Part shown: piece after piece, positions 1-64,000 of the stretch
How the letters are laid out: every line of letters begins with the position of its first letter
How positions within the stretch are numbered: position 1 is the first letter of the stretch
Source: a bacterium
GTDB taxonomy: Bacteria; Electryoneota; AABM5-125-24; Hatepunaeales; Hatepunaeaceae
DNA length: 64,000 nt
Assembly (NCBI GenBank): GCA_021734165.1
Contig: JAIPJL010000002.1
Location: 1-64,000, forward strand
Direction: 5' to 3'
Position numbers and translations under genes: made by a program
Notes under the pieces: generated by a model
Database searches by the model: none
Told to the model about the DNA's origin: nothing
Seen by the model: only the letters and a program-made list of their open reading frames with translations

Positions 1-26
1 GATTCTTATTTTCAGGTTGTGTATTT

Positions 27-1346
27 CTATACCCAGCCTCTGTCTTTGCAAGCCTGCGCTACTCTGTTGATCGCTATGACATAAGCTGCATCGCGCATGT
101 AGAGTTTCCGCTTGCGCGCCAGTTCGCTGACCGCTTTAAAAGCTGAAGTCATCTTGAGATCGAGCTTCTGGAGGACTTCATCCTTCTCCCAGAAATAGTT
201 CATATTGCACTGCACCTGCTCGAAATAACTGCATGTTACACCGCCTGCGTTGGCAAGAAAATCAGGGATGATGAAAATGCCTTTTTCCGAGATAACAGCG
301 TCTGCTTCGGGTGTGGTCGGACCGTTGGCTCCTTCTGCAATTACTTTTACCTTAGAGGACATTTTATTAACATTTTCAGCAGTGATTTGATTCTCCATAG
401 CCGCAGGAATCAATATCTCCACATCCTGCTCAATCCATGCTTCACCGGGTAAAACTTCGTATCCAAGCCCCGGCGCTTTCGTTTTATCAATGCCACCAAA
501 GCGGTCGGTAATTTTCAGGAGTTCATCAATGTCAACACCATCTTTTTTCTTGAACGTGTATGAGGTTTGATCATTTTGATCCCAACACGCTACAGCGATT
601 ACTTTTCCGCCAAGATGGTTGTACAAACGAATGGCATACTGCGCAACGTTGCCGAATCCCTGTACGCTTGCGACACAGTTTGATGGTTTTAAGTCCAGTT
701 CCTTCAATGCTTCTCTTAGTGTGTAAATAACACCATATCCGGTTGCTTCTGTTCTGCCGAGCGAACCACCCATACCGACCGGCTTTCCAGTGATAAGCCC
801 CGGATACTTGGCTCCGTAAATGACTTCGTATTCGTCGAGCATCCATAACATGTGCTGAGCGCTGGTCATTACGTCAGGCGCCGGTACATCACGTAAGGGT
901 CCGACATCATGCGCAAGCTGGCGTATCCAACCGCGGCAGATTTTTTCCTGTTCGATAGCACTAAGGTTGTGAGGATCACAGATCACTCCTCCCTTGCTGC
1001 CTCCGAGTGGGATGTCAACCACCGCACATTTCCAGGTCATCCACATCGATAACGCACGTACAGTGTCTATCGTTTCCATTGGATGGAAGCGAATACCGCC
1101 TTTTCCCGGACCGCGCGCATCGTTATGTTGCACTCTGAATCCACGAAAAACCTCGATGTGTCCATCATCCATCCTCACTGGAATTGTGAAACTGTACTCG
1201 CGCATGGGATTTCGCAATAATTCTCTTGTGCCCTCATCAAGCGCAATTTGATCAGCAGTTTTATCAAATTGAGCTTGAGCCATCGTAAATGCATTGAAAG
1301 ATTTATCAGCCATTACTTTTATCTCCGTTGTTCCGTTAAATAACAA
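27..1346 (-). CDS. gdhA: Glu/Leu/Phe/Val dehydrogenase (NAD(P)-dependent glutamate dehydrogenase)
   Basis: Contains GGxRFHP, PLGGSKGGV, ApDVmT, GFGNVA and EGANGPTTPEAD motifs; full-length ORF. Start may be the internal MADKSF. Confidence 0.95.
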   Translation of the reverse strand: MLFNGTTEIKVMADKSFNAFTMAQAQFDKTADQIALDEGTRELLRNPMREYSFTIPVRMDDGHIEVFRGFRVQHNDARGPGKGGIRFHPMETIDTVRALSMWMTWKCAVVDIPLGGSKGGVICDPHNLSAIEQEKICRGWIRQLAHDVGPLRDVPAPDVMTSAQHMLWMLDEYEVIYGAKYPGLITGKPVGMGGSLGRTEATGYGVIYTLREALKELDLKPSNCVASVQGFGNVAQYAIRLYNHLGGKVIAVACWDQNDQTSYTFKKKDGVDIDELLKITDRFGGIDKTKAPGLGYEVLPGEAWIEQDVEILIPAAMENQITAENVNKMSSKVKVIAEGANGPTTPEADAVISEKGIFIIPDFLANAGGVTCSYFEQVQCNMNYFWEKDEVLQKLDLKMTSAFKAVSELARKRKLYMRDAAYVIAINRVAQACKDRGWV

Positions 1347-1519
1347 AATATTGGATTACTACTTAAAATACGTCAAATCAGCTACTTATGATTTTCATAA
1401 GAGGATTAACGTAACATTCAAACTTTATGTTATAAATTTCACAAAATAATAGCACAAAATCAAGAGATTCTCATTTTATTGTGATAAGGCTTTCATTTTC
1501 ATCAGTTTTACTCTTTATA

Positions 1520-2416
1520 TCAACTGATGGAAGTACTTTCATCCGGGTCAACATGAACAACCAAAGAAATTGGCCAATCCAGATTTTCCTGGACTGTTTG
1601 CTCAAGATGAGTGACAATTTCATGGCTTTCGCCAACCGTAAGGTTGGCGTCGAGCATGATATGAATATCCATCACGAGTTCTCTGCCAATTCGTCTTACC
1701 CGCAGTTTATGAGGTCTTCGGACATCCTCAAGGTTGGCAACAATGTTTTCAATATTTGCGATTGTTTCAGCATCTGCGGAGCCTTCACTCAACTCAACCA
1801 GCGCTTCAAATGCCAGTTTTCCTCCAACTGCAATAATCATCACACCAACTAATAGTCCTGCTAGAGTATCTCCTTCGTTCCAGCCGACAATTGCCGCAAC
1901 ACCACCAGCGAGAATGACCACCGAACTCAATGCGTCGGATCTGTGGTGCCAGGCATTGGCTTTCAATGCAGTACTGCGGCATTTTTCAGCATTACTTAGA
2001 GTTATTCGATAAAGCCATTCTTTTACTGCAATTGAAACTATTGCAACGGAAACGACCGCCAGACCGTTAAGTTCAACGTTTTCTTTGCCGACTGAGGAGA
2101 CTGCTTTCCAGATCAAACCAATTCCAACCAGAATTAGTATTAATGAAACAAAAAGCACAGAAAATGTCTCAAACTTACCATGTCCGTATGGATGATTTTT
2201 ATCAGCAGGTTTGGAACCTATAGCCGAACCGATTATAACAGCGAAGTCGGTAACAAGATCTGACAGGGAATGAAATCCGTCAGCAATTAATCCGAGTGAG
2301 CCTGTGAGATAGCCAACGATGAGCTTTAACGCTGATAGGGTCAGATTCCAGACCATTCCAATGCGTGTTATGCGGGAAATCTGGGTGGATTCATCACTTA
2401 GGTTGATTGATTTCAT
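1520..2416 (-). CDS. Cation diffusion facilitator family transporter
   Basis: LIADGFHSLSDLVTD and HPYGHGKFE motifs, several TM segments, C-terminal CDF domain. The track ORF start (2641) runs through the tRNA; ATG at 2416 (MKSINLSDE) is the realistic start. Confidence 0.9.
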   Translation of the reverse strand: MKSINLSDESTQISRITRIGMVWNLTLSALKLIVGYLTGSLGLIADGFHSLSDLVTDFAVIIGSAIGSKPADKNHPYGHGKFETFSVLFVSLILILVGIGLIWKAVSSVGKENVELNGLAVVSVAIVSIAVKEWLYRITLSNAEKCRSTALKANAWHHRSDALSSVVILAGGVAAIVGWNEGDTLAGLLVGVMIIAVGGKLAFEALVELSEGSADAETIANIENIVANLEDVRRPHKLRVRRIGRELVMDIHIMLDANLTVGESHEIVTHLEQTVQENLDWPISLVVHVDPDESTSIS

Positions 2417-2472
2417 TAAATATCTGTTTATTGCACAAATGGAAATCAAAGTGAGAACGAATGAAAAAGAAG

Positions 2473-2556
<84 letters not shown>

Positions 2557-3075
2557 ATTGATAATAGTCATTTTCAGTAAAGAGACAGATGATAATATAG
2601 CTAAATGATCTCAGTCTTTCAATGTTAATAGGAAAAAACACGCAACTCTGAGTATTAAACAGTATTTGATTTTAGAAACCTGCTTTTAAGACTTTGAATA
2701 GTTCATCTAATTGCCTAAATTACTATAAATGCTGTGAGAAGTAAGGATTTGTGCATAAACTGATTAAAAAATAAGTAGTTAAGCAGAATTAAATAGATAA
2801 AAACACGCAATAAATTATTGATAACCATTAAGCTAACATGATAAAAAAGAACATGATTTATGGCGTTAATTCCGAACTCAGGATGAGTCAAGGTTTCGAT
2901 GTTGCGATATAACTCTTTCATGTAATCAGAAACTGAATAGAATGTTTCAAAGTAAGTACGTAACACTTAAAAATCCTGAGGCAGTAGTATCAGAAAAAGA
3001 TTCAGTAGAACTTACCTTTGGTTAGGCTTTAAAAATAAACCTTTTGCAGTACTTGTTATTACATTAGCACTGCTG

Positions 3076-6030
3076 TTGCCTTTCAATTTTCTTCAATCCG
3101 AAGTATTACCACTCGAAACGGTTATTCAGACTGGTCATTCGGGAGCGGTTCTCTCTGTCGATTTCAGTCCTGATGGTCAATATCTAATCAGTTGTGGAAC
3201 AGATAATAGTATAAAACTCTGGATCGTCGAAACCGGTCGAGAGTTGAGAACTTTTATTGGCCATTCACAGGATGTTCAATGTGTGCGTTTCAGTTCTGAT
3301 GGGAAATATATTATCAGTGGGAGTAAAGACAGAACAGCAAAATTATGGGATGTTTTAACAGGTGAAACGATAAGGACTTATGAAAAACACAGTGATGAGA
3401 TAAATGCAGTAGCATTCAGTAATGACGACGGATTCATTGGAACAGCGAGCAACGATAAAACAGCAATCTTGTGGGATACGGAAACAGGTAAGATCGTTCA
3501 TTTCTTTGAAGGTCACAAACAACCGGTAAGTTCCATAGCATTCAGTCCTGATAATCGGTATTTACTTACAGGCAGTTTTGACTATACAGCAAAGCTATGG
3601 AGTTTAGAGAATGGTAAGAATGTCCGCACTTATAAAGGAACATTCAGCAGCTTTGCAGGTGGTTTGTTCAAGGGCATATTTAGAAATATGCTTGATGGAC
3701 ACAGTGATTATGTAACCTCAGTTGATTTTAGTCCTAATGGGGAATTTGTTGCTACAGGAAGTCATGATCAAACAGTTAGGTTATGGCGAACCACAACTGG
3801 GGAAGAAATACGTGATTTTAAGGCTCGTTCAAAAAGCGGTTCATTAAAAGGCGTTACATCTATATGTTTTAATAGGGATAATGATCATATTGTCACCGGT
3901 AATCTCGATGGAACTGTAAGGATCTGGAAAACGAGCAAAAGGCGAGAGGTTCAAAGGTTTGAAGGACATACCGATTTTGTCAATTCAGTGGTCTATAGCC
4001 CTGACGGAAGATATATTGCATCCTGTGGTGGATCGGCGATACGAATGAATGACAAAACGATCAGGATTTGGAATGTTGAAGAAGGCAAGGAAATCAGAGT
4101 CCTGAGCGTTGAAGCAAGAAGCGGAATATCAGTGTGTTTTTGTCCTGACAATGATAGGATTATCACTTCTTATGGTGATGGTTCATCAAGAAGGTGGAAT
4201 TTAAGAAATGGCGGCAAAACTGAAAGTAATGAAAACGGCAGTCCGGTAATTCGATCTGATTTTGAACCTTTAAATAAATGTGTTGTAACACAATCTCTTG
4301 GAGATACAACCAGAATCTGGGATGCTGCTAATAACGAAGTGATTGATATTTTTAACGAAGAATCACATCGCGTGATTACCGCAGGACGCAGCTCAGACGG
4401 GAGATTCCTGGTTACAGGAAGTCTGGATCACACTGCGAAATTGTGGAATTGCGAAACAGGTGAAGACATCAGAACATTCTATGGTCATTTGGGAGGAGTT
4501 TTTTCGGCTGATTTCAGCCCTGATGACAGGTTTATTGTGACTGGGAGCCTTGATAATACTGCCAGATTATGGGAAGTACGGACAGGTCGTGAAATTCTGA
4601 AAATGGGAGGTCATCAATACTCGGTTGCTTCAGTTGATTATAGTCAAGATGGAAATCAGATTGTGACCGGCAGCATTGATGGACTCACAACTTTATGGGA
4701 TGTGAAATCTAACAGTAATATAGCCAAACTCATCCCAATCGACAGAAAAGACTGGATTGTTGTAACTCCTGATGGTTTCTTTGACAAATCAGACGGAATA
4801 AAGCAGAGTGTTTATTTCGTTCAGGGTATGCAGATCTGGGAATTACAGCAATTCCATAGAGATTTTTATCACCCAAATTTATTGGAGTTAATTATTAGCT
4901 CCCAGAGCGGTTTGTTACCAGACATGAGTGTTTCTGAAATGATAGAAAAATCACCTCCACCATCTGTCGAAATAATTTCACCGAAAGTCGGTGAACGACT
5001 TCTGCGTAAAACTATCGAGGTAGAGGTTGAGGCGAAAAACGAAGGTGGCGGCATTCGTGAATTTAAGTTTTTACACAATGGAAAAAGGATAGCTTTTAAT
5101 TCAGTAAGTTCGAAAAAGAAGACAGAAAGTGGTGATAGTTCAATGATCGCAACATTTACGGTTCCACTCGTATCCGGTAATAATGAATTGGCTACAACTG
5201 CATTCAGTGATGCGAAAATTGAATCATTACCTGCTAAATTGGATATTCTTTTGAAAGAGGGTGGTAGAGAAGAGATCATTATGTATGTTATTGCTGTCGG
5301 CATTGATGAATATACGGATAATAGATTCAATCTTCAGGGAGCAATTAACGGCGCTATTGATTTTGCGAATACTTTTAAGACTTTGAATAATGATATTTAT
5401 AATAAGGTTGAGGTGATAACTCTCACTGATTTTGAAGCCACGCGTGAAAATGTGTTGACAGTTCTTGATGAAATTGGTCAAGTAGCTGAACCTGAAGAAT
5501 TGATTGTATTTTATTTTGCCGGTAGAAGCATCGTTTTAGACGGTGAGTATTATTTACTCACTGTTAATAATTACAATTTCCACAATCGAGAATTACTGAA
5601 CAGCGATGCGATAAAAGTTGGTGAATTCCAGAATCGCCTTATGAATATCTGGGCGCTGGAACAGTTGATTGTAATTGACGCGCCACTCGTAGATGATGCA
5701 AGACTGGCATTTAATCTAAGAAGCGCAATTGCTGAAAAGGCTTTAAGTGATCTGGCTACCGGAAGTGGCGTCAACCTGTTTGCTTCTTCAGGGATTAACT
5801 ATACTAAAGAGGAAATTAAACTCTACGGAAAAGGGCTTTTTACCCAGGTATTCATAGAAGGTTTGCAGGGCAAAGCGGAGACAGATTCCAGCGATGGGAA
5901 TATTTGTATTTCCGAACTAAAAGACTATATTTCAAATGAGTTACCATTACAATCTAAAGAAGTCAGAAAACAGGTTTACTATCCTGATGTGATTACGACC
6001 GGTGTGGATTTTCCTTTGATAAGGAAGTAG
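3076..6030 (+). CDS. WD40-repeat protein with C-terminal caspase-like (peptidase C14 fold) domain, catalytic residues apparently lost
   Basis: More than 10 WD40 units (e.g. GHSGAVLSVDFSPDGQYLISCGTDNSIKLW); C-terminal MYVIAVGIDEYTDNRFNLQGAINGAIDFANTF...ELIVFYFAGRS...LIVIDAPL. The frame stays open upstream with a signal-like segment; the true start is probably near 2989. Confidence 0.85.
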   Translation: MPFNFLQSEVLPLETVIQTGHSGAVLSVDFSPDGQYLISCGTDNSIKLWIVETGRELRTFIGHSQDVQCVRFSSDGKYIISGSKDRTAKLWDVLTGETIRTYEKHSDEINAVAFSNDDGFIGTASNDKTAILWDTETGKIVHFFEGHKQPVSSIAFSPDNRYLLTGSFDYTAKLWSLENGKNVRTYKGTFSSFAGGLFKGIFRNMLDGHSDYVTSVDFSPNGEFVATGSHDQTVRLWRTTTGEEIRDFKARSKSGSLKGVTSICFNRDNDHIVTGNLDGTVRIWKTSKRREVQRFEGHTDFVNSVVYSPDGRYIASCGGSAIRMNDKTIRIWNVEEGKEIRVLSVEARSGISVCFCPDNDRIITSYGDGSSRRWNLRNGGKTESNENGSPVIRSDFEPLNKCVVTQSLGDTTRIWDAANNEVIDIFNEESHRVITAGRSSDGRFLVTGSLDHTAKLWNCETGEDIRTFYGHLGGVFSADFSPDDRFIVTGSLDNTARLWEVRTGREILKMGGHQYSVASVDYSQDGNQIVTGSIDGLTTLWDVKSNSNIAKLIPIDRKDWIVVTPDGFFDKSDGIKQSVYFVQGMQIWELQQFHRDFYHPNLLELIISSQSGLLPDMSVSEMIEKSPPPSVEIISPKVGERLLRKTIEVEVEAKNEGGGIREFKFLHNGKRIAFNSVSSKKKTESGDSSMIATFTVPLVSGNNELATTAFSDAKIESLPAKLDILLKEGGREEIIMYVIAVGIDEYTDNRFNLQGAINGAIDFANTFKTLNNDIYNKVEVITLTDFEATRENVLTVLDEIGQVAEPEELIVFYFAGRSIVLDGEYYLLTVNNYNFHNRELLNSDAIKVGEFQNRLMNIWALEQLIVIDAPLVDDARLAFNLRSAIAEKALSDLATGSGVNLFASSGINYTKEEIKLYGKGLFTQVFIEGLQGKAETDSSDGNICISELKDYISNELPLQSKEVRKQVYYPDVITTGVDFPLIRK

Positions 6031-6041
6031 ATTAAAAATCA

Positions 6042-7985
6042 TTACCACTTTTTCTTTTTCTCACCAAGTGTCAGCCATTCGCTGTAAAGCGCATCAAGTT
6101 TTTCATCAATACTATTCAATCTTTTTCGTCTTCTATCAGCGCGAGTATCCTTATTTTTTGCTTCAAGTTTTTCCAATTCAGCTTCTATTTCCGGTTTAAG
6201 CTCCTCCAGGCGTTTTATTTCCGCTTCAATTTTTTTAAATCGCTGCGGATCGAACTTCCGTTTCTTAATTGCCTTTTTCTTACCGGGAGCAGGTGAGTTA
6301 GTTGATTGTATTTTACGAACAACAAATCCTGAACCGCTCTTTGCTTCTGATCTATAACGCTCTCTGTTTTTCTTCCAGAAATCGCTGAAATTTCCATCAT
6401 AAGCTGTTACATCCGGAGGTGTGAAATGCAGGATACGGTCAGCGAGTTTATCGAGAAAATATCGATCATGAGAGATTATTACCAGAGTACCCGGGTATTC
6501 TTCGAGTGCATCCTCAACAGCTTCGCGAGAGTTAATATCAAGATGGTTGGTCGGCTCGTCAAGCAGCAGCATTCCTGCTCCGGACTGAACGAGAATCGCA
6601 AGCTGCAACCTTGAAAGCTCACCTCCTGATAGTACGGAGACGTACTTCTCAAGATCGTCTCTTGTGAATAAAAATCGGTGCAGCAGATCGGCAGCGCTGC
6701 CTCTGAGTAGTCCGGTATGACGCATAGCTTCTTCAACAACGGTTATGCTACGGTCAATGTTTTCACCAAGCTGTGAATAATAGCCTGTTGTGACGGATTT
6801 ACCGACACGCAGAACAGGATTCTCCCAGCGACCTTTTTCAATCACGTCTTTGATCATTGAGCTTTTACCGGTGCCGTTGTCACCTACAAACGCAACCCTT
6901 TCGCCTTGAGTGATCAGGAAGTTGACATTCTCAAGCAAAGCCGGATCCGGTTCAAATTGCTTACGATAACCTTTAGCTTCAAGCGCTATTTTGCCTTTGG
7001 GTGGTTCTGCCTGAAGTCTGAAACGCAGGTTTTTACCTTTGCCGGGTTTTTCTATTTCTTTTAGTCCTTCGACCCGCTTCTCGAATACTTTGGCTGTCTT
7101 AGCGAGCTTAGGATTATCATAAACCGAACTCCAGGCTTTCAGACGTTGAATATTAAATTCCAATCTGCGGATCTCATTTTGCGCTCTTTTAAATGCAGCT
7201 TCCTGAGCAAGCTGTCTTGTTAGTTTTTCTCTTCTGTAGTCACTGTAGTTTCCGGTGTAACTTTCAAAAACGCCTTTTTCAAGCTCCCAAATTTTAGTAC
7301 AGACCCTGTCAAGTGTATATCTGTTATGCGATACAATGATAAATGCTTTATCAGAGGACTTCAGGAAGTTTTCAAGCCATTCCAGTCCACTGAAATCAAG
7401 GTGATTTCCCGGTTCATCAAGCAGCAGCAAGTCATGATCTCCGATCAGGATACGCGCCAGTCCAACCATGTTTTTTTCACCGCCAGACAGGGAATCCATA
7501 GTGTTATTCCAGATGCGCTCAGGGATGCCCAATCCAGTCAACATTGTGGTAACTCGCGCTTTTGCGTTAGATCCACCCAACAACTCTCTGCGATCCATTA
7601 GATCTGCATAGCGGGTGAATAACTTTTCGGGATTATCTTTGCCTTCCGCTTCAGCTTTTTTGATCTGCGCTTCTATATTGCGCATATCGTCTTCAACTGT
7701 TTTAAGCTCACCAAGCCCAGCATAAACTTCTCCGAATACATCCTGATCAGGGTGATATTCCGGATTTTGCGGCAGATAACCTATCTGGTTTGACGATTGG
7801 CAGGTGATGTTACCACTTGATGGCTCCAATTGTCTGATAATTAGTCTTAGCAGAGTAGTTTTACCGACGCCGTTCGGACCCACGAGACCGATGTGGTCTC
7901 CGCGGTTAATCTGAGCGGTTATGCCGGTAAAAACCTGCTGACCGCCAAAGGCATGACTAAGGTTGTTGAGGTTGAGAATTGACAT
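6042..7985 (-). CDS. ABC-F family ATP-binding protein (two ABC domains)
   Basis: Two Walker A (GPNGVGKTT, GDNGTGKSS), two LSGGE signatures, two Walker B (LLLLDEPGNHLD, LLLDEPTNHLD), no TM domain. ATG at 7985. Confidence 0.93.
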   Translation of the reverse strand: MSILNLNNLSHAFGGQQVFTGITAQINRGDHIGLVGPNGVGKTTLLRLIIRQLEPSSGNITCQSSNQIGYLPQNPEYHPDQDVFGEVYAGLGELKTVEDDMRNIEAQIKKAEAEGKDNPEKLFTRYADLMDRRELLGGSNAKARVTTMLTGLGIPERIWNNTMDSLSGGEKNMVGLARILIGDHDLLLLDEPGNHLDFSGLEWLENFLKSSDKAFIIVSHNRYTLDRVCTKIWELEKGVFESYTGNYSDYRREKLTRQLAQEAAFKRAQNEIRRLEFNIQRLKAWSSVYDNPKLAKTAKVFEKRVEGLKEIEKPGKGKNLRFRLQAEPPKGKIALEAKGYRKQFEPDPALLENVNFLITQGERVAFVGDNGTGKSSMIKDVIEKGRWENPVLRVGKSVTTGYYSQLGENIDRSITVVEEAMRHTGLLRGSAADLLHRFLFTRDDLEKYVSVLSGGELSRLQLAILVQSGAGMLLLDEPTNHLDINSREAVEDALEEYPGTLVIISHDRYFLDKLADRILHFTPPDVTAYDGNFSDFWKKNRERYRSEAKSGSGFVVRKIQSTNSPAPGKKKAIKKRKFDPQRFKKIEAEIKRLEELKPEIEAELEKLEAKNKDTRADRRRKRLNSIDEKLDALYSEWLTLGEKKKKW

Positions 7986-8036
7986 GGGAATAAGATACGG
8001 ATGAAATGCAATCAACGCAAAGCTGTTGGAATGTGA

Positions 8037-8873
8037 TTATTTGATAGTTAATACTTCCAATCGCATTTCAATATATTCTGCTGTGTTCGGAGCAGTAACT
8101 TGACCAGGTGGAGGAGCTCCATAGAAGCTCGGAACCGGACCAAAGGCTGTCGCATAAAATGTGCGAATCCGAAAAACACCGGGGACATCAGGACAGCAGA
8201 ACTTTACTGGAAGGACAAGAGTACTGTCGCCACCGACTACACCATGAAAAAGTCGGATTTCTCGATCCGGATCCCACTCACAGTAAAGACTGATGAAAAC
8301 TTCAGGTGTGCCGCCCACATAGTGAAAGGAGCATGCAAATTCCCCTATAACAGTATCTCCTATATGCACAGTGTGAGGATAGTGAAGATAGTTGAATATC
8401 ATTCCACTCCTGCTCCCTGCCCATTTATCATTCCACTCTTTCCACTCAGGAGTTATAGGATGGATTTGCGACATAGGATTGGTTATCCAATCTATCCTTG
8501 CGGACTGGGAAACGCTCCTATCATTAGAACCGTTTTTAATGTAACTGAATACGGAAAAGAAGAGAGAGACAACAATAAGCACACTAAGGAGCAGTATGAA
8601 TTTTTTAAGCTTATAAACAGGAACGGAGTTTACCTGCTCGATAGGCTCATTGTTATCACTCAATCCAAGCAAATCATCGAAGTTAATATCCAAAGTACGG
8701 CAGAGCGCTATCAAGGTCGATTCCGAGAATGAATTTCGCCTTCCTGATTCAAGGTCTTGGATAACACGCAATGACATCTTCGAGGCAATGTGTAGTTCAA
8801 GCTGGGTCATTTTCCTCGATTTGCGTGCGTTAATAAGTAACTCAACCTGTGCGGCATTTAGGTTTACAGACAT
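8037..8873 (-). CDS. Transmembrane XRE-family HTH regulator with C-terminal extracytoplasmic domain
   Basis: N-terminal HTH (ITARKSRKMTQLELHIASKMSLRVIQDLESGRR-type), a TM segment (KKFILLLSVLIVVSLFFSVFSYI), then about 160 aa of unassigned domain. Confidence 0.8.
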   Translation of the reverse strand: MSVNLNAAQVELLINARKSRKMTQLELHIASKMSLRVIQDLESGRRNSFSESTLIALCRTLDINFDDLLGLSDNNEPIEQVNSVPVYKLKKFILLLSVLIVVSLFFSVFSYIKNGSNDRSVSQSARIDWITNPMSQIHPITPEWKEWNDKWAGSRSGMIFNYLHYPHTVHIGDTVIGEFACSFHYVGGTPEVFISLYCEWDPDREIRLFHGVVGGDSTLVLPVKFCCPDVPGVFRIRTFYATAFGPVPSFYGAPPPGQVTAPNTAEYIEMRLEVLTIK

Positions 8874-8928
8874 AATAGCCTCTATTTAACAGATAATAAA
8901 GGAATCCACATTTATCCAAATCAAGCGT

Positions 8929-8956
8929 TTGACATACAATCATAATGATATACATT
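8929..8956 (+). promoter_or_regulatory. Predicted sigma70-type promoter for the 9022 gene, with a palindrome in the spacer
   Basis: TTGACA (8929-8934), 16 bp spacer, TACATT (8951-8956); ATCATAATGAT palindrome at 8939-8949. Confidence 0.5.
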
Positions 8957-9021
8957 ACAGTTGTTAAAATCAAGACTGCTCGCTGAGATTACACTAAAAT
9001 TTAATAATTTTGGAGGAAAAA

Positions 9022-9366
9022 GTGAAAGGAAGAAAAATAACAATAGTAGTTATGTTGTCTCTATTTATCGGTTTCCTCGCGATTGTAGGTAATTCGTTTG
9101 GAGCGAAGCCTATTCCACAGATAAAACAAGAGGAAACAAAGGTGGTAATTCCACCCACCTTGGAAGAAGTGGAAGAAGCCATTCTACCTTCTCAGACAGA
9201 TTCAACTTTAAAAAGCTCTGGAATCGAAGCAGATAGTCTTATGGAAGAGAGCAAAACATGCGTAAGTCAGAAGATTATTAAGGGTTTAGGTTCTAATCCT
9301 GATGAACCAGAAGTTAAAAATCCGCCAAAAGTCAAGCGACAAAATGAAAAAAAGCCAAATAAGTAA
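9022..9366 (+). CDS. Small exported/membrane-anchored hypothetical protein
   Basis: GGAGG SD at 9012-9016 before GTG at 9022; N-terminal KGRKITIVVMLSLFIGFLAIVGNSFGA signal; charged Lys/Glu-rich tail. Confidence 0.65.
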   Translation: MKGRKITIVVMLSLFIGFLAIVGNSFGAKPIPQIKQEETKVVIPPTLEEVEEAILPSQTDSTLKSSGIEADSLMEESKTCVSQKIIKGLGSNPDEPEVKNPPKVKRQNEKKPNK

Positions 9367-9411
9367 ACTAATACTGATTTCAATTCAAACTAATTTTATC
9401 AGGAGTAGAAA

Positions 9412-11454
9412 ATGACATTCAAGAAATGTATTTGTTCCCTAATAATAGCTTTTACTATTTTTGTTGCAACATCGATATCAATCTGTCAAGAGCTTATCTT
9501 TTCTGAGGATTTTGAAGGCGCATGGCCGGGTGAATGGTCTGTAGGAGATCGAGATGATAGAAATGGACGTGACTACTGGGGCGATAGCCAAGTAGCTCAC
9601 CATGGAGGTAATTGGTGTGGTTGGTGTGCAGACGAAGGCGATCAAGAGAACAACTATGACGATAGAATGCACGCCTTTATGACTCGTAGAGTAGATCTCA
9701 GAGGATTCGAAAGTTGCTGGCTGTTATACGATATTTGGCATGAGACTGAGGAAGATTATGATTGGTTTCGCATATATATCAAACCTGCCAACGATGATGA
9801 GTGGGATTTTTTAAGTGATCGCTATACAGGTGATAGTGAAGGTTGGTTAGCTAATAGAAGAGTTGATATTCCTGAAGATTTTGTTGACGCAATCGTGGAT
9901 ATCGAATTTATATTTCACTCAGATGAAAGTGTACATAATTATTGGGGTGTAGTCTTAGATGATATTCGATTATATGGTGATGAAGAAGAAGGAGAACCTG
10001 ATATTGATGCTGATCCTAACGTATTGGATTATGGGAATGTTGATGTAGAAGAAGAAGCAAGTGGGCTTACTTATATCAGAAATGTTGGAAATGCAGTATT
10101 AGAAGTTCGCAGTGTTAGGCTAGATAACGAAAATGATTTCAGAATCAATAATAATCCTGTTAATTTCAATTTAGATCCAAATCAAAGACGAGGAATAAAT
10201 GTTTATTTTCGCCCTCAGAGAGCTGGTCAAATTGAATCAAGATTAAGGATGGAAACAAATGATCCTGATGAAGACCCTTTTACTGTTCGCTTAATTGGAA
10301 CTGGTATTGGAGGAGGGCTTCCTGACTTAGTTGCTGACCGTGCGACAATTGGATGGATGAATGATGATGAGATAGTAGAACTTGATGATTTTGAAGATAT
10401 TCGTATTGATGAACATCAACGATGGGCGGTATGTCTACATTATCGAAATACTGGAGAAGTCCCTGCAAGTCCTGTTAATTTCTACACGGAGGTTCCTGAA
10501 GCTGAATGGGATAGATATTCGAATGATTACAATGTTCCTGCTGACTATTCAAGTAGATTTTCTTTGATCAATTTTCAAAATGATCATGTGATCTTTTCTC
10601 CTGGTCATCATACAATAGGTTGGTACATAGATCCTGGTCATAGAGTCGATGAATCGAATGAGAATAATAATCTTCGGACATTGCAATACTCTGTATTCGG
10701 CGGTGGGCACCAGGGTATTGATCTTGCAGCTGGTGACGCTTATGTCGCCATACTAGATAATGATGGAATTTTTCAACGCATTCCTGATGAGGATATTCCT
10801 GAACTATGGGACAATGAAATAGACAGTCTTTATTTCATGTTAGAGTATTCAAATCAAGGGAATCAAGACGCTAATAACTGGGCTCTTCAGGCAGAAATTA
10901 GTGATAGAGGAGGTGTAGTGTATTCTGCTGAAACTGATGAAGATTGGGATAGACTAGCTGGAACAAATGCTCGAGCTTGGTGGGGTCCTTTTAATATTAC
11001 AGTAAATGGAGGAAGTGCGCGACTTTGGTGGGGGGATAATCGAGGAAGAGGTGAGTATTTTAATCCTCATTCAATTGAATGGACTCTTGATTACTCCGAT
11101 GTGTTAGATGAGACAAATGAGGGAAATAACCAATCTTCCTTCCGATGGAGTTCAACTAATGATGTAAAAGAACAACCTATGAATGTTATTGAAGACTTTG
11201 AATTACTTGTTGTTTATCCAAATCCATTCAATGCAGTAACGAATATATCGTATACACTCCCTATTCCATCCCTCATTTCGCTTAAGGTCTATGATGTTTC
11301 AGGACGCTTAATAGATTCCATTATTGAGGGTAATCAACAGATTGGTTATCATACGGCTGTTTGGAACGCGAAATCTTCTGAAGCCGGTATTTATTTCATT
11401 AAACTTGAAGCTGAGGAATTTAGAGCAATCAAGAAGGTTGTTTTGGTAAAATGA
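9412..11454 (+). CDS. Secreted protein with CARDB/Ig-like domains and C-terminal T9SS-type sorting domain
   Basis: Signal peptide; IDADPNVLDYGNVDVEEEASGLTYIRNVGN (choice-of-anchor D-like); C-terminus VYPNPFNAVTNISYTLP...VYDVSGRLIDS...GIYFIKLEAEEFRAIKKVVLVK. Confidence 0.85.
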   Translation: MTFKKCICSLIIAFTIFVATSISICQELIFSEDFEGAWPGEWSVGDRDDRNGRDYWGDSQVAHHGGNWCGWCADEGDQENNYDDRMHAFMTRRVDLRGFESCWLLYDIWHETEEDYDWFRIYIKPANDDEWDFLSDRYTGDSEGWLANRRVDIPEDFVDAIVDIEFIFHSDESVHNYWGVVLDDIRLYGDEEEGEPDIDADPNVLDYGNVDVEEEASGLTYIRNVGNAVLEVRSVRLDNENDFRINNNPVNFNLDPNQRRGINVYFRPQRAGQIESRLRMETNDPDEDPFTVRLIGTGIGGGLPDLVADRATIGWMNDDEIVELDDFEDIRIDEHQRWAVCLHYRNTGEVPASPVNFYTEVPEAEWDRYSNDYNVPADYSSRFSLINFQNDHVIFSPGHHTIGWYIDPGHRVDESNENNNLRTLQYSVFGGGHQGIDLAAGDAYVAILDNDGIFQRIPDEDIPELWDNEIDSLYFMLEYSNQGNQDANNWALQAEISDRGGVVYSAETDEDWDRLAGTNARAWWGPFNITVNGGSARLWWGDNRGRGEYFNPHSIEWTLDYSDVLDETNEGNNQSSFRWSSTNDVKEQPMNVIEDFELLVVYPNPFNAVTNISYTLPIPSLISLKVYDVSGRLIDSIIEGNQQIGYHTAVWNAKSSEAGIYFIKLEAEEFRAIKKVVLVK

Positions 11455-11475
11455 GTACTAAGGAAGCTATCGATC

Positions 11476-11667
11476 TCAATTATCAGTCTTTTCACTGAGA
11501 TTGTCATCGGTGGCTTCTTCCCCATCCCATTCACACGGATTATTCTTATAGACCAGCCTTTTCAGCTTCTCACAGTAGAGGGCAGTGAAGGTCATGCATG
11601 ACTTTGCGCCATCGGCGAGTTTGTCGGGCCAACGGGCGTATTCGCAGGTGTTGTCACAATATTTCAT
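11476..11667 (-). CDS. Small Cys-containing hypothetical protein
   Basis: MKYCDNTCEYARWPDKLADGAKSCMTFTALYCEKLKRLVYKNNPCEW; five regularly placed Cys. ATG at 11667. Confidence 0.55.
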   Translation of the reverse strand: MKYCDNTCEYARWPDKLADGAKSCMTFTALYCEKLKRLVYKNNPCEWDGEEATDDNLSEKTDN

Positions 11668-11675
11668 AAAAGTGA

Positions 11676-11732
11676 GCAAGTGATCAAGTGAGCAAGGAAG
11701 CAAGTAAAGAATATTCTTGTTTGATCACTTGC
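11676..11732. repeat. 12-bp perfect inverted repeat GCAAGTGATCAA...TTGATCACTTGC with overlapping alternative arms GGAAGCAAGT/ACTTGCTTCC
   Basis: Arms at 11676-11687 and 11721-11732; alternative arms at 11696-11705 and 11727-11736. Confidence 0.8.
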
Positions 11733-11748
11733 TTCCTTTCTCCCTTTC

Positions 11749-12264
11749 TTACTTGCTTCCTCCCGGAAAATAGACTATCACCGCTAATGTGTTTTCCTTC
11801 GCCTTTATAGTAACATCCTCCATTAGATCAATATAAATATTATCTCCCTGAACGGCTTCTAATACCCTTTCACCGGCAGTTGCTTTGAAGCGACCAAAAA
11901 CAAGATGTACTGCAATAATCTGACCGGGATCCTTAGGAAAATTCCGTTCACATCCTTCGCAAAGCTCCAGTCTTTCTATTCGTCCTAAACCCGATAAAGC
12001 AACACTCTTTTTTCGTTTGCTATCAAATTCCGTATCATGGCGCTGAACAAAAAAAAGACTTTTAGGTCCGGGTGAAATGAAATTGCTCAGAGGTGTTTCA
12101 AGGGCGTGACAAAGGTCAAGAAGCGTTGAGATTTTTGGCTCGTAAATGCCTTTTTCGATATTGTGAACTGTAACTGATGAGACTTTGGTTAGCAATGCGA
12201 GCTGACTGAGCGTCAACCCGCGTTTTTGCCGCATCCTGCGGACTTTTTCACCCAGTTCAAGCAT
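11749..12264 (-). CDS. XRE-family HTH regulator with C-terminal cupin-like domain
   Basis: LGEKVRRMRQKRGLTLSQLALLTKVSSVTVHNIEKGIYEPKISTLLDLCHAL HTH; beta-rich C-terminus. ATG at 12264. Confidence 0.85.
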   Translation of the reverse strand: MLELGEKVRRMRQKRGLTLSQLALLTKVSSVTVHNIEKGIYEPKISTLLDLCHALETPLSNFISPGPKSLFFVQRHDTEFDSKRKKSVALSGLGRIERLELCEGCERNFPKDPGQIIAVHLVFGRFKATAGERVLEAVQGDNIYIDLMEDVTIKAKENTLAVIVYFPGGSK

Positions 12265-12280
12265 GTGATTACTATATTTC

Positions 12281-12592
12281 CTACTTGTCGGAGCCTTCGT
12301 TTTTTGAGCGCAGCAGATAAACCTTTTCACCAGGTTTGATCATACCGTGACTGCGCGCTTCTTCCTCAATTACCCTCAGATCTTCGCTGGATAACGCTTT
12401 AATATGCTCTCTCATTTTCCGGTTAACTTCTTCGAGTGAATCGACTTTGGTTTCGAGTTTAGTGACGCGATTTTGAAGCACCAGCGTATTCCAGAGACTG
12501 TTTCCACCGAAAAAGAAAAACAGGATCATCAAAAGGATAATCCCGCCAGCTAACCAGAATATTTTTCGATTAGCTGAACGGTCTTTATTCAT
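12281..12592 (-). CDS. FtsB/DivIC-like septum formation initiator
   Basis: Single TM followed by coiled coil (NRVTKLETKVDSLEEVNRKMREHIKAL) and ...IEEEARSHGMIKPGEKVYLL; located next to enolase, as ftsB commonly is. Confidence 0.8.
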   Translation of the reverse strand: MNKDRSANRKIFWLAGGIILLMILFFFFGGNSLWNTLVLQNRVTKLETKVDSLEEVNRKMREHIKALSSEDLRVIEEEARSHGMIKPGEKVYLLRSKNEGSDK

Positions 12593-12611
12593 GGTTCTTC
12601 TGCATCAATAA

Positions 12612-14293
<1,682 letters not shown>

Positions 14294-14476
14294 ATATCAA
14301 CCGTTCCAGAATTTTAGGAGTTAATATCAACCTTCAATATTTGATATTGAAAACTAACTATCATTTTATACTCTTATATTCAAAAAGGCAAGTACTGAAT
14401 CAATTATATGCAAAATTTTTAAGCTAATATTACATTAGATTCGATGTGATTTAACTCAGCGCAGACATTCTATTAC

Positions 14477-14505
14477 TTGACACTATACAGATTGTAAGAT
14501 ATATT
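14477..14505 (+). promoter_or_regulatory. Predicted sigma70-type promoter
   Basis: TTGACA (14477-14482), 17 bp, TATATT (14500-14505), upstream of the 14551 lipoprotein gene. Confidence 0.6.
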
Positions 14506-14550
14506 AACGTACTAACTAATGTTGTTTTATCAGGAGTTCGAGAGTCTCGT

Positions 14551-15357
14551 TTGACATTTCAATTGTTAAAATTAACTGGCAATCTTAGAAATAACTACCT
14601 GCTGGCAGCTTATAGGCGCTTGTTATTTCTTATGGTGATACTTGTTTCATCATGTGAAGCGCCTCATGATAATCCTTTTGATCCACTCAGTCCTGACTAC
14701 GAGACACCTGATACTCCGGATACAACAACCACTGTTGAAGTTACAGCCCGAGCTATCAATTATGACAGTTACGGACCTCTCGCAGTTCATGCACTCGATA
14801 TTGAAGCAGTGATTATAGATTCTAACGGTGTAGATCATGTCTGGGTGAGACTTGATACAATAGAGATAGGCACTCTTCAATCAGGCGCTACACTACACAG
14901 GTGGTTCAAACGTATCGATGAAACTTTATTACCTAACAATGGTTTGGGCGACCTGATAGGTTATCCTCTCACTCTTTTCTATGTTAACGGTAATGGAAGG
15001 GTAAGTGATGGTGTAGAGTTTCAACTCTACAGAGTGATTTATGATGTACCTCAGACTTTCTTTCCAAATAATGATACGCTACTCAATATTAATCAACCAG
15101 AGCTGATATGGGAGCCTTATGATGCTGATTTCAGTTTTACATATTCAGTTAATATTTTACATATTGCAGAAGGATCCACTGAAGGAATCCCTGTTTATTC
15201 CTATGATGAAATTCCAATGGATTCTACAAGCCATAAAGTCGAAAACAACTTGACAAGCGCTCCATATTTTTTAGTGTGGACTGTAACCGTTATTGATGAA
15301 TTTGGTAATGAAGCACGTTCTTTGACTGCAAACTTCAGGATCGACAGTGATGAGTAG
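14551..15357 (+). CDS. Putative lipoprotein, hypothetical
   Basis: LLFLMVILVSSCEAPHDNPFDP lipobox; the start codon (TTG at 14551) is uncertain. Confidence 0.65.
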   Translation: MTFQLLKLTGNLRNNYLLAAYRRLLFLMVILVSSCEAPHDNPFDPLSPDYETPDTPDTTTTVEVTARAINYDSYGPLAVHALDIEAVIIDSNGVDHVWVRLDTIEIGTLQSGATLHRWFKRIDETLLPNNGLGDLIGYPLTLFYVNGNGRVSDGVEFQLYRVIYDVPQTFFPNNDTLLNINQPELIWEPYDADFSFTYSVNILHIAEGSTEGIPVYSYDEIPMDSTSHKVENNLTSAPYFLVWTVTVIDEFGNEARSLTANFRIDSDE

Positions 15358-16831
15358 AATTGAAAAAATCTCAAAATCAGGTCTCGAATTACTCTATGAG
15401 GCAGCGAGCGCACTGCTCGAAGTGACCGATCTGGAAAAACTTCTGCAAAGACTTCTCGATAAAGCCTTTGAAGTCAGTGGTGCCGATAGGGGTTATATAC
15501 TTCTGCGAGATGAACATGGTGATATGAAACCCATTTCATCGAGAGGAATTGAACCGGGCTCGTTACCTGAAGGGGATCCATCTTTTTCAGTAATCAGCAC
15601 AGCGTTAAAAGAAAGACGACCGGTTCTTTCGCAAAATGCTTCACGCGATCCACGTTTTAGCGGATCCAGCTCATTGATTATCAGAGGGATTAGATTTGCC
15701 TGCTGTATTCCACTTGAAGCTCGCGGCAGCCGGGTAGGCGCTTTATATTTGGATACTACCGTAACAGGCAAGCTGACCGATGATCAGTTGCCACTGCTTG
15801 AAGCATTTGGTTCATTGGCTGCCCTGTCTCTTTCACATTCTCTCGAATTAAAGAGCGCTCGTCAAGCGCTTCAAGTCAGCCATCAAACGCGCTTTCCCGG
15901 TATTCTTGGTGATTCGGGCGTGATGAATCGTCTATACGATCGTATGGAACGTATCGCAGCCGCTGATCTGCCGGTCTTGATTAGCGGTGAAAGTGGTACA
16001 GGGAAAGAATTAATTGCCCGTGCACTTCATCAAACAGGCTCACGTAAGGATAAACCTTTCCGCGCTGTTTTTTGTGGCAATCTCACAGCCGAACTGTTAG
16101 AGAGTGAACTTTTTGGCTATCGGAAGGGAGCCTTCACAGGCGCCGTGACTGACAAGCCGGGATTACTTGACCTGGCAGATAAAGGTGTTTTGTTTTTGGA
16201 TGAGATCGCCGATGTGCCAGGTCCCATTCAGACCAAACTACTCAGATTTTTACAGGATGGCGAATACCAGCGTCTTGGTGATGCACAGCCACGTCATGCT
16301 GACGTAAGAGTTTTTTCAGCTTCCAATAAATCACTTCCGGATGAAATTAAAGCGGGTAATTTCAGAGAAGACCTTTATTATCGCTTGAATGTTCTTGCGA
16401 TAGAGGCTCCGCCTCTACGTGAAAGGAAGGACGATATCCCTTTGCTTGCCGGCGCTTTTTTGACCAAAATCGCTGCGAGGACAGGACAGCCGCATAAATA
16501 TATTTCTAATGGCGCTCTTAAGATGCTTACCAATCATCCCTGGCAAGGTAATGTTCGCGAGCTTGAGAATGTCCTGGCGAGAGCGGCAGTGCTTGCGGTA
16601 AATGAGATACTTGAACCGGAGGATTTCGATATTTCAGGAACGGAAGTAGAAGATCAGATGCCGGAGGATGAACAATTAGACTTGCAAAGTACGATTGATG
16701 CACATTTACTGAAAATACTAAAGATGACTGATGGCAATCGAAGTGAAGCGGCTCGGATTCTTGGAGTCAGTCGCCGTTACCTACAGAAAACTCTCGCAAA
16801 ATGGCGTGATGAGAATAAAACTGAACAGTGA
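15347..16831 (+). CDS. Sigma-54-dependent transcriptional activator (GAF + AAA+ + Fis-type HTH)
   Basis: GAF region; GESGTGKE, ESELFGYRKGAFTGAV (GAFTGA loop), GVLFLDEIADV, C-terminal GNRSEAARILGVSRRYLQKTL. Confidence 0.95.
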   Translation: MMSRIEKISKSGLELLYEAASALLEVTDLEKLLQRLLDKAFEVSGADRGYILLRDEHGDMKPISSRGIEPGSLPEGDPSFSVISTALKERRPVLSQNASRDPRFSGSSSLIIRGIRFACCIPLEARGSRVGALYLDTTVTGKLTDDQLPLLEAFGSLAALSLSHSLELKSARQALQVSHQTRFPGILGDSGVMNRLYDRMERIAAADLPVLISGESGTGKELIARALHQTGSRKDKPFRAVFCGNLTAELLESELFGYRKGAFTGAVTDKPGLLDLADKGVLFLDEIADVPGPIQTKLLRFLQDGEYQRLGDAQPRHADVRVFSASNKSLPDEIKAGNFREDLYYRLNVLAIEAPPLRERKDDIPLLAGAFLTKIAARTGQPHKYISNGALKMLTNHPWQGNVRELENVLARAAVLAVNEILEPEDFDISGTEVEDQMPEDEQLDLQSTIDAHLLKILKMTDGNRSEAARILGVSRRYLQKTLAKWRDENKTEQ

Positions 16832-16839
16832 TATAATCC

Positions 16840-18396
16840 TTGTCCCTCGAAGACAACTATGAAATAGAAAGTCCGTTGTATGTCGGACAGGTTGCAACGG
16901 CATATCCGGCAATTGAGAAAGCTCTCGGGCGTAAAGTTCTGCTTAAAGTCATGCACTCGCATTGGGCGCAGGACGAGGAATTACTTGAAAGATTCAAGCG
17001 TGAAGGGCAAGCGCTTGCTAAAATTGAACATCCGAATATTGTAAAAGCATTCAGTTTTTTCATAGAAGATGGACTACCATGTCTTACGCTTGAGTGGATT
17101 GAGGGTGGAACATTAGCCGATAGCATAAAGTCTGGACCACTGTCATCAACTGAAGTTAAACGGATCGCTGAAGCTGTATTATCCGGTCTATCAGCAGTTC
17201 ATAACCATGGTCTTTTACATCGTGATCTTAAACCGGATAATATCCTGCTCGGTAAGGATGGACGGATTGTACTTGCAGATTTTTCTCTCGCAGGTTTTGA
17301 AAATCTCAAGGGTTTAACCGGACATGGCGCTTTGGTAGGATCACCTGCATACATGGCGCCGGAACTTATTGAAGGAAAGGATGCGTCTCAGCAGAGTGAC
17401 CTTTGGGGACTTGGGATCATTCTGCTTGAAGCGCTTACAGGTTCAAATCCCTATGCTGCTGATGATCCCTTAATAAGTCTGGAGAAACTGCGTACAATCG
17501 ATCCACTAAAGCTTCAAGGTCGCACAAGTATCGACAGCTATTTAGCCGGATTGATTGACGCATTGCTGCAACGCAATCCTGAGCTAAGACCTAAAGATGC
17601 TGCTGAAGCAGGCGCAATACTTAGAGGTGAAATTCAACCATCTGTAGTTACGGAAAGCCTTTCTGTTGAGATTTCGGAATCAGATGAGACTAAGAAACAG
17701 CGCAATAAACGGATTTATATACCTGTATTTGTAGTATTTATATTAATTATAATATCAGCGATTTTCATTTTGAAATATAGCACACAAACAAATGAACAAA
17801 CTCCTTATTTAGTAATAGGACAAAGCGAAAAAGATAAGATGTCCGATAGCAGCATGACTAAGGAATATACGGATAACGGTAGAGCTGTTTCAGAGGTAAA
17901 ATCTCATATAATACCCCAAGCGATTCTTGATTCATCGGTTATACAGGATAAAGTGAAATCTGCATTTCTGACGCTAATTGTTCTACCTTGGGCGTATGTG
18001 GCGATTGATGGGGAGGAGGTTGGAGTGACGCCTCTCGGAACACTTGAGCTTGAAGCCGGTGACCATGAATTGATGTTTTCACATACGAGCTATCCGCAGC
18101 TTAAAAGAAATATTAATCTTGTGATTGATGAACGTGATACGCTTAGAATTGACATGAGCGCTGAGGCTGTTCAATTAAATATTACAGCGATTCCCTGGGG
18201 TTATCTTTGGATTGACAGCGATTCGATTGGAATATTGCCGCGAAATGAAGCAATCTGGACACTGCCTGGAAAACATCAGATTGTTGTAATACATCCGAAG
18301 TACAAAAATCTGATGGATTCGTTATATTTTGAGAAGGATAGGAAGTTAGAGGTCAGAGCAGACTTTATTAACGGCACGATGGTTGCGATTGAATGA
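16840..18396 (+). CDS. Serine/threonine protein kinase with TM segment and C-terminal PEGA domains
   Basis: HRDLKPDNILL, GSPAYMAPE, SDLWGLGIILLE; TM (IYIPVFVVFILIIISAIFIL); two PEGA-like repeats. TTG start. Confidence 0.88.
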   Translation: MSLEDNYEIESPLYVGQVATAYPAIEKALGRKVLLKVMHSHWAQDEELLERFKREGQALAKIEHPNIVKAFSFFIEDGLPCLTLEWIEGGTLADSIKSGPLSSTEVKRIAEAVLSGLSAVHNHGLLHRDLKPDNILLGKDGRIVLADFSLAGFENLKGLTGHGALVGSPAYMAPELIEGKDASQQSDLWGLGIILLEALTGSNPYAADDPLISLEKLRTIDPLKLQGRTSIDSYLAGLIDALLQRNPELRPKDAAEAGAILRGEIQPSVVTESLSVEISESDETKKQRNKRIYIPVFVVFILIIISAIFILKYSTQTNEQTPYLVIGQSEKDKMSDSSMTKEYTDNGRAVSEVKSHIIPQAILDSSVIQDKVKSAFLTLIVLPWAYVAIDGEEVGVTPLGTLELEAGDHELMFSHTSYPQLKRNINLVIDERDTLRIDMSAEAVQLNITAIPWGYLWIDSDSIGILPRNEAIWTLPGKHQIVVIHPKYKNLMDSLYFEKDRKLEVRADFINGTMVAIE

Positions 18397-18454
18397 AAGG
18401 TAAGAGCATCTTCATCCGTTTTACAGCGAATGATTGAAAACAATACTTACGTAT

Positions 18455-18528
18455 CAGGCGAGGACGCCTAACACCATTATTTGATTTGATTTAAAGGAAT
18501 GAGTGCAGTCAGGCGCTTCACGCCTGAC
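18455..18528. repeat. Pair of GC-rich hairpins (REP-like)
   Basis: AGGCG-agga-CGCCT (18456-18469) and GTCAGGCG-cttca-CGCCTGAC (18508-18528). Confidence 0.65.
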
Positions 18529-18569
18529 CGATCAATGAGTTCAAGAGATTGATTTAACATAATAGAACA

Positions 18570-19781
18570 ATGAAAAGACTACTTCAAATATCCGGCTTGA
18601 TTCTGTTGATGAGTACAACTGCTTTCTGTGAGTATAGCTGGCATGAAGCGCCATCAATGAACCAGGCGCGCTCTGATTTCATGGCTGCTGCTGTAAATGG
18701 TAACATATACGTTTTCGGTGGCATCGGAAGTGATCGCAGGGACATTTTAAGCTCTACAGAGGTATTTTCATCGGAAAATAACCAATGGAGAACTCTGTCA
18801 GAAATGCCTACTCCACTTTTCAGGGCAAGCGCTGTCAGTGTAAATGAGAATATCTATATAATTGGAGGATATACTAATAACAACAATTTCAATGCAGGGG
18901 TGTTCCTGTACAATACAACACGGGATACATTTATAACCGTAGCGCGCATGCCGGAGCCATATCGATTCAGTCATTCAGCGGTTCTCGTTGGTGACAGAAT
19001 ACTGGTTATGGGCGGAATCACTGAAAATGACGCCAGGTTGAATACCGGTATGTGGTTCTCGCCACGCACTCAACGCTGGGAAGATGGGCCTCAATTGAGG
19101 ACTCCGGCAGTAAATTTTGGTATGGTTGAGAAAGATGGTGATGTGTATCTTGCAGGAGGCGTTTTCTATGTTCCGCTGGATCGTCTTGAAATATTAAGTG
19201 GTGATCGGTGGACTGCCGGAGCGTCTATGCCTATAGGTAGAAATGGTCTAGGATTAGCATTTCTTGGTGACACTTTATATGCAGCAGGTGGCAGGACAAA
19301 TTCACGTCCTGATATTACGACAAGGGTAGATCATTATTTGCCACAGCGAGACGCCTGGTTTGGGACGTCAGATATGCAAAACCCGCGAGTTGATTTCCAA
19401 CTTGTTTCGGTGAATAGGAGGCTTTATGCGATTGGAGGTCATGTTCCAGGTCATCAGGGAGTCTTAGCTTCAGCGAGCGTAGAAGTTTATTACTATACTA
19501 ACGGTATAGAAGGGAACGATTCACCTTCAAATCCTGTTTTAATGCCCTATGCATTCCCAAATCCTTGTAATGGTCCGGTAAATTTCACTTTTCCACCTGT
19601 TCAAGCGAATTTGACTCTTTATGATCTGAATGGCAGGATTTTAAGAGAGTATTTAGTTTCATCTGCTGGAGGAACCTGGAGCTGGAATACCGGCAATCAC
19701 CCGGCAGGCATTTACTTTTATAGATATTCACCCTTGAATCCATCCGAATCTGTCATTGGCAGTGTAACGGTTGTGAAATAA
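18570..19781 (+). CDS. Secreted Kelch-repeat protein with C-terminal sorting domain
   Basis: Repeats of the type NIYVFGGIGSDRRD...; YAFPNPCNGPVNFTFPP...LYDLNGRILREYL...AGIYFYRYSP...VTVVK. Confidence 0.88.
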   Translation: MKRLLQISGLILLMSTTAFCEYSWHEAPSMNQARSDFMAAAVNGNIYVFGGIGSDRRDILSSTEVFSSENNQWRTLSEMPTPLFRASAVSVNENIYIIGGYTNNNNFNAGVFLYNTTRDTFITVARMPEPYRFSHSAVLVGDRILVMGGITENDARLNTGMWFSPRTQRWEDGPQLRTPAVNFGMVEKDGDVYLAGGVFYVPLDRLEILSGDRWTAGASMPIGRNGLGLAFLGDTLYAAGGRTNSRPDITTRVDHYLPQRDAWFGTSDMQNPRVDFQLVSVNRRLYAIGGHVPGHQGVLASASVEVYYYTNGIEGNDSPSNPVLMPYAFPNPCNGPVNFTFPPVQANLTLYDLNGRILREYLVSSAGGTWSWNTGNHPAGIYFYRYSPLNPSESVIGSVTVVK

Positions 19782-19783
19782 AT

Positions 19784-20566
19784 ATGAAGATGATTCATTT
19801 TATATTGATTGGTTGTCTATTACCTCTGGCTCTTTTCGCAGACTCAAAAGATAGCGTTAATATTACAGATAAAGCCTGGGAAGCCTACCTGAGAGGAGAT
19901 TTTGCGTCTGTAGAACAACTTGTAATGGATGCAGTTTTAGATAACAGAGTCAGTTCTGAACAGTTAGCAAGATTGTACTTAACTCTTGGTTGTGCGGATG
20001 CAATGCGAGGCAGGAGCGTTGCAGCGACAACATCGTTTGAGATGGCTTTAATTAACGATCCTACACTGGATCCGTCATCGCTTGAACTGCCACCGCCTGT
20101 CTGGAGCCTGTTCAAACCGGTTCGCGATAGAATGCCTCGTTATATTAATAATGAAAAAGAAATATTCATTACGGATTCAATAGAAATAACAAAACCTGTT
20201 TACCGAAAACGCTCTAACGTGTTGCGTTCTTTCGCTTTTCCTGGCTGGGGTCACCTTTCAGAGGATAGAAATAGCGGTTTGATTTACGCCGGATTAGAAA
20301 TTGTCTCTGTTACCGGACTTATAATTTCAGCAGTAAATATGACCAATGCCAGTAAAGATTATCACTCAGCTCGAGATGCAGTAGTTATTGCTGATAGATA
20401 TGATACTTACAACCTTTATTATCAGTTGACCTGGGGTTTCATTTGTTTGACCGCTGTGAATTATCTTGCTGCCCAGATTGATTTCTTCTCAACTCCACCA
20501 CCCATTGTTTTAAGCTATGATGAGGGACAGTCAAAGCTTAGGATAAGCTATTCTTTCAAACTGTGA
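19784..20566 (+). CDS. Exported TPR-like/DUF5683-like protein, hypothetical
   Basis: Signal peptide, TPR-like N-terminal half, FPGWGHLSEDRNSGLIYAGLEI membrane-associated motif. Confidence 0.6.
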   Translation: MKMIHFILIGCLLPLALFADSKDSVNITDKAWEAYLRGDFASVEQLVMDAVLDNRVSSEQLARLYLTLGCADAMRGRSVAATTSFEMALINDPTLDPSSLELPPPVWSLFKPVRDRMPRYINNEKEIFITDSIEITKPVYRKRSNVLRSFAFPGWGHLSEDRNSGLIYAGLEIVSVTGLIISAVNMTNASKDYHSARDAVVIADRYDTYNLYYQLTWGFICLTAVNYLAAQIDFFSTPPPIVLSYDEGQSKLRISYSFKL

Positions 20567-20655
20567 ATCCTACGCACAGTCAGTGCGAATATTGGACGCA
20601 TATAAGTTTTAAAAACCAACGTTTTAACCTTTCTTATGGTTTAATCATTGATTTG

Positions 20656-20683
20656 TATAATTGTGCAATTCTACACAATTATA
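20656..20683. repeat. Perfect 10-bp inverted repeat TATAATTGTG-N8-CACAATTATA
   Basis: Read directly; intergenic, downstream of the 19784 gene. Confidence 0.75.
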
Positions 20684-20918
20684 ACATAATGTTGTAAACT
20701 TGTCTAAGTATGAGTTTTAGTGAAGATTGTAGTATTCTGAATAGATTATTATATCGTCTTTGTACGTATGAGTTTGACTTCATGTTGCATCTATTCAATT
20801 ACATTTGTAACTTTACTCGTAACATTTATACAAAGGTTAAAGAAATACTACTATATTTCAATCCATCAAAATGGGATTTGAAATATGAAAGTTGAACAAC
20901 TAAAATCAGGAAAATTAA

Positions 20919-21140
20919 ATGCCGATATATGAGTTTATATGCAGCAAGTGCAATGCTGAATTCGATAAACTAACATCTTTTGACTGGAAATCCGCAGGCG
21001 TAAGTTGTCCTAAATGCGGATCCGCTGAATTAACCCGTGTTGTATCTCGTGTTGGAGTTAAAAGCGGAGGTAAGATGCTTAGCTCAGACTCGGAAGCTTG
21101 CACCTCCTGCTCAAGTGGTACTTGTAGCACCTGTCATTAA
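20919..21140 (+). CDS. FmdB-family zinc-ribbon protein
   Basis: MPIYEFICSKCNAEFDKL...VSCPKCGSAELTRVVS; Cys-rich tail. Confidence 0.88.
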   Translation: MPIYEFICSKCNAEFDKLTSFDWKSAGVSCPKCGSAELTRVVSRVGVKSGGKMLSSDSEACTSCSSGTCSTCH

Positions 21141-21156
21141 ATTCAAGCATAGACTA

Positions 21157-21717
21157 TTGTCTCAAAGTAAAAGTTTAGAAAGCGCCAGCTCAACAAGTCC
21201 ACTTTTCACAGAACTGCAAATACGTCATAGAACTGCCGAATTAGCGCAACAAATTGCTAACGACTATCGAGGTAAAGATGTTATAATTGCAATCGTGCTT
21301 AAGGGCGCTTTCATGTTTGCATCAGATTTGCTGCGCAGGTTGTTTGATGCAGGATTGACTCCGGGCGTTGATTTTTTACGCGCTCAGAGTTATCACAATA
21401 AAAGCGAATCCAGTGGAACCGTTGAAGTCAATTTTGATTTATCCTTAGACGTAAAGGGTAAATCATTACTTCTGGTTGACGATATTATTGATACGGGACT
21501 GACGCTTGCACATTTAGATAAACATATAAAAGCGAAGGGCGCTCTTGAAGTCAGGAGTTGTGTGCTTCTTGACAAACCTTCTAAACGAGTAGTTGAATAT
21601 AAACCTGATTATACCGGGTTTATAATTGAGAATCTATTTGTTGTTGGGTATGGACTTGATTATGCCGAGAGTTTTCGCTATCTGCCATATATTACAATCG
21701 TCGATGTATCTGATTGA
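21157..21717 (+). CDS. hpt: Hypoxanthine phosphoribosyltransferase
   Basis: IVLKGAFMFASDLLRRL, VEVNFDLSLDVKGKSLLLVDDIIDTGLTL, LDKPSKRVVEYKPDYTGFIIENLFVVGYGLDYAESFRYLP. Start codon uncertain. Confidence 0.9.
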   Translation: MSQSKSLESASSTSPLFTELQIRHRTAELAQQIANDYRGKDVIIAIVLKGAFMFASDLLRRLFDAGLTPGVDFLRAQSYHNKSESSGTVEVNFDLSLDVKGKSLLLVDDIIDTGLTLAHLDKHIKAKGALEVRSCVLLDKPSKRVVEYKPDYTGFIIENLFVVGYGLDYAESFRYLPYITIVDVSD

Positions 21718-21753
21718 AAAAAGTTTCAATTAGGCTTAATTTTTAAAGGTGCA

Positions 21754-22434
21754 ATGCCGAATAATATTATAGAAGCTCGCGGACTGGTTAAAACCTACAA
21801 TCATCACAGACGTATAGTGGAAGTGCTTCAGGGAGTTAATTTATCGCTCTCTGTTGGTGAAAGTGCAGCGATTACAGGACCTTCCGGTTCGGGTAAATCG
21901 ACCTTGTTATATCTGCTGGGATTACTCGAACCTTTAACGGATGGTACTCTTTTTTTTAATGGTGAAGATGTTAACTCATTAAGTGATCGTGATAGATCTC
22001 TTATTCGATTATCACGTATCGGTTTTATTTTCCAATTTCACCACCTCCTTCCTGAACTTACTTCACTCGAAAACGTCATGCTTCCCGGTCTTATTGCGGG
22101 AAAACAGATGAAAACATGCAAGGTTCGTGCAAATCAACTTCTTGATCAGGTTGGTCTCGGTAATCGTACTCAGCATAAACCGGGTGAATTATCCGGCGGA
22201 GAGCAGCAGCGTACGGCTTTTGCCAGAGCAATGATGAATTCACCGGATTTACTATTAGCGGATGAACCGACCGGTAATCTTGATAGTGAAGCTTCCACAA
22301 ATTTGCAGGATTTACTGAAGAAAACCTGTCAAAATCAGCAAACAGCGCTTCTAATTGTGACTCATAATGTCAAATTAGCGCACAGTGCTGAGCGTGTGTT
22401 TCAACTAACGAACGGGCTTCTCAGACCTGCATAA
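21754..22434 (+). CDS. LolD-like ABC transporter ATP-binding protein
   Basis: GPSGSGKSTLLYLLGLLEPLTDG, LSGGEQQRTAFARA, LLLADEPTGNLD; no permease gene adjacent. Confidence 0.85.
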   Translation: MPNNIIEARGLVKTYNHHRRIVEVLQGVNLSLSVGESAAITGPSGSGKSTLLYLLGLLEPLTDGTLFFNGEDVNSLSDRDRSLIRLSRIGFIFQFHHLLPELTSLENVMLPGLIAGKQMKTCKVRANQLLDQVGLGNRTQHKPGELSGGEQQRTAFARAMMNSPDLLLADEPTGNLDSEASTNLQDLLKKTCQNQQTALLIVTHNVKLAHSAERVFQLTNGLLRPA

Positions 22435-22442
22435 TTAGAATC

Positions 22443-22471
22443 TTGACTCAACATGATAAGTAGTGTATATT
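22443..22471 (+). promoter_or_regulatory. Predicted sigma70-type promoter for clpC
   Basis: TTGACT (22443-22448), 17 bp, TATATT (22466-22471). Confidence 0.55.
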
Positions 22472-22550
22472 ATTATGATACATTTGATTTTTTTTGTTCC
22501 AAGCTAATCTAAACTTCTGCTTTAATGCAGACCATGATAGAAGGTGAAGT

Positions 22551-25034
22551 ATGACAAACAGACTTTCCTTCCGAGTACAACAGGTACTTCGTTATTCACG
22601 TGAAGAGGCTCTTCGTCTGGGACATGATACAATCGGCACCGAACACCTGCTGATGGGTATTATGAGACTTGGTGAGGGACTTGCGATTCGAATTATTTCC
22701 AATCTCGGCTGCGATCTCGATGATCTGCGTGAAACACTTGAAGAAACAGTTGGTCCAGCATCAACATCGGTTAAAATTGCTGATATTCCGTTTACAAAAA
22801 GGGCTGAACGCGTACTAAGGATGTCGTATCTCGAAGGCAAACAGTACAACAGTGAATTGATCGGCACCGAGCATTTATTGTTATCTTTAGCAAAGGATGA
22901 AGATGGTATTGCCAGTCAGGTATTAGCTGGGTTCAATATTCGATATGATAACGTTAAGAACGAGCTTGAAGGATTATTGAGGGAAGGTTTAAATGATCCT
23001 AAACGCAATAAAGTCGGCGCTGATGTTAGTAGTGAGAAAAAGAGCAAAACCGCTGTGCTTGATCATTACAGCCGCGATTTAACTGCCCTTGCACGAGAGA
23101 AAGAGTTAGATCCGGTCATTGGCAGAGACAAGGAGATCGAGAGAGTCGCTCAGATTTTATCGCGGAGGAAGAAAAATAATCCTGTTTTAATTGGTGATCC
23201 CGGAGTCGGAAAAACAGCGATTGTAGAAGGCTTAGCGTTAAGAATAGTACAACAGAAAGTTTCTCCAATACTTTTCAACAAACGCGTTGTTATGCTTGAT
23301 CTTGGTTCGCTTGTAGCAGGAACAAAATATCGTGGTCAGTTTGAAGAGCGCATCAAGGCAATTATTGCAGAACTTGCTAAGAATAAACAGGTTATAATTT
23401 TCCTTGATGAGATGCACACTATTGTAGGGGCTGGTTCAGCATCCGGTTCACTCGACGCTTCAAACATGTTCAAACCTGCTCTTGCGAGAGGCGAACTACA
23501 GTGTATTGGGGCGACTACTCTTAATGAATATCGTCAATATATCGAAAAAGACGGAGCGCTTGAACGTCGATTCCAGAAGGTGCTTATTGAAGCTCCCACA
23601 GTTGAAGAAACCGTTGATATATTAAATGGTCTTAAGGAACGTTACGAGCAGCACCACAGTGTTATTTATACTCCGGAGGCTATTACTACGGCTGTAACAC
23701 TTTCTGATCGTTACATAACTGATCGCTTTTTACCGGATAAAGCTCTTGATGTAATGGATGAAACAGGATCCAGAGCAAGATTACAGAATATTAAAATACC
23801 TGATGACTTGGTTGATCTGGAAAAAGAATCTGAAAGACTTTCATGTTCAAAAGAAACTCTCGTTAAAAACCAGGAATATGAAAAAGCGGCTAAGGTCAGA
23901 GATCAAAAACGCCGGCTTGATGAATTACTGAAAATTAAAAGAGATAATTGGGAAAGCTCTACACGGGAAAAACCAATCGAGCTTCATGCAGATCATGTTG
24001 CTGAAGTGGTAGCAATGATGACCGGTATTCCGGTAACGCGGGTCGTTGTATCTGAATCTGAGCGTTTGCTCAGAATAGAAGAAGAGATTTCCAAGAGCAT
24101 TATCGGTCAGGATGATGCAATAGTGGCAATAGCACGTTCTATCAGACGTAATCGCGCCGGTTTATATAAGCGAAATCGTCCAATTGGTTCATTTATATTT
24201 CTGGGACCATCCGGAGTAGGGAAGACTGAAACAGCTAAAATACTTGCTGAATTCCTGTTTGAAGACGCCAATGCCCTGATTAGAGTTGATATGTCTGAAT
24301 ATATGGAAAAATTCAACGTGTCACGTTTAATTGGAGCGCCTCCGGGATATGTTGGATATGATGAAGGCGGTCAATTATCAGAGCGAGTCCGGCGTAAACC
24401 TTATTCCATAGTACTTCTTGATGAAATAGAAAAAGCGCATCAGGATATTTTTAATGTTCTTTTACAGGTGCTTGACAACGGCTCATTAACGGATGGTACA
24501 GGTAGGATAGTTGATTTCAAGAATACCATTCTAATAATGACTTCAAATCTGGGTACTCGCGAAGCAAATAAATCTAAGAGTTTTGGCTTTTCAGATACAA
24601 GTGAAAGTACCGATCAGAATTACAAGAGAATGTCCGATAAGATGACGACTCTGATGAAGGAAGTATTTCCACCGGAGTTTATCAATCGAATTGATAATAC
24701 TGTTGTGTTTCATAGACTTTCACGAGATAATGCTTCTGATATTGCGGACATTTACATTAAGGAAGTTGAGGAGAGACTTGCCGAGCAGAATGTGATTCTG
24801 AACATAACTCCTGAAGTTAAAGAAGAGATACTCAATGAAGGTTTCAGTATTGAAACCGGAGCGCGCACATTAAGAAGAACCGTCGAAAGGATTATTGAGG
24901 ATAAACTCGCAGAAAGAATGCTTAAAGGCAAGATTAATTCAGGATCAAAAGTTACAGCATCAATGCTTAAGGATAAGGTTGTTTTTAACGTAGCAGATGC
25001 AGTAACCGTACAAGAAGAGATTGAAAAAATCTGA
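22551..25034 (+). CDS. clpC: ATP-dependent Clp protease ATP-binding subunit ClpC
   Basis: Double Clp-N repeat, two AAA+ modules ([27 protein letters not shown]), UVR-like middle domain, C-terminal D2-small domain. Confidence 0.96.
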
Positions 25035-25065
25035 AGTTTGCTTTGATTTTATATTTGTTTAATTG

Positions 25066-25094
25066 AAAGGGATGGTCAAGAAACCATCCCTTTT
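25066..25094 (+). terminator. Rho-independent terminator after clpC
   Basis: AAAGGGATGGT-caagaa-ACCATCCCTTTT. Confidence 0.88.
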
Positions 25095-25158
25095 CTACTT
25101 GATTTATATTTGTGTTATTATTAACTTAAATTAACAAACATTTATGGAGTTGTATTTT

Positions 25159-25950
25159 ATGAGTTTAACAATCTCATTACTAATCCCTGATGGAATTGTA
25201 TTAGCTGCTGACAGCCTTGCTGCTACAAAAAGCGGTTTTCAATTCATTGGAGATTTAGATGTAAAATGTCCAGAGTGCAATAAGGAATTTCCAATAGAAA
25301 ATCTCCAATTGCCACCTCTTCCTGTAACAAGCTCTACAATGATTGTTCAGAAAATGACATCTTTAATTACTGAAGACGAAAAACACTCTATTGGCATTGC
25401 AACATATGGGATTGGTATTTTAAATGAAATGACAATATACAATCATATCAGAATCCTTAACAAGAAAATACTGTTTAGAAGTATTACAGATGCTATTGAC
25501 AAGATTATTGAATATTTCTCCGGTCAATTAGAAAAACATTTTGGAGATCTAAGTAATCTACCCGATGATTTTTATCCAATTGGATTTCATATAGTTGGAT
25601 ATGAAGATGACAACCCAAGAACATTTTTAGTACATATAGGAAAAGAGGTGAGAACAGAAGTTATTGATAAGATTGGCTGCACTTATGGCGGGCAGGGCTT
25701 CTTGATTGAAAAAATTTGGGAATTACATAAACAAACACCACAACTTCAGATCATATACGAGAGTTTATCCCTACAGGATGCTATTGATCTTGCCGAGTAT
25801 CTAATAAATGCAACGGGTGATTTCTATCGTTTTTCTAACATGATACCTGAAGTAGGTGGTGATGTTGATGTTGCATTGGTTACGAAATACTCAGGCTTTA
25901 AGTGGATTAAATGTAAAACTTTAACAAAAGTAATTGAAGCGGATCGATAA
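25159..25950 (+). CDS. Proteasome/HslV-like Ntn hydrolase with CPxC insertion
   Basis: MSLTISLLIPDGIVLAADSLAAT (proteasome-beta-like N-terminus), VKCPECNKEF insert, IVQKMTSLI...GIATYG, IGFHIVGYEDDNPRTFLVHIG; ATG at 25159 preceded by GGAG SD. Confidence 0.65.
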   Translation: MSLTISLLIPDGIVLAADSLAATKSGFQFIGDLDVKCPECNKEFPIENLQLPPLPVTSSTMIVQKMTSLITEDEKHSIGIATYGIGILNEMTIYNHIRILNKKILFRSITDAIDKIIEYFSGQLEKHFGDLSNLPDDFYPIGFHIVGYEDDNPRTFLVHIGKEVRTEVIDKIGCTYGGQGFLIEKIWELHKQTPQLQIIYESLSLQDAIDLAEYLINATGDFYRFSNMIPEVGGDVDVALVTKYSGFKWIKCKTLTKVIEADR

Positions 25951-25960
25951 GGAGAAAGAA

Positions 25961-26179
25961 ATGGAATTAAAACAGAATAACACAAAATACAATCTCCATA
26001 TTCCTGAAGTGCAGATGAAGACTATCAGGATATTGCAGTCACGTCCAGTTTTGGAGTATTCTGGATCTGATTATACACTGGAAGGAAGAACCGGTAATAA
26101 TACGAATCAGCCTAAATCTCTAATAGATAAGATAATGGATCGTTACAAAGATACTTGGGAAACATTAGCAAAATTATGA
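25961..26179 (+). CDS. Small protein, candidate antitoxin of the downstream Doc-like toxin
   Basis: GGAG SD at 25951-25954, ATG at 25961, ends in a TGA overlapping the Doc ATG (ATGA at 26176-26179). 72 aa; no recognised family. Confidence 0.65.
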   Translation: MELKQNNTKYNLHIPEVQMKTIRILQSRPVLEYSGSDYTLEGRTGNNTNQPKSLIDKIMDRYKDTWETLAKL

Positions 26180-26583
26180 TCAAGTATCCCACGCGAGAGG
26201 TTATTATTGAATTAAATAGAAAAATGACCCTCAAACACGGGGGTCATTGCTCTTTTCATGACGATAATCTTCTTAATCTAAATTCCTTTGAATTCCTGTT
26301 AGATGCTCCTCGATCTGAGTATTTTGGAGAGGAGATGTATCCTGATATTTTTCAGAAAGCTGCTGTTTACTGCTACTTCATCATCAAGGATCATGTGTTT
26401 CACGACGGGAATAAGCGAACTGGAATAAGTGTTACAATATGGTTATTGGAAGAGAATAACTATAGGGCTCAACCTTCACTAACGAAAGATGTTTTAATTG
26501 AGTTAGCCATCTCAATTGCTAACAATAAACTGGAAATTCCTGACATTGTAGACACCCTTAAGCAGCATTTCAAGCAAGTCTGA
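26176..26583 (+). CDS. Doc/Fic-family toxin
   Basis: MIKYPTREVIIELNRKM...; HVFHDGNKRTGISVTIWLLEENNY matches the Doc/Fic HxFxxGNKRT core. Confidence 0.88.
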   Translation: MIKYPTREVIIELNRKMTLKHGGHCSFHDDNLLNLNSFEFLLDAPRSEYFGEEMYPDIFQKAAVYCYFIIKDHVFHDGNKRTGISVTIWLLEENNYRAQPSLTKDVLIELAISIANNKLEIPDIVDTLKQHFKQV

Positions 26584-26589
26584 CAAGTT

Positions 26590-27711
26590 CTAATCCATCA
26601 TTCCCAGTGCTAATTCAGCAACTCTGACCGTAGCGCCTCCTTCTCCAAGCGACTCTTTAACAGCTCTATAACCATTCTGAATTTCTGATTTCTTCTCAGA
26701 AGAGTGTAAAATTTGATTTAAAGAATTTACCAGATTTTGAGCTGTCAAATCGTGCTGGATAAGTTCCGGTACAATCTTCTTTCCTGCAGTAACATTCACT
26801 AATGCGATATTTTTCAGCTTGATCAGTCGTTTAGCAAGGATGTAATTTAAGGTGGACGTTCGATATACTACAACCTGAGGAATATTTAACAAAGCCGCTT
26901 CAAGCGTTGCTGTTCCGGAACATACTGCTGCAATTGACGCCTGTTTTAGTAATTGTTTGCTATCATTAAACAAAATAAGTCTCTCATGTTCTCTGACAAA
27001 TGTTTTATATAAACTGGATTTAATTTCAGGAGCGCAACCTATACCAACAGACAGATTAGTATCCTTGCTTAAAAGCATTTCAGCAGCCTTTATCATGATA
27101 GGTAAATGACGACGGATTTCCTGCTCACGGCTGCCAGGCAGCAATGCGAGTAAATTTGCTTTATCATTATTAACCTCTGTATCAGAAGAATACTTACTAA
27201 GCTCATCAATCAATGGATGACCCACAAATTCTACATCCACTCCACCCCTGCGGAAAATGTCCAACTCGAACGGGAAAACAACTGCCATTTTATCAATGAT
27301 GCGCTTAATAAGTTTTATCCTTCCCGCTCGCCATGCCCAGACCTGCGGAGCGATATAATGCAGTATTTTAGGTGGATTATTAAGTTTCTTAAGCGCTCCG
27401 GCAAGATTGAGATTGAAGCCAGGGTAATCAACAAGTATCACGAGACGAACATTGTGTGATTTGACAAATTTAAGTATTGATTTTTTCAGTTTAATGAGCT
27501 TAGGCAGCATCTGAATGATTCCACTGAAACCCATTACCGCTAATTCATCTATATCAGCGAGGAGATGAACTCCTTCATTGCTCATCTGAGGCCCACCTGT
27601 GCCTGTGAAGGTAAGATTAGGATTTAACTTTTTCATCTCGGCAACAACCGGCGCAGCATGGAGATCACCCGAAACTTCACCGGCAATGATCAATATTTCT
27701 TCAGTTTGCAT
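26590..27711 (-). CDS. lpxB: Lipid-A-disaccharide synthase
   Basis: IIAGEVSGDLHAAPV, GTGGPQMSNEGVHLL, HYIAPQVWAWRAGRIKLI, LLPGSREQEIRRHLP. Confidence 0.96.
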   Translation of the reverse strand: MQTEEILIIAGEVSGDLHAAPVVAEMKKLNPNLTFTGTGGPQMSNEGVHLLADIDELAVMGFSGIIQMLPKLIKLKKSILKFVKSHNVRLVILVDYPGFNLNLAGALKKLNNPPKILHYIAPQVWAWRAGRIKLIKRIIDKMAVVFPFELDIFRRGGVDVEFVGHPLIDELSKYSSDTEVNNDKANLLALLPGSREQEIRRHLPIMIKAAEMLLSKDTNLSVGIGCAPEIKSSLYKTFVREHERLILFNDSKQLLKQASIAAVCSGTATLEAALLNIPQVVVYRTSTLNYILAKRLIKLKNIALVNVTAGKKIVPELIQHDLTAQNLVNSLNQILHSSEKKSEIQNGYRAVKESLGEGGATVRVAELALGMMD

Positions 27712-27715
27712 AATT

Positions 27716-28285
27716 CTAAAGGAAATATAACCGTAAGATTAATAATATCCAGACAAGAATCAGACTCTGTAATGAGCGTTTCTCAAGTTTCAGAGCTTCT
27801 GAGAAAGGTCTTCCGTTTTTAACTTCACCGTAGCGTTGGTGAAATCCCGGAAACAGGCGTGGTACATGTTTGCAGTATTCTTTGTATTCAGCGCTAAATA
27901 ATTCGTTTAACTTTAACTCCTCAAGTGATATTATTAACGCATATTGTATCGTGAAGAATAAAAAGGTAATAATTGGCAGCCATGGAAAAATTGCGCCGGA
28001 CCCCAAAGAAAAACCAGTGTAGATCATCATATTTGCAAGGTAAAGAGGATTGCGAATATAACCGTAAGGACCACTGGTAATCAGAGATGGAGCACCGACA
28101 TTACGTGTTCGTGTTGCGCCTCCTGCATGACTGTTTGACCATAAACGCAGCCATTCACCACATATTCCAAGTAATAATCCAACTGCAATATACACAGGAT
28201 TTAGCTCTGCATAAAGAATGGCTGCAATAAGAAATGGAATTGGAGTGTAGCTCCGGATTTTGAACACTATATTGGCAAACGACAA
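27716..28285 (-). CDS. Isoprenylcysteine carboxyl methyltransferase (ICMT)/PEMT-like membrane methyltransferase
   Basis: LITSGPYGYIRNPLYLANMMIYTG and EELKLNELFSAEYKEYCKHVPRLFP. Confidence 0.82.
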   Translation of the reverse strand: MSFANIVFKIRSYTPIPFLIAAILYAELNPVYIAVGLLLGICGEWLRLWSNSHAGGATRTRNVGAPSLITSGPYGYIRNPLYLANMMIYTGFSLGSGAIFPWLPIITFLFFTIQYALIISLEELKLNELFSAEYKEYCKHVPRLFPGFHQRYGEVKNGRPFSEALKLEKRSLQSLILVWILLILRLYFL

Positions 28286-29260
28286 CTAACTCTCTCCGAT
28301 TTTATCAACTATCAATTCAGCCAATTCAAGCGCTCTTAATCCATCAGCGCCTGTTACCAAAGGTTCAGTACCTGATAGGACTGCATCACGGAAACTTTGC
28401 AATTCAAGAAACATAGCGTCTCCTTCTTCTACATCAGGTTGACGCTGATATAATACACGCATGTTTGATCCCACCCCAACTTCACCGATAGCTTGGGAAT
28501 TAGGAGGCAGCTCATCGGCATTAACCGAAGCGCCGAAATATTCACATGTTCCTTTACTAAGATCAAGAGCGATGTATTCGTTGCTGCCAAACATTCTCAG
28601 TTTACGCATCTGTTTAAGCGAAATCCGGCTTGCGGTTACATTAGCGACCAAGCTGGATTTAAACTTGAGTCGAGCATTTGCAATATCAACTGTTTCACTG
28701 ACAACAGCGACACCGCTGGCATGAATCTCTACTGGTAATTCGTTTGTTAACGATAAGATGAGGTCGAGATCGTGTATCATTAAATCATGAACTACCGCAA
28801 CATCAACTCCTCGTGGATTCCAGAATGCCAGACGATGAACTTCTATAAAGCCAGGTTGTACTTCGATACCTTTTAAAGCGCGAAAAGCACGGTTGAAACG
28901 CTCAATATGCCCCACTTGTATCGGTATATTTGACAATTTAGCTTTATTAACTAATTCTCTTCCTTCATCAGCAGTTGCACAGATTGGTTTCTCTATAAAA
29001 ACTGGTAAACCTGAGTTGATTGCCCTTGTTGCTGCTTCGAAATGGGTGGATGTTGGCGTCACAATGTCAAGGGCGTCTGATACTTCAATCAATTCTTCGT
29101 AGTCGATTGTTGTGTGAACACCGAAATCATCTCTCGCAGCTTTTCTTGCGGTGGGATCGCTATCCCAAACGCCAACAACTCTGACGTTCTCCATATTCAT
29201 CAGGTGTTTCAAATGACGCCTACCGAGATACCCATATCCTGTTAAGCCAATTTTAAGCAA
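28286..29260 (-). CDS. Gfo/Idh/MocA-family oxidoreductase (lpxB-linked; possible GnnA-like UDP-GlcNAc 3-dehydrogenase)
   Basis: LTGYGYLGRRHLKHL Rossmann motif, VFIEKPICATADEG, IQVGHIERFNRAF; same operon as lpxB. Confidence 0.88.
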   Translation of the reverse strand: MLKIGLTGYGYLGRRHLKHLMNMENVRVVGVWDSDPTARKAARDDFGVHTTIDYEELIEVSDALDIVTPTSTHFEAATRAINSGLPVFIEKPICATADEGRELVNKAKLSNIPIQVGHIERFNRAFRALKGIEVQPGFIEVHRLAFWNPRGVDVAVVHDLMIHDLDLILSLTNELPVEIHASGVAVVSETVDIANARLKFKSSLVANVTASRISLKQMRKLRMFGSNEYIALDLSKGTCEYFGASVNADELPPNSQAIGEVGVGSNMRVLYQRQPDVEEGDAMFLELQSFRDAVLSGTEPLVTGADGLRALELAELIVDKIGES

Positions 29261-29327
29261 TTTCTAAAGTCCTATTAAATATTTTTAGATCACTGGCTAT
29301 AAGCTAATATCTCAATTCGCAAAAAAA

Positions 29328-29354
29328 AAGGGTCAGTCTAAATAACTGACCCTT
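29328..29354 (-). terminator. Rho-independent terminator after rpoD
   Basis: Minus strand AAGGGTCAGT-tatttag-ACTGACCCTT followed by T9. Confidence 0.95.
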
Positions 29355-29378
29355 AATCAAGGTTAAACACAATTTTTA

Positions 29379-30290
29379 CTAACCGAGATACATCCGCAAA
29401 GCCTTTGAGCGTGATGGATGATTCAACTTGCGTATCGCTTTTTCTTTGATTTGACGGACTCGTTCTCTCGTCAATTTGAATTCAACGCCGATTTCTTCGA
29501 GAGTTTTCTGATCCCTATCTATACCAAAGTAATAACGAATGACTTCCGCTTCGCGTTTTGTTAAAGTTGCAAGCGCACGTTTGACTTCACGTCTAAGGGA
29601 TTCATCCATAAGGTGCGAGTCGGGCGCCGGTTGCATTTCATTACGCAGAATATCAAGCAGTCGATTATCTTCTCCCTGACAGAAAGGAGCATCCATAGAG
29701 AGATGCCTGCCTGCCATTTTAAGTGTATCAGTTACTTCAGTGATGGTCATCTCTAATTCATCGGCGATTTCTTCAGGAGACGGTTCTCTCTCGTACTCCT
29801 GTTCGAGTGTATTAAACACTTTGCCTATTTTGTTAAGGGCACCAACACGGTTCAACGGTAGTCTAACAACCCGTGATTGCTCAGCTAAAGCCTGCAGAAT
29901 GGATTGTCTGATCCACCAGACAGCATAAGAAATAAACTTAAAACCGCGTGTTTCGTCGAATCGTTGAGCGGCTTTGATGAGTCCCAGGTTTCCTTCATTG
30001 ATAAGGTCACCAAGAGATAAGCCCTGGTTTTGATATTGCTTAGCCACCGATACTACAAAGCGAAGATTGGCTTTAACAAGTTTCTCCAACGCTATACATT
30101 GCTCACGTGAACTGAATTTTGGCGTATCGCCATTCTGTGATTCGGGGTCGTTATCACAATTGTAATTGATAACGCGTGCCAGATTGATTTCCTCGTCTGC
30201 ACTAAGCAGTTCAACTTCACCGATCTCCTGAAGGTAGCGCTCAAGTGACTGGTTTGTGCGAATATTTGGTTTCTGGGTAATCTTACTCAT
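29379..30290 (-). CDS. rpoD: RNA polymerase sigma-70 factor RpoD/SigA
   Basis: [62 protein letters not shown]-terminal [17 protein letters not shown]. Confidence 0.95.
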
Positions 30291-30483
30291 TTTGCCGATT
30301 GTTAGTTGAGTGGAAGTTTCTCAAAAAAAATACTGTATGTAGTTGATTTGAAGTGGTTCGAATCTTAGAACCGGAATGATTATCCGCATTACGATTTAAC
30401 TTTTACTTAAATATAACTACGTATTATAATAAATATCGTTTGAAAGTCAATAGTTTTATACAATGTTTGCATATTTTTAAAAG

Positions 30484-30531
30484 AAACGATTCTGATTCGC
30501 TAATTAATTTAATCAGGAATCAGAATCGTTT
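30484..30531. terminator. Long stem-loop, likely (bidirectional) terminator
   Basis: AAACGATTCTGATTC (30484-30498) / GAATCAGAATCGTTT (30517-30531), 15-bp perfect stem. Confidence 0.75.
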
Positions 30532-30586
30532 TAATGGATTGCCTTTACGTTTGTTAGAATTTATCCAAAATAAACAAAAACTACTA

Positions 30587-31021
30587 TCAATTTACTTCAT
30601 CTCTTAATTCCAGCATGAAACCCGAAAGACGTACCACATCATCTTTTAATTTAGCTAAAGCAGTGCCTGGATCATTATAAAAATCTGTGCGGGTTTTCAG
30701 GAATTCGGCCGGAGTTCTTGAGCCTGTTATGTACTGATAATGGCTCATTGATCTTATGTTTGCTCGTTTGACAATCTCATCCCGACTGATGCTGCCGTCT
30801 TTAAGCAAAGATTTCCAAAGTAGATCTGTAGAGATAAGATAGCCCTCTACACGCATCAGTAATGTTTTATGCTGCATTTTATTAATGGGTAAAATCTCAT
30901 TAAGTTTTGTCAGCAGTTCCTGTGGTGTTAAATCAGTTTCTCCTCTGGTAAACTGATCTATAATTTCATTAACTTGCTGAGACATTTCGGTATTAATGTA
31001 GTGCAGTTCTTTTTCCGCCAT
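30587..31021 (-). CDS. Hypothetical protein
   Basis: Plausible ORF from ATG at 31021 (MAEKELHYINTEMSQQ), helical composition; no family recognised. Confidence 0.5.
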   Translation of the reverse strand: MAEKELHYINTEMSQQVNEIIDQFTRGETDLTPQELLTKLNEILPINKMQHKTLLMRVEGYLISTDLLWKSLLKDGSISRDEIVKRANIRSMSHYQYITGSRTPAEFLKTRTDFYNDPGTALAKLKDDVVRLSGFMLELRDEVN

Positions 31022-31385
31022 TTTAAACTCCGTACTATTATTACATAATTGTAGAATTACTGTTTCTGTAAGCCTACTACAGCGTAAGGCGTCAATCTGC
31101 ATCAAATGTTTGCTGCTAAAAATAAGATTCGGTTAGAAAACGTAGAAAGTAGAAACCAGATTTACCGGAACAGAATGACATCTGACTGAATGGTTCTGAT
31201 AGAAATTGAATTGAAACGCGACGAACAGTATGAATTATCGGAATTATCAAACATTTAGCTTGATTACCGATAATGTATGTCTTATTTTCTATATGATAAT
31301 GAATAATAAAAACAAAAGCAAGTTTCGCACTCATTAAAATAATTTTTTAAGAGAGCGAAACACTACTGACACTAAGGAGGTATCT

Positions 31386-34169
31386 ATGAAGTGGTACGTA
31401 AGTTTACTCATTTTATCGGTCGTACTGCTGATTCCGGTTGCAACTTTCGCAGTTCCGGTTCCTGTTGTTGCTGCAATCGACGATAACATTGTGCGAGTTC
31501 ACTACTCGCCTGTTCCTGACAGGGACGATGCAGATGAAGACAGCGTCGTTTATGAATACGGATTTGAGGAAGGGTGGGGTGACTGGACAACCAAGGATTT
31601 AACAGATGCAGGATTAACGTGGCATATCACCGAATCACACGCCTGGGACAATGGTAGTAGCTGGTGGTGCGGTGATGAGGATATCAATGGTTATGACAAT
31701 CATTGGCTTCAATACCTTATGACACCGTCGCTCAACCTTAGCGACCAGGAGAACCTTACACTCACATTTAAGCTCTACTACAATTGTGAGGATCCTGATT
31801 CGCTTGCACCACCTGCTGACTCTCTCGGTTATGATGGCTGGGATGGTTGTAATGTCTGGATTTCAACCGATGGAGGTGAGGAGTGGGAAGTTATAACACC
31901 CACAGCGCCGGAATACGACTACGAAGACCTATACAGCTTCGGTGAAGAATGGGGTATGGGTTTTGGTATCCCAGGCTGGGCAGGTTTCAACGATGAATGG
32001 TTCGATGCTGAATTTGACCTTAGCGACTATGCTCAGGAAAATGTTATGATCAGGTGGGCTTTCTGCAGCGATCCTGCCTGGGCTACTGGAGATGATGGTG
32101 ATCCCGACGGTGCGGCTATTGGTATGCTTGTCGATGAGATGCAGGTTTTAGCCGGTGATCAAGTTCTCTGGGAAAACCATGGTAATGAAGTAAATGAGAT
32201 GTCAATAGGATCTGGTGAAACATCCGGTGATCATTGGGAGATATCAGATGAAAGCGGTCATGAGAGCGATCATTCCGCTCACTGTTCCATTGCAGTGAGT
32301 CTGGTCAATGCTCTGATTACACCACCTTTGCAGATTCCAGAAGAAGGATTTTATACCTATTTTGATTTTTGGATGATCTGCAACACCGCAATGTCTAACT
32401 CTAATCCCGACGTAGATAACTTTCTCGATGATTATTTCCGGGTTGAATACTCAACTGATGAAGGTGTGAATTGGGAGGACTTCTTTTACGATTATGGAGA
32501 CCCTGCTCGTGCAGATCATCCGGAGTGGTATGATGAATGGTCATATTATGGTCCGGATTCATGGTTTAAAATAGACGAACCTGAATGGAAACTTAAACTC
32601 AACCTGACTCAATTTGCAGGTGAGACCATCCAACTTCGTTGGGTAATGAAAACTGATGATGTTATGGATGGTGAACAAGGTACGGGACTTTGGATTGATG
32701 ACTTCAGGCTTTTAACGACATCGAGAAGTGAGAATGACGTCGGTATCAGCTACATGAATATTGGTTATCCTATAGGTATGGGCGTAACAACTGACTGCCA
32801 GATAATAGTGAAAAACTTCGGCATGTCAACTCAGAATAATGTCAGGAAATTTTTTCAGATTAACGATGGACGCGCTACGCCGATCACACCTTGGCAGGGT
32901 ACACTCGAACCTGATTCAAGCCTGGTATATAATTTCAGATTACAGAATCTTGGTTTTGCCGGTGGCGCTACGATTACAGCCTGGACCGATCTCAATGGTG
33001 ATGAGGAAGAACAAAACAATACAGGACAATTTAATGTGACTGTATTTCCTGAAGGCATGTACAAACTGGGTTATGACTCACGTCAAGGCAGGGATGAAAT
33101 CCGTTTCGCTATAGACAACGGTCCCGCAGTTCTTTATACACCTACCGACGATGGTGTACAGGGAAATTATGATATACTTGCTGTTGATGTAACCTGGGGA
33201 GCAGAAGAGCAGGAAGAAAATGCGACAACTACTCTTGCTATCTATGCTGATAGGCGAGGTGCTCCAGGTGATTTGTTGTATTCAAGAGAGATTACGGTTA
33301 CGGTGAATGATCTCTTTCCAAATAAGCAACATATCAGCTTGGAAGATGTGGATCAACTGAAGAATCTGGATTCAGATTTTTGGGTTTATTTCAATATTGG
33401 TGATCAATCCCAACTGCCTAAACCCTATGGCAGGCAAATAGTTGGTAACGAACCTAATCTTGGTCAAGGTCATTATTTTGTATCTAATGGTCAGCAGGCA
33501 CAGGAAGAAGCAATTGAATACCTTATTCAGGCATATATCATTAAAACTGAAGCACACGGAGGTGTTCTTTTACCAGAGAAGCCGGAAGTAGATTTTGATA
33601 TTGTCGATCCCGACAGCGTGGCTGAGATAATTGTACCGGTATTTGGTTCGTCACCTGAGCCTGTTACTATTACAGGTGTTGAGACCGATGGCGATATATT
33701 CAGCGCTGAAGCGGCTGAGCAGCTTCCTTTTGAACTTAAAACCGGTGAATACACTAACATAATCGTTACGTTTACACCACAAGGCGTTGAGGATCGTTGG
33801 GAAACGAATCTGACAATCAGTTGCGGTGATGATGTTGAGCCGATTGTGATCAGGATAAAGGGACGTTCAACGGACAGCGTTTCCGATAAGGATAGTGTAA
33901 TACCTCAGAAATTTGCGCTTGGAGACGCTTATCCGAATCCGTTTAACTCAACGACAGTTATTCCGTTTGCAATGCCTCAGGCTGCTGACGTAAGTCTTGC
34001 ACTGTATGACCTCGAGGGCAGAATGGTTACGGAATTGATTTCCGGCAGGATGTCCGTTGGAAATCACAGTGTTGTACTCGAAGCTGGTGATCTCACTGCC
34101 GGCATTTACATCTGCAGGTTAGAGAGCGCAGAATTCAGCGCTGTCAGGAAAGTCGTTCTCGTTAAGTGA
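31386..34169 (+). CDS. Large secreted protein with C-terminal sorting domain
   Basis: Strong SD (AAGGAGG), signal peptide, tandem MAM/jelly-roll-like domains, ASH-like domain, AYPNPFNSTTVIPFAMP...LYDLEGRMVTELISG...AGIYICRLES...VVLVK. Confidence 0.88.
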   Translation: MKWYVSLLILSVVLLIPVATFAVPVPVVAAIDDNIVRVHYSPVPDRDDADEDSVVYEYGFEEGWGDWTTKDLTDAGLTWHITESHAWDNGSSWWCGDEDINGYDNHWLQYLMTPSLNLSDQENLTLTFKLYYNCEDPDSLAPPADSLGYDGWDGCNVWISTDGGEEWEVITPTAPEYDYEDLYSFGEEWGMGFGIPGWAGFNDEWFDAEFDLSDYAQENVMIRWAFCSDPAWATGDDGDPDGAAIGMLVDEMQVLAGDQVLWENHGNEVNEMSIGSGETSGDHWEISDESGHESDHSAHCSIAVSLVNALITPPLQIPEEGFYTYFDFWMICNTAMSNSNPDVDNFLDDYFRVEYSTDEGVNWEDFFYDYGDPARADHPEWYDEWSYYGPDSWFKIDEPEWKLKLNLTQFAGETIQLRWVMKTDDVMDGEQGTGLWIDDFRLLTTSRSENDVGISYMNIGYPIGMGVTTDCQIIVKNFGMSTQNNVRKFFQINDGRATPITPWQGTLEPDSSLVYNFRLQNLGFAGGATITAWTDLNGDEEEQNNTGQFNVTVFPEGMYKLGYDSRQGRDEIRFAIDNGPAVLYTPTDDGVQGNYDILAVDVTWGAEEQEENATTTLAIYADRRGAPGDLLYSREITVTVNDLFPNKQHISLEDVDQLKNLDSDFWVYFNIGDQSQLPKPYGRQIVGNEPNLGQGHYFVSNGQQAQEEAIEYLIQAYIIKTEAHGGVLLPEKPEVDFDIVDPDSVAEIIVPVFGSSPEPVTITGVETDGDIFSAEAAEQLPFELKTGEYTNIIVTFTPQGVEDRWETNLTISCGDDVEPIVIRIKGRSTDSVSDKDSVIPQKFALGDAYPNPFNSTTVIPFAMPQAADVSLALYDLEGRMVTELISGRMSVGNHSVVLEAGDLTAGIYICRLESAEFSAVRKVVLVK

Positions 34170-34201
34170 GATAGAGGTTAGATCTTGATTAGTTTGAAAT
34201 T

Positions 34202-34224
34202 ATCCCCCCGCTTTGCGGGGGGAT
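34202..34224 (+). terminator. Rho-independent terminator
   Basis: ATCCCCCCGC-ttt-GCGGGGGGAT then TTATTT. Confidence 0.88.
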
Positions 34225-34337
34225 TTATTTACATCTTAAGTTTGACTGTTATTTCTTATACAGCAATCTTGATCATTCTATACAATTGTGCTGAAGCGCA
34301 AACCAATTTGTCTAACATTAACTCGAAGGAGAGTAAA

Positions 34338-34910
34338 ATGTCGTGTTGTAAACAATCCGGTTCCGATACATGCTGTGAATTGAATTTTGGACAAGCAGCG
34401 CCGGATTTCAATCTGCCAGGAGTTGACGGCAGAAACTGGAGTCTTGCTGATTTTAAGGATAAGAAAGCCTTAGTTGTAATATTCTCATGTAATCATTGTC
34501 CTTATGTGATCAAATCAGAAGAACGTATGATTGAACTGGGTAAGGAATATCAACCCAAAGGCATCGGATTTGTGTTGATTTCTGCTAACTACATCGTAAC
34601 CCATCCTCAGGACAGCCCTGAGAACATGAAAAAGCGGGCTGAGCAGAAAGGCTATCCATTTCCATATCTATATAATGAGGATCAGAAGGTTGCGTGTAAC
34701 TATGGCGCTCAGGTAACACCTCATATATTCCTGTTTGATTCCGAGATGAAACTTTGCTATCGGGGCGCAATTGATGATAATATCAACGATTCTGAGGCTG
34801 TAAAGATTAACTACTTGAGAGATGCAATAGAAGCGATACTTGCTGGAACTCCGGAAAAGATTACAAATCAGGAAACAAAACCTGTCGGTTGTTCGATTAA
34901 ATGGAAATAA
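34338..34910 (+). CDS. Thioredoxin-fold/AhpC-TSA family protein
   Basis: APDFNLPGVDGRNWSLADFKDKKALVVIFSCNHCPYV...; AAGGAGAG SD before ATG at 34338. The track start at 34185 would read through the terminator. Confidence 0.85.
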   Translation: MSCCKQSGSDTCCELNFGQAAPDFNLPGVDGRNWSLADFKDKKALVVIFSCNHCPYVIKSEERMIELGKEYQPKGIGFVLISANYIVTHPQDSPENMKKRAEQKGYPFPYLYNEDQKVACNYGAQVTPHIFLFDSEMKLCYRGAIDDNINDSEAVKINYLRDAIEAILAGTPEKITNQETKPVGCSIKWK

Positions 34911-35015
34911 GACTTTTGAAGTATTGAATTTTAAGTGATGAGTTATGAATGTCTGTGTCAGCTAAAAAGGACACATGACACCACTCTGCAAATTCAAAAT
35001 AATATGAATTAGATA

Positions 35016-36287
35016 ATGAGATACCCTCGATTTACTTTTGTAATTTTTGCAGTGCTTTTCAGTACCGTTTGTTTGTACGCGGCTCCAAAGATGCTGATTC
35101 CGATGGACTTGTCGCAGCGTGATCACCTGAAAGCCTACGGGATTGCTTACTGGACTGTGAAGCAGGGAGGTAAGGCCGAATGGCTGCTTAATTATCGCGG
35201 TGGATCATTCCTTTGTGATCATTACGAGCAGCTTGAGCGTCTTTGCCGGATCAGGGGTGTGAGTTTTGAATCTACTTCGGCAACTGATGCAGCGCGTATC
35301 TATGCAGAAATCGAAGGCGCTAATATGGAAGTCGTGCCGCTTGAAAAGGCGCCTAAGATTGCGGTGTATGCTCCTTCTCATTACCAGCCCTGGGATGATG
35401 CTGTCTTAATGGCGTTGACTTATGCAGAGATTCCTTACGACAGGATTTACGATGAAGAGGTGTTGCGAGGTCAACTCTCGGAATACGACTGGCTGCATCT
35501 GCATCACGAGGATTTCACCGGACAGTATGGCAAGTTCTTCAGATCATATAAGAATGCTGACTGGTATCGTGAGGAACAAGCTGATAATGAAGCCCGCGCC
35601 AAACAATGGGGTTATGCAAGTGTCAGTGAGATGAAAAAGGGCGTCGCTCGCGAGATCAAATCTTATGTTGGCAAAGGCGGATTTCTGTTTGCGATGTGTT
35701 CAGGGACAGACAGTTACGATGTTGCCTTAGCTGCAGAAGGTGTGGATATCGTTGATGTGCCTTTCGACGGTGATCCGCCAGACAAGGATGCTCAGGCGCG
35801 ATTGGATTATAACAAATGTCTGGCGTTTCAGAATTTCAAGCTGATAACCGATCCTAATGTTTATGAGTTTTCAGATATTGATATGACTCAGGAGTCGGGG
35901 AGAGGATACAAGGGTGAAGCGGGGGATTATTTCACTTTGTTTGAATTCTCGGCTAAATACGATCCGGTTCCATCGATGCTGACTCAGGATCATACGTCGG
36001 TAGTGAAGGGCTTTATGGGGCAGACAACCTCGTACAGACGTTCGCTGATCAAGCCATCGATTACGATAATGGGGGATTATGTCGGGCGCGAAGAGGTTAA
36101 GTACATTCACGGCAACTTCGGGGATGGCTCATGGACGTTCTACGGAGGGCACGACCCGGAGGACTATCGCCATCTTGTCGGCGACCCACCAACCAACCTC
36201 GAATTGCATAAAAACTCTCCAGGCTACAGGCTGATACTCAACAATGTTCTTTTTCCTGCTGCTAAGAAGAAGAAGTTGAAGACGTGA
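35016..36287 (+). CDS. Secreted hypothetical protein of the type often auto-named 'asparagine synthetase B' in Bacteroidota
   Basis: Signal peptide; MLIPMDLSQRDHLKAYGIAYWTVKQGGKAEWLLNYRGGSFL. I see no Asn-synthetase signature. Confidence 0.65.
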   Translation: MRYPRFTFVIFAVLFSTVCLYAAPKMLIPMDLSQRDHLKAYGIAYWTVKQGGKAEWLLNYRGGSFLCDHYEQLERLCRIRGVSFESTSATDAARIYAEIEGANMEVVPLEKAPKIAVYAPSHYQPWDDAVLMALTYAEIPYDRIYDEEVLRGQLSEYDWLHLHHEDFTGQYGKFFRSYKNADWYREEQADNEARAKQWGYASVSEMKKGVAREIKSYVGKGGFLFAMCSGTDSYDVALAAEGVDIVDVPFDGDPPDKDAQARLDYNKCLAFQNFKLITDPNVYEFSDIDMTQESGRGYKGEAGDYFTLFEFSAKYDPVPSMLTQDHTSVVKGFMGQTTSYRRSLIKPSITIMGDYVGREEVKYIHGNFGDGSWTFYGGHDPEDYRHLVGDPPTNLELHKNSPGYRLILNNVLFPAAKKKKLKT

Positions 36288-36326
36288 CGGATTGCTCTGG
36301 AAATCTCGTAACTCGTACTGCTAAAA

Positions 36327-36355
36327 AATCCCCTACCAATTAATGACAGGGTATT
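36327..36355 (-). terminator. Candidate rho-independent terminator, minus strand
   Basis: Minus AATACCCTGTC-attaatt-GGTAGGGGATT followed by TTTT; one mismatch and two wobble pairs. Confidence 0.5.
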
Positions 36356-36559
36356 TTGAAAATAATGCATATAATGGATATTTAATGTTGCTTTTTGGCA
36401 CATTATGTCGTATATTGCCGCCAAGTGTATGTAAAATATGCGTCACTTCGTCACCGAATCGGCGGTATGCCTTGCCGGATAAGGGCTGGAGTGGGTGACG
36501 GAAATGTGACGGAACGTGATCGAAGTTTGAAAGTTTGAAAGTTTGAAAGTGAGAAAGAA

Positions 36560-36588
36560 AATCCCCCGCCAATTACCGGCAGGGGATT
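36560..36588 (-). terminator. Rho-independent terminator of the two-peptide unit
   Basis: Minus AATCCCCTGCC-ggtaatt-GGCGGGGGATT then TTCTTTCTC. Confidence 0.7.
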
Positions 36589-36594
36589 GTTAAT

Positions 36595-36678
36595 TTATCG
36601 AAAACCAGCCTCTACGAGAGCCACGAGTTGTACGAAGCCTGCGTATGTTAAGGACTGGTCTGCAGAAAATGTTTTCAT
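36595..36678 (-). CDS. Candidate 27-aa peptide MKTFSADQSLTYAGFVQLVALVEAGFR
   Basis: GAAGG SD 8 nt before ATG; followed directly by the terminator. Confidence 0.4.
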   Translation of the reverse strand: MKTFSADQSLTYAGFVQLVALVEAGFR

Positions 36679-36707
36679 CGTTGAAACCTTCTTCAAGACC
36701 GGGACAC

Positions 36708-36794
36708 TCATCTACCCATATCTAATTTGAAGTCAGCGCCGGAAAGGTAATTAATAATACCCTCGACATACTGGTAGGTGTAAGTTGTAGCCAT
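36708..36794 (-). CDS. Candidate 28-aa peptide MATTYTYQYVEGIINYLSGADFKLDMGR
   Basis: AAAGGAG SD before ATG; consensus-like promoter upstream. Confidence 0.45.
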   Translation of the reverse strand: MATTYTYQYVEGIINYLSGADFKLDMGR

Positions 36795-36840
36795 AATCCT
36801 GCTCCTTTGATTTGATTGTGATAATCTTATTGATTATCGC

Positions 36841-36869
36841 GGTATATTCTCAATTTGTGAGAATGTCAA
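36841..36869 (-). promoter_or_regulatory. Predicted sigma70 promoter with operator-like palindrome in the spacer
   Basis: Minus TTGACA (36869-36864), 17 bp, TATACC (36846-36841); the spacer itself is TTCTCA-N5-TGAGAA. Confidence 0.65.
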
Positions 36870-37018
36870 GCATTTATTTCTTGATCCGAATAAAGTCATT
36901 ATTGATAATTCTACATACTTAAGTTATGAAAAAAAAAAAGTTACATGCAACTCTTTATTGCAAAAAATATATTGCGCTGTTATATTTATGTTATAAATAA
37001 CTAGAAACGGAGGATAAA

Positions 37019-40000
37019 ATGAAAAGAATAATATCTATAGCTATAATCACAGGGTTTTGGATTGTTACGCTTCACGCTGAAATCACAGAAGTTGGTAGTT
37101 GCGAAACACCCGGACAAGCAGATAGAGTTTCTATCTCTCGTAATTATGCTTTCTTAAGTAATAGAGATAGTGGCTTACGTATAATTGATATATCCAATCC
37201 GGAAGAGCCTGATGAGGTAGGGGTGTATGATCCAAACGGAGTGAGTATTTGGAGTGTGTATGTTCGTGATGATCTTGCCTATCTCACAGCTTTTGGTTCT
37301 GGATTTTATATTGTCGATGTTTCAAATCCGGAAGAACCGGAGGAACTTGGACACTGCAACACACCAGATGATGATTTTGATGTCTTCATTTCAGGCAATT
37401 ATGCGTATATCGGTTGCGATGAAGCCGGTTTAAGGATTGTTAATATTTCTGATCCGGAAAATCCTGAGGAAATCGGACGTTTTAATACGAATGGTAATGC
37501 GACTAATTTAACCGTATCAGGAAACTATGCTTTCGTTTGCGATAGAGGTTCTGGTTTGCGGATCATCGATGTCTCCAATCCGGAAGAGCCTGATGAAGTC
37601 GGTTCCTACGTTCGCAATGACTGCTGGGTTTTGGCTTGTTTTGTTCGTGATGATATAGCTTATGTTACCGATGCCAGGCAGGGGCTTTGTATTGTTAATG
37701 TATCCAATCCGGAGGATCCTGAGGAAATAGGTAGGCTTGGAAACTTAAGATCTCCACGTGGAGTGGTTATAGTAGGTGACTATGCATTTGTTTCAGATGA
37801 TCTTGCTGGAGTTAGAGTAATTGATGTATCAAATCCGAATAACCCACGGTTAGTTGAGACATATGAACCAAATTACGCTACACAACACATCGTAATTGTC
37901 AGAAATTTCGCTTATGTTGCGGATCAGAACGGTGATCTTATCATTCTCGATGTATCGGATTATGCTATCACTGGACCGATGATCGAAATATCTGATGAAG
38001 AACTGGATTTTGAAGGAGTTGGACTTGGGTTGAGCGGTGAACTTCCTTTAACTATCTCTAATATCGGTATGGAAAACCTGGTAATTTCTAATATAGCGGT
38101 TGAAGGAGATTATTTCAGCACAAACTTCGAGGATGAAATTACACTTGAACCGGAAGAAGATAGAGAAATTACAGTAACGTTTTCACCGGAGGAACGGGGC
38201 GAGTTTGAAGGTTCATTGACCATTACATCCAACGATGAAGAAAACGATGAAATCCAGGTTACTTTGCTTGGTGAAGGAGTAGGTCCGGTTTTTTATGTTC
38301 ATCCGCGAGCGCTGGACTTCGGCGTGGTTGGAATTGACGAAAGCGCTGAAATAACAATCAGCTTCCGCAACCAGGGATTGCTTGATCTTATTATGTCCGG
38401 TTTCAGCAATAATAACGAAGCTTTCACTTTTGATATTGAAGATGAAGTCACCTTAGAGCCCGACGAGAATTACGGTCTGACAGTAACCTTTACTCCCGCC
38501 GATGGAATTGTTTACCTTGACACACTGATATTTACTACTAACGATCCTGATAAAGAAACCGTCACTATCCCCATGAGCGGTAGAGGTATGGGAGCGGTCA
38601 TCATCGCAAATCCCGATACTGTCAGGTTTGGAGAAGTAGGCAGAAATCGCAGCTCGGAAAGAGTAGTCACTATCCGCAACGAAGGCGAGATCGACCTCGA
38701 AATTTCCGAGATATTCGTCGAAGGACGCTTCTTCAGCATCGACCTTGATTCTATTTACGTTATCGAACCGGAAGGCGCTCTTGAATGCGCTGTCACGTTC
38801 GCACCCGAAGAAATCGGTGATTTCAGAGCAACGCTGTTTATATCCAGCAATGACAGAGAGCGTGAAGAGGTAAACATTCCGCTATTCGGTACAGGCAAGG
38901 GACCGGAAATTGTTGTTGACAGCGATTCGCTCGACTTTGGATTATTGCGGGTAGGCGAAAATACGCAACTCACTTTGACCATCAGCGCTGTTGGACTGAC
39001 CGATCTGACTGTTACTGATGTTGAAGTCCGGGGAGCGCCGACATTCTTGTCGGCGTTAGAAGACGAAGTCTTTATAGAGTTGAATAACAGCTTCGAGCTT
39101 CCGATCAGTTTCAACCCCAGCAATGACGGTTTCCTAAGCGGTTCTTTAATTATTCACTCTGACGATCCCGAAAACGGTGAATTAGAGATTTCTTTAACCG
39201 GATGCGCTCATCGAGGTGTTATGATAGACACGCTTGGCACAGTCTCAGACTTAACCGTTGTAAATGATCTTGTATATCTGGTTGTACAAAATGGTTTGGT
39301 GGTTATTGACGTTTCCAATCCGGAAGCTCCTGTAATAGCAGGTACTTACAATAACGAAGAAGTGAATGCGCTCAGTGTATTCGTTGATGGTAATTATGCT
39401 TATATGGCTGCTGGAGAGAACGGATTTACCATTGTTGATATTTCCGTTGTTGATTCGATGCAATTCGTAAGTACTTATGATACGGAAGGTTTCTCACACG
39501 ACGTAGCTGTCAGGGATGGCTATGCTTTTGTTGCTGACGGTGAAACCGGTTTGCGGGTGATTGACCTTTACGAGCCGGAGTCACCTTTTGAGGTGAACCA
39601 CGTTGACACGCCGGGCGAGGCTTATGCGGTAACATTAGACGGTGATTACGCTTATGTGGCTGATTACGTTCATGGCTTAAGGATTATTGACATTTCCAAT
39701 CCGCAATTACCTGCAGAAATTGGCTTTTACGATACGCGTGGCATGTCGATGGATGTTGCTGTTTCTGGTAACTTTGTTTACGTTGCAGACGAACGATACG
39801 GGCTTAGAATTATTGACGTTACCGATCCTGCAAATCCTGAAGAGATCGGTTTTTACGACACGGATGGTTACGCTTTCGGTGTAAGTATTGCCGGAGATCA
39901 TGCTTACGTTGCGGATGGCGAAGGCGGGATGTGTATGTTGGATGTTTCCATTCCTGAGAGTCCTTATCCGGCTAAGATATTTTACACACCGGGATTGGCA

Positions 40001-40378
40001 CTGTCAGTAGAAATATTTGATAATTATGCTTTTATCGCAGACCAGGATGACATACTGATTATTGACGTCACAGATTTCCTGCCAGTTGATGAACCGAACG
40101 CGCAAGTCATCCCCAATGTATTCATTTTACAGCCTGCTTTTCCGAATCCTTTCAATGCTACTACGACCATTTCGTATGATCTGCCGTTTAGTTCAGAAGT
40201 GGTTGTTGGAGTTTACGACTTATCAGGTCGTAGCATAACTACATTAGTCAGCAATTATCAGTCACCCGGCAAATATGCCACAGTTTGGAATGCTGAAGGC
40301 ATTGCAACGGGAATATACTTAATCAGGCTGTCAACTCCCGAACATGTGATTATTAGCAAGGTTGCGCTGGTGAAGTGA
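37019..40378 (+). CDS. Secreted LVIVD-repeat protein with central ASH/choice-of-anchor-D repeats and C-terminal sorting domain
   Basis: Repeated [17 protein letters not shown]-type units in two blocks; central LDFG.VG...TISNIG repeats; C-terminal [17 protein letters not shown]...[13 protein letters not shown]...[22 protein letters not shown]. Confidence 0.93.
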
Positions 40379-40405
40379 TGTTTGGATATGATTTTTATTA
40401 ATAAA

Positions 40406-40434
40406 AAAAGCTGGCGATGATGTCGTCAGCTTTT
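40406..40434 (+). terminator. Rho-independent terminator
   Basis: AAAAGCTGgCGA-tgatg-TCGtCAGCTTTT. Confidence 0.75.
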
Positions 40435-40439
40435 ATAGC

Positions 40440-40605
40440 AACGCTTGTAAGTATTTTCGTATGAGCAAAACTGAGAGTTGATTTAGACTAAGGAAACCCC
40501 CCTTTTATGAGAGACTGACGCTTCGCTTAGTGCCCCTCTACTATGTAGGGGGGAAGGCAACTTATAAGGTTGTTTGAATGCGAAAATACTTTTGAACCGT
40601 GTTAT
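40440..40605. repeat. Candidate short palindromic element with inverted ends
   Basis: AAGTATTTTCG (40449-40459) and CGAAAATACTT (40581-40591) flank an inner CCCCTCTAC-tat-GTAGGGGGG hairpin. Confidence 0.45.
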
Positions 40606-40626
40606 AATTTGAATATTGAAAATCGT

Positions 40627-42879
40627 TTAGCCCCCCATCAACCTCGGAATCGCTTCATAATACTCGCTTGCAATCTGGTTTATTGACAGGTCGAAGGTGT
40701 TTTTCCATGTAAAGTTATTACCTCCAGTGGAGCCGATCTTGCGTATAGGTACACCGGAAGTTTTTGCAGTTTGCTCGAATACATTTACATTTTCCGGTTT
40801 AACTGAAACAACAACTCTGCCGGGAGCTTCTCCGAATAGGTGTGCAGCGGATGAACCTTCCACCGGGAAGTCAATCGAAACTCCGATCATCTTCTTGCGA
40901 TCCATCATGCAGCACTCAGCGATGCAAACAGCCAGTCCGCCGTCGGAAACGTCGTGAGCGGACTGGATTAAGCCTTTATCTACCAGTTTGATTAGTAGAT
41001 CGATTAACCGCTTTTCGTCGTTCATATCTACAGGTGTTAAGGCTCCGGCGTTCATGTCGTGAATGATGTTGAGATAACTGCTACCACCAAGTCCGTGTCC
41101 TTTTGCCTCTCCGAGCAGATAGACAGAATCGCCCTCGTTTTTGAATGTTGAACCGACGTTCTTTGAAACATCCTCGATCAGTCCCAGCATTCCAATCACG
41201 GGCGTCGGCAGCACAGCCTTTCCGTTGGTTTCATTATAGAAAGATACGTTTCCACCCGTTACCGGTGTATCGAATGCCCGGCAGGCTTCACCCATACCAG
41301 CAACAGCTTCATGGAAGAAGTAGTAGATCTCCGGTTTGTAGGGATGTCCGAAGTTCAGGCAGTTTGTGATCGCCACCGGACGCGCTCCTGTGCAGGCAAC
41401 ATTGCGCGCAGCTTCTGTGACCGCCAGCATCGCTCCCATGCGAGGATTAAGCCTGACATATCTGGCGTTGCAATCGGTTTTAACAGCCAAACCCTTGTCA
41501 GTACCCTCAACACGGACAACTGCCGCATCACCGAAGCCCGGCTCGATAGCGGTATTGGTTCGTACTGAGCAGTCGTATTGATTATGCACCCAGGCTTTGG
41601 ACGCTATGTCCGGTGTAGATAACAGTTTTAATAGCACATCAGCGGGATTGTCCGTATCCGGCAGTGACAGTGGATCGAATGCTTCCAGCTTGTCCAGCTC
41701 AGTAGGACGTTTGTATTCACGCTTATATTGAGGCGCACCACCGCCGAGTACTAAATGCCATGGAGGGATATCTGCAACCAGTCGCCCCTTGTGATGTATC
41801 TTCAACCTGTCTTCGTCTATAACCTTGCCGATTTCGACCGCTTCAAGCTCCCATTTGTCAAATACACGGCGTACTTCGTCTTCACGTCCTTTTTCAGCTA
41901 TCAACAGCATCCGCTCCTGCGATTCGGAAAGCATGATCTCCCACGGATCGATGTCTGCTTCGCGGAGTGGTACTTTATCAAGGTCTATATCCATACCAAG
42001 TCCTCCTGCAGCGGACATCTCGCTTGACGAGCAGGTCAGTCCTGCCGCTCCCATGTCCTGAATAGCAGCAACAGCACCAGTTTCCGACAGTTCCAGTGTT
42101 GCTTCGAGCAGCAGTTTTTCAGCAAAAGGATCGCCAACTTGCACGGTAGGTCGTTTGGCTTCATCGTCACCCGACAGCTCCCGCGATGCAAGCACCGATG
42201 CGCCGTGTATGCCGTCTCTGCCGGTTCTTGAGCCAACATAGAAAACTGAGTTTCCGACTCCCTTGGCTTTGGCGCTCATGACGTTTTCGACTTTGACTAC
42301 ACCGACAGCCATAGCATTGATTAGTGGATTGCCTGTGTAGGACGGATCGAACTGTACTTCACCCGCGACAGTGGGGACTCCGAAACAGTTGCCGTAATGA
42401 CCGATACCTTTAACTACACCATCGAGCAGGAAGCGGTTGTGTGGATCTTTCAGGTCACCAAAGCGCAGTGAGTCCAGCGCTGCAATTGGTCTGGCGCCCA
42501 TGGTGAAGATATCGCGCAGGATGCCTCCGACTCCGGTAGCAGCGCCCTGGAACGGCTCAACCGCTGAAGGATGATTATGGCTCTCAATTTTGAAGGCAAC
42601 CGCATAACCGTTACCTATGTCAACCAGTCCGGCATTTTCTTCACCTGCATCAACAAGCAGACGACCACCTGACCGTGGCAGCGTTTTAAGTTCGAGGATG
42701 GAGTTTTTGTATGAACAGTGCTCCGACCACATCACAGCGATGATAGCAAGCTCGGTTACATTCGGTACACGTCCGAGGATTTCGCAGATACGCGCGAATT
42801 CCTCTTCGTTCATGGTCTGATCGAGCGCCTCTTGCAATGTGCCCGGGCGCGTGGGGTCGTGAGTGGGTGTATTTGTCAT
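40627..42879 (-). CDS. purL: Phosphoribosylformylglycinamidine synthase subunit PurL
   Basis: [79 protein letters not shown] at 42879. Confidence 0.97.
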
Positions 42880-42915
42880 GTTAATTTTGTTATTAATGAT
42901 GCTGTGAAAAACCAC

Positions 42916-43184
42916 TTATTTATTAGAATAAGCATCTCCGCGGTGCCTGACTGACCAAACAATAATTTCTTGATTGTCTGAATCAAGTGTATAAAAGATG
43001 CGCCAATCCCCAATTCTCAATCTGAAATATCCTTTTAGTCTATTACTTTTAAGCGCTATATGCTTAAACAGATAAGGATCCTCAGACATTAAGATGAGCT
43101 TTGCTCTGATTCTCGTTTTGATCGATTCCGGAATGTTTTTAGCTCTTTTCCTACTCTTCGATCAACTCTAATTGTCCAGTTCAA
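42916..43184 (-). pseudogene. RelE/ParE-family toxin interrupted by a single-base frameshift
   Basis: Frame 1 from TTG at 43184: MNWTIRVDRRVGKELK; shifted frame: KNIPESIKTRIRAKLILMSEDPYLFKHIALKSNRLKGYFRLRIGDWRIFYTLDSDNQEIIVWSVRHRGDAYSNK*. Shift at the T5 run 43136-43140 (A5 on the coding strand). Confidence 0.85.
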
Positions 43185-43375
43185 TCTGACCAAACCTCGT
43201 CTATTGCAACCAGATCAGGTTGGTTTTTTCGTTTCAGGAGTTTCTCAATGAAATCATCGCGGAGTTCTCCATCCGGATCAAGTAAAGTACTGATTCGCTG
43301 GTCGATAATGTCCGTTATTAAGGCAGTAAACTCATCAACCGTCAAATCAGATATTCTTTTGTCTGTCTTGCTCAT
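43181..43375 (-). CDS. Candidate antitoxin paired with the RelE-like toxin
   Basis: 64 aa (MSKTDKRISDLTVDEFTALITDII...); its stop overlaps the toxin TTG start. Confidence 0.7.
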   Translation of the reverse strand: MSKTDKRISDLTVDEFTALITDIIDQRISTLLDPDGELRDDFIEKLLKRKNQPDLVAIDEVWSD

Positions 43376-43436
43376 CAAATATTCCTTTCATTTAACTAAC
43401 AAAAGCAGGATGCAAATGCTCTACTAAATAGACCAA

Positions 43437-44237
43437 CTAAAGCTTTAAGCCTAAAGAAAATGATGGTATTGTATTTCTACCAATTTGCTTAGATTGAATA
43501 CTTAATGCAAACCTATGTTCAATTTTCTTGTATCTAAAATGTGTGATAATAAGATCCACAAAGAAAGCTGATTGAACTATACCTGATGCAAGCATTAACT
43601 TTTTATCTGTTTCTTGACCCTCATAATATCCTTGCGCCCCAATTTGATCAATTGTTGTGAACGGTCCGATAACAGGAATTAAACTCCCAGCAAATATATC
43701 ATCGCCAACTGAAGCATCACCAAGAAGTGTAAGTAAATAAACGATATATAAACCCCAGCAATCAATTTTCTCTCTCATTTCAAGGTTGCTAAGTTTATAT
43801 CCGATGCCGATAAATTCAGGACTTGGTTCTATAGGATCACCTGGATTCAAAATTCTTATAGCATAGCCAGTTAATCCCTTTTGAGCTCCAAATCCAGCGT
43901 ATGTACCATATGAATTGCTGGACATATAACCTTGCAAGTCTTTATCAGAGTGTGTAATAACCAGTGCATTCGCACCATATTTTGCAGATTGTTTCTGCAT
44001 TGCTTCAATCAAATCAGACCAATCATGTAACGGTTGACCATAAAGTGAACCGCTTTTCGATGAAACGATTCCAATTTCTCTATATCTAATTGAATCAGGA
44101 GGAGTTTCCAGTACTTTTACAGGTCCAAAATGTCTTGGATATCTGTAGTCCGTCAACGTAAGTTTAGAACTTGCGCAGGATACTAACAGACTACTCAGAT
44201 AGCAAATAATCATACTTACAAAGAATTTACGTAACAT
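43437..44237 (-). CDS. Hypothetical lipoprotein
   Basis: MLRKFFVSMIICYLSSLLVSCASSK lipobox. Confidence 0.6.
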   Translation of the reverse strand: MLRKFFVSMIICYLSSLLVSCASSKLTLTDYRYPRHFGPVKVLETPPDSIRYREIGIVSSKSGSLYGQPLHDWSDLIEAMQKQSAKYGANALVITHSDKDLQGYMSSNSYGTYAGFGAQKGLTGYAIRILNPGDPIEPSPEFIGIGYKLSNLEMREKIDCWGLYIVYLLTLLGDASVGDDIFAGSLIPVIGPFTTIDQIGAQGYYEGQETDKKLMLASGIVQSAFFVDLIITHFRYKKIEHRFALSIQSKQIGRNTIPSFSLGLKL

Positions 44238-44265
44238 ACAATTTCTCCTTTAGATTATTGTTCTA

Positions 44266-44610
44266 TCACGAAATCGCTTTTCCTTTGAGGACTGCAATCA
44301 CTTTGTTTATAATGTTTTCAAGAATATTTGATTTTAACAAACCAACTTTGCTATGAAAAAGTGTGATATTTGCTGTAAACAGCTTCACTGGACGCGCATA
44401 ACTGATTTTTTCTAAGCTCCCATTCTGAAAAGCTTCTTCAGTAAGTTCAATAGCTCGATTATCTGCGTAAGGATTGCTTGTTATCTGACATAGTATCCAA
44501 TCGTCTTTTTCGGCAGATGCAAGTACTACTGCAGGACGAAGCTTAGCTTGTGATAAATCTGAAAATGGAAAAGGTACTAAGACTACCGATCCGGCTGAAG
44601 GTGTGACCAC
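44266..44610 (-). CDS. MazF/PemK-like toxin
   Basis: AGSVVLVPFPFSDLSQAKLRPAVVLAS...; PemK-like core. Confidence 0.88.
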   Translation of the reverse strand: MVTPSAGSVVLVPFPFSDLSQAKLRPAVVLASAEKDDWILCQITSNPYADNRAIELTEEAFQNGSLEKISYARPVKLFTANITLFHSKVGLLKSNILENIINKVIAVLKGKAIS

Positions 44611-44807
44611 GCTTCGTCTTCCTCCTTTCGGTTCCAGTCTTTTGCGAGAGCTTCTTCACTAAGAAGTGTGATCTCATCAGTTTCAGGGAAATCCACATCT
44701 TCATCAAGTATCGTAACGATAGCCCTTCGAGACTTTTCTAAACGAATCTTATCCTTTAGTTTAATTCTGCCATCCTTATAGATGACAGCTTCTATTGATT
44801 TTAACAT
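44583..44807 (-). CDS. Antitoxin partner of the MazF/PemK-like toxin
   Basis: 74 aa acidic protein overlapping the toxin start by 28 bp. Confidence 0.75.
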   Translation of the reverse strand: MLKSIEAVIYKDGRIKLKDKIRLEKSRRAIVTILDEDVDFPETDEITLLSEEALAKDWNRKEEDEAWSHLQPDR

Positions 44808-44835
44808 ATTTTATCTCCTTTGTATTGAAAAATAA

Positions 44836-44898
44836 GTTTAGAGTTCATGCTTCAGCATGTTTGTGAATCTACTACAACCTGAAGGTTGAACTCTAAAC
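44836..44898. repeat. Palindromic element with two inner hairpins
   Basis: GTTTAGAGTTCA / TGAACTCTAAAC outer arms; inner CATGC-ttca-GCATG and CAACC-tgaa-GGTTG. Confidence 0.75.
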
Positions 44899-44905
44899 CA
44901 AATTT

Positions 44906-45760
44906 TCAACTACTGCTTCTCCCGTCCAACAATCCCAACAACGTCACAATCCGCTTTTTTAGTTCTTTTCGTTCAACAATCATATCCATGAAGCCATGCT
45001 CCATCACGAAATCGGAACTCTGGAAACCCTCAGGCAGATCCTGTCCGATGGTCTGCTTGATAACACGCGGTCCGGCAAAACCGATCAACGCTCCCGGCTC
45101 TGCTATGTTGATGTCACCGAGCATAGCAAAAGAGGCTGTTGTTCCACCCGTGGTCGGATTGGTTAGTATGGATATGTATGGCTGCTTAATAGCGCTCAAC
45201 TTGGTTAGTATAGCCGAGGATTTTGCCATCTGCATCAGCGAGAATATGCCCTCCTGCATACGCATTCCGCCGGAACAGGAAACCGCTACCATCGGACAAG
45301 GAGCTTCCACCGCACGCAGTACAGCCCTGCAAAATTTTTCACCGACAACCGAACCTACACTGCCTCCCATGAAAGCAAAGTCCATAACCGCAAGCTGCAC
45401 CAATATGCCATCCATGCTGCCGCTGAAGCAGCGTATTGCGTCTTTGAACCCGGATTTCCTGGTATATTTTACGATCCGATCCGAGTACTTGATCGAATCC
45501 TTGAATTTCAATATATCCGTAGATTTAAGTCCCGCATCATGTTCATCAACGCTGCCTTCGTCAAGAAGTATTTCAATATATTCATTGGACGAAATCCTGA
45601 AATGATTGCCGCATTTTGGACATACGCTGAGGTTTCTTTCAAGCTCTTTCTTGAAGAGACTCTCGCTGCAGGATTCACATTTTATCCAGACTCCATCGGG
45701 AATGCTTTTCCTTGTTTTGGGCTGTAATCCATCGGTTGTTCTCTTAAACCAGTCAGGCAT
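44906..45760 (-). CDS. accD: Acetyl-CoA carboxylase carboxyltransferase subunit beta
   Basis: Zn ribbon CESC...CPKCGNH; MDFAFMGGSVGSVVGEKF, SCSGGMRMQEGIFSLMQMAKSSA, GFAGPRVIKQTIG. Confidence 0.96.
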   Translation of the reverse strand: MPDWFKRTTDGLQPKTRKSIPDGVWIKCESCSESLFKKELERNLSVCPKCGNHFRISSNEYIEILLDEGSVDEHDAGLKSTDILKFKDSIKYSDRIVKYTRKSGFKDAIRCFSGSMDGILVQLAVMDFAFMGGSVGSVVGEKFCRAVLRAVEAPCPMVAVSCSGGMRMQEGIFSLMQMAKSSAILTKLSAIKQPYISILTNPTTGGTTASFAMLGDINIAEPGALIGFAGPRVIKQTIGQDLPEGFQSSDFVMEHGFMDMIVERKELKKRIVTLLGLLDGRSSS

Positions 45761-46211
45761 AAGTCGTCAATTCCTTTCTAAAAACCAGCGCATCCTCCAC
45801 GCCTTGGTAATAACCAATTCTTTCGTCAACAAGCAGAAATCCTTCGCTAATATAAAAATCAATAGCAGTTAGATTTGATCTTCTTACTTCGAGTGAAATA
45901 TATTCAATCTTACTTTGTAAAGCGGTTTTGTAGAGCTTTCTTAGAAGAGACTTTGCAATTCCCTTTCGTCTAAAATCAGCTTTCACAGCGATATTAACAA
46001 GGTGAAGCGTATCTTCATCCCAAACAGCGAATAAATATGCGATTAGTTTCTTGTCAATATACACCCCCCATGAGATTTCATCAGAAAGAATGAAAGCCTC
46101 AAACCAATTATCAGTCCAGGGATCAATGAAACACTGATTTTCGATTTCAACGATCTGACGAATATGACCTGTGAATAGGTTTTTTATAATTACTGAGTCA
46201 GAGATACCCAT
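45753..46211 (-). CDS. rimI: Ribosomal-protein-alanine N-acetyltransferase (GNAT)
   Basis: VNIAVKADFRRKGIAKSLLRKL, EVRRSNLTAIDFYISEGF. ATG at 46211; the track start (46268) lies inside the palindromic element. Confidence 0.85.
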   Translation of the reverse strand: MGISDSVIIKNLFTGHIRQIVEIENQCFIDPWTDNWFEAFILSDEISWGVYIDKKLIAYLFAVWDEDTLHLVNIAVKADFRRKGIAKSLLRKLYKTALQSKIEYISLEVRRSNLTAIDFYISEGFLLVDERIGYYQGVEDALVFRKELTTYA

Positions 46212-46234
46212 CACATAAAGCTCTTTGTTTTTTT

Positions 46235-46415
46235 CGTCATGCGAGGACGAGACCTTTGAAATATTCATAAAAGTATGCTGTCATTCCTGCGAAGGCAGGA
46301 ATCCAGAAAGGTTAAGTGCTTAATAATGGATATGTTATGGATTCCGGCTTTCGCCGGAATGACACACTTTAGGCATTAACATCGAATATTTCAAAGGTCT
46401 CGAAGACACGTGACG
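46235..46415. mobile_element. MITE-like palindromic element, copy 1
   Basis: 19-bp perfect inverted ends CGAGACCTTTGAAATATTC (46248-46266) / GAATATTTCAAAGGTCTCG (46384-46402), outer CGTCA/TGACG, inner TGTCATTCC.GCGAA.GC.GGAATCCA palindromes. Confidence 0.7.
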
Positions 46416-46436
46416 GCACTCTCGTTGTTTGGATTA

Positions 46437-47294
46437 TCAACTATAAACCAATTCATCAACAACTTTCAAAGCATCAGCTACTGCCTTAACATCATGCACT
46501 CTCACAACGTCAGCGCCATACATCACACTGCAAACTACCGAAGCTAAAGTTCCTGCCAGTCTGTTTTTTACATCTCTACCAGTAAGCAATCCAATGAATG
46601 ATTTACGTGATGTGCCTATCAATGTCCCCGCTGCAATTTCACGAAATTCAGCTATATTCCTGATCAGTTCGAGATTATGCTCAAGGTTTTTGCCAAAGCC
46701 AATTCCCGGATCAACAAGTATAGATTCACGTGAGACGCCTGCATCTTCAAATCGCTTAACAGCATTCTTTAAGTATTCTTTAATTTCCCCAACTACATCA
46801 TCGTACAACGGATTTTGCTGCATGTTGCGAGGTGTGCCTTTGATGTGCATCAGTATTACTCCAGCGCTGTGATCTGCAGCAACTCCAGTTATTTGCTTGT
46901 CGAAACTACCGGCGCTAATGTCGTTAATGATGTGAGCGCCCGAGTTAAGAGCTTCCCTTGCAACCTCAGATTTGTTGGTATCAATTGATATGCAGACATT
47001 TGACTGCTTTGAGATTTCTTCAATCAGAGGTATTACTCGACGCATTTCTTCATCAGCAAGTACAGGCAGGCTTCCCGGTCTGGTCGATTCACCGCCGATG
47101 TCGATTATATCAGCGCCGTTTTCAATCATCTCAAGCGCTTTTCTAAGAGCTGCATCCTGACCGAAGGTTTCACCACCGTTTGAAAACGAATCAGGAGTTA
47201 CGTTGAGAATACCCATTATCAACGTTCTTGAACCGATTGTCAGTTCAAGGTTGCGAGCTTTAAAAATTCGTGTTGATCTAACCGTGTTACTCAT
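46437..47294 (-). CDS. folP: Dihydropteroate synthase
   Basis: IMGILNVTPDSFSNGG, DIGGESTRPGS, INDISAG, VDPGIGFGKNLEHNLELI. Confidence 0.96.
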   Translation of the reverse strand: MSNTVRSTRIFKARNLELTIGSRTLIMGILNVTPDSFSNGGETFGQDAALRKALEMIENGADIIDIGGESTRPGSLPVLADEEMRRVIPLIEEISKQSNVCISIDTNKSEVAREALNSGAHIINDISAGSFDKQITGVAADHSAGVILMHIKGTPRNMQQNPLYDDVVGEIKEYLKNAVKRFEDAGVSRESILVDPGIGFGKNLEHNLELIRNIAEFREIAAGTLIGTSRKSFIGLLTGRDVKNRLAGTLASVVCSVMYGADVVRVHDVKAVADALKVVDELVYS

Positions 47295-47296
47295 AC

Positions 47297-48067
47297 CTAA
47301 AGATGCTCAACATAACTGATGCGGATTTCGCGACCGAAATTCTTACCACGTTGTATAGTCTTGTTATTCTGATTAATGAGCATACCTCTAAGATGGATGT
47401 CGATAGCGAGTCTTTCAGCAAATGTCCAGCGGAAGCCGACGTTAAGGTATCCCTTGCCCTGTCCGATGGAAGCGTTATCATTGTCATTCATAGCTGCCGA
47501 GTATTCAAGAATTACTGCAAGTTGTTCCGTCATACGATAATCGACGGCTGCAAAGAAATCGAGTGAGCCTTCGTCATCATCAACCATCGGATTTGAGTTG
47601 ACGCCAAAATGACCCCCAAACTCGCCCAATGATCCGATAAGGAAGTTTTTGCCGACAACACCGTAAAAACCTTTTGCCTTGAATTGGTAACGATTCAGAT
47701 TGTCAATCCAGGTTCCGTAGCCTTGATTGTTGAAACCAACACTTAGCGCAGGTAAGGCAACACTCTCGTTGATAATACGATAGGAAACCTTTACTCCGGG
47801 TTGCGGATTCCAGTTGGGATTGTCATAACCTATAACGCCTGTGCCTCCGTACGACAAACCCAATGCAAACCTGTTGATCAAACCAATTGTAAATGCTGCA
47901 AGGACTCCGCCACCTGGATAAGCGCGTAACTCAAAATCATAGCTGCCTTTCTCGGGACCACCCGCAGATGGACAATCGATCAGTTTTTGCAGTGGACGCT
48001 CTGAAAAGTCCTGCGCTCCGGAAGATGATGCAATGCAAAGCGCTAATATAACTGTTAATAATCTCAT
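47297..48067 (-). CDS. Outer-membrane beta-barrel-like protein (YjbH-like)
   Basis: Signal peptide and alternating beta-strand pattern; GLSYGGTGVIGYDNPNWNPQPGVKVSYRI. Confidence 0.65.
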   Translation of the reverse strand: MRLLTVILALCIASSSGAQDFSERPLQKLIDCPSAGGPEKGSYDFELRAYPGGGVLAAFTIGLINRFALGLSYGGTGVIGYDNPNWNPQPGVKVSYRIINESVALPALSVGFNNQGYGTWIDNLNRYQFKAKGFYGVVGKNFLIGSLGEFGGHFGVNSNPMVDDDEGSLDFFAAVDYRMTEQLAVILEYSAAMNDNDNASIGQGKGYLNVGFRWTFAERLAIDIHLRGMLINQNNKTIQRGKNFGREIRISYVEHL

Positions 48068-48079
48068 AGTTTTTCTATG

Positions 48080-48508
48080 TTAAACCTGTTGTTTTTCGAA
48101 AGTTAGAATGATAGTATCCTCATTGCCATCACTATTATAATCATATAGTAATGTTGTGATGCAGCAGTTTCCCGTAACGGAGTATTCCATTTCAATAGTT
48201 TCATTATTTTCATTTGAAATTTTCAGTATGTTGCCATTGACCGACCAATTAAATGGTCCAGATGATGGGTATGGTATCATATAGTTGTCAATATCAGCAT
48301 TTCCAGTTCCATCATCGTTAAACGTCATAATCCATTCTGGGATTAATGATCCACCGTAAATCATACCGTTTACATTTAACTCAACTAACTGCCATGTTCC
48401 ATGAAGCTCTGAACCCGGAGCCGGGTCGCTCTCATCGTCAGTTAAACAGCCTGATATCAATACTAAAGATAGTAAGACTACAGGCAGTAATTTCCAGGTT
48501 GACTGCAT
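48080..48508 (-). CDS. Lipocalin-like lipoprotein
   Basis: LVLISGCLTDD lipobox; ELHGTWQLVELNVNG. ATG at 48508. Confidence 0.65.
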   Translation of the reverse strand: MQSTWKLLPVVLLSLVLISGCLTDDESDPAPGSELHGTWQLVELNVNGMIYGGSLIPEWIMTFNDDGTGNADIDNYMIPYPSSGPFNWSVNGNILKISNENNETIEMEYSVTGNCCITTLLYDYNSDGNEDTIILTFEKQQV

Positions 48509-48589
48509 TTGGAATCTCCGATGTTTTTCCAAATTGAGGATTAATGTCCGATGCTTCAAGGGACAAGTAACATTCTTTCTCTTATTCCT

Positions 48590-48973
48590 TTAGTACTGCT
48601 TAGTGAAAACCTGAGTGATAGTGTAATCTTCCTCACCAAAGGTGTAAGTAATAGTATTATCAGTTACTACGCCAGCATATACCCATATACTGCTGTTTAT
48701 CTGATTATTGATCAGCGACCACTCGAAAGGAGTAGCAAGTCCCTGATAATACTGAATACCGACGCCTTCATCAGCAAATTCAAGTCTGTAATTTGGAATT
48801 ATATCTTCCGGAGTTTCTATGGTATCGGTTGTAACTCCAGTTAATTTCCAGGTTCCTACAATATCGTTTTCAGTAATCCCGGTAGGAGCGCTATGGTTGA
48901 CATTATCGGCGCAGCTCACGAAAAGGAAGTCGGCAATTATAACTGACAGTAGAATGGTTATGGTTGACTTCAT
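48590..48973 (-). CDS. Lipocalin-like lipoprotein (tandem paralogue)
   Basis: FLFVSCADN lipobox; DIVGTWKLTGVTTD. Confidence 0.65.
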   Translation of the reverse strand: MKSTITILLSVIIADFLFVSCADNVNHSAPTGITENDIVGTWKLTGVTTDTIETPEDIIPNYRLEFADEGVGIQYYQGLATPFEWSLINNQINSSIWVYAGVVTDNTITYTFGEEDYTITQVFTKQY

Positions 48974-49683
48974 GATGATTCTCCTTAAGGTGAAATTTTA
49001 TCCTTTTCCCATCACTCCTGCAACGAAAGTGATTCCTAAAAACAGCACGAATATAAACAACAATATAGTAGTAATTTAGGCGCTTATTGACAGGTACTTG
49101 AAGCCTTTTCTCGATTCTGCAAGAAAGTATCCGACTTTCAATGAAAAACTGTAAATAGAACCATGAAAATACTACAGGTTTTCAAGATAACTAACAACTT
49201 TGCAACTGTCAACTGTTTAACCTCTGCAGATAGTTTTTATCTTAAGAGTGCATAAAAAACATGATAATTATGTGGAATTTTGTTACATTTATCAAAGTAA
49301 AACTTATATAAGATGAGTGACGTCCGTATTTAAGTGATAATATAATTATAATCAACTACCGATTAACTATTTGGAGTTTAGTAAGGTTAATTTTTTATTT
49401 TGAAAGATTCAAAATTTGTTCTTCTTTTTTACAATCAAAATTGCATACAGGGTTTTTTCAATACTATATTATACCATTGATGCATTATGCTGAAATGCAG
49501 CATGAATTACTTATAATAAAAAAGGCTTTTCTTAAGGTTGAACTTAATAGCATCCGGAACAGGGAAATTCCATTAAAGGAATTAGCTTCAAAATTTATAG
49601 TAAATTAACGGATAAGCAAGATAGATACAACAATCTACATAGGCATAGGTGATTGTAAAGTAAGTAAATCACCAAATGAAGTC

Positions 49684-50109
49684 TTGAAGACCATGGCATT
49701 AGGATCATGTGTTGCAGTGATTATGCTCGATCCTAAGAATCAATCTGTAGGATTGCTTCATGCGGTACTACCTGATTCATCTATAAACAGAAGAATAATT
49801 CTGGAAAAACCAGGTATGTTTATAGATACAGGAATTCCAATTTTAATTAACAAAATGATGGCTCTTGGATATGATGGAAAATCTCACATGGTAATTAAGA
49901 TAGCCGGAGCTGCATCTGTTGCGGATCCGAACCAGACGTTCAATATTGGAAACAAAAATGTAATTGCAGCAAAGAAAACGCTTTCAGCCCATAGAATGAT
50001 CATCACTGCTGAGGATGTTGGTGGAACAATCAACCGTACCGTGACAATTGGTTTAGATAATGATAAGGTTGTTGTTTCATCCCCAGGACGCGAACCATGG
50101 AATCTGTGA
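49684..50109 (+). CDS. cheD: CheD-like chemoreceptor glutamine deamidase
   Basis: TMALGSCVAVIMLDPKNQSVGLLHAVLP, IKIAGAASV, NIGNKNVIAAKKTL, GGTINRTVTI. Conserved N-terminal residues lie upstream of the track start. Confidence 0.85.
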   Translation: MKTMALGSCVAVIMLDPKNQSVGLLHAVLPDSSINRRIILEKPGMFIDTGIPILINKMMALGYDGKSHMVIKIAGAASVADPNQTFNIGNKNVIAAKKTLSAHRMIITAEDVGGTINRTVTIGLDNDKVVVSSPGREPWNL

Positions 50110-50243
50110 ACAAAGATAAAATAGATATGGCAATCAGCGCTGACGTTCTATGCATACAGAAAGTGATTTCAGCAGCTTGTATTTCATTTACTGACAATAT
50201 TAATCAATTTAATATGGAATATAAATGGAAAAATCTCAAATAA
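50097..50243 (+). CDS. Possible 48-aa ORF overlapping cheD and the HDOD gene
   Basis: ATG at 50097: MESVNKDKIDMAISADVLCIQKVISAACISFTDNINQFNMEYKWKNLK*. Confidence 0.3.
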   Translation: MESVNKDKIDMAISADVLCIQKVISAACISFTDNINQFNMEYKWKNLK

Positions 50244-51100
50244 AAGATACTATTATAGCACGAGTTGAAGACTTCGGAGTTCCTCCCGATATAATTCTGC
50301 GTCTTATTGCGGTGATTCAGGATAAAACGCATACAATTCATAATGTTGTAGATATTATTCAAAGCGATCCATCATTAACAGCGCGAATACTCCGTGTTGC
50401 AAATTCCGCTGCATTTTGTAGAAAAACCCCTATAAACACGTTATCCCGTGCAGTTATTCAGATGGGTGAGAGGATCGTCACCGGAATCGCATTAGATTTT
50501 TGTATGAAACAGGTTTATGAAAAAAATTTAACAGGATATAATTGCTCAAGTGAGGATTTCTGGGCGCACTCTTTGATGACAGCTATCGCTGCCAGGGAAA
50601 TCAGCAGACATACAAATAATAATATTTCTCCTGACATTGCTTATACTGCCGGAATACTGCATGATATTGGAAAAGCAATAATTTCAGAGTTTATTGTCGA
50701 TAATAATACTTTGATGCAGGATTGGCTTGATAAAGGCGAAGTTGGTGATTTCCTGGCAGCAGAAAAACAACTTGTTGATACTGATCATGCGGAAGTTGGT
50801 TGGATGATGGCAAGTAAATGGAAATTTCCTGAAGAGCTTCTTAATGCAATACGTTATCATCACAATCCAAACAATGTTGAAGAAAAATTCAGAGATATAG
50901 TTTTCTGTATTCATCTCGCTGATATTACTGCTATGATTGCCGGTAAAGGAACAGGAATTGATTCATTTATTTACGATCTTGATAGCAATTATGTTAATTA
51001 TATAGATCTGGGCGAGAATGAGTTATCATTTATACTTCTTAAGATCCAGGAGGAGTTTGTTCAAATAATTGAGTCAATCAGGGTAGTTAAGGAAACCTAA
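50225..51100 (+). CDS. HDOD-domain signalling protein
   Basis: LTARILRVANSAAF, AGILHDIGKAIISEF, DHAEVGWMMASKWKFPEELLNAIRYHH. Confidence 0.9.
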   Translation: MEKSQIKDTIIARVEDFGVPPDIILRLIAVIQDKTHTIHNVVDIIQSDPSLTARILRVANSAAFCRKTPINTLSRAVIQMGERIVTGIALDFCMKQVYEKNLTGYNCSSEDFWAHSLMTAIAAREISRHTNNNISPDIAYTAGILHDIGKAIISEFIVDNNTLMQDWLDKGEVGDFLAAEKQLVDTDHAEVGWMMASKWKFPEELLNAIRYHHNPNNVEEKFRDIVFCIHLADITAMIAGKGTGIDSFIYDLDSNYVNYIDLGENELSFILLKIQEEFVQIIESIRVVKET

Positions 51101-51183
51101 TCGTATTAGTATCTGTGTAGTTAGATTTGTACAAATCCAACTGCGGAGGGAAGTTATATATCCTTATATAACTGAGAATTAAG

Positions 51184-53472
51184 CTAAAAATCCAATCTTA
51201 CACCACCTACAAAGAAAAACCTCCACTGATATACTGTATCTACCACATCATCATCAGCATAGATATATTCAGCGACATTTTTCCGATCAAGCAGGTTTTG
51301 AATCTCAAGAAAGACAACAGTTGAGCGATAACCGAAAAACCACTTGCTGTCCCAGCGAATATCCCAGCGGATATAATCCGGATAACGTTTACTGTTTGGA
51401 TCAGCAATGTCTTCCCAGTGCGGATCCGCTTCCATTCCTATTGTTGTCCATTCTTTGGGCGTATAAGGTCTTCCTGAGACATATCGCAGCCTGGTTGAGA
51501 TTGTCAATTCATCACCATTGATCGGCATTACATAAGTCCACCGCCAATACCACTTTTTCTGGAAATCACGCATCCGAAGCCCGTTGAACTTATAACCAAG
51601 CGCTAAGGTGCTGATGTGGCGATAATCGTAGTCGGAAGGATAGGATTCTATCGAATCATCGAACTTTGAATTGCCATAAGAATAGCTGAACGTTCCATAC
51701 CAATTAGTGGTAAATTTACGCTGGGCAAACAGTTCCATTCCCCAGGACTCCTTTGTTCCAACAGCGAGGTAGCGCCATGATCTTAGTACCGGATTATAGT
51801 AATGCAGCAGTTTCTGCTCCGAAACCGGAAGCTTTTCGTAGTTTTTATAGTATCCTTCTACGCTGAGGATAGTTGCATCGGTTAGGAGGTATGACAAGCC
51901 GAGCACATATTGATACGCTTTGCTGTGAGGCAGGTTTTTATTGGCGCCGTTCGGATCGGACGTGTAAATCAAGAGTGGCTGAGCTTGATAATAAATTCCC
52001 CAAGCGGATTTCATTGTTAAACGAGGCTTTATCTCCCAACTTGCAGACAGTCTTGGAGCTAATGTTACTTCATTCGAATACTGAAAACCGTCCAGTCGCA
52101 AACCGCCTATTAACGTGAGATTGCTCAACGGACGCCATCGATATTGTGCGAAACTGCCGTACTTTAACGTAGTTGTCGATTCGTTAATTACCATTTCAGG
52201 TCTGATCACAACCGTATCAACACCATTAATGTTATAATTTGTTGTGTCATCCTCAAGCCAGAACTCATGCGAAAATGAAATGGGTTTGAGACTTAAACCA
52301 AATGAAAGCTCATCGGTATCTCTAAGTTTTTGTGTTCTGTTCAGATGGATTTGATTGGTAGTTTCTGTGCTTATAGCTTTATAAAACTGGCGTTTGATCA
52401 AGTTGTTCGAAGCGTCTTTATTAACTTCAAACACGTCATATTTATAATTAATTTCAGTCATTGCAAGCGTCATATCCGAATATCCGTTTCCCCATATCTT
52501 TCGCCATGTTCCACCAAGAGCGGAAGTGGATCCGCTTGCTTTAAATGCTTCCGCTCCCCGTGACCAGGCATCCGCATCTTCCTGCTCAACTTCGATTAGA
52601 TCGTCACCATAAAGACCGATAATTGATAGTTTATCATAAGGTGACAGGTCATAAGCAACCTTTAACTGCGTATCCCAATATTTTGGTGTGGCAGTTAAAC
52701 CGATAGCGCCTTTAACAAATTCGAGATAACTTTTACGGTATGCGACAAGGTAGGAGCCTCTTTTCGCTGCAAAACCTCCCTCGCAATTAACGCCGATACC
52801 TGCCATGGAGAAAGTTAGTTGTCCGGAGAAGCGATCACGATTACCCTCACGCAGATCAAGATCAAGTACGCTGGAGAGCCTGTCACCATACCTTGCAGAG
52901 AAGCCACCGCTGGCAAACGTAACCTCTTTTAGAAATTCGGGATTAACAAGTCCAATAGGTCCTCCGGAACTTGCCTGCTCAGGGAAGTGATTGATATTGT
53001 CTATCTCGACGCCATCCATAATTAGAAGGTTTTCGGAAGGACTGCCGCCTCTGACGATTATTTCATTGGTTTGATCGTTGCTTGAGGCTATACTTGGCAG
53101 CGCTTGAATGGCGCGCTGAACATCCTCTGCCGATCCCGGTGAGCGACGCACTTCTTCATAACTCAAAGACCGGGATGATGTTACCAAATCCGGTTTCTGC
53201 CTGAAGAATCCAGCCACAACAACCGCTTCTTCACCCTCAATCACTGTTGGTTCAAGAAGGAATTCCAATTCAGCAGGACGACCCGGTTTCAGCAGCACTT
53301 CACTCTTAATATCTGGTAGATAACCGAGTGCGCTGGCTTTAAGGTTATACACAGCCGGTTTAAGTCCGTGGATAATGAATTTTCCCTCAATATCAGCCGC
53401 AGCGCCGAATTCAGTGTTAAGCACGACCACATTGGCATTTGCTACTGGGCTGCGAGTAGATTGATCAAGCAC
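51184..53472 (-). CDS. TonB-dependent receptor with N-terminal carboxypeptidase-regulatory-like domain
   Basis: LKASALGYLPD, plug domain NEIIVRGGSPSENLLIMDGVEIDNINHFPE, C-terminal barrel. Signal peptide reads upstream to about 53577 without a canonical start. Confidence 0.9.
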   Translation of the reverse strand: MLDQSTRSPVANANVVVLNTEFGAAADIEGKFIIHGLKPAVYNLKASALGYLPDIKSEVLLKPGRPAELEFLLEPTVIEGEEAVVVAGFFRQKPDLVTSSRSLSYEEVRRSPGSAEDVQRAIQALPSIASSNDQTNEIIVRGGSPSENLLIMDGVEIDNINHFPEQASSGGPIGLVNPEFLKEVTFASGGFSARYGDRLSSVLDLDLREGNRDRFSGQLTFSMAGIGVNCEGGFAAKRGSYLVAYRKSYLEFVKGAIGLTATPKYWDTQLKVAYDLSPYDKLSIIGLYGDDLIEVEQEDADAWSRGAEAFKASGSTSALGGTWRKIWGNGYSDMTLAMTEINYKYDVFEVNKDASNNLIKRQFYKAISTETTNQIHLNRTQKLRDTDELSFGLSLKPISFSHEFWLEDDTTNYNINGVDTVVIRPEMVINESTTTLKYGSFAQYRWRPLSNLTLIGGLRLDGFQYSNEVTLAPRLSASWEIKPRLTMKSAWGIYYQAQPLLIYTSDPNGANKNLPHSKAYQYVLGLSYLLTDATILSVEGYYKNYEKLPVSEQKLLHYYNPVLRSWRYLAVGTKESWGMELFAQRKFTTNWYGTFSYSYGNSKFDDSIESYPSDYDYRHISTLALGYKFNGLRMRDFQKKWYWRWTYVMPINGDELTISTRLRYVSGRPYTPKEWTTIGMEADPHWEDIADPNSKRYPDYIRWDIRWDSKWFFGYRSTVVFLEIQNLLDRKNVAEYIYADDDVVDTVYQWRFFFVGGVRLDF

Positions 53473-53698
53473 AACTCCTTTGACTGTGCAGGTTTTGATT
53501 TCGGCAAAGGAGCATGTACAGTAGGTTATTGCAAGGAAGAGTATCAGGTTGTGTTTGAAATATAGTTTACTATTTATCAGACTCCCTTATTTAGAGTTGA
53601 AATGAGTTAGCAGAACAAGGTAGTGATGCTGTGAACAGGTTGACTCAGTGAATATTAACAATTATTTTACATAATTCAACATTTTTAAGAAAACTTTT

Positions 53699-54661
53699 AT
53701 GGTTAGAATCTTAATCATACTTTCTTTTTATATTATAGCGTCTGTATCCAGCTCGCTTTTTGCCGAAACAGGGAACGCTGATTTAAGATTGGTCATTACC
53801 GGCGATCTTAAGGGAGCCGTCAGGGAATGCGCCTGTCTTTACGGTCAACCGGGTGGACTTGCGCGTCGAAAAAACATTTTCGATCAGATCAGGCGAGAGA
53901 TGTCCGAAGCACTTTTCATTGAATACGGCAATCTGACCAACGAACAGACAAATCCGCTTTTGTTAAAAGACCTTTTCAATAAGCTCAAATATGATCTAAT
54001 CTGTCCTTATATGATTGATTATGATAGATTACAGGATGACTTAGGCGATAGTGTTAATTCGCAGAAGTTACCTTTTTATTTTAGTAATTTGAAGGAAAAT
54101 AACTGTGATAGCTTTGTATCATGTAATCTAAGTTGTATCATCCGTGATGTTGGTTTTGAGAAAAAACCGACAACATATTCGAAAAATGAGTTGTTAATAA
54201 TATCATTTACAAGTCTCTATAATAAAGCAGAAACAGACACGACTCCTAAAATGTATAACTATAATCTAATGGACTGGGATGAAACAATCGGTAGGTTTCG
54301 TAATACCATAAAAGAGTTTAAAGGAATTTCAGTATTGATATGCAACTGGGATTATGCGAATCTGGATATGCAAACAGTTCCTGAGAGTATAGATATAGAT
54401 TTACCTGGTCTGGATGTTATAATCATCGGAGGCAGTGGATATGTTGAGCCCGAGGTGAGAGAGGAGTGTGGGGTACTATCAGTTTACACGGGTAACTATG
54501 GTGAATATATTATGGTACTGGATTTATGGAAGAATACAAGCAGCGGCGTCAGTAAATACGAATGGCAGGCGATCCCAACGGAAATCGCTGAGCCGGATAG
54601 TTTATTCTCGAAAGAGATAGAGAAATTTTACAAATTGGAAACAAAAACAATTGAAAGATAG
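53699..54661 (+). CDS. Secreted 5'-nucleotidase/metallophosphatase-like protein, degenerate
   Basis: Signal peptide; LRLVITGDLKGAVRECACLYGQPGGLARRKNIFDQIR layout resembles that family but with the usual metal-ligand motif missing. Confidence 0.5.
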   Translation: MVRILIILSFYIIASVSSSLFAETGNADLRLVITGDLKGAVRECACLYGQPGGLARRKNIFDQIRREMSEALFIEYGNLTNEQTNPLLLKDLFNKLKYDLICPYMIDYDRLQDDLGDSVNSQKLPFYFSNLKENNCDSFVSCNLSCIIRDVGFEKKPTTYSKNELLIISFTSLYNKAETDTTPKMYNYNLMDWDETIGRFRNTIKEFKGISVLICNWDYANLDMQTVPESIDIDLPGLDVIIIGGSGYVEPEVREECGVLSVYTGNYGEYIMVLDLWKNTSSGVSKYEWQAIPTEIAEPDSLFSKEIEKFYKLETKTIER

Positions 54662-55709
54662 AAAAGTCAACAAAACTCTCTGGGCAGCATTAGTTATTAT
54701 CATTATTCTGTCCTTCATTGCGATGTGGCTGCACAGAGTATTGAACAAACCGATGGAGTTTGAAGGAAGCAGTAATATAGAAGTTGTTATCGAAAAGGGC
54801 ATGAATCTATCCCAGGTTTCATCAATACTGCAAGAAAAAGGTTTGATAAAAAGCCGCTCCGATTTTCGATGGGCAGCTTGGTTGATGCAAGCGGAATCGA
54901 AGATTCAACCCGGACGTTTTCTGCTTCCTATGGGCGTAAGTAATTCGGATATAATTCGGTTTCTATTGAAACCCGGAATACTAACAAGGGATGTAACAAT
55001 TCCAGAGGGATTAACGGTCAGGCAGATTGCGGGAATATTTAAACATGAGCTTCAGATAGATTCTGTTGAGTTTATCAGTCTTTGTGAAGACAGCGCCTTC
55101 GCTGTCGGCTTGGGATTAAATGCAGGGGGACTTGAAGGATACCTGTTCCCAGATACTTACAACTTCTATATGTCGAGCAGCTCAAGTGAAATCATCAGCC
55201 GTATGGTTGACCACTTTTTCAATGTTTTTAATGACAGCCTTCAGAATAAAGCGACAAAGGTCGGTTTAAACCTGCATAAAGCAGTTATATTAGCTTCAAT
55301 TATTCAGGGTGAAGTAATGATCGCTGAGGAAGCACCGTTGGTTTCGGCTGTTTATCATAATAGATTGAAGAGAGGCATTGCACTCGGAGCGGATCCGACA
55401 ATTCAGTACATATTGAAAGATGGACCTCGTAGATTGCTTAACAAAGACCTTGAAATAGACAGCCCTTACAATACATATAAACGTAGAGGATTACCTCCCG
55501 GACCGGTTAATAATCCCGGAACGGTTGCGCTTAAAGCGGCAGTTAATCCTGCTGACGTCAAGTATATATACTTTGTCGCTAAAGGAGATGGTTCACATTC
55601 TTTTAACACATCACATGAGGGTCATCAGCGCGATAAAGCAAAATTCCAGCAAGTCAGGCGTAAAGTTGCGAGAGAGAAAAGGAATGCAAGATTAAAAGGA
55701 GGTGAGTAG
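54651..55709 (+). CDS. mltG: Endolytic transglycosylase MltG
   Basis: LEGYLFPDTYNF, ILASIIQGEV, VYHNRLKRGIALGADPTIQY, SPYNTYKRRGLPPGPVNNPG. Confidence 0.95.
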   Translation: MKDRKVNKTLWAALVIIIILSFIAMWLHRVLNKPMEFEGSSNIEVVIEKGMNLSQVSSILQEKGLIKSRSDFRWAAWLMQAESKIQPGRFLLPMGVSNSDIIRFLLKPGILTRDVTIPEGLTVRQIAGIFKHELQIDSVEFISLCEDSAFAVGLGLNAGGLEGYLFPDTYNFYMSSSSSEIISRMVDHFFNVFNDSLQNKATKVGLNLHKAVILASIIQGEVMIAEEAPLVSAVYHNRLKRGIALGADPTIQYILKDGPRRLLNKDLEIDSPYNTYKRRGLPPGPVNNPGTVALKAAVNPADVKYIYFVAKGDGSHSFNTSHEGHQRDKAKFQQVRRKVAREKRNARLKGGE

Positions 55710-55718
55710 GTTTAGCGT

Positions 55719-55751
55719 GTTCAAACAGTCTGAAGGCTGTGTACTCTGAAC
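55719..55751. repeat. Short palindromic element
   Basis: GTTCA...TGAAC arms around ACAGTC-tgaa-GGCTGT. Confidence 0.5.
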
Positions 55752-55788
55752 AGTCTTTTCTTCCTTACAGGACTTTTATAGAAGTTTA

Positions 55789-58023
55789 ATGAAACAACAA
55801 CCTAAAATAGAACTTAATCCACAGCAACGTGAAGCTGTCGAACATCCCGAAGGACCGCTGCTGATCCTTGCCGGTGCAGGTTCTGGTAAAACGCGTGTAC
55901 TTGCCGCCAGAGCCGCTCATCTTGTTCATATCGGTAAAGCGCGTCCATGGCAGATACTGGCATTAACTTTTACTAATAAAGCAGCGGCAGAACTTCGTGA
56001 ACGATGCATGGGAATGATTGGTGATCAAGGTGAGGCAATCTATGCAGGAACGTTTCATTCTATATTCGCTAAGCTTATGAGACGTGAAGGTTTAAACATT
56101 GATGTTGATCCACACTTCACTATTATTGACGCCGATGACAGCAGAAGACTGATAAAGACTATTATGAAGGAGCATTTGATACCAAGCGGTACGATTACTC
56201 CAGTTCAGATTTCATGGATAATCAGTAAAGCTAAGAATTCGCTTATCAGTCCGGAAGAACTTAAAAAGAATGCCAGAGGTAATGAATATCAGATTGCAGC
56301 CAAAGTTTATGAGATTTATGAAAGAAGGCTCATTCGTATCAAAGGAATGGATTTCGATGACCTGCTCAGCAGACCACTCAAAGCGTTCAAGGCTTTCCCG
56401 TATTTCCTTGAGAGGTTACAGAATCGCTTTAGCCATATTCTCGTTGATGAGTTTCAGGATACCAACCGTGTACAATACAAGCTCGTAAATGAGATTGCCA
56501 GAGTTCATCGTAATCTCTGCGTGGTTGGTGACGATGATCAATCAATTTATGGTTTTCGAGGCGCTACGATTGAAAATATCCTCGAATTTGAACGCGACTG
56601 GCATGATGCTAAGATTATCAGGCTTGAGCAGAACTACAGATCATGTAAACCGATACTCGATGCCGCCTGGTCAGTAATCAAGAATAACAGCCAGCGTCGT
56701 CCAAAGAAGTTGTGGACCGAGAAGGAGGGTGGTCAGAAGATAGATTTGATCGAGACTTCCGGAGATGATGATGAAGCGTTGCGGATTGTTTCTTCAATTG
56801 AAGATGAACATAACCGAAATAAAAGACCGTATAGCAACATTGCAGTTCTTTACAGAACCAATGCACAATCGCTTGCCTTTGAAAGAGCGCTTAGAGCAGC
56901 TCAGATTCCATACAAGGTATTGGGTGGGCTCAGGTTTTATGAACGTAAAGAGATAAAGGATGTACTTGCTTATTTGCGTCTGATAGTTAATCCGGATGAT
57001 GACGTGAGTTTTCTAAGGGTAGTGAATTATCCACCACGCGGTATTGGTGAAGCGATCATAACGGAGTTGCTGTTTCGCGTTTCCAAAGAGAAGGGATCTT
57101 TTAATCAAATTGTTGATGAATTGATGGAAGACGCAGACCTGTCCGCGCGCAGGCGTAGTTCATTGAAAGGATTCGTTGAGTTAATTAATGGATTCAGAGA
57201 TTTAGCTAAAAACGTAGATTTTCAGGATTTGGTTAGAGAAGTCATCACGCAGACCGGTTTACGAGAACGGCTTCAGAAGGAAGAAAAGGATGATCCATCA
57301 AGAGCTGAATCGAAAATTGCCAATCTCGATGCATTGATATATGACATTGGCAAATACATTGATTATGATTCCGAGGTTACCATTGAATCGTTCTTAGAGG
57401 AAGTTTCACTCGTTACAGAGATGGATAATACCGATTTGAATGAAGGTGGCGTAAATTTACTTACATTACATAGCGCCAAGGGTCTGGAGTTTGAAGTTGT
57501 CTGCATAGTAGGACTTGAGGAGGGGCTGTTACCACTTGAACCTCGCGACAGAGATCGTTATGAAAGTGAAATCGAAGAAGAGCGGCGTTTATTCTATGTT
57601 GGCGCTACAAGAGCTATGGAACGTCTCATTTTAACCTATGCTGTAAATCGTTTTCGTTGGGGGAATTACACTGGAGGATCACCTTCACGTTTCCTGTCTG
57701 AGATACCGGGTGATTTGCTAAATTTGGGTAAAAAAAGCAGTTACAGATTCCACAACACAAGACAGAGTGTTTTCCTTGACACTCGGACATACCGGAAAAT
57801 AGAATCTAAACCTATACAACCAACTATTTCTGCTGACGGAAACAGACTGCTTTCATCCGATGAACTTCGCAGAGGTTTACTGGTTAATCATCCAAAATTC
57901 GGGCTCGGTGTTGTAGTCGATTTCTTAAAAAGAGGGGCGGAGAGTAAAATTCATGTTGATTTTGATGATGTTGGAATGAAGATACTGATACATAAATACG
58001 CAAGATTAGAGGTTATGAAATGA
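55789..58023 (+). CDS. UvrD/PcrA-type ATP-dependent DNA helicase
   Basis: LNPQQREAVEHPEGPLLILAGAGSGKTR, LALTFTNKAA, VDEFQDTN, GDDDQSIYGFRGA, LTLHSAKGLEF. Confidence 0.96.
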   Translation: MKQQPKIELNPQQREAVEHPEGPLLILAGAGSGKTRVLAARAAHLVHIGKARPWQILALTFTNKAAAELRERCMGMIGDQGEAIYAGTFHSIFAKLMRREGLNIDVDPHFTIIDADDSRRLIKTIMKEHLIPSGTITPVQISWIISKAKNSLISPEELKKNARGNEYQIAAKVYEIYERRLIRIKGMDFDDLLSRPLKAFKAFPYFLERLQNRFSHILVDEFQDTNRVQYKLVNEIARVHRNLCVVGDDDQSIYGFRGATIENILEFERDWHDAKIIRLEQNYRSCKPILDAAWSVIKNNSQRRPKKLWTEKEGGQKIDLIETSGDDDEALRIVSSIEDEHNRNKRPYSNIAVLYRTNAQSLAFERALRAAQIPYKVLGGLRFYERKEIKDVLAYLRLIVNPDDDVSFLRVVNYPPRGIGEAIITELLFRVSKEKGSFNQIVDELMEDADLSARRRSSLKGFVELINGFRDLAKNVDFQDLVREVITQTGLRERLQKEEKDDPSRAESKIANLDALIYDIGKYIDYDSEVTIESFLEEVSLVTEMDNTDLNEGGVNLLTLHSAKGLEFEVVCIVGLEEGLLPLEPRDRDRYESEIEEERRLFYVGATRAMERLILTYAVNRFRWGNYTGGSPSRFLSEIPGDLLNLGKKSSYRFHNTRQSVFLDTRTYRKIESKPIQPTISADGNRLLSSDELRRGLLVNHPKFGLGVVVDFLKRGAESKIHVDFDDVGMKILIHKYARLEVMK

Positions 58024-61000
58024 ATAGTATTATCAGAGTGAACTTCACTTTATTTACCGTTGTATTTTTCATTCTACAGTCAGTAAATGCTTATGCTGCC
58101 GAGCCGGGTTACGACGAATACTTATATGCGCGAAAACTATTTGATGAAAAATACTATGACTTAGCTGCCGATCAACTTGAGCGGGTGTTGCGGGACTTTC
58201 CTAATCTAACAGAAAAGGAAGAAGCCCAATTCCTGCTTGGAGAAGCTTATTTATATTCAAACGAATATGAAGGTGCACGCGCTGCTTTTCTACGATTAGC
58301 GATTACATACCCTAAATCACCCCGTGCTGCTGAAGCTTTATTCAATGTTGGTGTTGTTCTTGAAAAAAGTGAAGATTCTCCGGGCGCTGCTGAGGCTTAC
58401 GCAAGAGTATTCGGGTTTTATCCTAAAGATAGATACTCGCCGATTGGCTTGAAGCGATCTGCTGATATTTATATTGAAATAGGCGATACTGTTGCAGCGG
58501 AAGTGAAGATGGATCAGCTTATTGAGAATTTCCCTGGCTCTGAGGTTGCTGATTGTGCCAGACTGCAACGCGCTTTGATGATGATGGGGAAGACAGACCG
58601 CTTAGCAACTCGAAGGCATCTCGAATGGATTGCTGAAAGAGCTGGTTCTGATTCGATAGCAGCAGTAGCATCACTTGAACTTGGAAAATTACACAGAGAA
58701 AACCATGAACTTGACGCCGCTGCTGTATCTTTCAGGAAACCAATAGATAAATTTCCGGGAACTGAATTAGCAGCACTGGCGTCTGTGGAACTGGCAGATC
58801 TGCTTAATTATCGCGGTCTGATGACTGAAGCGCTTGAAGTTCTGACACCAGCGCTTCTTATTCAGAACAAAGATATATTAACTAAAGCTCGTATTAAAGC
58901 CGGTGATGCTTATTATCGTCTTAATGATTACAAAAACGCACTCGCTTATTACAGCCAGACAGTTGATGATAATCCGGAAGGAGCGGTAAAAACTGCCTGG
59001 ACAATGGAAAAATTGGGATCAAAGAGTCAAGCTTTTTCAAGATATATTCAAATTAGCAGTACTAAATCGAAATATGCATCCGAAGCCTGTCGAAGAGCAG
59101 CAATATTGTCAGGTGAGTTCGGTCAATGGGATAAAGCAGCACAACTCTGGGCAAAGCTCCTGAATAACTCTGAGTATCCGGATCCTGACGGAATAATCAA
59201 CTTTGAATTAGTCAAAGCCAGAGCAAAATCGGGTGAATCTATCCGCGGCGCTGCTCAACGGGCAATAGCACGATATAAACAAAGCCCATATCTTGATGAA
59301 ATTGCATATCTTAATTACGCTGAAGAACTTTCTGTTAGTCTTGAAGGTAATCTTGAAGATTTACAGGATCCGTTCACTGCTATGAAGTCGTTTCCTGCAT
59401 CGGAATGGCTCGACTCAGCTATTGTTCTTAATAAGTTCTTTATTAACCACAAAGTTAAAAGCAGAAATCTCATGGAGCGAATGGCGGAACTGTCATCTCG
59501 ATCACAGAATTCCGTCAGCAAGGCGAAATGGGCGATGGACTGGGGAGATTTTTATTTGGACGAGTTTAAAGATCCGATCAAAGCGCTTGATCAATACAGC
59601 TCTGTGCTTGATCAGATTATTGTTACACCTGAAGATCTTCTATACAGCTATCGGAGTATATTAGAAGCTTATATGTACCTTTACGAGGAAGCAATCTGGG
59701 AGGTTGATACATTTTCTGTAGAGATGTATGGAGATAGCTGCTATAGCTGGTTAGGACAATTAAATGAAATAGATCCTGGCAGCGATGATACCCGAAAAGT
59801 TATAACACAACTCCGGCGGCTTGATTTGAGAGCTGTAAAGGATGATCCTTTTTTATATAATAATGTACTTGATAGTATTGAAGCAGATATTGCAGCTTAT
59901 GGAATAGAACGCATTCCTGTTGATATTATAGCGGAGTATTTATCCGGTAAACTTAACAGCGGACAAATAAATACCGAAGATTTGAATGATCTTATTGCAA
60001 TGGTTAAATCTGCCATAGACTACTCACATGACAAGCGTTTGACTGCCAAGTTGACTCATATTAAAGTAATCCTGATGGAGATGAATGGTGAGAAGGAGCT
60101 TGCTTTAGAAACAGGTCGCAAATTGTCGCTTGAATATCCAAATACTGAAGGTGGGGCGGAGGCGCTCGGCGGGATGATTGAAAATCCTTTGCTTAGTGTA
60201 GAAGAACGATATAAAACTTACGAACAGTTTACGTCTCTATATCCTTATCTTGTAATTCCAGTGATTCACTTCCAGATTGCTGCGGTATTGCTTGATTCAA
60301 TGAATTTCCCGCTTGAAGCTCTGACAGCTCGTAAACGCTGGAAAGCAGCCGTCGAATGGGAACAGCCACGTCTTGATATATTTGAAATGTCAGATGAAGC
60401 AAGTATCTACTACCAGGCGAGAAGCTATCAGAAAGCATCGCAATTGTTGGATGCTCAAGAGCAATACAGGGCGCTTCTTAATTTAAATCCGCAGGGGAAA
60501 TTCTCAGCAGCCTGTTATCTTCATCTTGCGGAACTCAAATTTAGTCTTGGGAGTATTCAGCTTGCTGTCGCCTATGTAGATACTCTGGCGCTTAAATTTC
60601 CCAACTCTTTAGAATATCAATCCGGTATGCGGATGTTACCTGTTTTATTAATGGAGATAGAGGATTATGAAAAAGCGCTACATGACTGGGGGCAGTTAAG
60701 CTTAGTTGAAATCAATCCTGATAGTACTTTAAAATATCAGGTTCAATCGGTTGTATGTCTGTACAGACTTGGGAAGTCAGAGGAAGCGCGTCTTAGGGCA
60801 AAGGAGCTCTATAAACAATACAAAGATAACGCTGATCTCGATCAGTATAAGGCTTTATTCTATCTTGAGAAAGGTCTCGCTCTTGATAAAGCCGGTAACC
60901 ATGAAAACGCACGTAAACAGTATGAGACTATTATCGAGAGTTATTCGCTCTCTGAATGGTCGGATGATGCTGCTTTTAGTATGGGTAGATCTCTAATAAT

Positions 61001-61676
61001 GGAAAATAAAGTTGAAGAAGGGATCGCCGAATTAAAAAAATTCACGGAGAATTTTCCTGACAGCAGTTTAGCGATTGATGCACTGTTAACAATCGGATTA
61101 ACGGCTTTCAGAGAGGGTGACTTTAGTGAGTCGGTATCCGCTTTAAAAAAGGTATGGGAATGGAAAAAAGGCGAACGACTCTGGAAGACAGCTTTTGAAT
61201 CTCTGATCAGCGTATATAAAGCAGCACGGTTTTGGGATGCCGCTGTTCAATTGACGAGGGATTATATAGATCGTTTTCCCGATGCTACTGATTTACTTAA
61301 CCGTCAGATGGACCTTGGCTGGTTTATGCTTCAACTCGGACAGTGGGAAGTTGCAATAGATCAATATCGGTCATTGTTACCCATTGCAGATGCTGAAAAA
61401 GAGGCTGAAGTGCAATTCTATATCGGTGAAGCTTATATGAATGCAGGTAATTATCGCATGGCTATTCTTGAGTATTTGAAAGTAAAGGTTCTTGGACGAA
61501 AAACGAAGTTAGATTGGGGCGTTACTGCAATTTATAAGTCGGGATTGTGTTATGAAGCTCTCAATGAACCGGAAGGCGCTGCACGCATGTATCGAATGAT
61601 TATTGCAGAAAGAGGGGAGACCAGCAACTATGGAATGACTGCCAAGAAGCGTCTCAATGAATTAAAGAAGGAATGA
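58020..61676 (+). CDS. Large exported TPR-repeat protein
   Basis: Signal peptide; many TPR/BamD/YbgF-like units (e.g. AEALFNVGVVLEKSEDSPGAAEAYARVFGFYP); ATGA overlap with the helicase stop. Confidence 0.85.
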   Translation: MNSIIRVNFTLFTVVFFILQSVNAYAAEPGYDEYLYARKLFDEKYYDLAADQLERVLRDFPNLTEKEEAQFLLGEAYLYSNEYEGARAAFLRLAITYPKSPRAAEALFNVGVVLEKSEDSPGAAEAYARVFGFYPKDRYSPIGLKRSADIYIEIGDTVAAEVKMDQLIENFPGSEVADCARLQRALMMMGKTDRLATRRHLEWIAERAGSDSIAAVASLELGKLHRENHELDAAAVSFRKPIDKFPGTELAALASVELADLLNYRGLMTEALEVLTPALLIQNKDILTKARIKAGDAYYRLNDYKNALAYYSQTVDDNPEGAVKTAWTMEKLGSKSQAFSRYIQISSTKSKYASEACRRAAILSGEFGQWDKAAQLWAKLLNNSEYPDPDGIINFELVKARAKSGESIRGAAQRAIARYKQSPYLDEIAYLNYAEELSVSLEGNLEDLQDPFTAMKSFPASEWLDSAIVLNKFFINHKVKSRNLMERMAELSSRSQNSVSKAKWAMDWGDFYLDEFKDPIKALDQYSSVLDQIIVTPEDLLYSYRSILEAYMYLYEEAIWEVDTFSVEMYGDSCYSWLGQLNEIDPGSDDTRKVITQLRRLDLRAVKDDPFLYNNVLDSIEADIAAYGIERIPVDIIAEYLSGKLNSGQINTEDLNDLIAMVKSAIDYSHDKRLTAKLTHIKVILMEMNGEKELALETGRKLSLEYPNTEGGAEALGGMIENPLLSVEERYKTYEQFTSLYPYLVIPVIHFQIAAVLLDSMNFPLEALTARKRWKAAVEWEQPRLDIFEMSDEASIYYQARSYQKASQLLDAQEQYRALLNLNPQGKFSAACYLHLAELKFSLGSIQLAVAYVDTLALKFPNSLEYQSGMRMLPVLLMEIEDYEKALHDWGQLSLVEINPDSTLKYQVQSVVCLYRLGKSEEARLRAKELYKQYKDNADLDQYKALFYLEKGLALDKAGNHENARKQYETIIESYSLSEWSDDAAFSMGRSLIMENKVEEGIAELKKFTENFPDSSLAIDALLTIGLTAFREGDFSESVSALKKVWEWKKGERLWKTAFESLISVYKAARFWDAAVQLTRDYIDRFPDATDLLNRQMDLGWFMLQLGQWEVAIDQYRSLLPIADAEKEAEVQFYIGEAYMNAGNYRMAILEYLKVKVLGRKTKLDWGVTAIYKSGLCYEALNEPEGAARMYRMIIAERGETSNYGMTAKKRLNELKKE

Positions 61677-61683
61677 GGCTATA

Positions 61684-62808
61684 ATGGAAAAAGGTATTCT
61701 GATTGCTACGCTTGTCACCGGAGCTTCAGTCGTACTTGCTAAACTATTTAAAGGAAAGCTGAATTTCGGATCCACAAAGGATCCCTCCGTTTTCAAACTA
61801 AAAAGCAAAGATAACGGCACTTATCAGGGTGTAGAATACAATTATAAATACACCAGCGGTAGTCAGCATAACAGCTCGTCGTTTCGTCTATCAGTGGAAT
61901 GCCCTTGCGAAGGTTCTTTTAAGCTAACCAAACTTACAGGTTTTGATCGTTTTTTTATAAGGTTAGGTTTCAGTAAAGACATTCGCACCGGTTATGCAGA
62001 TTTCGACGATAAGTTTCTCATAGCTACAGACAGTGAGGAATTTACCGAAGCATACTTCACGCCGGCTGTAAAACGGCAGGCTGCTATTGAAATATATGAC
62101 ATGGATTTTGAGGAAATAAAATGTGATGGGAAGATTATTACCGTCACAAAAACACCTGTAAAAAAGAAATCTGAAGTTGATGAAGCGCTAATAGAACAGA
62201 TTATGCAGCGATTGATTCTCCTGATAAAGGATGTCCCACAAGATGTAATTACAAGAGTTGAAGTCAGATCAAATTATAAATTTAAACGTGTTGCGCTATA
62301 TGTAATATCATTGTTTTTTATAGTAGCCGGTTTTATGGCGTTTATCTTTGGGCTATTATTACACAAACCACTCGATGTGTTACCAATATTTCTGGAATCA
62401 TTGAAGTTCAGTGTTCCCGGAGCGCTTTTTATGATTTGGTTTTCAGCGAAGCTGCTGAAAGGTAAATCTACTTCTCACAGGGATTTTGCAGCAATATCTG
62501 CTTTATTTCTGGCAGGTTCTCTGTTCGTATGTTTTGGTGGGGAGTTATTTCTAAACGGATACCTTGATGATGGCTTAGTATCTAAACACAACACAGTTAT
62601 AACCAGAAAATATACATCTTCAAACAAGAATGGAAAAGAGTATAAAGTATTAGTTGAATCGTGGCGTGAAAACAGGACAAGTGAAAAGTTTGAAGTAAAA
62701 AAGAAGATTTATAAACGAATTAGAGTACTTGAATCAGAGATGATTGTAACAACCAAACCCGGAAGATTTGGATTTGAGTGGGTAGTGGAGAAGAGATTGA
62801 AAGATTAA
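61684..62808 (+). CDS. Hypothetical membrane protein
   Basis: N-terminal TM, soluble region, two to three C-terminal TM segments. Confidence 0.55.
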   Translation: MEKGILIATLVTGASVVLAKLFKGKLNFGSTKDPSVFKLKSKDNGTYQGVEYNYKYTSGSQHNSSSFRLSVECPCEGSFKLTKLTGFDRFFIRLGFSKDIRTGYADFDDKFLIATDSEEFTEAYFTPAVKRQAAIEIYDMDFEEIKCDGKIITVTKTPVKKKSEVDEALIEQIMQRLILLIKDVPQDVITRVEVRSNYKFKRVALYVISLFFIVAGFMAFIFGLLLHKPLDVLPIFLESLKFSVPGALFMIWFSAKLLKGKSTSHRDFAAISALFLAGSLFVCFGGELFLNGYLDDGLVSKHNTVITRKYTSSNKNGKEYKVLVESWRENRTSEKFEVKKKIYKRIRVLESEMIVTTKPGRFGFEWVVEKRLKD

Positions 62809-62906
62809 CGTTATTACTACATTAGTAGCAATAAATAGACAATAATGAAATGACGATGCGAGAGTAATTAACTTGCAAAGCAAGAATTTGTTGTCAACAT
62901 AAAATT

Positions 62907-63401
62907 TTGAGGTATGAAATGCAATCTTTTGTTGTGACTCCAATCTACGATAAACATCGTGATTGGACTGTAATGATATTGAAAGAATGGTGGTCATCTA
63001 CGCGGATAGTTTCAAGAGGTAAAATACATTACGCAGATCAATTGCCAGGTTTCATCGCTTTAAGGGATGAATTCCCGATAGGTTTCATAACTTTCAATAT
63101 CACCGATGACGGTTGTGAAATCGTCTGTCTTAACAGTATCCGAAAGGGAATCGGTGTTGGGCAAGCCTTAATTGATGCGGTAAGGAATGAAGCGCTAAAA
63201 GATGGTTGCAGGCGACTGTGGCTTATAACGACCAACGATAATCTGAAAGCAATTCGTTTCTATCAGAAACAAGGTTTCAGATTATTTGCAGTTCATCAAA
63301 ACGCCATAGAGGAATCCAGAAAACTGAAACCGGAAATTCCTTTGATTGGCTCTGATGGTATCCCGATCAGAGATGAAATAGAAATAGAAATGCTGATCTG
63401 A
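62907..63401 (+). CDS. GNAT-family N-acetyltransferase
   Basis: LNSIRKGIGVGQALIDAVRNEALKDGCRRLWLITTNDNLKAIRFYQKQGFR. Confidence 0.9.
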   Translation: MRYEMQSFVVTPIYDKHRDWTVMILKEWWSSTRIVSRGKIHYADQLPGFIALRDEFPIGFITFNITDDGCEIVCLNSIRKGIGVGQALIDAVRNEALKDGCRRLWLITTNDNLKAIRFYQKQGFRLFAVHQNAIEESRKLKPEIPLIGSDGIPIRDEIEIEMLI

Positions 63402-63448
63402 ATCAGAATTAGTAAAGTGTGGCACGGTCAGCCACGTTTGGGGTGCAA

Positions 63449-63615
63449 TCACATGATGACGAGTTCTTTGAAGTATTGCCTTTTAAGTGTCATACCTGCG
63501 AAGGCAGGTATCTAAAGATGTTTTATATTTAAGTACTTAGCTCTTTTAGATTCCTGCCTACGCAGGAATGACAGGTTCGATTTCCGGTTATTTCAAAGGA
63601 CTCGTCATTACGTGA
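63449..63615. mobile_element. MITE-like palindromic element, copy 2
   Basis: TCACATGATGACGAG...CTCGTCATTACGTGA ends, inner GTCATaCCTGCGAAGGCAGGTATC / GATTCCTGCCTACGCAGGAATGAC. Confidence 0.65.
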
Positions 63616-63763
63616 CAGCACTCGGTTCAGTATTTTGAGCGTACATCCTAAACCACAAGATTCTTACCATTTTTCTTAAATACTTAAAATCCATGCAACC
63701 AATCAATACACCCATGCGTCATATTAGTAGTTCATTACCGGTAATGCAAAAATTTGGATCAAT

Positions 63764-64000
63764 TTGAACTTTGAACAATCACTAAAGACCTGCTACGACG
63801 ATGCTGTCAGGTTTGCGCGCAGTCTATCCGGCTCAAAGGAGAACGGTGACGACCTCCTCCAGGAAGCCCTGATAAAAGCCTGGCGCGCGTATCCTCAACT
63901 GAAAGATCAGGATCGTTTTAAGCAGTGGCTGCTAACAATCATCAGCAACACTCACCGTTCGCTTCGGCGAACCTGGTGGGTGAAGCGGGTGATAGGTCTG
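63764..64000 (+). CDS. ECF-type sigma-70 factor, truncated by the window end
   Basis: Open from TTG at 63764: MNFEQSLKTCYDDAVRFARSLSGSKENGDDLLQEALIKAWRAYPQLKDQDRFKQWLLTIISNTHRSLRR (region 2). Absent from the ORF track. Confidence 0.8.
   Translation, partial: MNFEQSLKTCYDDAVRFARSLSGSKENGDDLLQEALIKAWRAYPQLKDQDRFKQWLLTIISNTHRSLRRTWWVKRVIGL

Follow-up and report, generated by a model that had tools for sequence, protein, structure and literature searches.

Doc toxins halt translation through phosphorylation of EF-Tu. In the Phd-Doc and MazE-Doc (TasAB, PMC1626090) systems, a Doc protein carrying the Fic motif is encoded directly downstream of its antitoxin, the two genes overlap translationally and the antitoxin bears a C-terminal tail. 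Involvement of a protease gene in a toxin-antitoxin (TA) operon was predicted by Makarova et al. 2009 (PMC2701414), who proposed a three-component system of a COG2856 zinc protease and Xre; there, RelE or PIN toxins share their operon with the protease gene, and cleavage of the antitoxin or repressor was the predicted role of the protease; the words proteasome, HslV and Ntn are absent from that paper. Proteasome homologues of the type considered here have already been described by Fuchs, Alva and Lupas 2021 (PMC8665760). They are spread over bacteria, archaea and phages and combine the proteasome-beta fold and the residues Ser/Thr1-Asp17-Lys33 with the lack of a propeptide and with insertions at the S3/S4 and H3/H4 sites, the S3/S4 insertions belonging to connectase, PMI-5 and PMI-6; neither genomic context nor co-occurrence was reported to give a hint of their function. 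In the literature other than preprints, no earlier report of a proteasome-like peptidase within a TA module was found.

The locus investigated here shares with Phd-Doc and MazE-Doc the Fic-motif Doc, the position of the probable antitoxin directly upstream, the translational overlap and the C-terminal tail. It differs from both in that this antitoxin lacks a recognised DNA-binding domain and that a gene for a proteasome-like peptidase comes first. Compared with the COG2856-Xre systems, it contains a predicted Ntn hydrolase instead of a zinc protease and, in place of the Xre repressor, a putative antitoxin that is predicted to be disordered and not to bind DNA. Its peptidase resembles the homologues of Fuchs et al. 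2021 in fold, catalytic residues, lack of a propeptide, insertions and distribution but, unlike in that account, is followed by a TA antitoxin and exchangeable toxins. The locus was interpreted as a horizontally acquired three-component TA module whose dedicated proteasome-like peptidase would act on a disordered antitoxin without a DNA-binding domain (probability about 0.6). The elements of this reading that the analysis shows are the fold, the intact catalytic residues, the recurrence, the toxin exchange, the common antitoxin tail and the insertion site.

Layout of the locus and insertion site

An ORF survey of the window (the whole stretch of 64,000 nucleotides that was analysed) revealed three plus-strand genes with the clpC terminator on one side and a convergent lpxB on the other. 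The features are listed below; homologue counts refer to a set of 93 non-redundant gene 1 sequences.

22551..25034, plus strand: clpC, upstream neighbour outside the module (ORF; abuts lpxB in three genomes of the same family)
25065..25094: intrinsic terminator of clpC, isolating the module (12-bp stem, then T-rich sequence)
25159..25950, plus strand: gene 1, proteasome-beta-like Ntn hydrolase, 263 aa (AlphaFold, Foldseek, family profile)
25159..25164, plus strand: Met1-Ser2 of gene 1, predicted N-terminal nucleophile freed by methionine removal (Ser/Thr at residue 2 in 93/93 homologues)
25267..25278, plus strand: CPEC half zinc knuckle in the S3-S4 insertion of gene 1 (CPxC here in 21/93 homologues; strands from the AlphaFold model)
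25351..25353, plus strand: Lys65 of gene 1, counterpart of proteasome Lys33 (invariant, 93/93 homologues)
25961..26179, plus strand: gene 2, probable antitoxin, 72 aa (C-terminal tail common to Doc antitoxins)
26135..26176, plus strand: C-terminal tail of gene 2 predicted to neutralise Doc, MDRYKDTWETLAKL (motif xx[ATV][WLF]xxL[AS])
26176..26583, plus strand: gene 3, Doc toxin, 135 aa (Fic, DOC_P1, PDB Doc structures)
26223..26248, plus strand: terminator-like hairpin inside the doc ORF (10-bp stem and T-rich tail)
26392..26424, plus strand: Doc-type Fic motif HVFHDGNKRTG (from the sequence; invariant positions across Doc homologues)
26590..27711, minus strand: lpxB, convergent neighbour outside the module (ORF; homologues in 9/9 genomes of the family)

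The original prediction of three tightly packed genes bounded by the clpC terminator and lpxB was correct in its gene coordinates, in the 10 bp gap and in the ATGA overlap. An AAGGAG sequence preceding gene 2 across this gap overlaps the stop codon of gene 1, and the ATG of gene 3 at position 26176 lies within the overlap with gene 2 (26176-26179). Coupled translation of adjoining antitoxin and toxin genes is typical of type II TA systems; here the ATGA overlap provides it, and the homologues are similarly coupled. A second possible start of gene 1 is an ATG at position 25144; position 25159 was chosen because of the spacing to GGAG and the logic of an N-terminal nucleophile. A search for an operator palindrome yielded only a 14-nt inverted repeat, 79% complementary and with 63 nt between its arms, which straddles the clpC terminator.

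In three genera of the same family (G002, G004 and G005), clpC and lpxB are direct neighbours without the module, so that the copy in the window is most readily explained as an insertion of approximately 1.5 kb that was acquired. Sites of this kind, empty for the module and with clpC adjoining lpxB, were recorded in same-family genomes as L158, L159 and L160.

Predicted structure and residues of the three proteins

Single-sequence searches with gene 1 against Pfam, NCBIfam and PDB yielded no convincing family. Its AlphaFold2 model (pLDDT 91.6) matched proteasome beta subunits in Foldseek, with a best E of 2e-8, a probability of 1.00 and 580 matches at E <= 0.001. A profile of the 42-member gene 1 family matched proteasome beta chains in PDB weakly (E 0.007), and Pfam Proteasome (PF00227) was matched by 4 of the 42 members (best 1e-4). 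An alpha-beta-beta-alpha Ntn fold of the proteasome-beta type, as read from the sequence in the original prediction, could be confidently predicted from the model. HslV, Anbu and BPH are likewise bacterial proteasome-like peptidases of this fold, and we know of no TA partner for any of them; gene 1 differs from them by an additional insertion with CPxC between S3 and S4. With Met1 removed, alignment places Ser2 at the proteasome nucleophile, Asp18 at Asp17 and Lys65 at Lys33. Asp18 is conserved in 90 of the 93 homologues, and the predicted triad Ser2/Asp18/Lys65 is intact in the window.

All 21 homologues with CPxC fall in or beside the clade of the window. A zinc ribbon (Pfam 0.02) was rejected, as the insertion contains merely one CPxC half knuckle. 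Two close CPxC-bearing homologues (L010 and L014) are directly followed by tmk and have neither a small partner nor a toxin. The site between S3 and S4 at which gene 1 has the CPxC insertion is that of the specificity element in connectase. Compared by insertion sites only, gene 1 most likely represents a PMI-type subfamily of the homologues described by Fuchs et al. 2021.

Gene 3 could be identified as the Doc toxin that had been recognised in the sequence at the outset. It matched Pfam Fic (PF02661, 4e-12) and NCBIfam DOC_P1 (TIGR01550, 8e-16), its nearest solved structures in a PDB sequence search were Doc proteins (including 3k33, 3dd7 and 3kh2) and HVFHDGNKR conforms to the Doc-type motif HxFx[DN][AG]NKR. 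In PADLOC, it resembled candidate PDC-S23 proteins in their Fic part. The hairpin inside the doc ORF was also found in the two other Electryoneota copies (L002 and L005) at the matching position, 44-49 nt after the start, and thus in 3/3 copies; it was missing from six other Docs examined. Codon shuffles of doc produced 0.00-0.04 such hairpins per gene. Judged from its sequence, the hairpin may serve as a conditional attenuator, keeping toxin transcripts limited except during translation of doc.

Gene 2 gave no match in Pfam, NCBIfam or PADLOC and contains no recognised DNA-binding domain. It had been noted to occupy the antitoxin position without resembling Phd, and this description stands: the gene lies directly upstream of doc, and an assignment to Phd was rejected, there being no Phd family match in Pfam or NCBIfam and the N-terminal half being modelled as disordered. 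In an AlphaFold2 model computed with 8 relatives, residues 1-50 were of low confidence and helices were placed at residues 54-61 and 63-71; the protein is predicted to be mostly disordered, with a 50-residue N-terminal half lacking a fold. Its tail, KDTWETLAKL, fits the C-terminal pattern xx[ATV][WLF]xxL[AS], Doc-linked tails being summarised as ..AW..LA.L. The motif was present in eight of the nine gene 2 proteins from loci combining the Ntn hydrolase with Doc, and the ninth (L049) ends similarly in RYESVMERLS. MazE-type Doc antitoxins (L133, L137 and L144; Pfam MazE_antitoxin) carry the same motif. Among background frames it occurred in 39 of 6403, mostly in ORFs upstream of Doc. Because this tail is common to other Doc antitoxins, gene 2 is very probably a Doc antitoxin, one in which no DNA-binding part can be recognised, and by sequence likeness the tail represents its putative toxin-binding segment.

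No alignable motif was found in the disordered half of gene 2 across toxin classes. Beside ParE-like toxins, a HicB-like stretch was visible by eye in gene 2, for which Pfam gave no match, and tyrosine-rich patches (EYQ, NYS), likewise seen by eye only, recurred in the small partners of toxin-less loci. A plasmid search with the gene 2 of one PIN-linked locus gave no match. At other loci, Doc homologues are directly preceded by proteins with TIR or TPR domains. The TIR-domain protein at L130 (854-1468) ends in a tail resembling that of Doc antitoxins, the TPR proteins at L131 and L132 have similar ends and L153 likewise belongs to these loci; such proteins are possibly a family of sensor-antitoxin fusions.

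Recurrence of the gene order with exchanged toxins

According to the original prediction, co-occurrence of all three genes in unrelated genomes would support a system. The genome of the window falls in Candidatus Electryoneota, the phylum that also contains Candidatus Tariuqbacter arcticus. The Doc-bearing set was found in two copies in a second Electryoneota genome (L002 and L005), and furthermore in KSB1 (L003), Zixibacteria (L007), Spirochaeta of the Spirochaetota (L008), a bacterium (L009) and two viral contigs (L047 and L049), so that it does recur in unrelated phyla. In the homologue set, which was seeded with the gene 1 protein of the window, with the phylum of G076 over-represented and few genomes contributed by the phyla centred on G200 and G354, gene 1 was followed by a recognised type II toxin in 27 of 93 cases. 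Doc accounted for nine of them; the other 18 are:

PIN: L020, L024, L059, L075-L078
ParE: L019, L033, L039
ParE-like: L083-L085, L087, L090 (ParE_like 2e-6)
YoeB: L074 (4e-28)
PemK/MazF: L022, L118 (Pfam PemK; second PemK 1e-10)

The toxin of L039 was assigned through its similarity to L033, and those of L075, L076, L078, L084, L085, L087 and L090 by phmmer similarity to relatives confirmed in Pfam. L033 and L039 are nearly identical, though binned as Clostridium and Methanosphaera, possibly as a result of misbinning. Five more of the 93 homologues had a different third gene. In two of them (L063 and L117), the proteasome-like gene and a gene for a protein of about 80 aa were followed by homologous small membrane-hairpin proteins, perhaps membrane toxins; in the other three (L079, L080 and L081), the toxin position was occupied by a gene for a protein of about 140 aa without a recognised family, here termed X3.

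The objection that gene 1 homologues occur mostly without Doc applies family-wide, but the idea of a linked system survives it in that the others listed above carry another type II toxin. Since the order is kept in the nine homologues with Doc and the 18 with other type II toxins, the arrangement of gene 1, gene 2 and toxin is beyond chance. TA genes are mobile and common, and an orphan peptidase might accordingly have come to lie beside an ordinary TA pair. ORFs were chosen by one rule on either side of gene 1, 129 downstream and 98 upstream. Pfam detected Fic (8), PIN (6), PemK (2) and ParE (1) among the downstream ORFs, while the 25 families listed for the upstream ORFs, besides which there were eleven weaker ones, contained no toxin family; three antitoxin-like or HEPN matches were among the upstream families. 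With toxin seeds, themselves drawn from downstream genes, phmmer gave 32 downstream matches and none upstream. A chance neighbourhood is highly improbable and was ruled out by this upstream control together with the conservation of the order and its recurrence in several phyla and with several toxin families. When 386 genomes were searched for Doc, the top four hits (E below 1e-60) all adjoined gene 1, whereas the next, at about 1e-27, had another partner. Nothing was found when the Doc alignment was searched against viral contigs, and searches of plasmids and phages gave short partial matches only.

A maximum likelihood tree of 87 rows required 16 changes of the third-gene label; for presence or absence of the third gene alone 12 changes were needed, nine of them forced by well-supported branches. 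Each of Doc, PIN and MazF appeared more than once, with three, three and two changes, respectively. About two thirds of the gene 1 homologues have no recognised toxin, and many of these consist of two genes (the peptidase and a protein of 45-80 aa) or of gene 1 alone, indicating that the peptidase has a function independent of the toxin. The two-gene form, a proteasome-like gene with a polar protein of 45-80 aa, was observed at L025, L030, L034-L038, L040, L044, L045, L048 and L106-L113.

The peptidase and its small partner might therefore be an independent two-gene system, which recruited TA toxins with antitoxin tails as addiction genes against loss and exerts no proteolytic control over them. 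The frequent toxin changes on the tree agree with this, as do the toxin-less forms, common in Alphaproteobacteria, Paenibacillus and viral contigs and also present in Nitrospinota. In toxin-linked loci, however, the antitoxin is the small gene adjoining the peptidase and not an extra gene, and a third gene is found in 19 of the 22 members of the clade of the window (16 with a recognised toxin, three with X3), so that a purely addictive role of the toxins was considered quite improbable.

Candidate role of the peptidase

In the three-component module favoured here, the Doc encoded by gene 3 would be the poison, neutralised by gene 2 through its helical C-terminal tail. Gene 1 would be a dedicated Ser/Asp/Lys peptidase, whose active site is free after removal of Met1 and which attaches to the disordered half of gene 2, either singly or after assembling itself into a ring, and stays latent. 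Upon a stress or infection signal, gene 1 would degrade gene 2 without ATP, and Doc would be set free. Peptidase and small partner gene would make up a constant chassis, on which the toxin and the fitting antitoxin tail are exchanged. We infer the contact between gene 1 and gene 2, the direction of the proteolytic effect, the trigger and the benefit as parts of this model. It is general knowledge, discussed also in PMC8665760, that proteasomes of the 20S type degrade disordered proteins without ATP; since gene 2 is predicted to be disordered, its regulated destruction is the simplest reading.

The peptidase could also act in the opposite direction as part of the antidote, either stabilising gene 2, comparable to the SecB-type chaperone in tripartite TA systems, or clearing free toxin, so that loss of gene 1 would free Doc. 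The order peptidase-antitoxin-toxin and its tight coupling are consistent with such a role, and gene 2, so short and disordered, would hardly be stable by itself; as it has no recognised DNA-binding domain, gene 1 may supply the missing function. Among toxin-linked members, however, Ser/Thr2 is kept in 32/32, Asp18 in 31/32 (the remaining one has Glu) and Lys65 in 32/32. A pure chaperone would have no need of these catalytic residues, and their conservation argues against it; moreover, no conserved tail of the chaperone-addiction type was found. Membership of gene 1 in the antidote is unlikely, and destruction of gene 2 by the peptidase is preferred.

The odds are about even that the module belongs to a widespread class of proteasome-coupled TA systems that extends over bacteria, archaea and phages and whose peptidase would replace both Lon/Clp in antitoxin destruction and the DNA-binding module of the antitoxin, forming a switch with exchangeable toxins. 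Many prokaryotic proteasome-like families are without a known function, and the paper describing them found no gene context. The repeated link to several unrelated toxin families points to a testable role, in which an antitoxin would be either destroyed under control or protected. That the protease persists in related cassettes of unrelated microbes while the toxin varies suggests a TA system of a little-known type with a built-in protease. If this is true, such a TA design would place the gene of the switch protease beside that of its own substrate, and the long-debated degradation of antitoxins would become directly testable in a three-gene system.
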